In this document: in pieces, positions 1-64,000 of the stretch | Numbering within the stretch: position 1 is the stretch's first letter | How the letters are laid out: each line of letters starts with the position of its first letter | Assembly (NCBI GenBank): GCA_010027845.1 | Contig: RGUL01000001.1 | Coordinates: 1-64,000 of the forward strand | Length of the DNA stretch: 64,000 nucleotides | Reading direction: 5' to 3' | Source: Gammaproteobacteria bacterium | Lineage (GTDB): Bacteria; Pseudomonadota; Gammaproteobacteria; Steroidobacterales; Steroidobacteraceae | Notes under the pieces: generated by a model | The model's input: the letters and a program-made list of their open reading frames with translations, nothing else | What the model was told of the DNA's origin: nothing | Database searches by the model: none | Program-made: the position numbers and the translations under genes

Positions 1-2
1 TC

Positions 3-1346
3 GATCCACTCGCGGGTGCAGGGAAACGCCCCGAGACGCGACTGCATTTCAATCGCGGCAGCTTCGAGATGTTGGTCGAGGAATTGCTGCAAGGTGCACG
101 ACTGCACTGCCGCTGGGTCGACTTCGAGCAGAGCGTGCGCCACGTGGTGCAGTCCGTCTACGCACATCTGGATAACGCGGGACTCGGGCGCCAGGTGCGT
201 ACCATCGAGTTGCTGCGGCCGGTGTTTTTCCAAAGCACGCGCGCCTACCTCGTCGGCAGACTGGAGACAGATCAAGGTGCGACGCCACTCGTGCTCGCTT
301 TGCAACATTTGGAAAACGGCCTCGCCATCGATGCCGTCATGCTCGACGAAAATGACATCAGCGTCGTGTTCGGTTTCACACGCTCGTATTTCCACGTCGA
401 TCTCGAGCGCGTCGTCGAAGCGGTCGTTTTCTTGCGCCGCTTGCTGCCACGCAAACCTTTGAGCGAAATTTTCACGGTGCTCGGTCGCGCAAAACAGGGC
501 AAGACCGAGCGCTACCGCGAGCTCGTCCGGCATTTAGACAGGTCTCACGATCTGTTCGCGCATGCACCGGGCGAACGTGGTCTCGTGATGGTGTGCTTCA
601 CCCTGCCCTCGCTAGACCTCGTCTTCAAGTTGATACGCGATCGCTTTCCGCCAGTGAAGAACGTACTGCGGCAAGACGTACTCGACAAATACAAGTTCGT
701 CTTTCGGCACGATCGTGCCGGCCGACTCGTCGACGCCCAAGAGTTCAAACGCGTACGCTTGCCGCGCGCCAGATTCTCACCCGAGTTACTCGCAGAGCTT
801 GCCGACGAGACCGCCGAGACCGTGCACGTCGACGGCGACGATTTGATCTTCGATCATATGTACGTCGAGCGGCGCATGGTGCCGTTGAACCTGTTCTTAC
901 GCGAGGCAGATCGCGAAGCGGCCGATCGCGCCGTGCTCGACTACGGTCAGGCGATACGCGATCTGGCTTGCTCGAATATTTTTGCTGGTGATCTGCTGCT
1001 CAAAAATTTCGGCGTGACCCGTCATGGTCGCGTGATCTTTTACGACTACGACGAGTTGTGCCAGGTAACCGATTGCAGATTCCGAGAAGTGCCGGTGGCC
1101 GATAACGAAGAGGACGAAATGCGTGGCGAAGCGTGGTTTTACGTCGCCGACAACGACGTATTCCCCGAAACGTTCATCAACTTCTTAGCTTTCGACGATG
1201 CGCAACGCGATCTATTCATGCGTGCGCACGGCGACGTGTTAACGGCAGATTATTGGCGCCGGCTCGCCGCTCGCATCAAAGCCGGCGAAGTTCTCGAAGT
1301 TCTTCCTTACCGACCGCGAAGGCTCGGCTTATCGCTACTTCCTTGA
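3..1346 (+). CDS. aceK: Isocitrate dehydrogenase kinase/phosphatase, 5'-truncated by window edge
   Basis: AceK phosphorylates and dephosphorylates isocitrate dehydrogenase to divide carbon between the TCA cycle and the glyoxylate shunt. The track starts at an internal ATG (69), but the frame stays open to the window edge, reading ...RLHFNRGSFEML, so about 446 C-terminal residues are visible of a family length near 580. Diagnostic stretches are AKQGKTERYREL (ATP-binding loop), APGERGLVMVCFTLPS, YVERRMVPLNLFL and NFGVTRHGRVIFYDYDEL (kinase-type catalytic region). The stop lies 2 nt from the convergent 3' end of the next gene. The identification is firm; the true start is outside the window. Confidence 0.95.
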   Translation, partial: DPLAGAGKRPETRLHFNRGSFEMLVEELLQGARLHCRWVDFEQSVRHVVQSVYAHLDNAGLGRQVRTIELLRPVFFQSTRAYLVGRLETDQGATPLVLALQHLENGLAIDAVMLDENDISVVFGFTRSYFHVDLERVVEAVVFLRRLLPRKPLSEIFTVLGRAKQGKTERYRELVRHLDRSHDLFAHAPGERGLVMVCFTLPSLDLVFKLIRDRFPPVKNVLRQDVLDKYKFVFRHDRAGRLVDAQEFKRVRLPRARFSPELLAELADETAETVHVDGDDLIFDHMYVERRMVPLNLFLREADREAADRAVLDYGQAIRDLACSNIFAGDLLLKNFGVTRHGRVIFYDYDELCQVTDCRFREVPVADNEEDEMRGEAWFYVADNDVFPETFINFLAFDDAQRDLFMRAHGDVLTADYWRRLAARIKAGEVLEVLPYRPRRLGLSLLP

Positions 1347-1348
1347 GG

Positions 1349-2518
1349 TCATCGCGCGGCGGCGAATGCGCGCTCGAGGTCCGCGATCAAGTCATGCGGA
1401 TCTTCGAGACCGATCGATAGGCGAATACTCCCCGCGCGAATGTCGCTCCATTCGCGCTCCTCGGGGTTGAGTTCACGACCACCCATCATTTGTGGCGGCA
1501 CGATCAAAGACTCCGTCGACCCTAGGCTCGCAGTGTGAGCGAATAAGGTCAGCGCCTCGGTGACCCGACGCCCAGCCTCCGCGCCGGCACGCAGATCGAA
1601 CGTGACGACACAGCCGAAGTCTTGCATTTGCGCGCGCGCAAGCGCGTGGAAGCGCGAGCTCGTCAAACCCGGGTAGCGCACGTTCTCGACTTCCGGTCGC
1701 GCCGCCAGCCACTCGGCGACCGCCAGCGCATGCGCGCTTTGCGTGCGGTAGCGCACGAAATAAGTTTTCATCCCACGCACCATCAACGACGCCGAATGCG
1801 GGTCGAGTTGCGAGCCGAGCGCGCGGAACTCGGCGCGGACCTTGCGGATCGGCTCGCCGCTACCGATCACCGCACCGCCCATCACGTCGCCCGCACCGGT
1901 CGCAAATTTGGTGAGGCTGTGGACGAAAAGATCGACCTCGAACTTGCCGTGCTGATGAAAACCGGCAAACGTGTTGTCGAGCACCGTTAGCGCACCGTAC
2001 TGACGCGCGAGCCGCGTGATCACGGCGATGTCTGCGATTTTGGTGACGGGGTTGGTTGGACTCTCGAAAATCACGAGTTTAGTCGGTGTGCCGGCGAGCG
2101 CGCGCTCGATGCCGACATGATCTTCGATCGATAGCATGGTCGAACGCACACCGTAGCGCCCGAGCAAATTACGCGTCAGTTGCCGCGTGGGTGCGTAGCC
2201 CTCGGCAAAATGCAACACCTGATCGTTGGTCTGCGTGAGCGCGAGCAAGGTCTGCGCGATGGCGTTCACGCCCGACGCGCAGGTCACACAGTCCTCGCGG
2301 CGCTGCAACCCCGCGAGTAGCAATTCGAGTTGTCGAACGGTCGGGTTTGCGACGCGCGAGTAAAAATATCCCTCGCGCTCGCCGCGGATCATGCGCAGCG
2401 ATTCATCGACTGTCTCGAACTCCCACTTGACGTTTTCGTAAATGGGAAAGAGCAGCGATTGGTTATCCGACGGCTGTGGCGGCAACGGCGGATGATTGAC
2501 CCGAGTTTCGTCTTTCAT
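1349..2518 (-). CDS. Cys/Met metabolism PLP-dependent enzyme (trans-sulfuration family)
   Basis: A 389-residue PLP-dependent enzyme of the cystathionine gamma-synthase/beta-lyase and O-acylhomoserine sulfhydrylase family. The start is placed at the ATG giving MKDETRVNHPPL, because the upstream extension in the track is low-complexity and lacks homology features. Visible family signatures are YSRVANPTVRQLE near the N-terminus, FESPTNPVTKIADI with the PLP-contacting Asp in LTVLDNTFA, and the Schiff-base Lys in HSLTKFATGAGDVMGG. The exact substrate cannot be fixed from sequence. It lies 44 nt downstream of potI on the same strand and could be the last gene of that block. It is convergent with aceK. 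Confidence 0.85.
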   Translation of the reverse strand: MKDETRVNHPPLPPQPSDNQSLLFPIYENVKWEFETVDESLRMIRGEREGYFYSRVANPTVRQLELLLAGLQRREDCVTCASGVNAIAQTLLALTQTNDQVLHFAEGYAPTRQLTRNLLGRYGVRSTMLSIEDHVGIERALAGTPTKLVIFESPTNPVTKIADIAVITRLARQYGALTVLDNTFAGFHQHGKFEVDLFVHSLTKFATGAGDVMGGAVIGSGEPIRKVRAEFRALGSQLDPHSASLMVRGMKTYFVRYRTQSAHALAVAEWLAARPEVENVRYPGLTSSRFHALARAQMQDFGCVVTFDLRAGAEAGRRVTEALTLFAHTASLGSTESLIVPPQMMGGRELNPEEREWSDIRAGSIRLSIGLEDPHDLIADLERAFAAAR

Positions 2519-2562
2519 CGTCGCATTGTACCGACGCCGACCCGTTGCACTCAGTAGAGCCC

Positions 2563-3411
2563 TTAGCCGCCCGCGGCCCGGGCCATCTGCTCTTCGAGTT
2601 GCCGACGACGCTCGAGACGACGCATCCAAAGAGTCGAGCAGACCACACAGAGCGCGACGACCGCCACCATGATACTTGCGAGCGCATTGACGTCGGGGCT
2701 GACACCGAGTCGTACCTTGGAAAAAATCACCATTGGCAAGGTCGAGGCGCTAGGGCCGGCGACGAACTGTGAAATCACGACATCGTCCCATGACAGCGTG
2801 AACGCCAACAGCCAACCCGAGATAATCGCCGGCAGGATCAACGGCAGCGTGATCGAGAAAAACACCCGCGCGGGACGCGCACCGAGATCGAGCGCCGCCT
2901 CCTCCAAAGAATCGTCGAACCCCGCAAGCCGTGACTGCACGACGACGGTGACGTACGAGAGGCAAAAGGTGACGTGCGCGATCGTGATCGTCACGAATCC
3001 GCGCCCGTCGGGCCAGCCGATCGCATGCTCGAGCGCAACGAACAACAACAGCATCGACAGGCCCGTGATCACCTCAGGCATCACGAGTGGCGCGGTCGTC
3101 AGTCCCGCGAGCAACGCTCGACCACGAAACGGACCGAAGCGCGCGAGCACGAGGCCAGCGACCGTTCCGAGTACGACCGACAGAGTGGCGGTCACCGCGG
3201 CGATACGAATCGACAGCCATGCGGCATCGAGTATGTGGCCATTCGACAACAGCGCCGAATACCACTTCAAGGTCGGGGAATGCGCCGCGTCCCATACCGT
3301 CACGAGCCGCGAATTATTGAAGGAGAACACGATCATCGAGAGGATCGGCAGATACAGGAACGACAACCCCACAACGAGCGCCGTCTTGCGAAACCGACCA
3401 CGCGACATCAT
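2563..3411 (-). CDS. potI: Putrescine/spermidine ABC transporter permease PotI
   Basis: Inner-membrane permease of about 282 residues, with several hydrophobic segments and the ABC-permease EAA-type loop EEAALDLGARPARVFFSITLPLILP that docks on the ATPase. The track ORF begins 35 codons too early. The ATG at 3411 forms an ATGA overlap with the potH stop and gives MMSRGRFRKTALVVGLSFLYLPI, a normal PotI N-terminus of normal length. It is the last gene of potF-potG-potH-potI and forms the translocation pore with PotH. The family assignment is clear; preference for putrescine over spermidine is inferred from the PotF-type binding protein. Confidence 0.93.
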   Translation of the reverse strand: MMSRGRFRKTALVVGLSFLYLPILSMIVFSFNNSRLVTVWDAAHSPTLKWYSALLSNGHILDAAWLSIRIAAVTATLSVVLGTVAGLVLARFGPFRGRALLAGLTTAPLVMPEVITGLSMLLLFVALEHAIGWPDGRGFVTITIAHVTFCLSYVTVVVQSRLAGFDDSLEEAALDLGARPARVFFSITLPLILPAIISGWLLAFTLSWDDVVISQFVAGPSASTLPMVIFSKVRLGVSPDVNALASIMVAVVALCVVCSTLWMRRLERRRQLEEQMARAAGG

Positions 3412-4331
3412 CGCCGTGCCGCCTCGATTTCGCGGTTTTGATACCGCTGGAAGACCAAGATCGGCAGCAGCAACCCCACAAGTAACACGATCGCCACGGC
3501 ACTGGCGACCGGCCAATCGCGATTGGCGAAAAATTCGTCGGACAACACACGGCCGATCATGAGTTGATCGGACCGGCCGAGCAGCGAAGGAATCACGTAT
3601 TCACCGACCGCTGGGATGAACACCAATAGACAACCAGCGACGATGCCGGGAATCGACAAAGGCAACGTGATGCGCAGGAAAGCGGTCATGGGTCGCGCGC
3701 CGAGATCGGCTGCCGCCTCGAGCAGCGTGAGGTCGTGTTTCTCGAGATTGGAATACAGCGGCAAAATCATGAACGGCAGATAGGAATAGACGATGCCGAC
3801 GTACACCGCGAAGTCCGTATAGAGCAGTGTCAGCGGCTGGTCGATCAGTCCGACGGCGAGCAACACGTTGTTGACGACACCGTCGTTCTGCAGCAAACCG
3901 ACCCAGGCATAAACACGCAGCAAAAACGAGGTCCAGAACGGCAGCACGATCAGCATCAACAAAAGATTACGCGTCGACTCGCGCGCGCGTGCGATGGCAT
4001 ATGCCATCGGATAGCCGATCGCGAGACAAATCAAGGTCGACACCGCCGCAACTTTGATCGAATACGCGAACGTCGCGATGTACAGCGAATCGGCGATGAG
4101 GTAGTGATAGTTACCGAGATTGAAAATCGCACGCCAATGCGCGCCATCTTCCGTCAACTCGAAGAGCGGTGCGTACGGCGGCATGCTGAAGCGCACTTCA
4201 GAGAACGAAATCTTGAAGACGATCAGAAACGGCACCACGAAGAACGCGAGCAGCCACGCGTAGGGCACGCCGATCACGACGCGTCGACCGTATTCGCCCG
4301 CAAGAATCTCTTTAAGACGCGCGAGCGTCAC
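3408..4331 (-). CDS. potH: Putrescine/spermidine ABC transporter permease PotH
   Basis: Inner-membrane permease of about 307 residues. The track start lies inside potG; the GTG at 4331 makes a 4-nt GTGA overlap with the potG stop and gives VTLARLKEILAGEYGRRVVIGVPYAWLLAFFVVPF, matching the usual PotH length near 310. The EAA loop EAAADLGARPMTAFLRITLPLSIPGI is present, followed by further membrane segments. It overlaps potI by ATGA, so the operon is tightly translationally coupled. Confidence 0.93.
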   Translation of the reverse strand: MTLARLKEILAGEYGRRVVIGVPYAWLLAFFVVPFLIVFKISFSEVRFSMPPYAPLFELTEDGAHWRAIFNLGNYHYLIADSLYIATFAYSIKVAAVSTLICLAIGYPMAYAIARARESTRNLLLMLIVLPFWTSFLLRVYAWVGLLQNDGVVNNVLLAVGLIDQPLTLLYTDFAVYVGIVYSYLPFMILPLYSNLEKHDLTLLEAAADLGARPMTAFLRITLPLSIPGIVAGCLLVFIPAVGEYVIPSLLGRSDQLMIGRVLSDEFFANRDWPVASAVAIVLLVGLLLPILVFQRYQNREIEAARR

Positions 4332-5440
4332 GTGCTGAGCACCACCGGTGCCGCCGGCTGCCAACTGAGATACACCGATTCGTCCCACACGATTCGCTCA
4401 TCGGTCTGGCGCTCGGTATTCGGTATCGTCACCCGCACCATCCGACCGCCGTCGAGTCGCACGAGGTACACGGAGATATCACCCATGTACGCAATCTCCT
4501 TGACGACGCCGTGCGCGACGTTGTCGGTCACCGTCGGTCGGTCGCGTGACATGCCGATCTTTTCGGGCCGGATGGCCACCACCACCCGCGCTTCGGGCGC
4601 GGCGCTGATGCCGTGACTGACGAACACCGGCGCATCGAGCTCCTCACAACGAATTCGGACATGGTCCGGCTCGTCCTCGACCAGACTGCCTTCGAAGATA
4701 TTCACCGAGCCGATGAAATCGGCGACGAACCGCGAATTCGGGAACTCATAGATTTCGGTGGGCGTGCCGACCTGCACGATCTGTCCTTTGTTCATCACAC
4801 CGATGCGGGTGGCGAGAGTCATCGCCTCTTCTTGGTCATGGGTCACGACGATAAAGGTGACACCGAGTTTCTCCTGCAGATTGATCAGTTCGAATTGCGT
4901 CTGCTCGCGCAGTTTTTTATCCAACGCCCCGAGCGGCTCGTCGAGTAACAACAATTTCGGGCGCTTCACGAGAGCGCGCGCGAGTGCCACGCGCTGGCGT
5001 TGCCCGCCCGAGAGTTGGTGCGGCTTCCGCTGCGCGTAGTCGCGCAACTGAACGATTTCGAGCATTTCCTGCACGCGACGCTCGATGTCGGCTTTCGCCA
5101 AACCTTCTTGCTCGAGCCCAAACGCGACGTTACGCGCCACCGTCATGTGCGGAAAGAGTGCGTAGGACTGGAACATCATGTTGACCGGCCGCTCGTAGGG
5201 CGGGATCGCAGCCATATCTTGGCCGTCAATCAAAATTCGACCGGCACTCGGCGTCTCGAAACCGGCGAGCATACGCAGCAACGTCGTTTTGCCGCAGCCC
5301 GAGCCGCCCAACAAACAAAATATTTCGCCGCGCTTGATGGAGAGCGAAACCTGATCGACCGCCACGAAGTCGCCGAAGCGCTTCGTGACGGCCTCGATCC
5401 GAACGTACTCTGCGCCGCGATCGATCGTCCGATCGCTCAT
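4328..5440 (-). CDS. potG: Putrescine/spermidine ABC transporter ATP-binding protein PotG
   Basis: A 370-residue ATPase that powers polyamine import through PotHI. Walker A is GGSGCGKTT (near residue 44), the Q-loop lies in FQSYALFPHMTV, the ABC signature is LSGGQRQRVALARAL, Walker B is LLLLDEPLGALD and the switch His is in VVTHDQEE. The C-terminal TOBE-like domain begins after about residue 240 (IRPEKIGMSRD). It begins at ATG 5440, 7 nt after potF, and overlaps potH by 4 nt. Confidence 0.96.
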   Translation of the reverse strand: MSDRTIDRGAEYVRIEAVTKRFGDFVAVDQVSLSIKRGEIFCLLGGSGCGKTTLLRMLAGFETPSAGRILIDGQDMAAIPPYERPVNMMFQSYALFPHMTVARNVAFGLEQEGLAKADIERRVQEMLEIVQLRDYAQRKPHQLSGGQRQRVALARALVKRPKLLLLDEPLGALDKKLREQTQFELINLQEKLGVTFIVVTHDQEEAMTLATRIGVMNKGQIVQVGTPTEIYEFPNSRFVADFIGSVNIFEGSLVEDEPDHVRIRCEELDAPVFVSHGISAAPEARVVVAIRPEKIGMSRDRPTVTDNVAHGVVKEIAYMGDISVYLVRLDGGRMVRVTIPNTERQTDERIVWDESVYLSWQPAAPVVLST

Positions 5441-5447
5441 GCGTCGA

Positions 5448-6578
5448 TCATTGCCCGGTTTTGACGCGAGTCCAAGACCGCGTCAGCAGACGGTTGAATT
5501 CCGGCGACTCCGGCAGATCCGGTACGAGTTTCTTCATCAACTCGTCCGACGGATAGACGTTTGGATTACCCGTCACCGACGCATCGATCAAAGACTTCGA
5601 GGCCGAGTTGCCGTTGGCATACTGGATGAAGCTGCTGTTCTTCGCCGCCACATCAGGGCGCAACATGTAGTTGATGAACAGGTGCGCGTTATTCGGGTGC
5701 TTGGCGTCTTTCGGAACCGCGAATTGATCGAAGAACATCACCGCACCCTCTTTCGGGATGTTGTACGACACTTCGATACCGTTCTTCGCCGACTCGGCGC
5801 GCGTCTTAGCCTGCAACACGTCGCCGGACCAGCCTAACGCGAGGCAAACGTTACCGTTAGCCAGACCGTCGATGTAGGCCGAAGAATTGAAGTTGCGAAT
5901 GTACTTGCGCACCGATTGCAACACCTTTTCGGCGGCAGCGAGATCCTCGGGATTTTCGCTATTGGCGTCCTTGCCGAGATAGATGAGGACCGTGCCGACC
6001 ACTTCGGAGGGCGCATCGAGCAAAGTCACGCCGCAATCGGCAAATTTCGAAACAACCTTGGGGTCGTAAAACATCGCGAAACTGTCGACCGGCGCGTTCG
6101 GCATCCGCTCTTTGATTTTCTTGACGTTGTAACCGACCCCGGACGTGCCCCACATATAGTTCACGGAGTGTTCATTGTTCGCATCGAATGCTTTGGAGAT
6201 TCGACCGGCGATTTCCGGATCGACGTTTCCGATATTCGACAACTGTTGCCGGTCGAGTTTCGAATAGACACCCGCCTTGTTTTGGCGGTAGAGGAAAGCA
6301 GCCGATGGCACGACGATGTCATAGCCCGTGTTACCCGCCAACATTTTGGTGTCGAGCATCTCGTTCGAGTCGAACACGTCGTAGTTGACCTTGATACCGG
6401 TTTCTTTGGTGAACGCCTCGAGCACGGTCGGCTCGATGTAGTCGGACCAGTTGTAGACGTTGAGGATCTTTTCTTCCGCAGGAGCGGCTCGATCGGCGGC
6501 GGGCTTACCGCTGCAAGCGACGAGCGCGAGCGCGGCGACGGCGGCCGCAAGGGCCGGACGGACTTGAAGGACATTCAC
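5448..6578 (-). CDS. potF: Polyamine-binding periplasmic lipoprotein (PotF family)
   Basis: A 376-residue substrate-binding protein. The start is GTG with GGGAGA upstream. The signal peptide ends in the lipobox ALVAC-S, predicting a lipid-anchored protein rather than the soluble periplasmic PotF of E. coli. The mature part opens with EEKILNVYNWSDYIEPTVLEAFTKETGIKVNYDVFDSNE, typical of PotD/PotF, and continues through WGTSGVGYN and GWSGDVLQA. It is the first gene of potFGHI. Two upstream features on the same strand, puuD 113 nt away and a puuC-like gene further up, support a polyamine uptake and breakdown role. Confidence 0.93.
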   Translation of the reverse strand: MNVLQVRPALAAAVAALALVACSGKPAADRAAPAEEKILNVYNWSDYIEPTVLEAFTKETGIKVNYDVFDSNEMLDTKMLAGNTGYDIVVPSAAFLYRQNKAGVYSKLDRQQLSNIGNVDPEIAGRISKAFDANNEHSVNYMWGTSGVGYNVKKIKERMPNAPVDSFAMFYDPKVVSKFADCGVTLLDAPSEVVGTVLIYLGKDANSENPEDLAAAEKVLQSVRKYIRNFNSSAYIDGLANGNVCLALGWSGDVLQAKTRAESAKNGIEVSYNIPKEGAVMFFDQFAVPKDAKHPNNAHLFINYMLRPDVAAKNSSFIQYANGNSASKSLIDASVTGNPNVYPSDELMKKLVPDLPESPEFNRLLTRSWTRVKTGQ

Positions 6579-6691
6579 GCGGTGGTCTCCCTGAGAACCG
6601 GTATAGGCAAGGCGCCCGGCGGACGCGCCGCTTTTATAGCGCAGCGAGCCCCGTGGGGGAAGCCAAGATCAGCGTTGTCGGGCCGCGGAGC

Positions 6692-7468
6692 TCATGGGGC
6701 CCGCCTGCGGCGTGCCGCGCGCTCACGCGCCGCCGCACCGAAAGCCGCGAACAACGCCACCGAAAATTCGTTGGCCATCACGCGCCACTCCGGGTGCCAT
6801 TGCACGGCACGCGCGAACGTCGGCGCGGCAGCGACGCGAAATGCTTCGACGAGGCCATCGGGTGCACGCGCTTCGACCACGAGCCCGGGTGCAAGCTCCC
6901 GCACCCCCTGCCAATGCAAAGAGTTCACGCGAATGCGAGTCGCGCCGCCCGCCCATGCACGCATCGGCCCGTCGGCTTCGAGTTCCACCTCGTGCGCGGG
7001 TCCGTACTGCACGTCTAGCGGTTTGGATTCGTCGTCGCGGTGATCGAGCATGCCGGGCACTTCGTGCACGCGTTGCCACAGCGTCCCGCCGAGTGCGACG
7101 TTCATCTCCTGACAACCGCGGCAAATCCCGAGCACGGGAATACCGAGCGCGATGGCGCGCGGAATCAGTGCGAGCGTGGTCGAGTCGCGGGCCGGATCGT
7201 GCAACGTACCCGGCACGCTCGGTTCGCCGTCGTAATGATACGGCTCGACGTTCGAAGGACTACCTGGCAATAACAAACCGTCGAGCTCCGCGAGCACGGC
7301 ATCGACATCTAGCGGCTCGGGCAACGACGGCACGAGCAAAGGCAGGCCGTGCGCAGCGCGTGCGACCGCATGCGCATATTTCTCACCCACGGCGTGAAAA
7401 GGATGCGCACCGAGCATGCGGCGATCGGCCGGTATTCCGATGACGGGCAACGACATGACGGGGTGCAT
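6692..7468 (-). CDS. puuD: Gamma-glutamyl-gamma-aminobutyrate hydrolase (peptidase C26)
   Basis: A class I glutamine amidotransferase-like hydrolase of 258 residues that releases GABA from gamma-Glu-GABA in the Puu putrescine pathway. The nucleophile elbow LGICRGCQE puts Cys at about residue 116, and the His/Glu pair is in AVQWHPEW near the C-terminus; DGLLLPGSPSNVEP is the oxyanion region. Either ATG 7468 or the ATG four codons later (MSLPVIGIP) could be the start, and neither has a strong ribosome site. Its position just upstream of potFGHI supports the polyamine assignment. Confidence 0.9.
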   Translation of the reverse strand: MHPVMSLPVIGIPADRRMLGAHPFHAVGEKYAHAVARAAHGLPLLVPSLPEPLDVDAVLAELDGLLLPGSPSNVEPYHYDGEPSVPGTLHDPARDSTTLALIPRAIALGIPVLGICRGCQEMNVALGGTLWQRVHEVPGMLDHRDDESKPLDVQYGPAHEVELEADGPMRAWAGGATRIRVNSLHWQGVRELAPGLVVEARAPDGLVEAFRVAAAPTFARAVQWHPEWRVMANEFSVALFAAFGAAARERAARRRRAP

Positions 7469-7494
7469 GAACCCTAAGGGGGTGCCAGCGGTGT

Positions 7495-10400
7495 CTAAGC
7501 GGGTTGCTCCGTGCGCTTGCGCCGCCAGGGCGGTGTCAGCCAGCGCTCGGAAATTTCAGCAACCAAAGAATATGCAGCAGGCACCACGACCAACGACAAC
7601 GCGGTCGAGGTGACGAGACCACCGATCACCGAAACGCCCAAAGGACCGCGGAAACCGCCGTCCGCGCCGAGACCCAAAGCGATCGGCAGCATTCCAGCGC
7701 CCATCGCGACGGTCGTCATGATCACCGGGCGCACGCGCTTGCGGCAGGCCTCGATCAAGGCGTCGTGACGCGAAAGACCTGCTTGCTCACCGAGCACCGC
7801 GTAGTCGACGATCAAGATGGAATTTTTAGTCGCGATCCCCGTCAACAACAAAAGTCCGATCAAGGACGGCAACGATAGCGAACTGCCCGTCAGCAACATC
7901 AGACCGAAGGCACCGCCACCGCACAACGGCACCGCCGCCAAAATGACCAGCGGTTGTGACGCGCTTTTAAAGAGCAACAACAACACCACATACACCGCCA
8001 CCACACCCGCCAGCATCGCGAGCGCGAAGCCGATGAAGAGATCAAAGAATGCTTCCGAATCCCCTGCCGGCATGAGGCGCACGCCCGGCGGCAAATTGGT
8101 CGCCGCCGGCAACTTGCGAACTTTAGACATCACGTCGCCGAGCGGCCGACCATTCAATTCGGCCGTCACGGTCACGTTGCGTTCACGATCGAGACGATCG
8201 ATACGCGCCGGACCGCTCGCCTCGTATATATCAGCGACTGCGGACAAGGGCACCGGGCCGCGCGCACCCGGTACGCGCAATTGACCGAGCACCGATTTGT
8301 CGCTCAAGGCGGACTCTGCCAGTTGCACGCGAATCGGCACTTGGCGTTCAGCGAGATTCAATTTGGCCAATCTTTGACGTACGTCGCCGCTGGTTGCGAC
8401 GCGCGCCGCGTCGGCGATGTCGACCGTCGAGACGCCGAGATCGGCAGCGCGCGCAGGGTCCGGCCGAATGACGAGTTCGGGCCTCAACAAGGCGGCCGAC
8501 GTACTCACCGTGCCGAGGCCGGGCAACGCTCGGATCGCCGCCGCGAGATCACGCGCAGCGACGGCGAGTTGTTCGGAGTCGCGCCCTGCGAGCACGAGAC
8601 TCAGACGATCGCCGGGGCCGGCGGCAGCGAAACTGACGCGTACGCCGGGCATGGAGCGCATCTGTGCACGCACCACGTCTTCGAGTTGAGCGGTCGAGCG
8701 CGTACGATCTTTTTTGAATTGCAGCGTGAGGTTCAACTTGCGAACCTCGGGAAAACTCAAACCGCCACCCATGCTCTCGCCCGACTCGGCGCCGATCGTG
8801 GTGAAGATGCTCTCGACCTCGGGAATCTTACGCAAGCGCTCGCGCACTTCGCGCCCGGCCGCCAGCGACTCGTCGAGACGCGCGCCGGGTGGCAGTTCGA
8901 CCTGCAACAACGCACGGTTCGAATCGGTCGAGGGCACGAAAGTTTTCGGGATGAACGGAATGATGGCCAGCGACAATACGAATACGCCGAGCGCCATCCA
9001 GACGATACGCCAACGATGTGCGAGCGCGTGCTCGACGAGATCAAGATAACGACGCATCAACTTCGAATCTTTGGTGTCGCGCGGTTCGCCCTTCATGAAA
9101 TGACCCGCCAACATCGGCGTCAGCAAACGGGCAACCAGCAACGAGAACAGCACGGCTGCCGCCGCGGTCCAGCCGAACTCGCGGAAAAATTTACCCGTGA
9201 CGCCGGGCATGAAGGCGACCGGTACGAACACCGCCGCGAGCGTGGTCGAGGTCGCGATCACCGCGATACCGATCTCGTCTGCAGCATCGACCGCCGCCTG
9301 CATCGGATCTTTACCCATCGCGCGGTGTCGCGCGACGTTTTCAACCTCGACGATGGCATCATCGACGAGTATGCCGACCACCACGGCGAGCGCGAGTAAC
9401 GTCAACAAATTCAAAGAAAAACCGAGCCAATGCATCACCGCAAAAGTCGGCACGACCGAGAGCGGCAAGGCGATCGCCGAAATCCAAGTGGCGCGCCAAT
9501 CGCGCAGGAAAAACCACACCACGATCACGGCGAGCAGCGCGCCCTCGAGCAACATACTCATCGAGGAGTCGTACGACGCCTCGGCGTCCTCGACCGTCGA
9601 GGCCACTTCGATGAACGTCACCTCGGGATATTCCAAGCGCAGCTTGCGGATCCGTTCGCGCACGGCATTGCCGACCGCGACTTCACTCGAGCCACGCGTA
9701 CGTAGCACCGATACGCCGATTGCCGGTTGCTCGTTCAGCAGCGCGGCAGAGCGCGGCATCGCCGCGCCGTCGATCACGGTGGCGATCGCCGAAAGTCGAA
9801 CGCTGCGACCGTCGGGCAGGTAGATCGGATAATTTTCCAGATCGATCGCGTTGCGCACGATACCGACGGTGCGCACCGACTGCTCGCTGCCGCCGACCTC
9901 CGTCCGACCGCCCGGTCGCTCGGCCTGCAGTCTGGCGAGTTGCAGCGACACGGACGCCGCCGAAACACCGAGCGATTGCAGCGCCTCCGGCCGCAGATCG
10001 ACTCGGACTTCGCGATCGACGCCACCGGTTCTTTTGACCGAGCCGACACCCTTGACGCCGTACAACGCTTTAGTGACCGTGTCGTCGACGAACCACGACA
10101 GTTCGTCCGGCGCGAGGCGCTTCGATTGGACCGAATACGCGAGTAACGTACCGCCGATCAAATTGAGTCGTTGCACCACCGGCTCGTCGATATCCGCCGG
10201 CAGTTCCCGTCGCACGCGCGTCACCGCGTCACGCACTTCGTCGAGCGCTTGGTCGATGTCGCGACCAATTTCGAATTCGATCTTGGTGACCGAAGACCCC
10301 TCGCTGACGGCCGAGGTCATCTTTTTGATGTCGGCGATACTCGCGACCGAATCTTCGATTTTACGCGTGACGTCGGTTTCGAGTTGCGATGGGGTAGCGC

Positions 10401-10557
10401 CCGCCAGACTCACCTGCACTTGCACGGTCGGCAAGGCGATATCGGGCAAAGTGGAGATCGGCAATTGTCGTAGACCCCAAAATCCCGCGAGCGTCAGCAA
10501 GACGAACAACAGGACAGAGGGCAGCGGATGCGCGATGCCCCAACGGGAGAGATTCAA
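7495..10557 (-). CDS. RND-type multidrug efflux pump, inner-membrane subunit (HAE-1 family)
   Basis: A 1020-residue AcrB-like proton/drug antiporter with two repeats of six membrane helices and large periplasmic loops. The proton-relay acidic pair is visible in VVVGILVDDAIVEVENV (TM4), and a second-half copy is LLTGIATKNSILIVDYA. The start is TTG at 10557, which makes a TTGA overlap with the adaptor stop; the N-terminus MNLSRWGIAHPLPSVLLFVLL is typical. It works with the adjacent lipoprotein adaptor and an outer-membrane factor. No TolC gene is adjacent; a TolC-family gene lies at 20.2 kb in a different operon. Substrates are unknown. Confidence 0.93.
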   Translation of the reverse strand: MNLSRWGIAHPLPSVLLFVLLTLAGFWGLRQLPISTLPDIALPTVQVQVSLAGATPSQLETDVTRKIEDSVASIADIKKMTSAVSEGSSVTKIEFEIGRDIDQALDEVRDAVTRVRRELPADIDEPVVQRLNLIGGTLLAYSVQSKRLAPDELSWFVDDTVTKALYGVKGVGSVKRTGGVDREVRVDLRPEALQSLGVSAASVSLQLARLQAERPGGRTEVGGSEQSVRTVGIVRNAIDLENYPIYLPDGRSVRLSAIATVIDGAAMPRSAALLNEQPAIGVSVLRTRGSSEVAVGNAVRERIRKLRLEYPEVTFIEVASTVEDAEASYDSSMSMLLEGALLAVIVVWFFLRDWRATWISAIALPLSVVPTFAVMHWLGFSLNLLTLLALAVVVGILVDDAIVEVENVARHRAMGKDPMQAAVDAADEIGIAVIATSTTLAAVFVPVAFMPGVTGKFFREFGWTAAAAVLFSLLVARLLTPMLAGHFMKGEPRDTKDSKLMRRYLDLVEHALAHRWRIVWMALGVFVLSLAIIPFIPKTFVPSTDSNRALLQVELPPGARLDESLAAGREVRERLRKIPEVESIFTTIGAESGESMGGGLSFPEVRKLNLTLQFKKDRTRSTAQLEDVVRAQMRSMPGVRVSFAAAGPGDRLSLVLAGRDSEQLAVAARDLAAAIRALPGLGTVSTSAALLRPELVIRPDPARAADLGVSTVDIADAARVATSGDVRQRLAKLNLAERQVPIRVQLAESALSDKSVLGQLRVPGARGPVPLSAVADIYEASGPARIDRLDRERNVTVTAELNGRPLGDVMSKVRKLPAATNLPPGVRLMPAGDSEAFFDLFIGFALAMLAGVVAVYVVLLLLFKSASQPLVILAAVPLCGGGAFGLMLLTGSSLSLPSLIGLLLLTGIATKNSILIVDYAVLGEQAGLSRHDALIEACRKRVRPVIMTTVAMGAGMLPIALGLGADGGFRGPLGVSVIGGLVTSTALSLVVVPAAYSLVAEISERWLTPPWRRKRTEQPA

Positions 10558-11651
10558 GTGCCCTGCCCCTCGGTCACGGCGACGACGTCGCCATCACCCA
10601 AAAATCCGGCGCCGCGCACCACGACGCGATCGGCCGCAGTGACCCCGGAGCGAATCTCGAATAAATTTTGTTGGGCGCTGCCGAGCTCGATGCGGCGCTG
10701 CGCGACTCGGTTGTCGTTACCGAGTACGAAAACGTAGGGATAGCCGTCTCGAAACACGACCGACTGACGCGGCAACACCATGACGCGCGCTTTGGCCGTA
10801 CGGATGCGACCCTCGGCAAACATTCCGGCACGCAACGCGCCCGGGTCTGGCAAATCGGCATACACCAAGGCCGTGCGAGTTTTGGCATCGAGCGCGGGCG
10901 AGACTGCGCGGATGCGGCCCGCGATCGACTCGCCCGACGGACCACGCAAGGCGACCACCGCACCCGGCACGATACGCAGTAAATCGTTCTCGGCGATTTC
11001 GGCACGCCACTCGAGACGACCGCGACGAATCAAACGCAACAGCTCGGTGCCGGTCGAGACGATTTGACCGGGCTGTACGTTGCGCGCGGAGATGATGCCG
11101 TCATCGGGCGCTTGCAAGCTCGCGAACGCGAGCCGCAGACGCGTCGCGTCACGATCGGCTTCCGCCGCGAGTGCCGCTGCGGCGGTCTTCGCTCGGTTGG
11201 CGTTCAACTCGTCGAAGTTCGCCGAAGAAATCAATTTGCGCTCGAGCAAACTTTCGCCGCGGGTCGCTTGGGCGCGCGCGAGCTCGGCACTCGCCCGCGC
11301 TTGTGCGAGCGTCGCCTCCGATTGTTTGGCTTGCATCTCGAGCGTGCGCTTATCGAGTTCGAGCAGCACTTGGCCTTTACGCACTCGAGCACCGACCTCG
11401 ACGGGCACGTTCGCGACGCGCAACCCGGCGAGCTCGACACCGAGCGACATTTCTTGCCACGCGGCCACCGCGCCCGAGGCGACCGTCTCACGCTCGATCT
11501 CTTGCATCGACGGTCGCGTGGCCGTCACCGTCAACGAGGCGGGCGGCGGTTTCGGCTCGTTGCCGCGCCCGGAGCACGCCGTGAGTGCGACGAACGGCAG
11601 CGCAGCGAAAATCAGCAGACGCGAGAGTTTGGTTTCGGAACGAAAATTCAT
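10554..11651 (-). CDS. RND efflux periplasmic adaptor lipoprotein (membrane fusion protein)
   Basis: Adaptor of about 365 residues linking the RND pump to an outer-membrane channel. The start is the ATG giving MNFRSETKLSRLLIFAALPFVALTACSG, a lipoprotein signal with lipobox LTAC; the longer track ORF runs into rlmKL and is not used. The lipoyl half-motifs VNVPVEVGARVRKGQVLLELD and ISARNVQPGQIVSTG flank an Ala/Arg-rich coiled-coil hairpin (about residues 95-160). It precedes and overlaps the pump gene by TTGA. Confidence 0.9.
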   Translation of the reverse strand: MNFRSETKLSRLLIFAALPFVALTACSGRGNEPKPPPASLTVTATRPSMQEIERETVASGAVAAWQEMSLGVELAGLRVANVPVEVGARVRKGQVLLELDKRTLEMQAKQSEATLAQARASAELARAQATRGESLLERKLISSANFDELNANRAKTAAAALAAEADRDATRLRLAFASLQAPDDGIISARNVQPGQIVSTGTELLRLIRRGRLEWRAEIAENDLLRIVPGAVVALRGPSGESIAGRIRAVSPALDAKTRTALVYADLPDPGALRAGMFAEGRIRTAKARVMVLPRQSVVFRDGYPYVFVLGNDNRVAQRRIELGSAQQNLFEIRSGVTAADRVVVRGAGFLGDGDVVAVTEGQGT

Positions 11652-11683
11652 GTCGACACGATACGCACACCGGCGGATACGTG

Positions 11684-13939
11684 CTAGCGAGAACCCGCGC
11701 TCGTCCGACGATCGGCCAAGGAAATCGTCGCGCGTCGCGTGCGCGCCACCGATGCCGCCGCGCGGACCTCGAAACATCGGTGTATTTGCGGATTGCGCGC
11801 AAAATCCGGCGGAATCGTCCGCGGTCCGATGTCTTCCACCCGCCAACGCTCGGCGAGAGCGGGATCGAGCTTGAATTTTTGGGCGTTGGTCGAAAACACC
11901 AAAAGACCGTTCGGGGCGAGCACCGCCATGCAGTCGTCGATCAAACCGGCGTGATCGCGCTGCACGTCGAACACGCCGGTCATCCGCTTGCTGTTGGAGA
12001 AGGTCGGCGGATCGCAAAACACGAGATCGTATTGCTCGCCGCGGTGCGCCGCCTCGCGTAACCACTCGCGTACGTCAGCCTGCACGAGCGAGTGCCCAAC
12101 GTCGAAACCGTTCAACCGCAAATTTTGCCGCGCCCAGTCGAGATAGGTCGCCGATAAATCGACGCTGGTCGTGGCCACGGCGCCACCCGCCGCCGCGTAG
12201 ACGGTCGCGCTGCCGGTGTAGGCGAATAAATTCAAAAAGCGTGTCTCGCGTGCAGCGGTCCGCAAGCGTGCGCGGGTGACGCGATGGTCGAGAAATAAAC
12301 CGGTGTCGAGATAGGCGTCGAGGTTGACCCGAAATCGCAGCTCATTCTCGCGCACCACGTGGAAATCACCGTCGCCCTCGCGACGCTGATACTGCTCGCC
12401 GCGCTTGTGACGACGGCGCGTCCGCAAGCGGATGCTCTCGGCCGTGATGCCGGTGGCAGCGACCAACGCCGCGAGTGCTTCGCTGCGACGACGTCGCACG
12501 GCATCTTCCGGGATGTCGGCGGGCGCCTGATATTCCTGCACGACCAGCCAACGTCGGGAAGCGTCTTCGGCCGTGTAAAGATCGATCGCAAAGGCATATT
12601 CCGGCATATCGGCGTCGTAGATCCTGTGGCAGCCGACTTGCTCACGCTTCACCCAAGCGGCGAGTTGCTTGATATTTTTGGTGATGCGATTACCGAACAT
12701 CACCGCACCCGGCGTCGTCGCGAGCGCGGGGTCGATCTGCAAACCTTCGCGCGGCCGCAAATCACGCGCCGCCGACGCGCCGATTTTGATGCGCAACAAT
12801 CTGCATTCGAGTGCGCCGTTCCAAAGATTGTGGACGCGATGGGCGCGCAATCCGAGTTCGAGACCGAGCGACGGGTCGCCGGTGAGCACCGCCGCTTCCC
12901 AACCCGAGAACCGTTCGCGCAAAACGCGCCCGAGATCGGCGTGCACCGCGCGCGCTGCGCGTTGATCGCCGAGCCGTAGACCCCAAGGCGGATTCGTGCA
13001 TAGCAAACCGGTCGTCGAGTCCGCCGGCGGCGTGCACTCGCTCAACGCAGCACGTCGCCAGCGCACGAATTCGGAGACGCCCGCGTGCGAAGCACTCTCG
13101 TCCGCAAGGCGCAAGGTACGTGCATCGACGTCGCTACCGAAAAACCGTGGCTCGCACTGCCGCGCCGCTGCCAGACCCGCATCCCGCCGCGTATCGGCTG
13201 CCGCACGCACGCGCTCCCACAGCGCGGCATCATGACCGCGCCAAGCAAGAAAACCGAAGTATCGACGGCCGTGATTGGCGGCAAAACCCGTCGCCATTCT
13301 CGCCGCCTCGATAACGAACGTACCGGAGCCGCACATCGGATCGACGAAATACGCACCACCGGCCGCGAGTGTCGGCCACCCGGCGCGCAGCAAAATCCCG
13401 GCGGCGACGTTCTCACGCAGCGGGGCCTCACCGGTCGCCACCCGCCAACCACGACGATGTAGCCCCTCGCCGGCCAGATCGATCGACACCGTCACCCAAG
13501 TGCCGACCGCGTGGGCGTGCACGCGAACCGAGGGCTCCTCGGTCGCGATGCTCGGTCGCACACCGGTCGTCTCGCGCAACACATCGCAGATCGCATCTTT
13601 GAGACGCAAGGTACCGAAGTGCGTATTGACGATGGTCGGATGACGACCACTCCACTCGCAAGCGAGCGTGCCCCGCGGATCGACGTGCTGCGCCCAATCG
13701 ATCCCGCGCAACGCCGCTTGAATCGACGCATCGTCCTGCGCCTCGAACCGCGCAATTTCAAGGTGCACGCGACTTGCGACCCACGACTCGAGACAGCAGC
13801 GATAGGCGATCTCCAAAGATCCGGTGAACGAGACCGCATTACCCCGCTCGCGCAAGTCCGTCGCGCCGTACGCGAGCAATTCTTTGGCGAGCAGATCACC
13901 ACAACCACGCGGCACGCTGGCCAAAAATTGCCGGATCAT
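11684..13939 (-). CDS. rlmL: Bifunctional 23S rRNA methyltransferase (RlmK/RlmL fusion)
   Basis: A 751-residue fusion that in E. coli makes m2G2445 and m7G2069 of 23S rRNA. The N-terminal THUMP-like region leads to the first methyltransferase with FVDPMCGSGTFVIEAA and the catalytic NPPWGLRLG; the second methyltransferase has LNLFAYTGSATVYAAAGGA and VFCDPPTFSNSKRM. Length is slightly above the usual 700-740. The track start (a GTG) is replaced by ATG 13939, which makes an ATGA overlap with the exonuclease stop. It is 32 nt upstream of the RND adaptor gene. Confidence 0.93.
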   Translation of the reverse strand: MIRQFLASVPRGCGDLLAKELLAYGATDLRERGNAVSFTGSLEIAYRCCLESWVASRVHLEIARFEAQDDASIQAALRGIDWAQHVDPRGTLACEWSGRHPTIVNTHFGTLRLKDAICDVLRETTGVRPSIATEEPSVRVHAHAVGTWVTVSIDLAGEGLHRRGWRVATGEAPLRENVAAGILLRAGWPTLAAGGAYFVDPMCGSGTFVIEAARMATGFAANHGRRYFGFLAWRGHDAALWERVRAAADTRRDAGLAAARQCEPRFFGSDVDARTLRLADESASHAGVSEFVRWRRAALSECTPPADSTTGLLCTNPPWGLRLGDQRAARAVHADLGRVLRERFSGWEAAVLTGDPSLGLELGLRAHRVHNLWNGALECRLLRIKIGASAARDLRPREGLQIDPALATTPGAVMFGNRITKNIKQLAAWVKREQVGCHRIYDADMPEYAFAIDLYTAEDASRRWLVVQEYQAPADIPEDAVRRRRSEALAALVAATGITAESIRLRTRRRHKRGEQYQRREGDGDFHVVRENELRFRVNLDAYLDTGLFLDHRVTRARLRTAARETRFLNLFAYTGSATVYAAAGGAVATTSVDLSATYLDWARQNLRLNGFDVGHSLVQADVREWLREAAHRGEQYDLVFCDPPTFSNSKRMTGVFDVQRDHAGLIDDCMAVLAPNGLLVFSTNAQKFKLDPALAERWRVEDIGPRTIPPDFARNPQIHRCFEVRAAASVARTRRATISLADRRTSAGSR

Positions 13940-15318
13940 ATGGGCCACCGTTTGACGCGACGCGTGGGCTTGAGATGTCGCACGAGGATACGATAGACGT
14001 CGGCATCAAAGCCGGCACGCGGCGCCGCGAGCCCGGGCTCGTTATGCCCCGGAACGACGGTGCCCAAATATTGCCAACCGTCGATCACGTGCCAGTGCAA
14101 CACGTCCTGCGCGCTGCGCTCTTCGATCACGATCGCACCGTCGTACGGCCAGCGTCGCAGCTTCGCCGGGGCGAGCGCGAGTTTCGCGCGCAGCGCGTGT
14201 CGCGCGAGCGGCTCGGCGCCGACGCAAACGCCGTCACAACGGCCGAGCTGACGTGCGAAGCAAGAACCATCGCCCTCGCCCTCGAGACCCAATACACGCA
14301 AACACAAGCGTGCATCGCGCGCGAGCGTGGTGAGCGCAGTGCGCGCTTGGCGTGCGCTGCGATACAGGCCGAAGGCGTCACCCTCGGTCGGAATCGGCCC
14401 ATCTAAATTCACGAGCTTGGGCGCGACCGCATCGTCGGCGAAATGCCAAGTGCACACCTCGCCACCGCGCAGTCTCCGGTTGTAGACGGGCTGTAATTCG
14501 CGCACCAACTTCGACTCGAGCAGCAATGCGCCGAGTTCGCCCGCCGTTTCGGTCCAGACGATACGTCGGACTTGGCTCGCGAGCCGTTGTGATTTCGCAT
14601 CGCGGGTCGCACCCCCGAAATGCCCGAGCACACGCTCGCGAATATTGTTGGCCTTGCCGATGTAGAGCAAGGCATCGCCTTCGCCCAAAAAACGATATAC
14701 ACCAGCCGCCTCCGGCAGATCATCGACGAGATCGGCGGGAAACTGCGACGGCAGCGAAGGTCGCCGCGCGACCGCCTCGATGGCGGCGTCGAACTGCAGC
14801 GGGTCGATCGTCGCCGACAATTTTTGCCAAAATTGCGCCAGCACGTCGGCATCGGGCATGGCGCGGTGTCGCACGGGGCACTCGAGGCCGTGTCGCTCGA
14901 TCAAGGTGTCAAGGTTGTGGCGGCCCGCGTCAGGAAACAACTGGCGCGATAAGCGCACCGTGCAGGCGAGCGGCGCCGAATAAGCATGACCTGCACGACG
15001 CAGCTCGGCACGTACGAAACCGTAGTCGAAGCGTACGTTGTGCGCTACGAAACGCCGTCCGGCGAGTCGCTCAAGGACCTGCGGCGCGATACGCTCGAAC
15101 GGCGGTGCATCGGCCACCATTTCATTGGAGATACCGGTCAAATTTTGAATCGACGGCGGAATCGTGACACCGGGATTGACCAGCGAACTCCACCGCCATT
15201 CGATCCGACCATCCTGCATGCCGATGATCGCGATCTCGGTGATCCGATGCCAAGCGGGATGACCACCGGTCGTCTCGACGTCGACGAAAGCGACCGGGCC
15301 GCGCGCGGAAGCGTTCAA
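13936..15318 (-). CDS. DEDDh exonuclease fused to GIY-YIG nuclease (UvrC N-terminal/Cho-like)
   Basis: A 460-residue, two-module nuclease. Residues 1-180 are a DnaQ-type 3'-5' exonuclease: Exo I FVDVETTG, Exo II HNVRFDYGF and Exo III HRAMPDA. Around residues 200-280 is a GIY-YIG domain, AAGVYRFLGEGDALLYIGKANNIRERVLGHF, followed by a UvrC-like TAGELGALLLESKLVRELQPVYNRRLR segment. The C-terminal third (C-x6-C-x3-C-like cysteines in SCFARQLGRCDGVCVG) also resembles the UvrC/Cho middle region. The best start is TTG 15318, which makes a TTGA overlap with the aldehyde dehydrogenase stop. A DNA-repair role is inferred. Confidence 0.85.
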   Translation of the reverse strand: MNASARGPVAFVDVETTGGHPAWHRITEIAIIGMQDGRIEWRWSSLVNPGVTIPPSIQNLTGISNEMVADAPPFERIAPQVLERLAGRRFVAHNVRFDYGFVRAELRRAGHAYSAPLACTVRLSRQLFPDAGRHNLDTLIERHGLECPVRHRAMPDADVLAQFWQKLSATIDPLQFDAAIEAVARRPSLPSQFPADLVDDLPEAAGVYRFLGEGDALLYIGKANNIRERVLGHFGGATRDAKSQRLASQVRRIVWTETAGELGALLLESKLVRELQPVYNRRLRGGEVCTWHFADDAVAPKLVNLDGPIPTEGDAFGLYRSARQARTALTTLARDARLCLRVLGLEGEGDGSCFARQLGRCDGVCVGAEPLARHALRAKLALAPAKLRRWPYDGAIVIEERSAQDVLHWHVIDGWQYLGTVVPGHNEPGLAAPRAGFDADVYRILVRHLKPTRRVKRWPI

Positions 15319-16823
15319 CCGAGCTCGATCCAAGTGGTCTTAAGTTCAGTGTATTTGTCGAACGCGTGCAACGACTTGTCGCGGCCGATACCCGATTGTC
15401 GAAAACCACCGAACGGCACGGTGATGTCGTCCGCGTCGTAGCAATTCACATACACCGTGCCTGCGCGCAAGGCACGCGCCGTGCGATGCGCGCGCGTCAG
15501 ATCGCGCGTCCAAACCGCAGCGGCGAGCCCGTAGATCGAATCGTTGGCGAGCGCAATCGCTTCGTCGGCCGTCCGAAAAGTACTCGACACCAAAACCGGA
15601 CCGAAAATTTCTTCACGCGCGATGCGCATCTGTGGACGCACCGCGGTGAAGATCGTCGGCTCGACGTAATAGCCGCCCGAGGACTTGCGGACCCGTCGTC
15701 CACCGAGCGTCACGCTCGCCCCCTCGGCACGCCCGGCGTCGATATACGCGAGCACACGCTGCAGTTGCGACTCGTCGACCAACGCACCGAGTCGCGTCGC
15801 CGGATCGAGCGGATCGCCTGGCGCGAACTCTCGCGCCACCTGTGCGATACGGGCGAGCAAGTCGTCGCGGATCGATTCTTCGACCAACAAACGCGAGCCC
15901 GCAGAACACATTTCGCCTTGATTGAAAAAAATCGCCGTGGCCGCGGCGCGCGCGGCGGCATCGAGATCGGCACAATCGGCGAAGACGATATTTGCCGACT
16001 TACCACCGCATTCGAGTCCGACGCGCTTCATGTTCGATTGTCCGGCGTACTGCATCACGAGCTTGCCGGTGGCGGTCGAGCCCGTGAAGCCGATCGCATC
16101 GACGTCCATCGACGCCGCTAGCGCTTTACCCGCCGTCGGGCCGAACCCCGGCACGACGTTGAACACGCCCGGCGGCACACCCGCCTCGAGCGCAAGATCC
16201 GCAAGTCGCAGCGCGGTGTACGATGATTTCTCGGACGGCTTCAACACCAAAGAATTGCCGGCGGCGAGTACCGGCCCGATCTTCCAAGACGCCATCAACA
16301 GCGGAAAATTCCACGGGATGATCGCACCGACCACGCCGACCGGTTCACGGGTCACCGTGGCGAGCGCATCCGCTCCGGTCGGGGCAACCTCGCCGTAAAT
16401 TTTGTCGACCGCTTCGGCGTACCAGCGGATCGTCCGCACGGTCGCCGGGACATCCATTTCGAGGCTGTCGGTGATCGGTTTGCCGACGTCCAGAGTCTCG
16501 AGCAGCGCAAGCTCGTCGCGCGCGCTGGCGATCGCTTCGGCGTAGCGCAGCAAAATCTTCTTGCGAACCGCCGGACGCAGCGCAGACCAAACCCCGGAGT
16601 CGAAGGTCCGCCGCGCCACCGCGACCGCCCGGTCGATGTCGCCGGCGTCACCCGCCGCCACCTCGCCGAGCACTCGTCCATCGATCGGGCTCGACTTCGT
16701 GTACCGCGCCGCGTCCCGCAACGCCTCGCGCCGGCCGTCGATCAACGCCCGCCCGTCGGGGCGCAACTGCGCGGCCCGCTCGTGCCAAGACGACGGCTGC
16801 AGCGCGGAATCTTTGGTCGTCAT
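15315..16823 (-). CDS. puuC: Aldehyde dehydrogenase, likely gamma-glutamyl-gamma-aminobutyraldehyde dehydrogenase (PuuC-like)
   Basis: An NAD(P)-dependent aldehyde dehydrogenase of 502 residues. The start ATG 16823 gives MTTKDSALQPSSWHERAAQL; the longer track ORF adds an out-of-family extension. Motifs: PWNFPLLMASWKIGPVLAAGNSLVLKPSE (cofactor binding), GFTGSTATGK, the general-base Glu in LECGGKSANIVFAD, and the catalytic Cys in FFNQGEMCSAGSRL. The length and the opening DGRALIDGR...SPIDGR fit PuuC/AldH. The substrate call leans on puuD and potFGHI lying further down the same strand. A general betaine/aminobutyraldehyde dehydrogenase remains possible. Confidence 0.78.
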   Translation of the reverse strand: MTTKDSALQPSSWHERAAQLRPDGRALIDGRREALRDAARYTKSSPIDGRVLGEVAAGDAGDIDRAVAVARRTFDSGVWSALRPAVRKKILLRYAEAIASARDELALLETLDVGKPITDSLEMDVPATVRTIRWYAEAVDKIYGEVAPTGADALATVTREPVGVVGAIIPWNFPLLMASWKIGPVLAAGNSLVLKPSEKSSYTALRLADLALEAGVPPGVFNVVPGFGPTAGKALAASMDVDAIGFTGSTATGKLVMQYAGQSNMKRVGLECGGKSANIVFADCADLDAAARAAATAIFFNQGEMCSAGSRLLVEESIRDDLLARIAQVAREFAPGDPLDPATRLGALVDESQLQRVLAYIDAGRAEGASVTLGGRRVRKSSGGYYVEPTIFTAVRPQMRIAREEIFGPVLVSSTFRTADEAIALANDSIYGLAAAVWTRDLTRAHRTARALRAGTVYVNCYDADDITVPFGGFRQSGIGRDKSLHAFDKYTELKTTWIELG

Positions 16824-17034
16824 ACGCTGAATTGTAGCAGCGCCCCCGTCCCCGACCGCCGTGGCGCCCGAGGCCCGCGCACCGTCGCGTCGCAGCCGCG
16901 CGTCGCGCCGCACCATCACAGTGCGCAATCGCACGCAACTCTGCGTAAAATGCCGGTTGGGGGACACACAGGCGGTGGCACGGCACTTGCTGATGCACCG
17001 ATCGGAACCACCCAACCCCGAGGGACCTCAGACA

Positions 17035-17739
17035 ATGAAAAAGCATCTCGCCATCGCGGCACTCTCCATCACGGCACTGTTCGCTGGCACCGCTCGCGCA
17101 GAGCTCGGCTCCACCATCACGCTGACCAGCGATTACGACTTTCGTGGCATCACGCAAACGGCATTGAAGCCGGCGTTGCAGGCGAGCCTCGATTACACGC
17201 ACGCGTCGGGCTTCTATGCCAGCGCGTGGGGGAGCAACGTCGAATTTGGCAAGACCGCGAAGTCGAAAGTCGAACTCGACTGGATCGCGGGGTTTAAAGG
17301 CAATTTCGCCGAAGGGTTCGGCTACGACGTCGGCGTGATTCGTTATTCGTACGTGCCGACCAGTGATGATGTGGCCTACAACGAAATCTACGCAGGCGTG
17401 AACCTGCAAGCCGTGTCACTCAAATATTGGTACTCGAATAGTTTCGGCAACGTCGGCGACGCTGCGTCGTACCTCGAAGCCAATGCGACAATTCCGCTGC
17501 CGAGCGAGTTCGGCCTCGCCCTGCACGCCGGGCACAGCGCCGGTAAATACTGGGACAACAGCAACGGCCGCGGGTACACGGACTACTCGATCGGCTTCAG
17601 TAAGCCCATCGGTAAATTGACCGCCACTTTGAAGTGGGTCGACGGCTCCGACTTGCGCTCGGCCGTCAAAACTCCGGCCGACGTGGGCACATCTAAGAGC
17701 AAGGTGATCTTCCAAATCGCCACCACCGTGGGGCTCTGA
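17035..17739 (+). CDS. TorF-family putative outer-membrane porin
   Basis: A 234-residue secreted protein. The start ATG 17035 follows GAGGGA and gives the Sec signal peptide MKKHLAIAALSITALFAGTARA-E; the longer track ORF is not a plausible N-terminus. The mature sequence is rich in alternating aromatic beta-strands (TLTSDYDFRGITQT, SGFYASAWGSNVEF, VGVIRYSYVPT) and ends in a hydrophobic residue, as in the conserved TorF/TIGR02001 outer-membrane family. The transported solute is unknown. It is divergent from the aldehyde dehydrogenase across 211 nt in which no clear promoter or repeat was recognised. An acyl-CoA dehydrogenase follows 16 nt later. Confidence 0.75.
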   Translation: MKKHLAIAALSITALFAGTARAELGSTITLTSDYDFRGITQTALKPALQASLDYTHASGFYASAWGSNVEFGKTAKSKVELDWIAGFKGNFAEGFGYDVGVIRYSYVPTSDDVAYNEIYAGVNLQAVSLKYWYSNSFGNVGDAASYLEANATIPLPSEFGLALHAGHSAGKYWDNSNGRGYTDYSIGFSKPIGKLTATLKWVDGSDLRSAVKTPADVGTSKSKVIFQIATTVGL

Positions 17740-17755
17740 ACGCCGAGATCATTCG

Positions 17756-18913
17756 ATGGTCGATTTCACCCGCAGTCCGCGCGAACTCGAACTCGAGGCA
17801 CGCACCAAGCAATTCATACGCGAGGTGGTGATTCCCTTCGAGTCCGATCCGCGGCTCGCGCACGGCGTTCCCGACGAACTCGTGCGCGAGATGCGGGTTA
17901 AGGCGCGCGAGGCAGGTCTGCTCGCGCCGCAAGCGCCGGTTGAATGGGGCGGATACGGTCTCGATCATCGCGAGACCGCGACCGTATTACGCGCCGCGGG
18001 CTATTCTTTGCTCGGTCCGCTCGCGATGAACTGCGCCGCACCCGACGAAGGCAACATCCACCTACTTGATCGCGTCGCGACTCCGGCGCAGAAAGAACGA
18101 TTTTTGCAACCGCTCGCCGCGGGTACGATTCGCTCTTCGTTTTTCATGACCGAGCCGGACGGCGGCGCGGGCTCCGATCCGGACATGATGCGCACCGAGG
18201 CGACTCGCGACGGTGATCATTGGGTCGTGAACGGTCGCAAGTGGTTCATCTCGGGTGTCGACGGCGCGAACATGGGCATCATCATGGCGCGCACCGGACA
18301 ACACGCCACGATGTTCCTCACACCGCTACCGACGCCCGGCCTCACCGTCGAGCGCGTGATGCACACCGCCGATGGACTGATGCCCGGCGGACACGGCGTC
18401 GTCAAACTCGACGGGGTACGCATCCACGAATCTTTGGTGCTCGGCGAAGTGAACGAAGGCTTTCGCTACGCTCAGGTGCGGCTCGCACCCGCGCGACTCA
18501 CGCACTGCATGCGTTGGTGGGGCGCCGCGCGCCGCGCGCAAGACATCGCAACCGCCTACGCCACGCGACGCGTCGCGTTCGGCAAGCCATTGATCGACCA
18601 CGAAGGTGTCGGCTTCATGCTGGCACGCAACGAAATCGAGTTGCGACAGGCGGAGCTCATGATCGACTACGTCGCGTGGACGCTCGATCAAGGCAGTCGT
18701 GCCTCGACCGATTCGAGCATGGCCAAATATTCGGTCTCGGAATCTTTATTCCAGATCGTCGATCGCTGCGTGCAGGTGCTCGGCGGCCAGGGCATCGTCG
18801 ACGAGACTCAGGTGTCGATGATTTGGCGCGAGATTCGCGCCTTCCGAGTCTACGACGGCCCCTCTGAAGTGCACCTCTACTCGCTCGCCCGCCGCCTCAA
18901 GCGACACGGCTAA
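17756..18913 (+). CDS. Acyl-CoA dehydrogenase family protein
   Basis: A 385-residue FAD-dependent acyl-CoA dehydrogenase. Visible features are the FAD/substrate-binding stretch FFMTEPDGGAGSDPDMMRTEATRDGDHWVVNGRKWFISG (family consensus TEP-GSD---TxA--DGDxYVxNGxKxxI), the helical C-terminal domain with YATRRVAFGKPLIDHEGV, and VQVLGGQGIVDETQVSMIWREIRAFRVYDGPSEVH near the end. Substrate chain length cannot be read from sequence. The gene follows the porin by 16 nt and its last 4 nt overlap the convergent multicopper oxidase gene. Confidence 0.88.
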   Translation: MVDFTRSPRELELEARTKQFIREVVIPFESDPRLAHGVPDELVREMRVKAREAGLLAPQAPVEWGGYGLDHRETATVLRAAGYSLLGPLAMNCAAPDEGNIHLLDRVATPAQKERFLQPLAAGTIRSSFFMTEPDGGAGSDPDMMRTEATRDGDHWVVNGRKWFISGVDGANMGIIMARTGQHATMFLTPLPTPGLTVERVMHTADGLMPGGHGVVKLDGVRIHESLVLGEVNEGFRYAQVRLAPARLTHCMRWWGAARRAQDIATAYATRRVAFGKPLIDHEGVGFMLARNEIELRQAELMIDYVAWTLDQGSRASTDSSMAKYSVSESLFQIVDRCVQVLGGQGIVDETQVSMIWREIRAFRVYDGPSEVHLYSLARRLKRHG

Positions 18914-20196
18914 GGTTTGAAGTCGGGATCCGCGCTCACGCGCCGCGCGCGCGTGCCGGCCGGCGCAGAGTAATAACCCGGATCTTCGTAAGTGCGCAGT
19001 CCGTCGCGCACTTTCACGATTGTCATCATGCCGCCCATTTCGAGATTACCGAACGGTCCCTGCCCCATCGCCATCGGCAAAGTATTTTCCGGCGTATCGT
19101 GGAAGGCCATGTCGGTGTGCACTTGGTGCTCCGCCATGCCTTGCTCGCCCATGGAAAAATAGCCGGGTAAATGTTTCGCGATCTGCGGGTCGAGATCGCG
19201 CTGTTTCACGCCCAGCGGATTCGGGATGTCGTGGCCCATGGCGTTCATGGTGTGATGCGATTTGTGGCAATGGAAGGCCCAATCGCCCGGCAACTTTGCG
19301 TCGAATTCGATATCGATCGTCGTGCCGACGGGGACCAACGCGGTGGTCATCAACCACTGCGCCGACTCTGGAATTCGGCCGGCATCGGTGCCGACGACCT
19401 TGAAATGCGCACCGTGTAAATGCATCGGATGGTCGTGCATCGACATGTTCGCCATACGAATGCGCACGCGTTGCCCCGTGCGCACGATCATGTGGTCGAT
19501 CGCCGGAAAGACCTTGCCGTTGAAGGTCCAAAGGTTGAAGTCGGTCATCACCGAGGGATCCGGGCGATAGGTGCCGGGATGCACCGCCCAGTTGTGCAGC
19601 ATGATGGCGAAGTCGCGATCGACGGCATGACGATTTTCCCGCGGGTGGATCACGAACAGCCCCATCATCCCCATCGCCGACTGCACCATTTCGTCGGCAT
19701 GCGGGTGATACATGCGCGTGCCCGATTCACGCAGCGTGAATTCGTAAACGTAGGTCTCACCGGGCTTGATTTGCGGTTGATTGAGCCCGCCTACGCCATC
19801 CATCCCGTTCGGTAACAAGATGCCGTGCCAATGCACGGTCGTATGCTCCGGCAATTTATTGGTGACGTAGATGCGGACCCGGTCACCCTCGACCGCTTCG
19901 ATGGTCGGACCCGGCGTACTACCGTTGTAACCCCAAGCCTTGATCCGCGTACCCGGTGCGAACTCGTGCTCGATTTCTTCGGCGATCAGATGGAATTCTT
20001 TGACACCGCTCTTGAGCTTATACGGCAGGCTGCGACCATTCAGCGTCACGACCGGGACGGGCGGACGCAACGCGTCGCCGGTCGGCGCCGATCTGCCGGC
20101 CGCGACGGCACCGGCCCCACCAGCACCGGCCGCACCAGCACCGGCGGCGAGCAATAATTGCCGACGATTCACCTTGGTTTCGTCTCGTTCGCTCAC
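18910..20196 (-). CDS. Multicopper oxidase (CopA/CueO-like), Tat-exported
   Basis: A copper oxidase of 428 residues. The start GTG 20196 makes a GTGA overlap with the TolC-like gene; the N-terminus NRRQLLLAAGAGAAGAGGAG resembles a twin-arginine signal. Copper ligands are in all four expected places: TVHWHGI, YHPHADE, HDHPMHLHGAHF and the type 1/3 motif HCHKSHHTMNAMGH. Methionine-rich stretches (VQSAMGMMG, MAMGQGP...MGGMM) suggest Cu(I) handling. It is the last gene of the btuB-btuM-tolC-like operon; copper tolerance is inferred from family. Confidence 0.88.
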   Translation of the reverse strand: MSERDETKVNRRQLLLAAGAGAAGAGGAGAVAAGRSAPTGDALRPPVPVVTLNGRSLPYKLKSGVKEFHLIAEEIEHEFAPGTRIKAWGYNGSTPGPTIEAVEGDRVRIYVTNKLPEHTTVHWHGILLPNGMDGVGGLNQPQIKPGETYVYEFTLRESGTRMYHPHADEMVQSAMGMMGLFVIHPRENRHAVDRDFAIMLHNWAVHPGTYRPDPSVMTDFNLWTFNGKVFPAIDHMIVRTGQRVRIRMANMSMHDHPMHLHGAHFKVVGTDAGRIPESAQWLMTTALVPVGTTIDIEFDAKLPGDWAFHCHKSHHTMNAMGHDIPNPLGVKQRDLDPQIAKHLPGYFSMGEQGMAEHQVHTDMAFHDTPENTLPMAMGQGPFGNLEMGGMMTIVKVRDGLRTYEDPGYYSAPAGTRARRVSADPDFKP

Positions 20197-21584
20197 GGCG
20201 TCGCCCCCTTGGCAGGTTCCTCGCCACGCACTAACGCAAGATCGCCGCTCGCGCGCGCTAATTGCGCCCGCGCGAGCCAATAATCGCGCAGCGCTGCTAC
20301 CGACTCGATCTCGGCCTCGATCGCCACCTGCTTCGCGTGCATGGGATCGAACGGCCCGCGCAGCATGTAAAAGAATTCACGGGCATTACCGTCGACGATC
20401 TTCAGACGCGCCGGCAACACTTCGGTCTGCCAGGTTTGTGCGCGACGTCGCGCGTTGGCGAGCGCCGCCGTCGCAAGCCTAAGATCACGTCGCACATCGA
20501 GCAGCTTCGCCTCGAGTTCGCGCAGCGCCAACCGCGCCTCGGCATCGCCTGCAGCGATTTGCGCCGTGCGCGCATCGAACAACGGCAACTCGAGCGCGGC
20601 CGTCGGACCACTCAGGCGCTCGCCGTTGGGCTCTTTTTCACGTGCGGCGCCGACCTCGAGCGCCGGCACGAGGCGCGTGCCGCGCGCGATTCCGACTCGC
20701 TGCAAACTCGCCTCGGCACGCTGCCTTGCGGCGCGCAGATCGAGCCGTCGCTCGAGGGCTGCCGCCTCGGTAACGTTCGTCACCGGGTCGTCGGCCGGCA
20801 GCGCCGGTAAGCGGCCGGCGATGCGCAGCGGCGTATCGCGACCCAATACGCCGAGCAGACGCGATAATGAGAGTCGCGCCTCCAGCGCTTCCAGCGTCGC
20901 CGCGTCGAATCGATCGCGGGCCTCGAGATGCAAAGTGCGCTCGGCCTCGAAGTCGAACGCCTTGATGTTGCCGGCATCACGATAGCGACCGGCGACTTCG
21001 AACGCGAGGCGTCCAAGTTCTGCATGCTGACGGCGCAACTCGGCGATTCGCTCGGCCGCTTGCAGTGTCCAGAGCGCCGAACGCGCTTCGAGTGCCAAAT
21101 GCTCAACGTCACGTGCGGCTTCCGAGCGCGCGCCGGCGAGTTCGGTCTCGGCAGCAGCTCGCCGCATCGGCAAGGTCAAAAGTCCAATCAAATTTTGGGT
21201 GAGCCCCCATTCCACGCGCGCCCCACCGCCATCTGCGAGCGTGCGTCGCTGCCAGTCGATCAAAGGATTCGGTGCTGCAGCCGCCTCGAGATATTGGGCG
21301 CGTGCCACGCCGAGTTTCTCGAAGTGCGCCTGTAAATCGGGACTGGCGAGCAAAGCGACCTGCGCAGCCCGATCGGCATCGAGCTCACCGGTCAATAATT
21401 CGTCGACACGCCGCTGCGCCGCCTTATCGGCTGCGGAATCTTGTCGCCAGGCAACCGCGCCGGCCGCTTGAGAAAAAGACTCGGGCTCGAGGTGCGCGCA
21501 ACCAGCCAACACCGAGCACAGGGTGACGAGCACCGGAGCGGATAGACGCGCGCGACGGTCGAGCCCGCCCACAGTTACCGTCAC
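20193..21584 (-). CDS. TolC-family outer-membrane channel lipoprotein
   Basis: A 463-residue outer-membrane efflux protein. The start is GTG 21584, with GTGA overlap to btuM. The signal ends in lipobox VLAGC-A, as in NodT/OprM-type factors. Long alpha-helical Ala/Glu/Arg-rich segments (ARSEAARDVEHLALEARSALWTLQAAERIAELRRQHAEL and the C-terminal copy) form the periplasmic tunnel. The family pairs with metal or drug efflux systems. Here it overlaps a multicopper oxidase gene downstream by GTGA, suggesting copper export or detoxification; no RND or ABC pump partner is adjacent. Confidence 0.85.
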   Translation of the reverse strand: MTVTVGGLDRRARLSAPVLVTLCSVLAGCAHLEPESFSQAAGAVAWRQDSAADKAAQRRVDELLTGELDADRAAQVALLASPDLQAHFEKLGVARAQYLEAAAAPNPLIDWQRRTLADGGGARVEWGLTQNLIGLLTLPMRRAAAETELAGARSEAARDVEHLALEARSALWTLQAAERIAELRRQHAELGRLAFEVAGRYRDAGNIKAFDFEAERTLHLEARDRFDAATLEALEARLSLSRLLGVLGRDTPLRIAGRLPALPADDPVTNVTEAAALERRLDLRAARQRAEASLQRVGIARGTRLVPALEVGAAREKEPNGERLSGPTAALELPLFDARTAQIAAGDAEARLALRELEAKLLDVRRDLRLATAALANARRRAQTWQTEVLPARLKIVDGNAREFFYMLRGPFDPMHAKQVAIEAEIESVAALRDYWLARAQLARASGDLALVRGEEPAKGATP

Positions 21585-22135
21585 CGATGCTCGACCGGCA
21601 CCACCGCACGACGCTGCAACACGAGTTGCGCCATCAGGCCCACGGTGACGTAGGCCGCCATGGTGAACAGATAGTGCGGGAAATAGCCGATGACCGCAGT
21701 GACGTACGTCGCAGCAGTTGCACCTGAGGTGTTCGCAAACAAGAACATGCCGAGGTTGGCGATGCAGAACGTCGCCGCGGCGCCCGCGGCGACGGCCACC
21801 GGCGCGCGCAGCAGTGACTCAGTCGTCGCACCCGCGACCCACAGCGCACCGTAAGCGGGGATCAAAAATGCGTACGCGGGCGAAAAGCAATCGGCCGGCG
21901 TGCCGAGCGCCACGGCCGCAAGATCGGTCGCGAACGCCAACCCAAAGAAAAGCGCGAAAATGCGAAGCTTACGCAACCACAGACCACCGAGAAAGAAGAC
22001 CGCCCACGACGCATCGGGCGGGCTCGCGTATTCACCGAAGTGACCGAGCCGAGTGGCGCCCATCAGCAACACGAGTGCCATCAGGACGAGCAACCGTAGT
22101 TGCGGAGTGGTGATTGAGTTTTTGTCGAACAGCAT
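21581..22135 (-). CDS. btuM: BtuM-type cobalamin transporter (solitary ECF S-component-like membrane protein)
   Basis: A 184-residue protein with about six hydrophobic helices. Its size, its place right after btuB under a cobalamin riboswitch, and a single Cys at residue 83 (GTPADCFSPAYAF) match the BtuM family, in which a conserved Cys (Cys80 in the Thiobacillus denitrificans protein) contacts the cobalt of cobalamin. BtuM proteins are proposed to carry B12 across the inner membrane without a dedicated ECF motor. The start ATG 22135 is 13 nt after btuB. The assignment rests on context and size rather than a searched match. Confidence 0.75.
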   Translation of the reverse strand: MLFDKNSITTPQLRLLVLMALVLLMGATRLGHFGEYASPPDASWAVFFLGGLWLRKLRIFALFFGLAFATDLAAVALGTPADCFSPAYAFLIPAYGALWVAGATTESLLRAPVAVAAGAAATFCIANLGMFLFANTSGATAATYVTAVIGYFPHYLFTMAAYVTVGLMAQLVLQRRAVVPVEHR

Positions 22136-22148
22136 ACGAAGACCCCTG

Positions 22149-23940
22149 TCAGCGAGCGCCGAGATAACGAACGGTAAAAAACGCCTCCCGACCCGTTGCA
22201 GGATACAACGAAGCGGACTCGTAGCGGTGATCGAGCGCGTTCGCGAGGCGGAATTGCAGCTCGACGGCAGGCGTCGCCCGATATGCGGCAGTCAAATCCA
22301 TCGTGGCATAGGCGCCGAGCCGGGTCCGATTAGCGAGGTCGTCGAATCGCGCGCTGGCAAAAGTCAGCGCTGCGGCCAAATCGAACGCGCTGTTCTGCCA
22401 GCCCAGCGTCGAGCGACCGGACCAACGTGGGCGACGCGGCAGCTCGCGGACACGGCTCGCACCGACCGACCGATCGATCGCCTCCAGCCACGACAGCGAT
22501 TGTTGCCAACGCCAGCCGCCCGCGCGCCACTCGACATGACCGTCGGCGCCCGTCAACCTCGCCCGCGCGATATTTTTGGGTAGATAGGTGACGGTATCGA
22601 AGGCGACCAAATCGTCGACCGAGCTCTGATACGTCGACAACGACCAACGACCCCACGGCGTCTGCTGCTTGACGCCGAGTTCGCCGGTCACTGCGCGCTC
22701 CGGCGAGAGCTTCGGATTACCGAATAACGGGTAATACAAATCATTGAAGGTCGGCGCACGGAACGCGTTCGCGACGCTCGCGTACCAATGCAAACCCGCA
22801 GCCCCTCGCCAACCGAGGCCAAGACTGCCAGTGGAATGGCTGCCGAATTGCTGGTTATCGTCGAGGCGCGCCGAAACGCTGACGCTCGCCGCACCCGCTG
22901 CGCTCGCATACTGCAAAAAGGCCGCTTGATTACGCCGCGCGTCGACCGTAAATGCGGTGCTGCTGACGACCCGATCGCGCAGCCAATCGACCCCGGCGAC
23001 CCAGCGTCCGCCCGCCGCAGAGAACACGTTTTGCCAACTCGCACTGTCGCGCAACGAATCGAACCGCGAAGTCGATTTGGTACCGAGACGAAACGACGTC
23101 GAACGATCGATCGCCCGACCGACGTTGAGCGTCGATTCGATGCCGTCGATCCAGGCGCCCGTCGCCCGCAACCCGGCGACCTCGTTACGCAGCGACGACT
23201 CGTTCAAAAACGAACTGTCGAACGCGACGTGCGCAGTGGCGCGTTGTGCAAAACCCTCGACACGCGTGCCGGCGCCGACTTCGGCGCCCGCGCGAACGTT
23301 GTAACTCGTGTTGCGATACGGGTCGCGGTCGGGTTCGTAGGTGAAGCAGCCGCCGCCCGGTGGAAACGGCGCTCCGAGACAGGCATTCGTGCCATCGGTC
23401 GCGAAATGGGACGCCTGCAAATCAACCCAAGCCATTGGAGCCGCTCGTCAGTCGCAGCGACGGCGCTGCATTTGCACCGCGTCGCGTGAAGATCTGCACG
23501 ATGCCCGACATCGCATCGGGGCCATAAAGGCTCGAGCGCGGGCCACGCACGATTTCGATGCGCTCGATGTTGTCGAGCGGCAAATCTTGCAACGCGGGAA
23601 TACCCGCCGTCACCGAACCGATGCGCACACCGTCGACCAACCATAACGTGTGACCGGAGTTACCGCCGCGCATGAACAAAGAAATCGGCTGGCCGACACC
23701 GCCGAGTTTTGCGACGTTGACGCCCTCGACGCCCGCGAGTACCTCATCGAGGGTGCGCGCTTGCGATCGAGCGATCGCCGCGCGATCGATGACCGTCACC
23801 GAGGCGAGCGCATCGTCGATACTCTCGTCGACGCGCGACGCCGTCACCAACACCGTTTCGTCTGCGGCAGCGGCCACGCCCGCGACGGACGACAGCACGA
23901 TCGCACAGACGGCACGAGCCGCACGCCCCGAATGAAACAT
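22149..23940 (-). pseudogene. btuB: TonB-dependent cobalamin receptor BtuB, split by frameshift
   Basis: Outer-membrane B12 receptor in two frames. The first part (23422-23940) has the signal peptide, TonB box ETVLVTASR and the plug domain (VDGVRIGSVTAG, IERIEIVRGPRSSLYGPDAMSGIVQIFTRRG), then ends GSNGLG-stop. The second part (22149-23435) resumes with DLQASHFATDGTNACLG and runs through the barrel to FTVRYLGAR. Compared with BtuB, some 12-17 residues appear to be missing at the junction, so this is a small out-of-frame deletion rather than a 1-nt slip. It could be a true lesion or an assembly fault. A B12 riboswitch lies upstream. Confidence 0.88.
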
Positions 23941-23989
23941 TCAAAACTCCCTCGCGCGACCACCCGTGCGCGATCAAAAAGTTACGACG

Positions 23990-24185
23990 ATCACGAGGCC
24001 GGTCTCCGGACTGACGAGTGCGCGCGGGGCGCCGCGAACCGCCTTCCCGTGCCGCGACGGACACAGTGGCGCAGATAAGGTTCGCTCGACTCGATCACCG
24101 TTGCGGGGGCAGTGTCGGATTAGCGGCTGGGCCGCGCACCAACTTCCCGTTTCACCCGGATCGTTGCGAGCGACCCGGACACCTC
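23990..24185 (-). promoter_or_regulatory. Cobalamin (AdoCbl) riboswitch upstream of btuB
   Basis: Read on the minus strand, the leader contains the conserved cobalamin-aptamer blocks in order: GGTGTCCGGG (5' P2/P3 region), GAAACGGGAAGTTGGTGC, GACACTGCCCCCGCAACGGT, the B12-box-like GCGCCACTGTG, CACGGGAAGGCGG, and CAGTCCGGAGACCGGCC at the 3' end. It fills most of the 311-nt gap between selO and btuB; GAGGGAG follows as the btuB ribosome site. The riboswitch should repress btuB-btuM and the two coupled genes when adenosylcobalamin is plentiful. Exact boundaries are approximate. Confidence 0.93.
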
Positions 24186-24251
24186 ATGAACGTCGCGGAG
24201 GCTACGCCTGCGATCGACACGCGTCAACGCGACGACGGCCGAGCGTCCGCT

Positions 24252-25835
24252 TTACGAACTGCAGGACAGCGCCGAGCAACCGGCCTTGTCACGCGCCCAT
24301 GCCGGTCGCCGCGCGGCAAAAATTTCTGCACCGCGCACTGCACGATATGGGTTGCGCAACAATTCGAGTAGGCGTTCGAGTAACGTGGCATCGCCCTGCT
24401 CAAGCGCCTCGATCGCTTGGTGCGTCAGATAGTTACGGGGTAAATAAAGGGGATTGTCGAGATCCATCGCGCGACGCCGTACCTCGCGATCACCCACATC
24501 ACCGCGACGCACGCGCGCCTCGTGCGCATCGAACCATGCATGCCATCGCTGCAAAAGCGTCGGCGCGGGCAGTACCGCGCAGGCGTCTTCCAGCAGCGAC
24601 TCGAACGACTCGGGTTCGGGCGCGAGCCGCCGCGACAGTTCGCGGAAAAACACCGGCAGATCGGCATCGCTGGCCGCAAGCAATTCATAGAGTTCGTCGA
24701 GCCATGCGGCATCGGTGTCGACGTCGACTGCGCCGACGCCGAGTTTGCGTGCGAGCATCGCGGAATGCGTCGCTTCGAAAGTCGCCGCGTAGCGCTCAAG
24801 CCCCGCCTGCAGCAGCGTCTCGTCGTCGACGAGTGACCGCAACGCCGACGCGAGCCGCGCCAAATTCCACGCGCCGATTTGCGGCTGGCGCGCGTAGGCA
24901 TAACGGCGGCCGCTCGCGTCGGTGGTGTTCGGGGTCCAAAGTGGATCCCAGGTTTCGAGCCAACCGTACGGGCCGTAATCGATCGTCAGACCGAGGATCG
25001 ACATGTTGTCGGTGTTCATCACCCCGTGCACGAAGCCCACCCGCATCCAGTGGGCGATCATCACGGCAGTGCGCGCGCAGATTTCTTCGAACCAGAGCGC
25101 GTATCGCCGCGGGTCGTCGCCTTCGATCGAGGGGTAATGATGGCGGATGACGAAATCGGCGAGTTTGCGCAAGGTTTCATGTTCGCCGCGTACCGCATGC
25201 AGCTCGAAATTCCCGAAGCGTACGAACGACGGCGCGACCCGACAAACGATCGCGCCCGGCTCCGCGCGCGGATTACCGTCATAGAACATGTCGCGAATCA
25301 CCGGCTCACCGGTCGCAACCAAACTGAGCGCGCGCGTGGTCGGCACACCGAGCCCGTGCATCGCCTCGCTACACAAAAATTCGCGCAGCGACGAGCGCAG
25401 CACCGCACGCCCGTCGGCGTGCCGCGAATATGGTGTGCGGCCGGCACCTTTCAATTGTAGTTCGAAGCGTCGACCCGCGGTGGTCGTCAGCTCCCCCAAA
25501 GAAATCGCGCGGCCGTCACCGAGCTGATCGGCCCAATGTCCGAATTGATGACCGCCGTAACGCGCCGCCCAAGGCTGCATACCCCTGCCCCGCGCGTTGC
25601 CGGCGAGAATTTCGACGTCGGGGTCACGGGCACTCGCAGCCGCCGGTTTTTTTAGCTCCAACTCTGTTGCGAGCAGATCGGACCAAGCCAGCAAACGCGG
25701 TGCGGCAACGCGCGTCGGCTCGACGTAGCTGTAGCAGGCATCGCCGACGAGACGCGTCTCGTTGCGCCGCTCAGGATCGGCCGGCAGCTCATCGAGATAG
25801 CGATGTGTGAACTCGAGATCGACCAGTCGCCTCAC
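24252..25835 (-). CDS. selO: SelO/YdiU pseudokinase-fold protein AMPylase
   Basis: A 527-residue SelO protein, which transfers AMP from ATP to protein hydroxyls under redox control. Conserved stretches: AARYGGHQFGHWADQLGDGRAISLGE, RFELQLKGAGRTPYSRHADGRAVLRSSLREFLCSEAMH, HGVMNTDNMSILGLTIDYGPYGWLE, and the C-terminal CSALSCSS, where Cys takes the place of selenocysteine found in animal SelO. The start is GTG. It is divergent from the MOSC gene across 42 nt. The riboswitch for btuB lies directly downstream. Confidence 0.92.
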   Translation of the reverse strand: MRRLVDLEFTHRYLDELPADPERRNETRLVGDACYSYVEPTRVAAPRLLAWSDLLATELELKKPAAASARDPDVEILAGNARGRGMQPWAARYGGHQFGHWADQLGDGRAISLGELTTTAGRRFELQLKGAGRTPYSRHADGRAVLRSSLREFLCSEAMHGLGVPTTRALSLVATGEPVIRDMFYDGNPRAEPGAIVCRVAPSFVRFGNFELHAVRGEHETLRKLADFVIRHHYPSIEGDDPRRYALWFEEICARTAVMIAHWMRVGFVHGVMNTDNMSILGLTIDYGPYGWLETWDPLWTPNTTDASGRRYAYARQPQIGAWNLARLASALRSLVDDETLLQAGLERYAATFEATHSAMLARKLGVGAVDVDTDAAWLDELYELLAASDADLPVFFRELSRRLAPEPESFESLLEDACAVLPAPTLLQRWHAWFDAHEARVRRGDVGDREVRRRAMDLDNPLYLPRNYLTHQAIEALEQGDATLLERLLELLRNPYRAVRGAEIFAARRPAWARDKAGCSALSCSS

Positions 25836-25877
25836 GGCCGTTGCTCCCTGCGATGCAGCACTCTACTCTCGCTCATC

Positions 25878-26711
25878 ATGCACGCACGCATCGCTTCTTT
25901 GCACCTTCATCCGATCAAATCCTGTCGGGCGGTCGACTGCGACGTCGCACGTCTCGACCGCTACGGTCTCGCCGACGATCGAGCGGCGATGGTGGTCGAT
26001 GCGAACGGCAAATTCATCAGCCAACGTTCGCACCCGACACTCGCTCGCGTCGTCGTCACCCCGCAAGACTCCGGGCTGCTAATCTCGACCGATCACTCGG
26101 CGACAACCTTGTTCGTACCGCGACCGACGACCGACGCGACGTTGCGTCGTGTGACCGTCTGGGGCGACACCGTCGATGCACGAAGCGCGGGCGCAGCGGC
26201 CGCCGATTTTTTTAGCACGATGCTCGGCGAGGCTTGCGAACTTGTGTTCGCAAGTACCGAGACCGAGCGTCTTCAAAATAACGAGTGGACCGATGGCCTA
26301 CCGGTCGCGGTCAATTTTCAGGATGGTTATCCGATCTTGGTGTGCAATCGCGCTTCACTGGCTGCGCTCCAAGGGCGCTTACCGCAACCGCTGCCGATGA
26401 CGCGCTTCCGACCGAACGTTGTGCTCGACGGCCTCGAAGCGTTCGCGGAAGACACGATCGACGAATTGCAGATCGGTGCGGTGACCTTACGACTCGCGAA
26501 GCCCTGTACGCGATGTGGCATCACGGGCATTGACCAGACGAGCGGCGAGCTTGCCAACGAACCGCTCACGGCATTGCGCAAGTTTCGTTACGACGCGCGC
26601 CTAAAAGGCGTCACGTTCGGCTGGAACGCCGTCGTCGTGCACGGCGCAGGACTCAACTTGCGCGTCGGCGATACCGTTACGGTGCGCCGACGAGTGGCAC
26701 CCGCGAGGTGA
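25878..26711 (+). CDS. MOSC-domain protein (YcbX/MARC-like N-terminal beta-barrel plus MOSC)
   Basis: A 277-residue protein, with the start chosen at ATG 25878 (MHARIASLHLHPIKSCRAVDCD); the upstream track extension overlaps selO and is not credible. Residues 1-115 are the MOSC N-terminal domain (LHLHPIKSC, DRAAMVVDANGKFISQR); the MOSC core carries NDG-like DGLPVAVN, RFRPNVVLDGLEAFAED and the molybdenum-cofactor Cys motif KPCTRCGITGID. The family uses Moco to reduce N-hydroxylated compounds. The [2Fe-2S] C-terminal domain of YcbX is absent. Its 3' end overlaps the convergent desaturase gene by 35 nt. Confidence 0.88.
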   Translation: MHARIASLHLHPIKSCRAVDCDVARLDRYGLADDRAAMVVDANGKFISQRSHPTLARVVVTPQDSGLLISTDHSATTLFVPRPTTDATLRRVTVWGDTVDARSAGAAAADFFSTMLGEACELVFASTETERLQNNEWTDGLPVAVNFQDGYPILVCNRASLAALQGRLPQPLPMTRFRPNVVLDGLEAFAEDTIDELQIGAVTLRLAKPCTRCGITGIDQTSGELANEPLTALRKFRYDARLKGVTFGWNAVVVHGAGLNLRVGDTVTVRRRVAPAR

Positions 26712-27756
26712 CCTGCCCTCTAAAATCGAGCCACGAGTGCGTAGCGAAGTCGTACAACTTACAACTGCGCACGCACTCGGCGTATAGCCGCCAGTTCATC
26801 CGATAGGTTCGATATTGATCCTGGAATTTTTCTTCCAGCATGCGCTGTGCACGGCGTAAGGAGTACATCGGAATGCGTGGATTCAGATGATGCGCGTTGT
26901 GTTCCATGATGTTGTGCAGTAGCCGATCGATACCGAACGGCAATTTCACGTGCGCGGTCGAGGTGAGGTAAGCGCGATAGCGCTGCCAGTCGTGGCGCTT
27001 TTGAAACCATGCGATTGAGGGATGCGTGTGATGCACGAACACGACGAAACCCATCACTGCGTTCCAAGTCGCGAACGGCAAAAACACGCCGAGCGTCAAC
27101 AACAACCACACGCTCTGCCCGGAGTCGACCGCGGCCAACACCACGAGCGCGATCCACAGCGCCATCGCGGCGGTTACGAGTGCGCTGTCCCAATGATATT
27201 TCGGGCGGCTCGCACCGATCTGACGCTTGGTTGCGAAATAGAGTTTCTTCCACCACAGCTCGACGAAGTAATAGAGACCCCAGCCTAGACCACTGCGATA
27301 GATGCGCTCGAGCGCGCGCCGCCACATCGGCAAAGCGTCGAATTCTTCTTTGGAGAACGGCGCCCAAACCTGATCGCGGCCCTTCAAATTGTTAAAGCCG
27401 TGGTGGGCGACGTTGTGGCCGACGTCCCAAAGACTAAACGCGGTCATCGAGGGCAGGAACGCCACACGACCGAAGATGTCGTTCAGCAGTGGGCTTTTGA
27501 AAAAGCTGCCGTGACAGGCGTCGTGGCCGATGAGGAACAAGCGCACGATGCCGGCGGTGATGAGGGCCGAGCCCAAAAGCTTCCAGCCCAACGCATTTTC
27601 CAGCACCACTAGCGCGATGCCGAGCCCGAAAATACCGAGGTCGGCCGCCAGCGCGAACAGCGGTCGCCAAAAACCGGCGTTCTCAAACGCCAGCAGCAGC
27701 GCTTTACGGCTGATGCCAGGGCTAGGATCGGCTTGGGGAGGACCTATCGCATCCAT
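26677..27756 (-). CDS. Membrane fatty acid desaturase
   Basis: A 359-residue di-iron membrane desaturase. The three histidine boxes are all present: GHDACH (about residue 77), HNVAHH (about 114) and HNAHH (about 289, in MEHNAHHLNPRIPMYSLRRA). Hydrophobic pairs of helices lie between boxes. The head-on LWDVGHNVAHHGFNNLKGRDQVWAPFS and the third box resemble delta-12/omega-3-type acyl-lipid desaturases, but position specificity and possible beta-carotene ketolase-like roles cannot be settled by eye. The 3' end overlaps the MOSC gene. Confidence 0.85.
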   Translation of the reverse strand: MDAIGPPQADPSPGISRKALLLAFENAGFWRPLFALAADLGIFGLGIALVVLENALGWKLLGSALITAGIVRLFLIGHDACHGSFFKSPLLNDIFGRVAFLPSMTAFSLWDVGHNVAHHGFNNLKGRDQVWAPFSKEEFDALPMWRRALERIYRSGLGWGLYYFVELWWKKLYFATKRQIGASRPKYHWDSALVTAAMALWIALVVLAAVDSGQSVWLLLTLGVFLPFATWNAVMGFVVFVHHTHPSIAWFQKRHDWQRYRAYLTSTAHVKLPFGIDRLLHNIMEHNAHHLNPRIPMYSLRRAQRMLEEKFQDQYRTYRMNWRLYAECVRSCKLYDFATHSWLDFRGQVTSRVPLVGAP

Positions 27757-27837
27757 CGTGACTGCACCTCTCGGACCATCGGCCGGCGACCCCGGCCGAT
27801 AGTGTGCAGTCTAACAGAAGCGCGCTACGAGATTATT

Positions 27838-28221
27838 TCAGGCAGCAGGCTGCTGTGTGTCACGCGCGAGGAACACGATCGCCTGCTTCAAAGTGTCGCG
27901 TTCGGAGGTGATTCGGTGCAATTCGCGACGCAAGCGCTGCACTTCGCTCAGTTCACCCGCGGCGATCGCCGGCGCGGACCGGGCGACACCGTTGGCGTGG
28001 GCACCCGGCTTTCCGGCGGCGGCACGACCACGCTTGCCCCGCCCGTGCTTCGCACCAGACGGTTTTTCGGCAGCGGCGTCGCGAAATTCTTTGATCCAGC
28101 GACTGAGAACGTTTTGGCGGATGCCGATTTCACGGGCGGCTTGCGAGGCGGAGATCCCGCGATCGCGAATCTGCCGAACGGTTTCGATTTTGTAGTCTGA
28201 ACTGAAACTGCGACGCGGCAT
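27838..28221 (-). mobile_element. Orphan IS3-family transposase OrfA (orfB absent)
   Basis: A 127-residue OrfA-like protein. The start is the ATG at 28221, with GAGGAA upstream. Residues 1-50 form a helix-turn-helix (RRSFSSDYKIETVRQIRDRGISASQAAREIGIRQNVLSRWIKEF), and the C-terminus has the leucine-zipper-like VQRLRRELHRITSERDTLKQAIVFLARD seen in IS3/IS911 OrfA. A basic, Gly/Ala-rich linker sits between. No orfB with a DDE integrase core follows, and no clear IS terminal repeats were seen, so this is a remnant or a domesticated DNA-binding protein. Confidence 0.8.
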
Positions 28222-28315
28222 GGTCATTCCTCGGCGAGTTAGGTTAGTGAGTTTTCGTAGGCCGGATGCGACCGCGAGCCCAGCCGAAACCAACCTTGAG
28301 GCCGAAGATAGGGAG

Positions 28316-28367
28316 GCGCTAGCGAGCGCGTCAACGCGCTAGCGCACAAACCGATTCCGTTTCGGAA
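28316..28367. repeat. Two small inverted repeats between aceE and the orfA remnant
   Basis: GCGCTAGC (28316-28323) pairs with GCTAGCGC (28338-28345), with an inner GCG/CGC pair around a TCAA loop. Next to it TTCCG-TTT-CGGAA (28355-28367) forms a 5-bp hairpin 3 nt after the aceE stop. They may serve as an aceE terminator, although no T-tract follows, or may be a leftover of the element that brought orfA. Confidence 0.45.
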
Positions 28368-28370
28368 CGA

Positions 28371-31028
28371 TCAGCGCGACCAACTCGGCTCGACGTCCGG
28401 GTCGATACCGAGTTTCGCCATCGCAGCCGTCAGCCGCTCGACGGATAACGCACCCTCCTCGGCAAGTGCGCTCAGCGCCGCAAAGGCGACGTGCGCCCGG
28501 TCGACTTCGAAGAACCGCCGTAGTGCCACTCGCGTGTCACTACGCCCGAACCCGTCGGTGCCGAGCGCGACGTAGCGCCGCCCCGGCAGGTAGCTCGAAA
28601 TCATCTGCGGAACCGCGCGCACGTAGTCCGTCGCCGCCACTAGGGGCGCATTACCTTCGAAACACTCCTCCAGATGACTCCGACGACGTGGCGCGCCCGG
28701 ATGCAGACGATTCCAACGCTCACATTCGCGCGCCTCGCGCGCGAGCTCGGCGAAACTCGTCACGCTCCATACTTCGCTCGCCACGCCGAACTGCGACAGC
28801 CACTCGGCGGCGGCGATCACCTCGCGCAAAATCGCACCGGCGCCGAGCAACCGGACCGGCGCCTCGGCGCTTGATGCCGGCCCGTAGCAGCCGAATCGAT
28901 GAGCGCCGCGCACGATGGCTGCAGCAGCGCCGTCGGGTAGGCTAGGCTGAGGATAGTTCTCGTTCATCAAGGTGATGTAATAGAACTCGTCGCAGCCCTC
29001 TTCGAGCATGCGACGCGCCCCGTGATCGAGGATCACCGCGAGCTCGCCCGCAAACGCCGGGTCGTAGGCGCGGCAATTCGGGATAGTGGCCGCGATCAAT
29101 TGGCTAGACCCGTCCTGATGCTGCAAGCCCTCGCCGCCCAAGGTCGTGCGTCCGGAGGTCGCACCGAGCAAAAAACCACGCGCGCGCTGATCCGCAGCGG
29201 CCCAGATCAAATCCCCGACGCGCTGGAAGCCGAAGATCGAGTAGTAAATATAGAACGGCAAGAGCGGCAAACCGTGCACGCTGTACGACGTCGCGGCAGC
29301 AACCCACGAGGAGAGCGCGCCGGCCTCCGTGATGCCTTCTTCTAATAATTGACCGTCACGACTCTCGCGGTACGACAGCAGCGACCCGGCATCTTCGGGC
29401 TCATAAAGCTGACCGACCGGGGAATAGATACCGATCTGCCTGAACAAGCTCGCCATGCCGAAGGTGCGCGCTTCGTCGGCGACGATCGGTACGATGCGCG
29501 GACCCAGCGTTTTGTCGCGCAAGAGGTTGCCGAGTAGACGAACGAAGGCCATCGTCGTCGACATTTCTTTGCCGTCGGCTTCGAGTGCAAAACCGGCGTA
29601 CGTGGACAACGCCGGCACGGGCAGGACCGCTGCGCTGCGACGACGTACCGGCATCGCGCCACCGAGCGCCGCGCGACGCGCACGCAGATAGTCGAGTTCG
29701 CGACTGCCCTCGGCAGGACGCAGGAAGCGCAACTCGGCGACGGCTTCGTCCGTGAGCGGCAATTCGAATCGGTCACGAAACTCGCGCAGTGCTTCAAGGT
29801 CGAGCTTCTTCTCTTGGTGCGCCGTCATGCGCGACTCGCCTGCGCGGCCCATGCCGTAACCTTTTTTGGTCTTGGCCAGGATCACGGTCGGTTGTCCACG
29901 ATGCGCCGCGGCGGCGGCGAACGCCGCATAGAGTTTGCGGAAGTCGTGGCCACCGCGCCTAAGCGCGTCGATCTCGGCGAGCGACATGTGCGCAACCAAC
30001 CCGCGCAGCTCGGGGTCCAACGCAAAGAAATGCTCTTGGTTGTAGGCGCCGTCGTTCGCGCCGAGGGTTTGGTATTGACCATCGACGGTGTGGGCGAAAG
30101 CACGCAACAACGCGTGATTTTTATCGCGCGCGAAGAGTGGATCCCAATCCGACCCCCACAATACTTTGATCACGTTCCAGCCCGCGCCCGTGAACAGCGA
30201 TTCGAGCTCTTGGATGATCTGACCGTTGCCGCGCACCGGCCCGTCGAGACGCTGCAAATTACAGTTGATGATGAAGGTCAAATTGTCGAGCTTCTCGCGG
30301 GCCGCGAGCGTCAAGGCACCGATCGACTCCGGCTCGTCCATCTCGCCATCGCCGAAGATGCCCCAGACCCTTTGTCGCGACGTGTCGACGAGACCGCGAT
30401 GTTCGAGATAACGCAAAAATCGCGCTTGATAGATGGCGTTGATGGGACCGATACCCATCGAGCCGGTCGGGAACTGCCAAAACTCCGGCATCAACCACGG
30501 GTGCGGATACGAGCAAAGGCCGCGTCCGTCGGTCTCCTGCCGATAGTTAGCGAGTTGATCTTCGGTCAGCCGACCTTCCATGTAAGCACGTGCATACACG
30601 CCGGGTGCCGAATGCGGTTGAAAGAACACCAGATCGCCGCCACCCGGCGCGTCGGGCCCGCGAAAGAAATGATGCAGACCGGTTTCAAAGATTTCGGCAG
30701 CCGATGCGTAGGTCGCAACGTGACCGCCCAACTCACCGTACGCCTTGTTGGCGCGCACCACCATCGCGAGTGCGTTCCAACGCATCAACGCCGTGATGCG
30801 CTCCTCGAGTTCGACGTCACCGGGATGAACAGCCTGCTCTGCGAGCGGGATCGTATTGCGATATGCGGAATACGGCATGACGTTGGCGACGATGCCGAGC
30901 TCCTGGGCCTGCTGCTCGAGGGTACGCAGCAAAAACACGCCGCGCTCGCGACCGCCGGCGGCTACGCTTTCGCGCAGCGCCTCCAGCCACTCGCGGGTCT
31001 CTTCCGGATCGCTGTCGTGCTCGGTCAT
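28371..31028 (-). CDS. aceE: Pyruvate dehydrogenase E1 component, homodimeric type
   Basis: An 885-residue thiamine-diphosphate enzyme that decarboxylates pyruvate for the PDH complex. The TPP/Mg motif is GDGEMDEPESIGALTLAAREKLDNLTFIINCN (about residues 227-258); the active-site region GHVATYASAAEIFETGLHHFFRG and SGRTTLGGEGLQHQDGSS are typical of AceE. Length is normal. The usual partners aceF and lpd are not adjacent. It is transcribed divergently from an Lrp-family regulator across a 105-nt AT-rich gap with dyad half-sites. Confidence 0.96.
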   Translation of the reverse strand: MTEHDSDPEETREWLEALRESVAAGGRERGVFLLRTLEQQAQELGIVANVMPYSAYRNTIPLAEQAVHPGDVELEERITALMRWNALAMVVRANKAYGELGGHVATYASAAEIFETGLHHFFRGPDAPGGGDLVFFQPHSAPGVYARAYMEGRLTEDQLANYRQETDGRGLCSYPHPWLMPEFWQFPTGSMGIGPINAIYQARFLRYLEHRGLVDTSRQRVWGIFGDGEMDEPESIGALTLAAREKLDNLTFIINCNLQRLDGPVRGNGQIIQELESLFTGAGWNVIKVLWGSDWDPLFARDKNHALLRAFAHTVDGQYQTLGANDGAYNQEHFFALDPELRGLVAHMSLAEIDALRRGGHDFRKLYAAFAAAAAHRGQPTVILAKTKKGYGMGRAGESRMTAHQEKKLDLEALREFRDRFELPLTDEAVAELRFLRPAEGSRELDYLRARRAALGGAMPVRRRSAAVLPVPALSTYAGFALEADGKEMSTTMAFVRLLGNLLRDKTLGPRIVPIVADEARTFGMASLFRQIGIYSPVGQLYEPEDAGSLLSYRESRDGQLLEEGITEAGALSSWVAAATSYSVHGLPLLPFYIYYSIFGFQRVGDLIWAAADQRARGFLLGATSGRTTLGGEGLQHQDGSSQLIAATIPNCRAYDPAFAGELAVILDHGARRMLEEGCDEFYYITLMNENYPQPSLPDGAAAAIVRGAHRFGCYGPASSAEAPVRLLGAGAILREVIAAAEWLSQFGVASEVWSVTSFAELAREARECERWNRLHPGAPRRRSHLEECFEGNAPLVAATDYVRAVPQMISSYLPGRRYVALGTDGFGRSDTRVALRRFFEVDRAHVAFAALSALAEEGALSVERLTAAMAKLGIDPDVEPSWSR

Positions 31029-31071
31029 TGGCGTAATTTACCGGCCCGCCGGCAGCACGAGATACCAAACG

Positions 31072-31108
31072 ATGCTGCTCTAAATATTATTTACAGCATG
31101 TTATGCTG
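31072..31108. promoter_or_regulatory. Three ATGCTG/CAGCAT half-sites in the aceE-lrp divergent promoter
   Basis: ATGCTG at 31072-31077, CAGCAT at 31094-31099 and ATGCTG at 31103-31108. The last two form CAGCAT-GTT-ATGCTG, and the first two form a wider dyad with an AT-rich centre (TAAATATTATTTA). AT-rich promoter-like hexamers for both directions overlap the sites. The neighbouring Lrp-family gene is the obvious candidate binder. Confidence 0.6.
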
Positions 31109-31133
31109 CTATAAATGATTTTGGAGAAATTTA

Positions 31134-31640
31134 ATGCCACTACCGGCCTTGGACCCGACCGATCGTAAAATCCTCGCCGAACTGCAGGGCGATGCCAAAC
31201 TCACCAACGTCGAGCTCGCGCGACGGGTACATCTGTCGCCCTCGCCTTGTCTCGCGCGCGTTCGTGCGCTGGAGGAAGCGGGTGTCATTCAAAGACACGT
31301 CACGCTGCTCGATCCTCACAAAGTGCAACTCGGAGTGAACGTATTCATTCAGGTGAGCTTGGAACGACAAGTCGACCGCGCCCTCGAATCGTTCGAAAAC
31401 ACGGTGCGCAAGTTCCCGCAGGTGATGGAGTGTTATCTGATGACCGGCGACGCCGACTATCTTTTGCGCGTCGTCGTGTCGGACGTGGAAGCATTGCAAG
31501 CGTTCATCGTCGACGAACTCACGCGCCTGCCGGGGATCGCGAGCATCCGCTCGTCATTCGCACTCAAACAAGTGAAATACGAGACCGCCCTGCCCATCGA
31601 GGCAGGGCGGCCCGTCGATCGCCTCAATCGTCGTCGGTAG
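31134..31640 (+). CDS. Lrp/AsnC-family transcriptional regulator
   Basis: A 168-residue regulator with an N-terminal helix-turn-helix ([46 protein letters not shown]) and a C-terminal RAM ligand-binding domain ([50 protein letters not shown]). ATG 31134 follows GGAGAAA. Its closeness to Lrp/BkdR-type members and divergence from aceE suggest it controls aceE in answer to an amino or keto acid, taking the place of PdhR. Its final 17 nt overlap the convergent channel gene. Confidence 0.9.
31585..31610. repeat. Perfect 10-bp hairpin in the 3' end of the lrp-family gene
   Basis: CCGCCCTGCC-CATCGA-GGCAGGGCGG is a perfect inverted repeat inside the last codons of the regulator, just beyond the convergent 3' end of the channel gene. 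No T-run follows on either strand, so a classical intrinsic terminator is not supported, although it may protect both 3' ends. Confidence 0.55.
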
Positions 31641-32472
31641 AAGTCAGCTTCTCGCCGAACAGCACCACCATCAACGTCTTGCCGATGAGGTTGAAGAGAA
31701 TCGCGAACAACACCAAGCCGAGAATCATCGTCACGCCACCGACGATGCGTCCCCCGACCGTCACCGGGAACATGTCACCGTAGCCCGTACTCGTCATCGT
31801 CACGACGCACCACCACATCGCCGCCGGAATCGAGGTGAAAAAGCGCTTGTCCTCCGGCACTGGGTTACCGCTGATCGGGTCGATCGGCGAGTATTTTTGC
31901 GGCGCTGCGCCGGCAGGCGTCGCGGCGTCTAGCGTAAGTTGTCCGCGGGCCATCGCGTCGGCCGAGTACAACGAACCTTCGACGAAGTACATCGCAGTGC
32001 TCGAAATCATCAAAACCGAAAAGAACAAGATCAAATAAATCTTGAGGTTGGCAAGAATCGGATTGGGCTTGTTGCTGGTTTCGTCGACTGCCATGCGCAC
32101 GAGTTTCAACACTCGCAACACCCGCGCGACGCGCACGATGCGCAGCACCTTCGTACCGCGCAACGCCGTCAAATTGAGCAACATCAAATAGGAGGGCAAG
32201 ATCGACACCAAGTCGACGATCCCCCAGAAACTCACCACATAGGCGAGTTTCTTTTCGGCGTGAATCAGATTTGCCGCGTAGTCGATGGTGAAAATCGCCA
32301 CCGACACCCACTCGAGAACCGCCATCTCGCGTTCGAAATTTTTAGCGATCTCCGGAACCGTCTCAAGCGCGAGCGTGATACACGACGCGAAGATGAACAC
32401 GGTCACCACCGTTTGCCACAGTCCGAACAGCTTATGCTGCGGATCGGCTAGAACTCTTGCCAACGACTTCAT
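31624..32472 (-). CDS. Voltage-gated-type potassium channel (six-helix ion transporter)
   Basis: A 282-residue membrane protein with S1-S4, an S4 with repeated arginines ([22 protein letters not shown], about residues 104-125), S5, and a pore with selectivity filter TSTGYGD followed by S6 ([23 protein letters not shown]). The architecture is that of KvAP-like prokaryotic channels. Between S5 and the pore helix there is a long hydrophilic turret of roughly 45 residues ([10 protein letters not shown]...[11 protein letters not shown]), larger than usual. No regulatory ligand-binding domain follows. Confidence 0.9.
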
Positions 32473-32608
32473 GATGCCTCCCCGGCTAAAAACCCGCTCT
32501 TTGGCGGTTCAGCAGAGAATATCCCATCCCAATGCAAGGATGCAGTCGCGCCCCATTTTGGTGCGGCGCGGTGGCGATATAATTCTTCCGTACGAGGAGA
32601 ATGTTGTT

Positions 32609-33217
32609 TTGCGACCGTTGATCATCACCGCTCTCCGAGAGGAATTCGGCGACCGCGAACTCCCCGCCGATCATTCCGTGCTGTTCACGGGCGTCGGTAA
32701 GGTCAATGCGGCGATCGCACTCACACGAGCGCTCGCGACGACGCCGATCTCGCTCGTGATCAACTTCGGCACCGCCGGCGCGATTGCCCCGGGCCTTGAG
32801 GGTTTGCACGAGATCGCAAAAGTTTTGCAACATGACATGATCGCCGAGCCACTCGCCCCACGCGGCAAAACGCCGTTCGACTCGTGCCCCGGCAGCATCG
32901 ACTCGGGCCGGACCGGAATCGTTTGTGCGACCGGCGATCGCTTCGTCACCAGTGCCGACCCTTGGCTGATCGAGCGCAAGGTTGACGTGGTCGATATGGA
33001 ACTGTTCGCGATCGCCGCCGTATGCCGCGAGTTCAAAGTTCCGTGGCGCGCATTCAAATATGTTTCGGACAAAGCCGACAGCGACGCTGCAAACGACTGG
33101 CAGCGCAACGTCAGTCGCGGAGTGGAAGAGTTCAACGAGCGGTTGCGAGGCGATTTTCGCGGGACGCGGGGATTGGTGGAAAGGGAGGGAATCGAACCCT
33201 CGACCCCGGCATTATGA
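32609..33217 (+). CDS. Nucleoside phosphorylase/MTA-SAH nucleosidase-like protein, C-terminus inside antisense tRNA
   Basis: A short protein of about 202 residues resembling PNP/UDP-family nucleosidases: VLFTGVGKVNAAIALTRAL, LVINFGTAGAI, and the ribose-binding VVDMELFAIAAVCREFKVPWRAFKYVSDKAD. The track start is far too early; TTG 32609 has GAGGAG 9 nt upstream. The frame has no stop before the opposite-strand tRNA-Met, so the tail reads VEREGIEPSTPAL, a peptide well known as an antisense-tRNA translation. The family call is good; the precise substrate is unknown. Confidence 0.8.
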   Translation: MRPLIITALREEFGDRELPADHSVLFTGVGKVNAAIALTRALATTPISLVINFGTAGAIAPGLEGLHEIAKVLQHDMIAEPLAPRGKTPFDSCPGSIDSGRTGIVCATGDRFVTSADPWLIERKVDVVDMELFAIAAVCREFKVPWRAFKYVSDKADSDAANDWQRNVSRGVEEFNERLRGDFRGTRGLVEREGIEPSTPAL

Positions 33218-33250
33218 GTGCCGTGCTCTAACCAGCTGAGCTACCTTTCC
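33174..33250 (-). tRNA. tRNA-Met (CAT), elongator type
   Basis: On the minus strand GGAAAGGTAGCTCAGCTGG... folds as a cloverleaf: acceptor GGAAAGG/CCTTTCC, D-arm GCTCAGCTGGTTAGAGC, anticodon stem CGGCA/TGCCG with loop CTCATAA, T-arm GAGGGTTCGATTCCCTC, discriminator A and encoded CCA. The body resembles elongator tRNA-Met and lacks the unpaired first base of initiator tRNA. A CAT anticodon modified to lysidine (tRNA-Ile2) cannot be fully excluded. Confidence 0.93.
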
Positions 33251-33356
33251 GATCCGTTGACCGCTGCAGACCCTCGGCGGGGGCGCGAGTTTCGCCGCGC
33301 GCGGTCCGAAGTGTCAAGGCGCTACCCGAACCTCGGCGCGTGACCGACTCGCAAAC

Positions 33357-34364
33357 TTAGCAGGCCCGGGTCAGCCAGCCGTAGCGGTCGGGCGCGGTGC
33401 CCTGCTGGATCGCCACGAGCGCATTTCGCAAGCGCAGGGTCTCGGGGCCGATGCCACCGTCACCGACCTTGAATTCTTTGCCGTCCCGCACGAGCGTACC
33501 GACGCCGGAGAGTACGGCTGCAGTGCCGGACAACGCGGCCTCTCCGTGCTGCACGTAAGCGAGCAACTCAGCGACGTCGAATACGCGCTCTTCGACGCGA
33601 TAGCCGAGATCGCGCGCGAGCACGAGAATCGAATCGCGCGTGACACCGTGCAAAAACGACGGATCGAGACTACGCGTCAGCAACTCGCCCGCGCGCAGCA
33701 AAACGAAATTCGAGGCGCCCGTTTCCTGCACGGAACCGCCCGGACAGAACAACACTTGATCGACGCCGTATTGTTTACGAGCCGCGAGCGTCGGACCCAT
33801 CGCCGCCGCGTAGTTACCACCGGTCTTCACCATACCGAGGTGCGGTGCGCAACGTTGCGCGTGCTCTTCGATCAAAATTTTGAGTGGCTTCATGCCGCCG
33901 GCGAAGTAATCCCACACCGGACTCGCGAGCACGATCAAGATCGCTTCGGTGGCCGGTGTCGCCGCAGCACCGATGTTGGGCGTGGTGCCGATCAACAAAG
34001 GCCGCAAATAGAGCGCACCCGGCGCGTCCGGCACGTCCTCACGCACGCGCGCGATGAGTTCGAGCACCGCTGCCCGTAACTGCGCAGGGTCCGGTTCGGG
34101 CAACACCAAAGCGCGCGCGCTGTTTTGCATGCGCGCAAGGTGCATATCGAGACGGAACACGTTCACCGAACCATCGGTGTGCTTGTAGGCTTTGAAGCCT
34201 TCGAAACATTCGCTGCCGTAGTGCAACGCGTGCGCCGCCGGATGGATCTCGAGCGGGCCGGTTACGCGGAATTCGGTTTTGCCCCACGCGCCGTCGCGGT
34301 AATGAGCAACGGCCATCGTGCTGGCGAGCACGCTCCCGAACGGAGCATTCTTAGGATTAGTCAT
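33357..34364 (-). CDS. ilvE: Branched-chain amino acid aminotransferase
   Basis: A 335-residue fold-type IV PLP aminotransferase for Val, Leu and Ile. The start ATG 34364 gives MTNPKNAPFGSVLAST; the extra 13 codons in the track look spurious. Motifs: ALHYGSECFEGFKAY, LYLRPLLIGTT, the Schiff-base Lys in GMVKTGGNYAAAM, EQETGASN-like VQETGASNFVLL, and EAALSGTAAVLSGVGTLV. These fit the class II (BCAT2-like) branch. It is preceded on the same strand by a GDT1-type transporter gene whose stop lies 19 nt from this start. Confidence 0.93.
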   Translation of the reverse strand: MTNPKNAPFGSVLASTMAVAHYRDGAWGKTEFRVTGPLEIHPAAHALHYGSECFEGFKAYKHTDGSVNVFRLDMHLARMQNSARALVLPEPDPAQLRAAVLELIARVREDVPDAPGALYLRPLLIGTTPNIGAAATPATEAILIVLASPVWDYFAGGMKPLKILIEEHAQRCAPHLGMVKTGGNYAAAMGPTLAARKQYGVDQVLFCPGGSVQETGASNFVLLRAGELLTRSLDPSFLHGVTRDSILVLARDLGYRVEERVFDVAELLAYVQHGEAALSGTAAVLSGVGTLVRDGKEFKVGDGGIGPETLRLRNALVAIQQGTAPDRYGWLTRAC

Positions 34365-34383
34365 TGTGACGATAGGATAACCG

Positions 34384-34971
34384 CTAGGCGAGTTGATCGA
34401 CACCCAGCAGCACCAGCAGGCCCAGGACGACGAAGATCGCCGCAGCGATCCCGTGCACGAGCTTCATGGGGAGTTTGCGTGCGGCGGCGTCTCCGAGCAG
34501 TACGGCGGGCACGTTCGCGAGCATCATGCCGAGCGTCGTCCCGGCGACCACCGCCACCAAGGGCTCATAGCGCGCCGCCAGCGCGACGGTCGCGATCTGC
34601 GTCTTGTCGCCGATCTCGACCACAAAGAACGCGAACAAGGTCGTCAGGAACACGCCGAATCGCGGGCCTGCGGTCGCCTCCTCGTCGTCGATCTTATCGG
34701 GTACCAAAATCCAAAGGCCCATCGCGATGAACGACACACCCAAAATCCAGCGCATGAGTTCCGGCCCGACCATCGATGCGACCCATGCACCGACCCAGCC
34801 GGCGACGAAGTGATTCGCCAAAGTCGCCACTAAGATACCGAGAATGATCGGCACGGGCTTGCGGTATTTCGCTGCGAGCACCAGTGCGAGCAGCTGCGTC
34901 TTGTCGCCGATCTCGGCGAGCGCCACGACGCCCGTCGAGATCAAAAATCCTTCGAGACCGGGAAACGTCAT
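34384..34971 (-). CDS. TMEM165/GDT1 (UPF0016) family cation transporter, likely Mn2+ exporter
   Basis: A 195-residue membrane protein with six or so helices arranged as two inverted repeats, each carrying the signature E-x-G-D-K-T: VALAEIGDKTQLLALVLAAKY and FVVEIGDKTQIATVALAARY. Bacterial members (MneA) export Mn2+; in phototrophs relatives move Mn or Ca. The acidic central loop PDKIDDEEATAG is usual. It starts 7 nt after ychF, so it can be co-transcribed with it. Confidence 0.9.
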   Translation of the reverse strand: MTFPGLEGFLISTGVVALAEIGDKTQLLALVLAAKYRKPVPIILGILVATLANHFVAGWVGAWVASMVGPELMRWILGVSFIAMGLWILVPDKIDDEEATAGPRFGVFLTTLFAFFVVEIGDKTQIATVALAARYEPLVAVVAGTTLGMMLANVPAVLLGDAAARKLPMKLVHGIAAAIFVVLGLLVLLGVDQLA

Positions 34972-34978
34972 GAGAACC

Positions 34979-36070
34979 TCAGACGTTGAATCGGAAATGC
35001 ATGACGTCGCCCTCGCGGACGAGATATTCCTTGCCTTCGAGCCGCAACTTGCCGGCTTCTTTGGCGCCCTGCTCGCCCTTGAGCGCGACGTAGTCGTCGT
35101 AGGCGATCACCTCGGCGCGAATGAACCCGCGTTCGAAGTCGGTGTGGATGACACCGGCGGCTTGCGGTGCCGTCGCGCCTTTTTTGACGGTCCAAGCGCG
35201 CACTTCTTTGACGCCCGCGGTGAAATAGGTCTGCAGTCCGAGCAAGGCATATCCGGCGCGAATCACGCGGTTGAGACCGGGCTCGTCGAGTCCGAGCTCT
35301 TGCAAAAATTCAGCGCGATCGGCGTCTTCGAGTTGTGCGATCTCGGCCTCGATCGAGGCACAAACGGCGACGATCTGCGCGTTCTCGCGCGTCGCGAGCG
35401 ACTGCACCGCGTCGAGCATCGGGTTATCTTTGAAGCCACCTTCTTGGACGTTGGCGACGTACAGCACGGGCTTGTAGGTCAACAACTGCATCTCGCGCAC
35501 CACGGGTCGCTCGGTTTCGTCGAAGGTCAGCGCACGCGCGGGCTTGCCGTCGTTGAGAGCGTCGCGTACGCGTTTGACGATATCGCGCGCCTTGATGGCT
35601 TCTTTATCTTGCGTTTTCGCCGCTTTATCGGCCCGCTGCAGCGCTTTCTCGGCGGTCTCGAGATCGGCGAGCGCCAACTCGGTGTTGATGATTTCGATGT
35701 CGGCGAGCGGATCGATACGCCCCGCCACGTGCACGATGTCGTCATTCACGAAGCAGCGCACCACGTGCGCGATCGCATCGACCTCACGAATGTTGGCGAG
35801 AAATTTGTTGCCGAGACCCTCGCCGGTCGAGGCGCCTTTGACGATTCCGGCGATGTCGACGAACTCGACCGTGGTCGGCAGAATGCGCTCGGGGTGCACG
35901 ATTTCGGCGAGCTGATCGAGTCGCGGATCGGGCACCGGCACGATGCCGACGTTCGGATCGATGGTGCAAAACGGATAATTTTCCGCTGCGATGCTGGCGC
36001 GCGTGAGCGCATTGAACAGCGTCGACTTACCGACGTTTGGAAGTCCGACAATGCCGCACTTGATTCCCAT
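34979..36070 (-). CDS. ychF: Redox-regulated ATPase/GTPase YchF (OLA1)
   Basis: A 363-residue Obg-family P-loop protein that binds ribosomes. G1 is [10 protein letters not shown]3 region [18 protein letters not shown], and the G4 site reads NVQE rather than NKxD, the known reason YchF prefers ATP. A coiled-coil insert ([25 protein letters not shown]) and the C-terminal TGS domain ([41 protein letters not shown]) are present. Placed directly after pth, as in most gammaproteobacteria. Confidence 0.97.
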
Positions 36071-36071
36071 G

Positions 36072-36662
36072 TCAATTTCCCCGTTCGGCCTGCGTATGCA
36101 GGCGGTTCATGACCTTTTCCGCCCCTTGCTCGACCAGCATCGGTAACAGATCGGAGGCGTCGAGCACCGCTTTTTCGATCGCCCGTTCGTCAGCGACGCT
36201 GGCGCGCTGCAAGACGTAATCGAGCACCAAATCTTTGTGTCCCGGATGGCCGATGCCGAGACGCAGTCGCCAATAGTCGGCGCCGATCGCGGCACTCGTA
36301 TCGCGCAGACCGTTATGACCGCCGTGACCACCACCGAACTTCAAGCGCGCGACACCCGCCGGCAGGTCGAGCTCGTCGTGCGCGACCAATATCTCGCCCG
36401 GCACGATGCGATAAAAGTTCGCGACCGCCGCGATCGACGCCCCACTGCGATTCATGAACGTGGTCGGCTTCAACAGCCAAATTTCCGCACCGGCAACTCG
36501 CACCCGCGCAAGCTCGCCTTGATGCTTCGCTTCGTTGCGAAACGTGCCACCGTGACGACGCGCGAGCTCCTCGACGAACCAAAACCCGGCGTTGTGACGC
36601 GTGCGCGAATATTTGTCGCCCGGATTGCCGAGTCCGACGATGAGCTTGAGCGCTTGCGACAC
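36072..36662 (-). CDS. pth: Peptidyl-tRNA hydrolase
   Basis: A 196-residue enzyme that recycles peptidyl-tRNAs released from stalled ribosomes. Start is GTG ([18 protein letters not shown]). Catalytic His is in [10 protein letters not shown], with partners in [10 protein letters not shown] and [27 protein letters not shown]. Length and motifs are standard. It sits between rplY (upstream, with a strong terminator between) and ychF. Confidence 0.97.
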
Positions 36663-36679
36663 GCGGCACCTCCAAAACA

Positions 36680-36704
36680 GGAGGCCGCCCGGCGGGCGGC
36701 CTCC
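36680..36704 (-). terminator. Intrinsic terminator after rplY
   Basis: A perfect 11-bp stem GGAGGCCGCCC / GGGCGGCCTCC with a 3-nt loop lies 25 nt after the rplY stop; on the minus strand it is followed by TGTTTTGG. This is the clearest intrinsic terminator in the window, and it overlaps the leader of pth. Confidence 0.85.
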
Positions 36705-36728
36705 CGTGACAGGCGTAACAGCAAAAAA

Positions 36729-37424
36729 TTACTTCTTTGCGGCGTCCTTCTTGGCGGGCTCGTCCTTCTTCGCATCGCCGCCCGCTGCGGCAGGCGCGGC
36801 GGTGGCCGCAGCCGCCGCTGCTTCGGCAGCCGGGGTTTCCGGCTCTTCGGCACGCGGACTGTGGATCGAGACGACGACCTGGTCCTTGTTCTGCAACACG
36901 GCGGTGGCGACGACGCCGGCCGGTAGCGGAATGTCGGAGATGTATTTCGTCTCGTTGAGTTTCATCTGCGACAGATCGAGCACGATTTCTTCCGGCAGAT
37001 CTTTCGGCAGACAGGTGACTTCGACGTCGGCGATGCGATGCGAGACGATACCGCCCTGCGTCTTCACACCCGGCGAAGCGGCCTCGCCCTTGAAGTGGAT
37101 CGGCAGACGCAGACGAATCTTCTCGTTCTCCTGCACGCGCTGCAGATCGACGTGCAGCACCTGGTGCTTCGCCGGATGCATCTGCAAGTCTTTGACGATC
37201 GCGGCTTGCATTTCGTCACCGACCTTCACGCCGATGATGGTCGAGTAAAACTTTTCGTTCTCGACCAGCGTGATGAGTTTTTCGTGATTCAGCGAGAGCA
37301 TGCGGGGGTCACGATGACCGCCGTACATGATGGCCGGGACGCGACCCGCATGACGCAGGCGGCGGCTCGCACCTTTGCCTTCGTCCGCACGGGCCTCCGC
37401 GGCCAGTTCGAATGAAATTTTCAT
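36729..37424 (-). CDS. rplY: 50S ribosomal protein L25, long (Ctc/TL5) form
   Basis: A 231-residue L25 with the 5S rRNA-binding N-terminal domain (FELAAEARADEGKGASRRLRHAGRVPAIMYGG) and the C-terminal TL5-like beta domain (HLPIHFKGEAASPGVKTQGGIVSH-type, with LPKDLPEEIVLDLSQM). The tail is an Ala/Lys-rich, low-complexity extension (EAAAAAATAAPAAAGGDAKKDEPAKKDAAKK). The position between prs and pth is conserved. Confidence 0.95.
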   Translation of the reverse strand: MKISFELAAEARADEGKGASRRLRHAGRVPAIMYGGHRDPRMLSLNHEKLITLVENEKFYSTIIGVKVGDEMQAAIVKDLQMHPAKHQVLHVDLQRVQENEKIRLRLPIHFKGEAASPGVKTQGGIVSHRIADVEVTCLPKDLPEEIVLDLSQMKLNETKYISDIPLPAGVVATAVLQNKDQVVVSIHSPRAEEPETPAAEAAAAAATAAPAAAGGDAKKDEPAKKDAAKK

Positions 37425-37475
37425 CTTGATTGACTCCTGATTTTTGAATTACGTCGTTCCGCGACCAGAACGACC

Positions 37476-38429
37476 TCAATCGACGTACAGCGAACTCACT
37501 GACTCTTCGTCGCGAATTCGCCGTATCGTCTCGCCGAGCAGACCCGCCACTGTCAGTTGGCGAATCCGTCCGCATTGGCGTGCCGCACTCGACAGCGGGA
37601 TGGTGTCCGTCACCACCAATTGATCGAGTGCCGAATTAGAAATTCTTTCCACCGCCATGCCCGAGAGCAGCGGGTGGGTGATGTAGGCGACGACCTTAAG
37701 TGCGCCTTCTGCTTTGAGCGCCTCGGCCGCGAGACAGAGCGTACCGGCGGTATCGACGATGTCGTCGATCAACACGCAAGTTTTACCCTCGACTTCGCCG
37801 ATGATGTTCATCACTTTCGACTCGTTCGGGCGCGGGCGGCGCTTGTCGATGATGGCGAGCTCGACGTCGTCGAGTCGCTTGGCGAGCGCGCGCGCACGCA
37901 CCACACCACCAACGTCGGGCGATACCACGATCATATTCTCGTAGCCTTGACGCCAAGCATCGCCGAGCAACACCGGCGAGGCATAAACGTTGTCGACGGG
38001 GATATCGAAGAATCCTTGAATCTGCTCGGCGTGCAAGTCGACGGTGAGCACGCGCTGCACGCCGGCCGCGACCATCATGTCGGCGACGAGCTTCGCCGAA
38101 ATTGCCGAGCGAGTCGCACGCGGGCGGCGATCTTGGCGTGAGTAACCCATATACGGCACGACTGCCGTGACGCTACCCGCCGAAGCACGGCGCGCCGCAT
38201 CCGCCATGATCAAAAGTTCCATCAAATGATCGTTGACCGGCGGACAGGTCGGCTGGATCAAAAATACGTCACGACCGCGGACGTTTTCCATCAACTCGGC
38301 ATTGATCTCGCCGTCGCTGAATTTGCCGACGGTGGCGCGCCCGAGCGGCACCTTGAGGTGGCGCGCAATTTCTTGCGCCAACGCTGGGTTAGCGTTGCCG
38401 GTGAACAGGGCCAAAGTTTGGCTATCCAA
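37476..38429 (-). CDS. prs: Ribose-phosphate pyrophosphokinase
   Basis: A 317-residue PRPP synthase feeding nucleotide, His and Trp synthesis. The start is TTG ([18 protein letters not shown]), as no ATG fits. Motifs: [54 protein letters not shown] (Mg/PRPP), the flexible KRRPRPNES loop and PRPP loop [17 protein letters not shown]. It lies between rplY and tRNA-Gln. Confidence 0.96.
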
Positions 38430-38459
38430 GCGAGCCTCTCCGATCGGCGCGGGCCGAAC

Positions 38460-38534
38460 TGGCTGGGGTGGAAGGATTCGAACCTCCGAATGGCGGGATC
38501 AAAACCCGCTGCCTTACCACTTGGCGACACCCCA
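38460..38534 (-). tRNA. tRNA-Gln (TTG)
   Basis: On the minus strand TGGGGTGTCGCCAAGTGGTA... forms a cloverleaf with acceptor TGGGGTG/CACCCCA, anticodon stem GCGGG/CCCGC with loop TTTTGAT (anticodon TTG), T-arm CGGAGGTTCGAATCCTTCC-like, discriminator G and encoded CCA. It sits between ispE and prs, the conserved gammaproteobacterial position for tRNA-Gln. Confidence 0.95.
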
Positions 38535-38563
38535 GCAAAAAAATTCGTCGATACGCGCGGTCT

Positions 38564-39427
38564 CTAAAGTTCCTCAAGGCGTCGCAGTAAAGGCGACTCG
38601 GAGAGTCCCTGCACCACCCATGCCCGCCACGGTTGCGGCACCTGACGCACCACTTCGGCCGCGGTGTCGGCCGAGGCGAAGCGCGCGTAGATGCAGGCTC
38701 CCGTGCCGGTGAGCCGCGCTGTCGCGAAACCACCGAGCCAGTCGAGTGCGGCCGCGACTTCCGGGACGCGCGCGCGCACCACCGGTTCGCAATCGTTCAG
38801 ATCACCCGACGCCAAAAGGGCGCGTATTGTGAGGATGGCAGAATTTCGTGTCAATTCAGGTGCCTGGAAGACATCGCGGGTGGCGACCGGCACGCCCGGG
38901 TGCACCACGACGAAGCACGCCGGTGGTAGTTCGATCGGCGTGAGCTTTTCGCCGACGCCCTCGCCCACGGCCGAGCGCCCGCGCACAAACACCGGCACGT
39001 CGGCACCGAGCGGCAAGGCGAGCTCGGCGAGCCGCTCGACCCCGAGCCCAGTGCCCCACACGCGATCGAGAACGCAGAGCGTGGTCGCGGCATCGGAGCT
39101 GCCACCGCCCAAGCCGCCACCGAGGGGGATGTTCTTCCGCAGGTGGATCCGCACCCCGGCGGAGACACCGGTCGCCGCGCGCAACGCCAGCGCCGCGCGC
39201 ACGCAGAGGTCTTGCGACGAGTCTACCGCCTCGATCGCGGCGGCCTGAGGGCCTTCGACGAGCGCGCGTGACACTTGCCCGTCCGAGCTCGGTTCGAATG
39301 CAAGTTCGTCGTACAAGTCTATGATTTGAAATACGGTTTGCAGAAGGTGATAGCCATCGTCGCGACGCCCGACGAGGCGCAGACCGAGATTGAGTTTGGC
39401 GGGCGCCGGATACCAGACGCGGCTCAT
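38564..39427 (-). CDS. ispE: 4-diphosphocytidyl-2-C-methyl-D-erythritol kinase
   Basis: A 287-residue GHMP kinase of the MEP isoprenoid pathway, the route that would also feed bacteriochlorophyll tails and carotenoids. ATG 39427 makes an ATGA overlap with lolB. Motifs: YPAPAKLNLGLRLVGRRDDGYHLLQTVFQ and the ATP-binding loop PLGGGLGGGSSDAATTL; the C-terminal GFATARLTGTGACIYARF is the third GHMP motif. The long track extension upstream belongs to lolB in another frame. Confidence 0.95.
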   Translation of the reverse strand: MSRVWYPAPAKLNLGLRLVGRRDDGYHLLQTVFQIIDLYDELAFEPSSDGQVSRALVEGPQAAAIEAVDSSQDLCVRAALALRAATGVSAGVRIHLRKNIPLGGGLGGGSSDAATTLCVLDRVWGTGLGVERLAELALPLGADVPVFVRGRSAVGEGVGEKLTPIELPPACFVVVHPGVPVATRDVFQAPELTRNSAILTIRALLASGDLNDCEPVVRARVPEVAAALDWLGGFATARLTGTGACIYARFASADTAAEVVRQVPQPWRAWVVQGLSESPLLRRLEEL

Positions 39428-40053
39428 GGTCGGAACTCCCGCCACTGATCGACGACTAGTCGGAGCCGAAATTCGCGCCCCTCGCGCGATAACTCGAGGC
39501 GCTGCGGCAGGCTCCACGCGGTCGCCCGCCAAGGTGTGCGCTGCGCGATCCGCACCTGCCACCCGCCCTGCTCGAAGCCCGCGAGCGTGAGTCCATCCGC
39601 TGCGACGCGCTCGGCCGCCGGGGCGCTCGGATCGGGCACACCGAGCAGCCAATAACGCAGTGAACCGATGGGCAGCGACGCGCCGAGCAACCGTTCAAGC
39701 TCGGCGCGGGCGGCGTCGTCGACGAGCCGCCGGCCGTCGCCACCGCGCAATCCGATACTCGTCCCAGCCAACTGCACCTCGAGCCCGCCGAGTCCGAGCG
39801 GGCCGTCGAGACGAATCGAGGCGGTCGCCGGGCGCTGACGCCAACGCAAACCGGCCGAGTAGCCCTGCTCACCCAGCGCTACGGCAAGTCGGCCGGTCAG
39901 TTCGAAGTTCGACGTCGCTTGCAGCATCGCGCGACGCGCGGACCATTCGAGCGGCACGCTCGCCCGCTCGTCCGCGGGTCGCAAAGTCGCACAACCGTTG
40001 AGCGCACCGAGGGCGAGTAGCGTCAAAGAAATCAGCGTGCGGCGCGAGGACAC
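39424..40053 (-). CDS. lolB: Outer-membrane lipoprotein insertion factor LolB
   Basis: A 209-residue lipoprotein that receives lipoproteins from LolA and inserts them in the outer membrane. Start GTG; signal with lipobox LNGC-A. The body has the expected FELTGRLAVALGEQGYSAGLRWRQRPATASIRLDGPLGLGGLEVQL and GSLRYWLLGVPDPS. The ATGA overlap with ispE is the normal lolB-ispE order. It follows the TPR gene by 9 nt. Confidence 0.92.
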   Translation of the reverse strand: MSSRRTLISLTLLALGALNGCATLRPADERASVPLEWSARRAMLQATSNFELTGRLAVALGEQGYSAGLRWRQRPATASIRLDGPLGLGGLEVQLAGTSIGLRGGDGRRLVDDAARAELERLLGASLPIGSLRYWLLGVPDPSAPAAERVAADGLTLAGFEQGGWQVRIAQRTPWRATAWSLPQRLELSREGREFRLRLVVDQWREFRP

Positions 40054-40062
40054 CGGAAACCC

Positions 40063-41754
40063 TCAACGAGTCGGGCGGGCTTTTCCGCTCGCGGTGTATC
40101 GATCGACGACCGCACGCAAAGGTTTCGACTCGGGGCTCGCTGCGAGCGCACGCACCCACACTGCGCGCGCACGATCGCGCGCCCCGGACTCCCACAACAC
40201 CTCACCCCAATGCGCCGCGATGTCGGCTTGTCGAGTCAAACGCCAAGCGCGCTCGAGCGCTGCGGCCGCACTTTTCAGATCGCCGCGGCGATAGCGCACC
40301 CAGCCTAAGCTATCGATGAAGGCAGCGTTATCGGGTCGTTGCGCGAGCGCCGCGCGTATGAGTTTTTCGGCGCGGGGTAATTGCATGCGGCGATCGGCGA
40401 GCGTGTAGCCGAGCGCGTTGAGTACCGTCGCATCGTCCGGTCGATCGACGAGCAGGGCTTCGAGTTCGGTCACGGCCTCAGCCGTGCGACCAGCCGCATC
40501 CAGCGCGACGGCGCGCTGATAGCGGAGTTGCGCATGTTGCGGTCGCCGCTCGAGTGCCGCATCGATTCCGTTGAGCGCGAGATCGTGTGCACCAGCTTCG
40601 GTGAACGCGTTCGCGCGCGCGATCTCGACTTCTATGACGGTGTCGGCGTTACCGCGCAGCAAATCGTCGTACAGTGCATTGACCGCTTCACGCTCACCGC
40701 GCCCGAGCAGCAACTGCGCAGCGCGCGAACGCACCGTCAAACCACCGCCCGCGACGATCAATTGTCGATAGGCGCGCATCGCCTGCTCTTCGCGCCCGGC
40801 GCGCTCGGCGAGCACCGCCAAATAAAATAACGCTTCGCCGGCACCTTCTTTGCGCTCTAGCCGCGCATTAAACCGCCGCTCGGCTTCCGCCGCATCACCA
40901 CTAGCGAACGCGAGCAAGGCGAGCCGGCGGTCGACTTCCGGAGTGAGCGCTCGATCGGCACCGAGTCGCTCGAGTTCGCTGCGCGCCTCGGCGGTGCGAT
41001 CGAGCGCGAGCAATATATCGACGACCGCGAAGCGCTGATTGGCGGTGTCGATTTTCGCGAGACTGCGCGCCTCGGCGAGCGCTCGCTCCGCGTCACCCTT
41101 CGCGACCGCAAGCATCGCCGCCAATCGCACGAGACGCGGCTCGTCGGCGCTATCGCCGGCACGCGCCGCGGTCAACAATTCAGCGCATTGATCGAGCGCA
41201 TCGGCACTACAGGCCATGACGGCTAAATTGGCGAGCACATCCGCCTCGACGCCTTTACGCGGCACGAGCGTGCCGAACACTCGCCACGCCGCCGGTGCTT
41301 CGCCGCCGTCGATGAGCGGCGGTAAAATTTCGCTCCACGCACGCGCGGGTTCGACGTCCGGTTTGGCGATCAATTCGCCGAAGACGCGGCGTGCGAAGTC
41401 GATCTTCCAAACGTCCAGAGCAGCGACACCCACCGCTCGCAACGCATCGGGATTCTCGGGGTCGAGGTCGTAAAGCCGCTGCGCCGCCTGCCACTCGGCC
41501 GGTTGATGCTTACAAAAGCCCGCGATCCCGAGTGCGCGACGCGCGACGCGTGGGTTGCGGTCGGCCATGGCCGCGCGCACGTAGGTTTCCGCCGCGGCTC
41601 GACAATCACCGGACTTGAGTGCCGCCTCGCCAGCAGGCACTTTACCGTCGCGATCGACGATCGGCGTGTCGGCCACCGGGGGCTCGGCGGCTCGCGCGAC
41701 GCCGAACAGGGAACACGCGACGAGCAACGCAAAGATGGGGGCAGACCGCGACAT
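40063..41754 (-). CDS. Periplasmic tetratricopeptide-repeat protein
   Basis: A 563-residue exported protein: signal peptide MSRSAPIFALLVACSLFGVARA, then many degenerate TPR-type helix pairs (for example AGEALFYLAVLAERAGREEQAMRAYRQLI; AQLRYQRAVALDAAGRTAEAVTELEALL; AAFIDSLGWVRYRRGDLKSAAAALERAW). The last three repeats are the best conserved, as in TPR proteins found next to lolB in many gammaproteobacteria and betaproteobacteria. Function unknown; a role in protein assembly at the envelope is guessed from repeat type and context. Confidence 0.85.
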   Translation of the reverse strand: MSRSAPIFALLVACSLFGVARAAEPPVADTPIVDRDGKVPAGEAALKSGDCRAAAETYVRAAMADRNPRVARRALGIAGFCKHQPAEWQAAQRLYDLDPENPDALRAVGVAALDVWKIDFARRVFGELIAKPDVEPARAWSEILPPLIDGGEAPAAWRVFGTLVPRKGVEADVLANLAVMACSADALDQCAELLTAARAGDSADEPRLVRLAAMLAVAKGDAERALAEARSLAKIDTANQRFAVVDILLALDRTAEARSELERLGADRALTPEVDRRLALLAFASGDAAEAERRFNARLERKEGAGEALFYLAVLAERAGREEQAMRAYRQLIVAGGGLTVRSRAAQLLLGRGEREAVNALYDDLLRGNADTVIEVEIARANAFTEAGAHDLALNGIDAALERRPQHAQLRYQRAVALDAAGRTAEAVTELEALLVDRPDDATVLNALGYTLADRRMQLPRAEKLIRAALAQRPDNAAFIDSLGWVRYRRGDLKSAAAALERAWRLTRQADIAAHWGEVLWESGARDRARAVWVRALAASPESKPLRAVVDRYTASGKARPTR

Positions 41755-41824
41755 CGGCTTCAGCCTAACACGGAATCACGCGCACCCGAGGCTCGCGCAC
41801 GCCGCACGGTAGAATTCGACCAGC

Positions 41825-42904
41825 ATGAAAGAAACCATCCGCCAGCGGCTCGAACGACAGCGCGAGCGATTCGAGGAAATCGGCCGCATGCTCGCCGATC
41901 CGCACATCGACGGCGGCTCGCGCGAGTTCCGCGAGTTGTCGATGGAGTACGCGCGGCTCGATCCGCTCGCCGAACGCTATACGGCCTACGTCGCTCTCGA
42001 ACAGGAGCTCTCGAGTGCCGACGCGCTCGCCGCCGATACCGATCCGCAAATGCGCTCGCTTGGCGAAGAGGAACGCAAGCGTCTCGACGCGGTGATCGCA
42101 GCGGAAGAACTCGAATTACGCCGCATGCTCGTACCGGCAGACTCGCGCGACGGGCGTAACGTGTTTCTAGAAATTCGCGCCGGCACCGGCGGTGACGAGG
42201 CGGCAATCTTCGCCGGTGATTTGTTGCGTATGTACGTACGCTACGCCGAACGACGTGGCTGGCAGGTCGAAACTTTGAGTGAGAACCCTGGCGAGCACGG
42301 CGGCTATCGCGAGGTGATTTGCCGCGTGATCGGAGCAGAGGTCTTCGCTCGACTGAAATTCGAATCGGGCACGCATCGCGTGCAGCGGGTGCCGGCGACC
42401 GAAGCGCAAGGACGCATCCACACGTCCGCCGTGACGGTGGCGATTTTGCCTGAACTCGACGAAATCGAAGACGTTGAGATCAATCCGGCGGATTTGCGCA
42501 TCGACACCTTTCGCGCCTCCGGCGCAGGCGGTCAGCACGTCAACAAAACGGACTCGGCGATTCGCGTCACCCATCTACCGAGCGGCATCGTGGTCGAATG
42601 CCAGGACGAGCGTTCGCAGCACAAAAATCGCAGCCGTGCGCTGGCACTTTTGAAGGCGAAATTACAAGCGAGCGAGCGTGAAAAACGCGAGGCGGCGCAA
42701 GCGCGGTCACGCAAACTGCAAGTCGGCAGCGGCGATCGCTCGGAGCGCATTCGGACCTACAATTTCCCACAAGGACGCATCACCGACCACCGCATCGAAC
42801 TCACGCTGTATCAACTCGAACAAGTGATGGAAGGTCGACTCGACGAAGTCATCGATCCTCTACAACAAGAATATCAAGCGGAATTGCTGGCCGAAGAAAC
42901 CTGA
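41825..42904 (+). CDS. prfA: Peptide chain release factor 1
   Basis: A 359-residue RF1 recognising UAA and UAG. The tripeptide anticodon PAT is in [21 protein letters not shown], and the peptidyl-hydrolysis GGQ in [25 protein letters not shown]. The 3' end overlaps the convergent membrane-protein gene by 56 nt. In most gammaproteobacteria hemA lies directly before prfA; here a TPR gene is divergent instead. Confidence 0.97.
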
Positions 42905-43598
42905 ACTCGACCAATCCCACGGCGATACAAAAAGGCTGAAAGAGCGCGCTGACGAGCACGCCCAGCAGGTTAGAAATTCGTGGGTCCGGCAAATGCCCGA
43001 ACAGTTGTGTCAACACCAAGTTCAACGTCACGTCGAGCACGAACAGAACCAGCACCGCGATCGCGACCAACGACAGCACGGCAGCCACTTGCCACCAGCG
43101 GCGTCGCACGAGTTGCAGCGAAAGATCGATCGCTTCGATGACGCCGCGACGTTCGAGCAGAGCCAAGTAAAACGCCGGCCAGACGGCGACGAACAAATAA
43201 ATGCCCGGGACGATCAACAAGGCGAGGCCGACGAGCAGCAGCATGACTTGCGCGACGATCACGCTGACGAGCCGCGGCAACCGGTCGAGCGCCGTGCGCA
43301 TCGAGGCCGCAGGCCGTTCGTTACGCTCGGACGACAGGGCCGCTTGCTGCAAGGCGATGATCGCGAGCAACCACAGCCCTACGATCGACATACACGCGGT
43401 GAGCACGAACGCCAACGGTCGCGATGAGGTCGCAGCGCCCACCCATCCTGGTAATTGTCCCGCGACCACCGCGAGTAACGCCACCGGGAAACACACCCAA
43501 AAACTACGTCGCCAAAGATCGAAGCCCTGCTGCACGACCGCGCTGGCCGCGGTGAGCGCGAACGAACGTTTCGTGGTCGAGGGTGTCGCGGCGGTCAT
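42849..43598 (-). CDS. Multi-pass membrane protein of unknown function
   Basis: A 249-residue inner-membrane protein with about six hydrophobic segments (for example [104 protein letters not shown]). The pattern [19 protein letters not shown]-x5-EAIDLSxxLVRRRWW is typical of DUF975/YciC-like or glycerophosphodiesterase-type membrane domains. Function not known. Its 3' 56 nt lie antisense to the prfA C-terminus. Confidence 0.7.
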
Positions 43599-43643
43599 CG
43601 GCTCCGGACTGTATCAGAGCGCGGCGCGTGGCAGACTGCAGAC

Positions 43644-44513
43644 ATGAGCAAACAGACGCTGTCGACTGCACTTGCGCGAGCCACCGAACTGCTCGCGTCG
43701 CTGGGCGCGGACGCGCGCGACGAAGCGTCGTGGCTCGTGCTGCGTTGCCTCGCCATCGGCCGCGCGGCGCTCGCCAGCGAACCCGAACGTCCGGTCAATG
43801 ATGCGGACTGGCAGCGTCTCGAATCTTGGGCCGTACGGCGCGCAGCGGGTGAGCCTCTCGCCTATCTCACCGGCGAACGTGAATTTTGGTCGTTACCTCT
43901 GCAGGTGACACCCGCAGTGTTGGTACCACGACCGGAAACGGAACTGCTGGTCGAGCGCGCGCTCGCCTGCGGCGATGCGCTGCAATCGCAACGTACGCAT
44001 CCCCTACGCGTACTCGATCTCGGTACCGGTTCGGGCGCGATCGCGCTTGCCCTCGCACACGAGCGCGGTACTTGGGAAGTGACCGCAATCGATCGGTCTT
44101 CGGCGGCGCTGGAGATCGCGCGGGCTAATGCGGCACGACTCGATCTCGGTCGCGTGCGTTTTTTGCTGGGCGACTGGTTCGCGCCGCTCGTCGCCGAGCG
44201 CTTCGACGTGATCGCTTCGAATCCACCGTACGTCGCGGCGGACGACCCGGTGTTGCAAGGCGACTCGCTGCGCCACGAACCGTACGCTGCGTTAACACCC
44301 GGCGCGGACGCACTCGCCGCACTGCGCTGCATCGTCGAGGCCGCTCCGGTCTATCTTGCGCCGCTGGGCACTTTGTTACTCGAACACGGTCACGACCAAG
44401 GCCCGGCCGTGCGCGCACTGCTTGTACAGCGGGGTTTCACTCACGTAGTCTCGCACCCCGATCTGGCGGGCCGCGAACGGGTCACGCGAGGATCGCTACC
44501 CGGAGACCTCTAA
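43644..44513 (+). CDS. prmC: Release factor glutamine N5-methyltransferase
   Basis: A 289-residue SAM-dependent enzyme that methylates the Gln of the GGQ motif in RF1 and RF2. Motifs: N-terminal helical domain with RRAAGEPLAYLTGEREFWSLPLQVTPAVLVPRPETELLVERAL, SAM loop VLDLGTGSGAIALALAHE and catalytic ASNPPYVAADDP. It lies downstream of prfA, separated only by the membrane-protein gene on the other strand. The stop abuts the ppiB start (TAAATG). Confidence 0.96.
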   Translation: MSKQTLSTALARATELLASLGADARDEASWLVLRCLAIGRAALASEPERPVNDADWQRLESWAVRRAAGEPLAYLTGEREFWSLPLQVTPAVLVPRPETELLVERALACGDALQSQRTHPLRVLDLGTGSGAIALALAHERGTWEVTAIDRSSAALEIARANAARLDLGRVRFLLGDWFAPLVAERFDVIASNPPYVAADDPVLQGDSLRHEPYAALTPGADALAALRCIVEAAPVYLAPLGTLLLEHGHDQGPAVRALLVQRGFTHVVSHPDLAGRERVTRGSLPGDL

Positions 44514-45005
44514 ATGCTGCGTTTCGAAACCACCGCCGGTCGCTTCGACGTCGAACTCTTCGAGCAAGAGTCGCCCGAAACAGTCGCCAATTTTTTGCGT
44601 TACGTCGACGAAGAATTTTTCGACGGCACGATTTTTCATCGCGTGATCCCGGGCTTCATGATCCAAGGCGGCGGCATGCTGCCGGGGCTCGAGCAAAAGC
44701 CCACCCATCCGCCGATCCGCAACGAAGCGGCGAACGGTCTCGAGAACTTGCGTGGCACGCTCGCGATGGCGCGCACCAACGATATTCATAGTGCGACGGC
44801 GCAGTTCTTCGTCAATCTCGTCGACAACGATTTTCTCGATCATGCGCCCGGCAATTACGGCTACGCAGTATTCGGCCGGGTCACCGAGGGAATGGACGTC
44901 GTCGATACGATCGCCGCCGTTGCGACCGGGCGACGTCGCGGACACTCTGACGTTCCGGTCGAAGATGTGGTCGTCACATCGGTGCGACGCATCGCACAGG
45001 ACTGA
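44514..45005 (+). CDS. ppiB: Cyclophilin-type peptidyl-prolyl isomerase
   Basis: A 163-residue cytoplasmic cyclophilin without a signal peptide. Family stretches: FDGTIFHRVIPGFMIQGGGM, LAMARTNDIHSATAQFFVNLVDNDFLD and YGYAVFGRVTEGMDVVDTIA. The catalytic Arg is in FHRVIPGFMIQGG. ATG begins directly after the prmC TAA, so it is likely co-transcribed. Confidence 0.94.
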   Translation: MLRFETTAGRFDVELFEQESPETVANFLRYVDEEFFDGTIFHRVIPGFMIQGGGMLPGLEQKPTHPPIRNEAANGLENLRGTLAMARTNDIHSATAQFFVNLVDNDFLDHAPGNYGYAVFGRVTEGMDVVDTIAAVATGRRRGHSDVPVEDVVVTSVRRIAQD

Positions 45006-45022
45006 CCGACTGCAACCGTTGC

Positions 45023-45741
45023 ATGACCGCGCGCCGCATTTTTTCTTTGATTTGGCGCGCGGCACTCGCGAGCGTGGGCGCGAGCGTGCTCGTCGTATTG
45101 GTGCTGCGTTTCGTTCCGCCCCTGACCTCGGCGTTCATGATCGAGCGCCGACTGGAGCGCATCACGGACGGCGATTTCACGACTCCCAACGCTTACGACT
45201 GGGTGCCGCTCGAGCGGATTGCACCACATGCCGCGATCGCGGTAATCGCCTCGGAGGATCAACTGTTCCCGTTTCATGCCGGATTCGACTTCAAATCGAT
45301 CCGCGAAGCGATTCGCTACAACGCTCGTGGCGGAAAAGTGCGCGGTGCGAGCACGATCTCGCAACAAGTGGCGAAGAACGTTTTTCTTTGGTCAGGTCGC
45401 AGCTACGTTCGTAAAGGGTTAGAGGCGTGGTTCACGGTGTTGGTCGAATTTTTGTGGCCGAAGGAACGAATCCTCGAAGTTTATTTGAACGTCGCAGAGT
45501 TCGGCCCGGGCACTTACGGCGTCGAAGCCGCGAGTCGAAAATTCTTTCGCAAACCGGCCTCGCGTCTGACGCGACGTGAAGCCGCGACACTCGCCGCCGT
45601 GCTGCCCTCGCCCGCCCGTCTACATGCCGAGGCACCGTCTGCTTACGTGCAGCGACGTATCGATTTCATCATGGGCCAAATGCGCGCGCTCGGCGGCGAG
45701 AGTTATCTGCGCCAACTCGGCGACGACGAGCCGAGTCGCGC

Positions 45742-45757
<16 letters not shown>
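45023..45757 (+). CDS. mtgA: Monofunctional biosynthetic peptidoglycan transglycosylase
   Basis: A 244-residue GT51 glycosyltransferase with one N-terminal membrane anchor ([21 protein letters not shown]). Motif 1 has the catalytic Glu, [16 protein letters not shown]; motif 2 is [31 protein letters not shown]; motif 3 is [26 protein letters not shown]. No transpeptidase domain follows. It follows ppiB by 17 nt; the last 16 nt overlap metH. Confidence 0.95.
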
Positions 45758-51295
<5,538 letters not shown>

Positions 51296-51387
51296 CCGAA
51301 GGCGAATTCTAGGCCACGGCTGGGTATCCGGGCAACCGCCGTCGACGTGCGTGCTAGGATTCGCGCCCTCTCGTGGAGGGTCGCAGC

Positions 51388-52170
51388 ATGTCCAACGCTC
51401 ACACTGCCACCGGCAGCGCTGCCGTCGGGAAATTGGTACTGGTACGTCACGGCCAAAGCGTTTGGAACGTCGACAACCTCTTCACCGGTTGGACCGACGT
51501 CGATCTGTCGCCGCAGGGCCGCGAGGAAGCGACCAATGCCGGGCGCGAAATTCTCGCCGCCGGGCTCACCATGGACGTCGCCTACACCTCGATGCTGAAG
51601 CGCGCCATTCGCACTTTGTGGCACATCCAAGACGCGACCGACCGCATGTGGATTCCGGTCGAACGCAGCTGGCGGCTCAACGAACGTCATTACGGCGCGC
51701 TGCAAGGCCTCGACAAAGCACAGACCGTCGCGGAGCACGGTGAGGCGCAGGTCAAAATTTGGCGTCGCAGTTACGACATCCCGCCACCGCCGCTCGATCA
51801 TGACGATCCGCGTCATCCGCGGTTCGACGTGCGCTACGCCGACGTCGACCCGAACCTGTTGCCCGCGACCGAGTCGCTCAAAGAAACGCTGGAGCGCGTG
51901 CTGCCTTTTTGGGAAGCACGTATCGCGCCGCAGTTACGCGCCGGACGTAACGTACTCGTCGTCGCACACGGTAACAGCTTGCGCGCCATGGTGAAGATGC
52001 TCGACGACGTCTCGGAGGCGGATATCGTCGAACTCAACATTCCGACCGGCGTGCCGTTGTTGTACGAACTCGATGCGACTTTGAAGCCGCGCTCACACCG
52101 TTATTTGGGCGACGCCGCGGCGATCGCGGCCGCCGCCCTCGCCGTCAAACGTCAGACGGAGCGTCGCTGA
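51388..52170 (+). CDS. gpmA: 2,3-bisphosphoglycerate-dependent phosphoglycerate mutase
   Basis: A 260-residue glycolytic mutase. ATG 51388 is chosen because GGAGGG ends 7 nt upstream; the track GTG is within the ribosome site. Motifs: catalytic [57 protein letters not shown] and [15 protein letters not shown]. Its 3' end overlaps the RraB-like gene by 26 nt. Divergent from the arsR-metF-metH operon. Confidence 0.96.
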
Positions 52171-52582
52171 CCGACTCTTTGCGGCCCGGGGCCCAGCCGT
52201 CGAATCGACCACCGAGTTCGGCCGCCTGCTCGCGCAGCATCGTGGCGCTCGCCCGCACGTTATCGACCGTCAAATGCATCGCTTTGAGCGCGTGCAGACT
52301 GAACGGATGGTCGGGCGAGTCGCCGATCTCGCGCACGTCGACCGCATAACCGTCACGCTGTAACTTCGATTGCAAACGCTCGGCGGCGTCGCGGGTCGGC
52401 AACGCCACGAAAAAGTCGATTTCCATCAGCCGAAACGGATCGACGCCGCTGCGTCGCAGACGCTCGACGAATTTAGTGTCCCAATCGTCGCGCTCGACAC
52501 GCGCGGCGCGACGCACTTGATAGACCACCCGCCAAATCGCCAAACCTGCCGCAGGGATCAAAAATAGTAGGAACAGATCCAT
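52145..52582 (-). CDS. Membrane-anchored RraB-like (RNase E inhibitor) domain protein
   Basis: A 145-residue protein: an N-terminal hydrophobic helix ([21 protein letters not shown]), then a domain of about 95 residues resembling RraB/DUF695-type folds ([36 protein letters not shown]...[38 protein letters not shown]). RraB binds RNase E and modulates RNA decay. The N-terminal membrane helix is not part of classical RraB. Last gene of the thiamine operon string, 9 nt after the enoyl-CoA hydratase. Confidence 0.6.
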
Positions 52583-52591
52583 GCGTTACGC

Positions 52592-53380
52592 TCAGTCAAA
52601 TTTTGCGGGGCGTTTCTGCAAAAAGGCGTGCATGCCCTCCAAGCCCTCGGGCGAGGCGCCCTGCGCGGCGATCGTTCGTCCCTCGAGCTCGAGTTGCCGC
52701 TCGAGCGCTTGATGCGACTCGGCGAGCAAGCGTTTGGTATGTGCAAAAGAATGCCGCGGCCCACGGGCGAGTCGCTGCGCGAGTGCTTCGACCTCCTCAT
52801 GCAAAGCGCCATCGGGCACGACGCGATTCACGAGCCCCCACGCGAGGGCTTCTTGCGCGCTCAGCATGCGATTCGTGAGCAGCAATTCCATCGCCCGCTT
52901 CGCGCCGATCAGTCGCGGCAAAAAAAACGACGTACTGCCATCGGGCGTCAGCGCCACACCGGTGTAGGCGAGATTGAAGCGGCTCGATTCGCCGCAAATT
53001 GCCAAATCTGCCATCGCGACCAAGCCGACGCCCGCGCCGGCGGCGGTCCCGTTCACGGCCGCAATCACCGGCACTTCGAATTCGACCAACCGCAAGATCG
53101 CCGCGTGCAGCGCCGCGGTCAGCTCGAGTAGATACGGTTCGACCGGACCGCCGGCACCGATCATGCCGCGCAAATCACCACCGAAACAAAAATGCTTACC
53201 CGCTCCCGATAGCACGACGGCTCGAACGGTCGAGTCCGCGCGCGCCGCCTCGACACACTGCAAGAAATCTTGCGCGGTTGCGAGGTCGAAAACGTTGGCG
53301 TTATCCGGGCGATTCAGGGTGAGGTGCGCGACGCCCGCCTGCACGTGGAGCAAAACTTTGTCGGCCGACGCGGTGCTCAC
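52592..53380 (-). CDS. Enoyl-CoA hydratase/isomerase family protein
   Basis: A 262-residue crotonase-fold protein. The oxyanion-hole stretches are VLSGAGKHFCFGGDLRGM and VIAAVNGTAAGAGVGLVAMADLAICGESSRFNLAYTGVALTPDGSTSFFLPRLIG. The position of the second catalytic Glu of true hydratases is taken by Asp/Gly (TPDGSTSF), so isomerase or another crotonase activity is as likely. The start is GTG, 13 nt after the ferredoxin gene. Confidence 0.85.
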   Translation of the reverse strand: MSTASADKVLLHVQAGVAHLTLNRPDNANVFDLATAQDFLQCVEAARADSTVRAVVLSGAGKHFCFGGDLRGMIGAGGPVEPYLLELTAALHAAILRLVEFEVPVIAAVNGTAAGAGVGLVAMADLAICGESSRFNLAYTGVALTPDGSTSFFLPRLIGAKRAMELLLTNRMLSAQEALAWGLVNRVVPDGALHEEVEALAQRLARGPRHSFAHTKRLLAESHQALERQLELEGRTIAAQGASPEGLEGMHAFLQKRPAKFD

Positions 53381-53393
53381 GAGCCCGACCGAT

Positions 53394-53708
53394 TCACTCG
53401 TCCGGCGCGATCGTGACGCGCAGACCCGCGAGCGCCTCGGTCATGTCGATTTGGCAGGACAGTCGCGAGGTTTCTTTGTGATGCGCGAGTTCGTTGAGCA
53501 GTTCACGCTCGTCGGACATCGGCGCGGGCAGGCGCGACACCCAGGAGGGATCGACGTAGATATGGCAGGTTGCGCACGAACACATGCCACCACAGATCGC
53601 GGCGATGCCATAGTCGAGCTCGCGCAGCGTCTCCATCACCTTCACGCCCGTCCGGGCCTCGACGTCATGTTCTTTGCCATCGCGATCGATCACTTTCAAA
53701 AGAGTCAT
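53394..53708 (-). CDS. Adrenodoxin-type 2Fe-2S ferredoxin
   Basis: A 104-residue electron carrier. ATG 53708 makes an ATGA overlap with the thiamine-kinase-like gene; the longer track ORF is wrong. Cluster ligands are CGGMCSCATC (C-x5-C-x2-C) plus the distal Cys in RLSCQIDMTEALAGL; HIYVDPSWVSRLPAPMSDERELL is typical of the adrenodoxin/putidaredoxin group that serves P450 or Fe-S assembly. Its partner is unknown, and its place in a thiamine operon is unexplained. Confidence 0.92.
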   Translation of the reverse strand: MTLLKVIDRDGKEHDVEARTGVKVMETLRELDYGIAAICGGMCSCATCHIYVDPSWVSRLPAPMSDERELLNELAHHKETSRLSCQIDMTEALAGLRVTIAPDE

Positions 53709-54550
53709 GGGCCAATCCTGCGATCCGTTTTCGAGGGGTGCGTAGTTTGCCCTCGCGCCTCGACGAGCGCCAGCCACAGCGCGTCCAGCGAGCGCCTGGC
53801 CATCACCAACGCATCGAGCCGCCCGGCCGGATCGTCGATCGCCGGCAGCGCAGCGCACCATTCGAGCAGCAAGGGCCTTAATTCCACGGCATCGGCACCC
53901 GCTGCGATCTGCAAACCGGCGAGATCCTCGAAGGCGTGGCCGACGTGCGCGTACTCCCAATCGAGCAACGACAACGACCCGTCGCCACGCACCAACACGT
54001 TGTGCGGACCGAGATCGCTATGTACTAAGCAACGCTCGCCCGCGCGCGACCAATCGTAGCGCGTCAATCCGACGCGTGCCGCAACGCAATCCGGCGCCAA
54101 GCGCGCCGCTGCCGATTGATCGACGGCGAGCAGTCGGTCTTGCAACTCGGCGATTCGCTGATCGAGCGCCAGCGTCGGAATTTCGAGGCTCGACTGTACG
54201 CCACGCAACGCATCGAGTGCGGCGCGCATCACCCGACGACGCGCAGCACTGCGCCACCAAAGATTTTCCAATGCTGCGCCGTCGACGAACGGCATCCAGA
54301 CGACGCCGGCTATGGGATCGTGATGCAATATTGGCGGCGCGAGCCCGACGGCAGCCGCCAAACTTTGCGCCCGCACTTCGACGCTCGGATCTGCGCCGAG
54401 ACTTTTGGCGAACTCGTCGGGCGCGTGCTCGCGCCGCACGAGATCACCCATGGGGTGCGCGACGCGATAGACGCGATTGACTCGCCCCGCCTGCAGCGGA
54501 ATGCGCGGCGCATCGACGGGCAACGATTCCGGACTTAGCCCGCCCGCCAC
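53705..54550 (-). CDS. Aminoglycoside/choline kinase-fold phosphotransferase, likely thiamine kinase
   Basis: A kinase of about 281 residues. The 436-codon track ORF merges it with antisense-frame sequence of pnuT; GTG 54550 (VAGGLSPESLPVDAPRIPLQAGRVNRVYRV) overlaps pnuT by 16 nt and is the best start, though a nearby TTG is possible. Brenner motif CLVHSDLGPHNVLV and metal motif LLDWEYAHVGHAFEDLAGL mark the choline-kinase/ThiK fold. The setting (TPP riboswitch, thiamine receptor, PnuT-like permease) argues for phosphorylating imported thiamine. Confidence 0.75.
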   Translation of the reverse strand: MAGGLSPESLPVDAPRIPLQAGRVNRVYRVAHPMGDLVRREHAPDEFAKSLGADPSVEVRAQSLAAAVGLAPPILHHDPIAGVVWMPFVDGAALENLWWRSAARRRVMRAALDALRGVQSSLEIPTLALDQRIAELQDRLLAVDQSAAARLAPDCVAARVGLTRYDWSRAGERCLVHSDLGPHNVLVRGDGSLSLLDWEYAHVGHAFEDLAGLQIAAGADAVELRPLLLEWCAALPAIDDPAGRLDALVMARRSLDALWLALVEARGQTTHPSKTDRRIGP

Positions 54551-55134
54551 GTCCGTAACCACGATCGCAGCCCGAAGATGGCGATCACGAAGTAGATGGC
54601 ATACAACATCGATACGAACGCGAGTCCCTGCGCGGCGTACAAAAAGAACGACACCGCATCGACCACCAGCCAATAGACCCAATTCTCGAGCACCGCGCGC
54701 GCCACCATCCAAGTGGCGAGCAGACTGACCACCGTTACGCCGGCATCGAGCATCGGCCAGGCCGCACCATTCGCCGCGAGCCACGGTGCCGCCGCGAACG
54801 CGACGATGACGGTCGACAGCAGCGCGGCCACGTGCCACCGCCAAGGCCACACTGTGATCGCCACGGGCTCGCCGGACTCGCGCGTCCAGTGCCAAAAACC
54901 ATAGACGGCCATGAGCACGTAGGCACCTTGCAAAACCGCTTGCAACGGTAACGCCGCGCCCGCCGCGAGCACCGCCAAAATCGCCGACGACACACCACCG
55001 CACACCCAAGCCCAACGACTGCGGCGGATGACGAGCAAGGCATAACCAATCCCCGCTGCGACGGCGATTTGCTCAGCCAGGGAACTCGCTCGCAGTTGCT
55101 GCAAAAACGAGTCGAACGTCGGTGCGTCGATCAT
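54535..55134 (-). CDS. pnuT: PnuC-family permease, likely thiamine transporter (PnuT)
   Basis: A 199-residue, seven-helix PnuC-type facilitator. The family signature ENWVYWLVVDAVSFFLYAAQGLAFVSMLYAIYF is intact, and YGFWHWTRE is the substrate-site WxxW-like segment. PnuC members import nicotinamide riboside or, in TPP-controlled operons, thiamine; the latter is favoured here by the upstream riboswitch. ATGA overlap with the receptor gene. Confidence 0.85.
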   Translation of the reverse strand: MIDAPTFDSFLQQLRASSLAEQIAVAAGIGYALLVIRRSRWAWVCGGVSSAILAVLAAGAALPLQAVLQGAYVLMAVYGFWHWTRESGEPVAITVWPWRWHVAALLSTVIVAFAAAPWLAANGAAWPMLDAGVTVVSLLATWMVARAVLENWVYWLVVDAVSFFLYAAQGLAFVSMLYAIYFVIAIFGLRSWLRTWRAG

Positions 55135-57191
55135 CGCAACTCGACGCGCACGGACAGCCCGATCTGACGCGGGTCGGCCTGTTGGACGTACAACTTATCG
55201 GGATAGTCCGGAGGCTCGTTACCGAAGAAAAAACCTCGCTGTGCGTAGGTCCGATCGAGCAGATTACGCACCCAAAGACTCGCCTCCCAACGATCCCGCG
55301 CACGACCGATGCGGGCGTTCACCAAAGTACGCGCGACGGCACGCTGATCGTGACTGTCGGAGAAATAGAACGCCGATTGCCGCTGCGCATCGAACCGCGC
55401 GAAATAACCCGTCGGCTGTCGGTATTCGAGCTCGAAGCCCGCCTGCAGCCGTGGCGCGTGCGCCTGATCGCGCCCGGAGAGATCTCGTGCGCCATTGCGA
55501 TATTCCAAAAATCGCGCGCGCAACACACCGAGCGTCGTGCCGACCGTCCAACGCTCATTGAGCGCCACGCGCAGCGTACCCTCCAACCCGACGTTCGCAC
55601 CGCGCGCTGCGTTATCGGTCAAATAAATGAAACTGAGCGGATCACCCGGATCGACTTGGACGGAGGTTGACACTTGTTGTCGTGCGCGGCGCATGTGGAA
55701 CAACGCAACTTCTGCGCGCCACGCGCGCGACGGATCGAAAGACTTCCAACCGAGTTCGACAGAATTCAATAATTCCGCATCGAAGCGGCGTTTCGCTGCA
55801 GGAACAACCGCGCCGATGTTGAATCCCCCGCCTTTGTAGCCGCGGGCGACGGCCAAATAAAAGCGCTCGCTCGCGACCGGCGCATACGACATCGACAAGT
55901 TGCCGCCGTGCATCGTCTCGGAGGGCGCGACCGCCGTGCCGTCGCTGTCGTCGTAACGCGTCGAGCGCCGTTCGATGCGGCCGCCGCCTTGCAAAGTCCA
56001 GCGCGTGGCGAACGTCCATTGCACATCGGTGTAGGCGGCCGTGGTGTCGGCACGATAGCGACTCGTCAACGCGCGATAGATGTCGCCATCGTACAAATCG
56101 AGTTGATCGTTCGACTCGGTCATTCGCAAGGCATAAACACCGCCCAACCAACGCAACGAATCGTCGCGCTGCGCTAGCCAGCGCAGATCCTGCGACGTCG
56201 TGCGGTGACGACGGAAAAAGCGCGACGTGAAATCGTAACTGCGGTCGTGGCCCCAATCACCGTCGAAGGAATAAACGATATCGGCGTCGGTCACCGCCGT
56301 GGTGCTGCGCAGATCGAACCGCTCGCCTGCACGATCCACGGTCACCGATAAGCCACGCGAACGTTGCCGATCGCGACCCGGCTTGTCGGATTGCGTGACG
56401 CGCGAGTTGTCGATCGAAAACGCATCGAAACCGTTGTTTTGCTCGACCCACAAACTCGCGACGTCGATGCGCCAACGCTCCGCCGGCAAATAACGCCAAC
56501 GCCCGCGCAAGGTCGTCTCGTCGAGTCCGTTGGTGTCGCTACGATGTAGGAACGCGTTGTCGCGAAACCCGTCGCTGCGAAATTTTTGTGCGACGACCCG
56601 CCAGTCAGCGCCGTCACTCGCCACGAGACCGAACCCGCGCGTGCTCGCGGCACCGCCGTCGACTTGCAGGCGCATCGTCGGCGCCGCATCGGGCGCCGCA
56701 TCGGGCGCCGCGGTGACGACGTTGAGCAAACCGGCGAGCGCGTTCGCACCTAGCGTCGTACCCTGCGGCCCGCGCAGCACTTCGACTTGTGCGACGTCGA
56801 TCAACGTCGCCGGCATCCCGATTCCCGAGAAATCCATGCCGTCGATCAAAAATCCCACCGATGGATTCGGGGCACCTTGCCATTGATCGGTCTCGCCGAT
56901 GCCGCGCAATTGGAAATATCGCGGCCGCGAGGTACCGGACGCCCAATTCAGGTTCGGCACGAGCGCCAACACGTCTTGCAGATGCTGAACGCCCGCCTGC
57001 CGTAAAGTTTTTGCATCGAGCACGGTCGTGCTCGCGGTGACATCGAGATCGGCGCTGCGACGCAACGATGCAGTGACAACCACTTCCTGCAGCGCCTCTT
57101 CGCGAGAGGTTTGCAGATCGGCAGCGCGCGCGACAGCAGCCGCGCCAGCGAACACCACGAACAAAGAAATAAGATGGAATCGACGACTCAC
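55131..57191 (-). CDS. TonB-dependent outer-membrane receptor under TPP control (putative thiamine receptor)
   Basis: A 686-residue receptor. Start GTG 57191; signal peptide MSRRFHLISLFVVFAGAAAVARA; TonB box LQEVVVTAS; plug with FLIDGMDFSGIG and VEVLRGPQGTTLGANALAGLLNVVT; a beta-barrel ending LYVQQADPRQIGLSVRVELR. The substrate is inferred: a TPP aptamer directly precedes it and a PnuT-like permease follows. The plug carries a short APDAAPDAAP repeat. Confidence 0.9.
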   Translation of the reverse strand: MSRRFHLISLFVVFAGAAAVARAADLQTSREEALQEVVVTASLRRSADLDVTASTTVLDAKTLRQAGVQHLQDVLALVPNLNWASGTSRPRYFQLRGIGETDQWQGAPNPSVGFLIDGMDFSGIGMPATLIDVAQVEVLRGPQGTTLGANALAGLLNVVTAAPDAAPDAAPTMRLQVDGGAASTRGFGLVASDGADWRVVAQKFRSDGFRDNAFLHRSDTNGLDETTLRGRWRYLPAERWRIDVASLWVEQNNGFDAFSIDNSRVTQSDKPGRDRQRSRGLSVTVDRAGERFDLRSTTAVTDADIVYSFDGDWGHDRSYDFTSRFFRRHRTTSQDLRWLAQRDDSLRWLGGVYALRMTESNDQLDLYDGDIYRALTSRYRADTTAAYTDVQWTFATRWTLQGGGRIERRSTRYDDSDGTAVAPSETMHGGNLSMSYAPVASERFYLAVARGYKGGGFNIGAVVPAAKRRFDAELLNSVELGWKSFDPSRAWRAEVALFHMRRARQQVSTSVQVDPGDPLSFIYLTDNAARGANVGLEGTLRVALNERWTVGTTLGVLRARFLEYRNGARDLSGRDQAHAPRLQAGFELEYRQPTGYFARFDAQRQSAFYFSDSHDQRAVARTLVNARIGRARDRWEASLWVRNLLDRTYAQRGFFFGNEPPDYPDKLYVQQADPRQIGLSVRVELR

Positions 57192-57279
57192 CTACTCCCT
57201 CCGCCGGTACTAACCGGATCAGGTTCTACGGGTTCGCTGCCCCATGCAGCGTCTCAGGCCGGTCGGCCACCCCAAGGTT
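57190..57279 (-). promoter_or_regulatory. TPP (thi-box) riboswitch overlapping the receptor ribosome-binding site
   Basis: On the minus strand: CCTTGGGGTGGCC, CGGCCTGAGACGCTGC (the CTGAGA core), CCCGTAGAACCTGATCCGGTTAGTACCGGCGGAGGGAG. These are the two conserved halves of the TPP aptamer (GGGGTG...CTGAGA and ACCTGATCTGGATAATACCAGCG-AGGGA). The terminal GGAGGG doubles as the Shine-Dalgarno for GTG 57191, so binding of TPP should hide it: translational repression. Confidence 0.95.
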
Positions 57280-57339
57280 GAGCGCGGATTCTCCCACCGA
57301 ATCGGGTAATTGCAAGGCTCGTGTACAATCCGGCTCGCC

Positions 57340-58245
57340 ATGGCCCGCTCGATCCGCGTGTTTCAAGTCGATGCTTTCTCGCGCCACTTGTTCACCGGCA
57401 ACCCCGCCGGCGTGGTGCTCGGCGCCGAAGCGCTCACCGACCACGAAATGCTCGCGATCGCTCGCGAACTCAACAATGGCGACACGGCGTTCGTGCTGCC
57501 CGCCGACGGGCCCGATCACGACGTACGCGTGCGCTTCTTCACGCCGCGCACCGAATCGGGGTTCGTGGGTCACGCGACCGTGGCCACGCAATACGTGTTG
57601 TCGCGCGAACCCGGGCGCCCAAAGAATTCCCGCCAACGACAAAAGGCGGGCGTCGTCGACGTCGAGATTCGTGGCGAGGGCGACGATCGACGCGTCGCGA
57701 TCCGCCAGTCGACGCCACCGCTCGGCCGCGAACTGAACGAGCGCGAGCGTCTCGCGGTACTCGACGCCCTTGCGCTCTCGAGCGCTGATCTCGATCCACG
57801 CTGCCCGATGGGTATCGTCGGCGGCGCAGGTAATCGGTTGTTGATCGGCGTGCGCGGCCCCGGTCAATTACGACAAATGAAGCCCGACATGAATCGGCTC
57901 AACACGCTCTCCGCGCAGCTTGGCGTGTCGGGGCATTTCGTGTTCACCCTCGATGCGCAAATCGAGGGTTGCCTCACCCTGTCGCGGATGTTTTGTCCCG
58001 CGATCGGAATTCCGGAAGATCCGGTCAGCGGCAACGCCCACGGTTTGCTCGGGGCTTTTTTACTGCACCACGGCTTACTGCGTCGCGAGGGCGATCGCGC
58101 CGTATTTTCCGGCGCCCAGGGGCAATTCATGAACCGCTCGGGACGAGTGGATGTCGAACTCGAATTCGGCGACGACGGACTCGCGGGCGTGTGGATCGTC
58201 GGGAGTGCGGTGATGGTGTTCGAGACGACGATCACGCTGCCTTGA
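57340..58245 (+). CDS. PhzF-family isomerase/epimerase
   Basis: A 301-residue protein with the DAP-epimerase-like fold in two halves. Start ATG 57340 (MARSIRVFQVDAFSRHLFTGNPAGVVLG). Motifs: TGNPAGVV, SGFVGHATVAT and PEDPVSGNAHGLLGAFLL. At the position of the catalytic Glu of PhzF (usual SETAFV) this protein reads NGDTAFV, that is, Asp. The physiological substrate is unknown. The 3' end overlaps the next gene by 14 nt. Confidence 0.88.
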   Translation: MARSIRVFQVDAFSRHLFTGNPAGVVLGAEALTDHEMLAIARELNNGDTAFVLPADGPDHDVRVRFFTPRTESGFVGHATVATQYVLSREPGRPKNSRQRQKAGVVDVEIRGEGDDRRVAIRQSTPPLGRELNERERLAVLDALALSSADLDPRCPMGIVGGAGNRLLIGVRGPGQLRQMKPDMNRLNTLSAQLGVSGHFVFTLDAQIEGCLTLSRMFCPAIGIPEDPVSGNAHGLLGAFLLHHGLLRREGDRAVFSGAQGQFMNRSGRVDVELEFGDDGLAGVWIVGSAVMVFETTITLP

Positions 58246-58504
58246 TACGCGCGCGCAAATCGAGCAAGTGCACGATCAGCGCGAGCGTCAAGCAGACCGC
58301 CACCGCCTCCCGCTCACCCTCGAGCGCGAACCCCACCGCGGCCATCAACGCCCCGCCCGAGGCCAAGTTCCAAAGAATTTCCGCCGGTCGCAGTCGCGAT
58401 CGACCACTGCGCCAGCGCCAATAAAACCACACGGCCTCGAGCCCCACGAAAGCGACGAGCCACAACACGGTCCGCCCGTCGAACCAATCGAGCATGGATG
58501 GCAT
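58232..58504 (-). CDS. Small membrane protein of unknown function downstream of bchP
   Basis: A protein of 90 residues (ATG 58504; ATG 58495 also possible) with three likely helices: RTVLWLVAFVGLEAVWFYWRW, EILWNLASGGALMAAVGFAL and EAVAVCLTLALIVHLLDL. No family recognised. It starts 14 nt after bchP on the same strand, so it is probably the last gene of bchG-lhaA-bchP. The track ORF of 163 residues runs back into bchP and is too long. Confidence 0.65.
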   Translation of the reverse strand: MPSMLDWFDGRTVLWLVAFVGLEAVWFYWRWRSGRSRLRPAEILWNLASGGALMAAVGFALEGEREAVAVCLTLALIVHLLDLRARIKAA

Positions 58505-58518
58505 TACACCGTGCGCGG

Positions 58519-59712
58519 TCAGGTCGGCGCGAGACCCAGCAAATGGGCGAGATCTTTGAAAAAGACGCGTACATGGGCGAGGGGCTGTGCGCGCACCAAT
58601 TTCTTGTGCATGTACGCCTGCCACGTCAGCCGCTGCACGTCCGGGTCCCGACACATTTTGACGAATCGCTCGCGCCGCGCGTCGTTGACGTACCAAAAAC
58701 GCTGTAGCAGGCCGAGCACCCAAAACACCCGACCGTGATCAGCGAGGAAGCGGCGACGCGCCGCGCGCAACGTCGCGGGATTGCCGGTATGCAAAAAATC
58801 GTCGAGCGCATCGGCACACATGCGCCCCGCGGCCATCGCGTAATAAATGCCTTCGCCCGAGGCCGGCGCCACGACGCCCGCCGCATCGCCCGTCACCAAC
58901 ACGTCACGGCCATCGTCCCAGCGCCGACGCGGTCGCAGCGGAATCGGCGCGCCCTCTCGGCGCAGCACTTCCATACCCTCCAGCCCTGAGGCGCGACGCA
59001 AGGCAGTCACGGCGTTACGAATCGAGAAGCCGCGACGCGCCGTGCCGGCACCCGCGCTGATGGTCTCACCGTGCGGAAAAATCCACGCGTAGAAATCCGG
59101 CGACAACTCACCACGGTAGTACACGTCGCACCGCGCACCGTCGTATCCGGCTTGCAACCCTTGCGGCGCACGGAGGATTTCGTGATACGCATACACGAAC
59201 GGTACGTCGTCTTTGCTCGACAGACACTGCCGTGCAACTTCGGAGCGCGCACCGTCGGCGCCGAGCACCGCGCGCGCACGCACGCTGCGCACCGCCCCAC
59301 CCTCATCGTGCGCTTCGAAATGTACGATCGCCTCATCCTCGGCATCGCGCGACAAGCGGATGAAGTTGCCGTTACAACGCGTCGCACCGCCCTGCTGCGC
59401 ACGCTCGCGCAACCATTCGTCGAATACCTCACGATCGACCATGCCGACGAAGCCACCGTCGATCGGCATGTCGACGGCGCGATCGCTCGGCGAAATCATG
59501 CGTGCCGAAGAAATCTTGGCGACCAGCAAATGATCGGGAATCGCGAACTCTTCGATCAAGCGTGGCGGAATAGCGCCGCCGCAAGGCTTGATACGACCGG
59601 CGCGATCGAGCAACAACACGCTCCAACCTTTGCGCGCAAGATCGTCAGCAGCCGTGGCCCCCGAAGGCCCACCGCCGACTACCACGACATCGTATTGATC
59701 GGTGAGTCGCAC
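58519..59712 (-). CDS. bchP: Geranylgeranyl reductase (bacteriochlorophyll tail reduction)
   Basis: A 397-residue flavoprotein that reduces the geranylgeranyl tail of bacteriochlorophyll a to phytyl. Start GTG (VRLTDQYDVVVVGGGPSGATAADDLARKGWSVLLLDR), containing the dinucleotide-binding GGGPSG. Further: IKPCGGAIPPRLIEEF, GADGARSEVAR, YAWIFPHGETISAGAG and VTGDAAGVVAPASGEGIYYAMAAGRM, all characteristic of BchP/ChlP. It lies 21 nt after lhaA. Confidence 0.95.
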   Translation of the reverse strand: MRLTDQYDVVVVGGGPSGATAADDLARKGWSVLLLDRAGRIKPCGGAIPPRLIEEFAIPDHLLVAKISSARMISPSDRAVDMPIDGGFVGMVDREVFDEWLRERAQQGGATRCNGNFIRLSRDAEDEAIVHFEAHDEGGAVRSVRARAVLGADGARSEVARQCLSSKDDVPFVYAYHEILRAPQGLQAGYDGARCDVYYRGELSPDFYAWIFPHGETISAGAGTARRGFSIRNAVTALRRASGLEGMEVLRREGAPIPLRPRRRWDDGRDVLVTGDAAGVVAPASGEGIYYAMAAGRMCADALDDFLHTGNPATLRAARRRFLADHGRVFWVLGLLQRFWYVNDARRERFVKMCRDPDVQRLTWQAYMHKKLVRAQPLAHVRVFFKDLAHLLGLAPT

Positions 59713-59733
59713 GATGACTACTCCCCGCGACCC

Positions 59734-61055
59734 TCAGGCCGCGTAAGCCGGAACGTCGCCGTCGTCGTCGGAACCCGATTCGAGTTGCGACAGACGCACG
59801 GCAAACACGGTGGCGAGCACGAATAACAGCGCTTCGCCGACGAACACCAAACCGTACGCAATGGGCACCGAACCGAATAAGGCGCGACCCAAATCAACGG
59901 CTGCGGTCGACAGAATTCCGCCCAACCCGAACGCAACCGCCTGTGCGGCACCCCACAAACCCATGCGCATTCCTTCGCGCTCGCCGCGCCCGCGACCGAC
60001 CAAGCCCATCATCGAACCGATCGCAGCGACGGCGTAGGCGCCGTTCGCAAGGCCGAGTGCGAACACCACCGGCTTCAATAAATTGGCGGGATGCAAAAAT
60101 CCGATGACGGCGAGTGTCACCAAGGCGAACGCCGAGGCGATGCAACCGAACAAGGTCCACACTCGCAACGAACCGATGCGGGCGGTCGCGCGATTGGTGC
60201 AAAGAATCGCCACCACGAACATACCGAGCAACACGCCGGAGTTTTGCGTACCGGAGAGTTGTGTCGTTTGACCGGGTGTCAGACCGAATATGGCACCGGC
60301 GAAAGGCTCTAAGATCAAATCTTGTGCGCTGTACGCGAGCATCGACACGAAGATGAAACTCGTCAGGCGTCGTGAATGCGGCTCCGCCCACACTTCGCGT
60401 AACGCCGCGCGAAAATCTTGTTGCGCGTGTTCGGCCGTCGCGATGCCCTGTTCCGCCGCATTCGACGGCATCGCTTCGTGCCGTGATTCGACGCCCCAAC
60501 TGGCCAATAGCGTGACACCCAGAGCCGCGATGGCGATGCCCGCGGTCGTTGCGATCAGGCGCGGCAAAGAAAACGGATCGAGCAGACGCCCCGCGATCAC
60601 GCTCGTGACGATGAAGCCCGCAATCATCATCAACCAAGTCACCGTCGCCGCAGCCGCCAGACGCGGCGACGCAATAGAGCCGTGCCCGCCGCACCCACAC
60701 CGAAGCCGATGACGACGAACGCCAGTACCGCGAGTGCGACACCCAACCAAAGATTCGACACCATCAGCATGGTCGCGGTCGATGCGAGCACGCCGCCCAA
60801 ACCCAAAACGGCGACACCGCCGATGATCCACGGCGTGCGCCGACCGCCGAGATCGGAGCTGTAACCGAATCGAGGACGCACGACTTGGACGAAATAATGC
60901 AGCGCAACCAATAAGCCCGGCAGAATCGCCGGCAGCGCGAGCTCGACGACGATCACGCGGTTGAGCGTGGAGGTGGTGATCACGACCAGCGAGCCGATCG
61001 CCGCTTGTACGAGTCCGAGCCTCAAGATCCCCAGCCAACCGAGCGTGCGGTTCAT
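59734..61055 (-). pseudogene. lhaA: LhaA/PucC-family light-harvesting assembly protein, split by frameshift
   Basis: An MFS-like membrane protein (BCD family) that helps build light-harvesting complexes. The N-terminal part is in frame 60639-61055 (MNRTLGWLGILRLGLVQAAIGSLVVITTSTLNRVIVVELALPAILPGLLVALHYFVQVVRPRFGYSSD) and breaks after GVGAAGTALL; the rest is in frame 59734-60680 (AAAATVTWLMMIAGFIVTSVIAG...). Family members have about a dozen residues between these blocks; here only about 14 nt remain, so 20-25 nt seem lost. The break lies in a perfect 9-bp inverted repeat. Real lesion or assembly error. Confidence 0.88.
60643..60671. repeat. Perfect 9-bp inverted repeat at the lhaA break
   Basis: CGTCGCCGC (60643-60651) and GCGGCGACG (60663-60671) flank an 11-nt loop exactly where lhaA changes frame. 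A strong GC hairpin could cause deletion during replication, amplification or assembly. Confidence 0.8.
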
Positions 61056-61975
61056 ACGATCACCTGCGCGGAGAGATAAAAACTACGCACCGCCAGCGCA
61101 CTGACCAACATGCCGAGCACATACAGCGGCACGCCGACCGCGTTGTACCAAACATCACGCTCGACGGGACGTGCGAGAAAGCGTCGCATCAATACGAACT
61201 GCGCCAATAACAACGCCGTGATCACCGCGGCGTGTACGGGTCGATCCCACTCGATCAGTAGCGCGATCACGGCGACTTGCGCCACAGACATCACGACGCA
61301 GGCGAGTAAGCCGGCGCGCTCGATGCCGAGTTGCACCGGTAACGACGCGACACCCATGCGACGATCGCCCTGCACGGACTTGAAATCGTTGAGCGTCATG
61401 ATGCCGTGCGCTCCGAAACTGTAGAGCGCAGCGAGCGCGAGTAAGCGCAGATCCGGTGCCGCACCGGTCATAACCAACACCGCGGTGATCCACGGCAAAC
61501 CTTCGTACGCGAGCGCCACGGCCGAGTTGCCGAGCCAGCCGTTACGTTTCAAGCGCAACGGCGGTGCGCTATACGCCCACGCGAGCGCGAGTCCGATCGC
61601 CGCCGCGCCAAACACCCAAATGCCGAGCGCGTAGGCGAGCAACAACGACACGCCGGTCCACCAGACTGCGATGTAAAGACCCCAACGACCGGGCATACGG
61701 CCCGAGGGAATCGGTCGCTGTGGTTCGTTGATGGCGTCGACGTGGCGATCGAACCAATCGTTGGCTGCTTGGCTGGTGCCGCAAACCATCGGCCCGGCGA
61801 GAATCAATCCGAGCACGATGAAGGGCCAATGACCGGCCGGATCGACACCACTCGAAACGATGCCGCACAGAAACGCCCACATGGGCGGAAACCACGTGAC
61901 GGGCTTCAAAAGCTCCAGCATCGCCGGCCAAGCGGGACGCCGCTGGATCACTAGGCCGTATGCCGGGCGTGCCAT
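61052..61975 (-). CDS. bchG: Bacteriochlorophyll synthase (esterification of bacteriochlorophyllide)
   Basis: A 307-residue UbiA-type prenyltransferase with about nine helices that attaches the isoprenoid tail. The prenyl-diphosphate motif is SQAANDWFDRHVDAINEPQRPIPSGRMPGRWGLY; the second Asp-rich loop is LNDFKSVQGDRRMGV. The core starts at LELLKPVTWFPPMWAFLCG; ATG 61975 adds about 19 residues before an internal Met, and either could be used. ATGA overlap with lhaA. Confidence 0.95.
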   Translation of the reverse strand: MARPAYGLVIQRRPAWPAMLELLKPVTWFPPMWAFLCGIVSSGVDPAGHWPFIVLGLILAGPMVCGTSQAANDWFDRHVDAINEPQRPIPSGRMPGRWGLYIAVWWTGVSLLLAYALGIWVFGAAAIGLALAWAYSAPPLRLKRNGWLGNSAVALAYEGLPWITAVLVMTGAAPDLRLLALAALYSFGAHGIMTLNDFKSVQGDRRMGVASLPVQLGIERAGLLACVVMSVAQVAVIALLIEWDRPVHAAVITALLLAQFVLMRRFLARPVERDVWYNAVGVPLYVLGMLVSALAVRSFYLSAQVIV

Positions 61976-61981
61976 GGACCG

Positions 61982-62010
61982 AAAATATCCATGACACCTT
62001 GATATGTCAA
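61982..62010 (-). promoter_or_regulatory. Sigma70-type promoter for bchG
   Basis: On the minus strand TTGACA (62010-62005), a 17-nt spacer, and TATTTT (61987-61982). The start point would fall at or within a few bases of the annotated ATG, suggesting a very short leader or use of the downstream Met. Confidence 0.7.
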
Positions 62011-62022
62011 TTTAAGTTTACA
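62005..62022. promoter_or_regulatory. PpsR/CrtJ operator TGT-N12-ACA
   Basis: TGTCAATTTAAGTTTACA matches the TGT-N12-ACA consensus exactly. It overlaps the -35 hexamer of the bchG promoter and lies 9 nt after the ppsR stop. An extra TGACA at 61992-61996 forms TGACA-N8-TGTCA with it. Confidence 0.85.
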
Positions 62023-62031
62023 AAGGCGCCG

Positions 62032-63498
62032 TCAGCGGCGTCGACTACCCTTACCGCGACCCTTGGGCGGCACCACCTCGAGCTCTTCGTCCCCGGCTTC
62101 GAGGTCGCCCAGGCCGTGACGCCGCAACTTTACGTACAGCGACTGACGCGACAATCCCAGCATTTCGGCCGCGGAGGCGCGATTGTCGCGCGTCAGTTCG
62201 AGTGCCGCCTCGATGCACAGCCGCTCGATCACATCGGTGGTCTCGCGCACCAATTCCTTCAAAGAAACCCGGCCGACGAGTTCGGTCAACTGCTCGACCG
62301 AGCGCGGCAGTTCGCGCGCGTTGCGCGCCTCACCCGCCGAACTGCGCCGCCGTTCGACGTTGCGGATCGCAAAACCGATACCCGTTTCACCACGCTCGGG
62401 GAGCGACACCGCCGAAATTTCCACCTCGGCCTGCGAGCCGTACTCGCCGCGCAACGAGGTGGCGAACATGCGCACGCTGCCGTGCTGCCGCAGGTTCGCC
62501 ACGAGCACACCGAGATCGACGCCGGGGCGTCCGAGCCAGCGATCGAGCGACTCGTTGCGCACCAAGTCTTCGGTCGCGATCTGCACCAAGTCGAGGAACG
62601 CACGATTCGCGGTTTGGATCCGTCCGTCGGCGTCGGTCACCACTAGTCCGTCCGGTAAACGCTGGAACACGTCGGCCAAACGCGCACCGCTCGAGCGCGC
62701 ATCGACGGCGATTGCGGCACCGAGCGGCGCCATGCGCACCAAAATGTTGGAAACGTTTTCCTGCCTGAACAACACGCCGACGAGCACGCATTCACGCTGA
62801 CGATCCGCGAGTCGCACCCGCAATTCTTCGGCGCGGCCCGCGGTCCGCAGTACCGACATCCAATCACCGACCAGCCGCGCACCGCTTGCATCGAAACTCT
62901 CGGCAAAACTGCGGCCGACGAGTTTGCGCGACGCATCGCCCAATAATTTCGCCGCCGCCGGATTCGCTTCCACTATTTTTTGGGTTGCGGCATCGACGAT
63001 CAGCACCGCTTCCGTGACCGACTGCAACAACAAGCGATAACGCGTTTCGGCAACCCGCAGCCGCGAGTAGTCGCGCTCCAGCGATTGTTCCGCCTCGACC
63101 AATCGTTGTTGCAACGCAGCGACGGCGCGTAAATCGCGGCCTGCGGCCAAAAATCGACCGGTGCCGTCAAGTTTGCGCAATGTATACGTGACCGGCACGG
63201 TTCCACCGGCCGCCAACGGATGATTCAACTGTCGCGCGCGCGCCGCGGGATTTTCCGCCTCGGAATACAACAATTCGATTTTCGGCACGCTCTCGCTCGT
63301 GACCGCTTCGCGCCACGACTTGCCGACCATACCGGCGCCGATTTCGCCGGCGAGCGTCTCACTACCGAAGGCCGCGTCGCGCACGACTCCCTTGGCATCG
63401 AGCACGAGCGCGACGTCGGTGGATGCTGTGATGAGGCTGGACACCGTCTCGGCATCGAGTCCGGTGAGGGCCTTCCTTGGCGCCTTGAATGATTTCAC
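62032..63498 (-). CDS. ppsR: Photosynthesis repressor PpsR/CrtJ (PAS-PAS-HTH)
   Basis: A 488-residue repressor of photosynthesis genes. Start GTG. PAS-type domains lie at about residues 20-125, 150-265 and 275-385 (e.g. LLLQSVTEAVLIVDAATQKIVEANPAAAKLLG; LPDGLVVTDADGRIQTANRAFLDLV); a Q-linker helix joins the first two. The Fis-type HTH is near 428-462 (AALELTRDNRASAAEMLGLSRQSLYVKLRRHGL). There are only two cysteines, C237 and C428, placed like the redox pair of PpsR. Lies 13 nt after aerR. Confidence 0.94.
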   Translation of the reverse strand: MKSFKAPRKALTGLDAETVSSLITASTDVALVLDAKGVVRDAAFGSETLAGEIGAGMVGKSWREAVTSESVPKIELLYSEAENPAARARQLNHPLAAGGTVPVTYTLRKLDGTGRFLAAGRDLRAVAALQQRLVEAEQSLERDYSRLRVAETRYRLLLQSVTEAVLIVDAATQKIVEANPAAAKLLGDASRKLVGRSFAESFDASGARLVGDWMSVLRTAGRAEELRVRLADRQRECVLVGVLFRQENVSNILVRMAPLGAAIAVDARSSGARLADVFQRLPDGLVVTDADGRIQTANRAFLDLVQIATEDLVRNESLDRWLGRPGVDLGVLVANLRQHGSVRMFATSLRGEYGSQAEVEISAVSLPERGETGIGFAIRNVERRRSSAGEARNARELPRSVEQLTELVGRVSLKELVRETTDVIERLCIEAALELTRDNRASAAEMLGLSRQSLYVKLRRHGLGDLEAGDEELEVVPPKGRGKGSRRR

Positions 63499-63511
63499 TC
63501 GTCAGACCATG

Positions 63512-64000
63512 TCAGTTCCGTTGACCGAGCAACTGCAGCAAACGTTCGGCTTGAAGGACGGCATCGCGACCATCGGAAGCGGTGGTGTCGGCACCGACCA
63601 TCGCGACCCGTTCCGGATGCGCCGAGAACGGATTGCCGCCGACCATAACGCCGATTCTGCGATTCGACGACGCCCGACGTAGGGCGCGAACGAACCCGGC
63701 CAAAGATTCCAACTGGTCGGGCCGACTGATCGATACGCCTACGATCGCAAACCATTCGTGCTCGACGAGCGAGAGTATATCCGCTTCGTTCGCACCCGGC
63801 GCATCCCAAACATCCCATCCCGCACGACGCAAAAAATCGGCGACCATCATCGAACCGAAAACGTGTTGATCGCCAGGCATCGCAAGCAATAAAACTCGAT
63901 GCCCCGAGCGCGGCGCATCGGCCGGCTGCGCACTCGACTGACTCAATTGGTAGGCCAACTCTTGCAGGCGCTGCAGTCCGACCGTGACCGCGACGAAGTC
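63512..64000 (-). CDS. aerR: B12-binding antirepressor AerR/PpaA, truncated by window edge
   Basis: The frame stays open to the window edge, reading DFVAVTVGLQRLQELAYQLS before the track start (which is an internal TTG). The C-terminal cobalamin-binding (SCHIC/B12-type) domain is visible: HRVLLLAMPGDQHVFGSMMVADFLRRAGWDVWDAPG with the E/D-x-H-x-x-G cobalt His motif, and VGVSISRPDQLESL. AerR relieves PpsR/CrtJ repression in a B12- and light-dependent way. About 163 residues are seen; the start is outside. Confidence 0.92.
   Translation of the reverse strand, partial: DFVAVTVGLQRLQELAYQLSQSSAQPADAPRSGHRVLLLAMPGDQHVFGSMMVADFLRRAGWDVWDAPGANEADILSLVEHEWFAIVGVSISRPDQLESLAGFVRALRRASSNRRIGVMVGGNPFSAHPERVAMVGADTTASDGRDAVLQAERLLQLLGQRN

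Follow-up and report, generated by a model that had tools for sequence, protein, structure and literature searches.

A predicted PpsR-repressed promoter 6 nt before the bchG start codon of a gammaproteobacterial phototroph, and its conservation in relatives

The binding of PpsR (CrtJ) to photosynthesis promoters has been described for several purple bacteria. At bchC of R. capsulatus two CrtJ palindromes were footprinted at positions −47 to −30 and −21 to −4 (PMC5362033). Tandem PpsR sites 7–8 nt apart over sigma-70 promoters have been described as typical, and 12 of the 15 PpsR sites predicted in Congregibacter litoralis are in tandem at this distance (PMC2654016). For pucB and crtI of Rubrivivax gelatinosus the tandem sites lie 8 or 9 bp apart and degenerate half-sites are bound as well, with redox-dependent binding requiring the 9-bp spacing and none seen at 8-bp sites (PMC4452267). 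The genes considered here are concerned in R. sphaeroides, where PpsR ChIP-seq yielded a peak at bchG-pucC-bchP with the motif TGTAAGGATAGATTGACACT, an enrichment of 7.8 and an expression change of −8.03 (PMC4344238, Table 2).

We analyzed a stretch of 64,000 nucleotides (the window) in which bchG is followed by lhaA and bchP and preceded by ppsR and an aerR-like gene (Table 1). The encoded cognate PpsR is a clear member of its family according to domain searches, and its two cysteines are C237 and C428, of which C428 lies within the DNA-binding region. There are 56 nt between ppsR and bchG. Upstream of bchG the minus strand reads, in this order, TGTAAACTTAAATTGACA (62022–62005), TATCAAGG, TGTCATGGATATTTTCGG (61996–61979), TCC and the start codon ATG (61975). 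It contains the core promoter TTGACA-N17-TATTTT, with a spacer of 17 nt and the −10 box 6 nt before the ATG, and a TGT-N12-ACA palindrome (62005–62022) which overlaps this promoter at the −35 box and is separated from the ppsR stop codon (62034–62032) by 9 nt. The promoter, the palindrome on its −35 box and the nearby stop codon had all been pointed out in the initial annotation of this DNA, and all were found in the sequence.

Table 1. Genes and predicted regulatory elements of the bchG region in window coordinates.
Feature	Position	Strand	Remarks
bchP, geranylgeranyl reductase	58519..59712	−	TIGR02023 520.2 bits
lhaA/pucC-like gene	59734..61055	−	PF03209; ATG overlaps bchG stop
bchG, (bacterio)chlorophyll synthase	61052..61975	−	TIGR01476 355.9 bits, NF005742 424.5 bits
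Predicted transcription start (A of bchG ATG)	61975	−	suggested by the conserved 6–7 nt gap between −10 box and start in 68/71 loci
Would-be second palindrome TGTCATGGATATTTTCGG	61996–61979	−	left arm is TGTCA; right arm not conserved
−10 box TATTTT	61982..61987	−	
Lower PpsR half-site TGTCA (predicted)	61992..61996	−	8 bp past the upper palindrome
−35 box TTGACA	62005..62010	−	entirely inside the right end of the upper operator
Upper PpsR operator TGT-N12-ACA, TGTAAACTTAAATTGACA (predicted)	62005..62022	−	at −47 to −30 relative to the +1 predicted here
ppsR/crtJ	62032..63498	−	TIGR02040 equivalog 513.1 bits, cut-off 275.4
aerR-like gene, B12-binding domain	63512..64000, continuing past the window end	−	PF02310; ORF reaches contig C1:64492

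If the A of the ATG is taken as +1, the operator sites would be located at −47 to −30 and −21 to −4, the same coordinates as those of the CrtJ palindromes at bchC of R. capsulatus. As in bchC of R. capsulatus (PMC5362033), the upper site lies over the −35 box and the lower one over the −10 box of a sigma-70-type promoter, with 8 bp between them. At bchG, however, the lower palindrome is reduced to its left arm, and the start codon is located directly at the predicted +1, while that of bchC follows after a leader. The R. sphaeroides operon (PMC4344238) has the same genes in the same order, is repressed by PpsR, and its motif closely resembles TGTAAACTTAAATTGACA. PpsR control is already established there; for the present genome it is predicted. 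Congregibacter litoralis (PMC2654016) is likewise a gammaproteobacterial phototroph, with sites that are predictions only and with bchG absent from the main text. Compared to Rubrivivax gelatinosus (PMC4452267), the spacing of the sites at bchG is 8.

A second complete TGT-N12-ACA palindrome at a distance of 7–9 bp, which is typical though not universal, is absent at bchG, where the right arm reads CGG and not ACA. Judged by its sequence, the bchG operator is a half-palindrome variant rather than the canonical pair. The single palindrome assumed at the outset was thus correct with regard to the upper site and incomplete with regard to the lower one, as it missed the conserved TGTCA half-site (61996–61992) towards the −10 box. 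Around this half-site and again around the start codon (GTCATGGCTATTTTnnnGTCATGGCACG) we also noticed a direct repeat of GTCATGGC (window 61996–61968), which is kept in much of the genus and is imperfect in the window.

The reading frame of lhaA is broken at about 60675 (window 60675–60676) by a 22-nt deletion relative to locus L001, which is either a real loss or an assembly error. In the puf/bchZ region (contig C1:72128–76410, locus L032) ORFs also appear truncated or frame-shifted, and BchZ is matched at profile positions 1–310 of 468 only, hinting at an error-prone assembly.

The TGT-N12-ACA motif by itself is uninformative, and each element alone occurs close to chance. In the window the motif was counted 10 times compared to 5.8 (sd 2.3) expected. 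Genome-wide it is not enriched, with 228 occurrences compared to 236 of a reversed control pattern, and such enrichment was dropped as evidence. One promoter-like site was seen in the 4 kb scanned compared to 0.9 expected. The last two counts would be in keeping with a chance motif beside a chance promoter-like sequence. For comparison, we assembled 107 distinct regions upstream of bchG, which stem from gamma-, beta- and alphaproteobacteria and were collected as ppsR neighbours on named genome contigs and as bchG matches from searches at family, order, class and phylum level. TTGAC-N16-18-TAnnnT occurs within 200 nt in 71 of these 107 upstream regions, whereas Markov-shuffled controls yielded a mean of 0.3. 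The comparative conservation therefore places the observation well beyond chance, and a coincidence, already refuted by this conservation (full layout in 68 of 107), can practically be dismissed.

In 68 of the 71 promoter-bearing loci the end of the −10 box is followed by an in-frame start codon after 6 nt (57 loci) or 7 nt (11 loci). This start codon is almost always ATG, and the promoter spacer is 17 (58 loci) or 18 nt (10 loci). In the culturable Blastochloris sulfoviridis (L021) the unit reads TTGACG-N17-TAGTGT, with 7 nt to the start. If only a TAnnnT near the start was required, it was found 6 or 7 nt upstream in 80 of the 107 regions, 63 of them at 6 nt, and at other distances far less often. 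Within the genome-search set, 14 of 21 families and 24 of 42 genera have members with the full layout; with the loci included that have only the spacing of −10 box and ATG these numbers become 16 families and 32 genera. Depending on the test, the layout is missing in 27 to 39 of the 107 loci. In such promoter-less relatives bchG often abuts ppsR, or ppsR is not located upstream, and at some of the abutting loci bchG may depend on read-through.

Among the 68 loci with full layout, 58 retain TGT at the upper half-site and 43 have ACA as the triplet of its right arm, so that the bases on whose conservation in relatives the initial annotation had staked its reading are indeed widely retained. Exactly 8 bp downstream of the upper palindrome a TGT follows in 48 of the 68 loci (as TGTCA in 47), and the ACA of the lower right arm is present in only four. 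R. sphaeroides itself, whose bchG is RSP_0279, is not among the compared loci. Family f236 (L115–L127, probably Rhodobacteraceae) differs in the placement of the sites: TTGCCG is found at the −35 position, a full lower palindrome extends across the −10 box, and the upper site lies further upstream. The distance of 6–7 nt to the ATG is common to this family and the other loci, and the family was counted for this spacing only. Taken together with the R. sphaeroides operon, the conservation argues for the earlier proposal that, within an aerR-ppsR-bchG string, a PpsR operator overlaps the −35 box of a bchG promoter, which is of the sigma-70 type.

Two further observations concern the collected loci. 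A second, distant ppsR paralogue (29–36% identity) is located a few kb downstream of ppsR-bchG in L015, L016, L020, L024 and L028. The ppsR loci of L006, L009, L019 and L029 are of the proteobacterial phototroph type, but the records of their contigs bear the titles Klebsiella pneumoniae, Anaerolineae or Verrucomicrobiales, which are probably wrong.

A hint towards the translation of bchG arises from the comparison to bchC. In the same genome bchC has the same tandem operator with N8 (TGTTAATTACAGTTGACA-N8-CGTAAGGGTAGACTGACA), followed by 30 nt from the −10 box to the ATG. Its promoter spacer is 16 nt, as in all 30 bchC upstream regions of the family, compared to 17 nt at bchG. The bchC start, assignable in 29 of these 30, lies 22–66 nt further downstream and is in most cases preceded by a strong Shine-Dalgarno sequence. 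Within this one family the median distance from −10 box to start is 6 nt for bchG and 32 nt for bchC, and the mean Shine-Dalgarno energy is −1.9 compared to −6.7 kcal/mol (p = 8e-8, uncorrected for relatedness). An energy of −4.4 kcal/mol or lower was reached by 24 of 29 bchC loci; no Shine-Dalgarno sequence at this threshold was found before bchG, neither here nor in the 29 bchG loci of the family. The operator geometry is thus common to bchG and bchC, but the leader is not.

A first Shine-Dalgarno comparison among the bchG loci seemed significant and was rejected, as the best of several starts had been taken for the non-promoter loci only. The fair comparison of promoter-type and other bchG loci shows no significant difference (p = 0.14 or 0.43), and we restrict the Shine-Dalgarno evidence to the contrast of bchG and bchC. 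With this contrast and the 6–7 nt gap in 68 of 71 loci, the message suspected early on to be “almost leaderless” is strongly supported, as far as sequences can tell. A conserved leaderless bchG mRNA would be the best reading of these sequences. The wider statement that alpha-, beta- and gammaproteobacteria share a conserved operator-promoter-AUG unit, from which the bchG of purple bacteria is expressed without a leader, appears to us somewhat better founded than its opposite. No description of a leaderless bchG was found in searches of open-access papers, and an earlier mapping of its start may exist elsewhere.

For the present locus we propose, with considerable confidence, a sigma-70-type promoter of the bchG-lhaA-bchP operon which would be repressed by PpsR through occlusion and whose transcript would very probably start at the A of the bchG ATG. 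One might instead assume the same repressed promoter with a start several nucleotides upstream of the ATG or inside it, in which case the mRNA would carry a very short leader or begin internally, and strictly speaking would not be leaderless. Sigma-70 starts do scatter by a few nucleotides, and the gap is 7 instead of 6 nt in 11 of 68 loci, but the 6–7 nt spacing and the near-invariant ATG are kept in 14 families, and a start further upstream would land on the −10 box. The internal methionine (LELLKPVTW), brought up initially as a possible start, is not conserved: many relatives lack it (TLELLKP, AVLELLKP) while the distance from the −10 box to the first ATG stays at 6–7 nt, for which reason an internal start at this residue was rejected. 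A displaced start as a whole seems to us unlikely.

Even less probable, in our estimation, is that bchG is expressed mainly by read-through from aerR-ppsR with translation coupled to ppsR, the local promoter being minor. The 56 nt between the two genes would allow for this, and several promoter-less relatives have bchG abutting ppsR, among them L067 and L068, where an AGGAGG-like site is present. However, bchG of the present genome lacks a Shine-Dalgarno sequence, and an idle local promoter would not need to be conserved to this extent. In L006, L007 and L027, moreover, the ppsR stop codon falls within the operator and the −35 box, which ties the operator-promoter unit to bchG and not to ppsR.

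The favored reading, a PpsR-repressed promoter with its start at the ATG, leads to the following model. PpsR, encoded just upstream, would occlude the bchG-lhaA-bchP promoter, with a first dimer on the full palindrome covering the −35 box. A second dimer, probably held cooperatively at the half-site 8 bp downstream, could extend over the −10 box, and bound PpsR would thereby exclude RNA polymerase. We further expect this repression to be modulated by AerR and the redox state. Once the promoter fires, transcription would very probably proceed from the A of the ATG and yield a leaderless bchG-lhaA-bchP mRNA.

Similar sequences were noticed elsewhere on the contig. At crtC (C1:82927–82944, locus L033) a TGT-N12-ACA (TGTCATGCAGAATAGACA) spans the predicted start codon, and a possible −10 box TAGGTT lies just 3 nt ahead of the ATG. 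The divergent intergenic region of aerR and bchF (C1:64500–64580, L032) contains overlapping degenerate PpsR-like sites, and TTGACA-N18-TAGATT is located 7 nt ahead of a TTG, the start codon of bchF being uncertain.

With regard to regulation, the results would extend the PpsR control of bchG known from R. sphaeroides to uncultured Gammaproteobacteria. This part is already known, and the less expected part is the short bchG leader. The strict conservation of a predicted zero-length leader, beside bchC promoters that have the same operators, ordinary leaders and Shine-Dalgarno sequences, suggests that the chlorophyll synthase operon has been selected for leaderless translation. Leaderless mRNAs can be favored under starvation or stress. 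If the proposed reading is true, bacteriochlorophyll synthesis would, in its last step, depend on a mode of translation initiation unlike that of co-regulated neighbours such as bchC, and bchG might be translationally distinct under these conditions.
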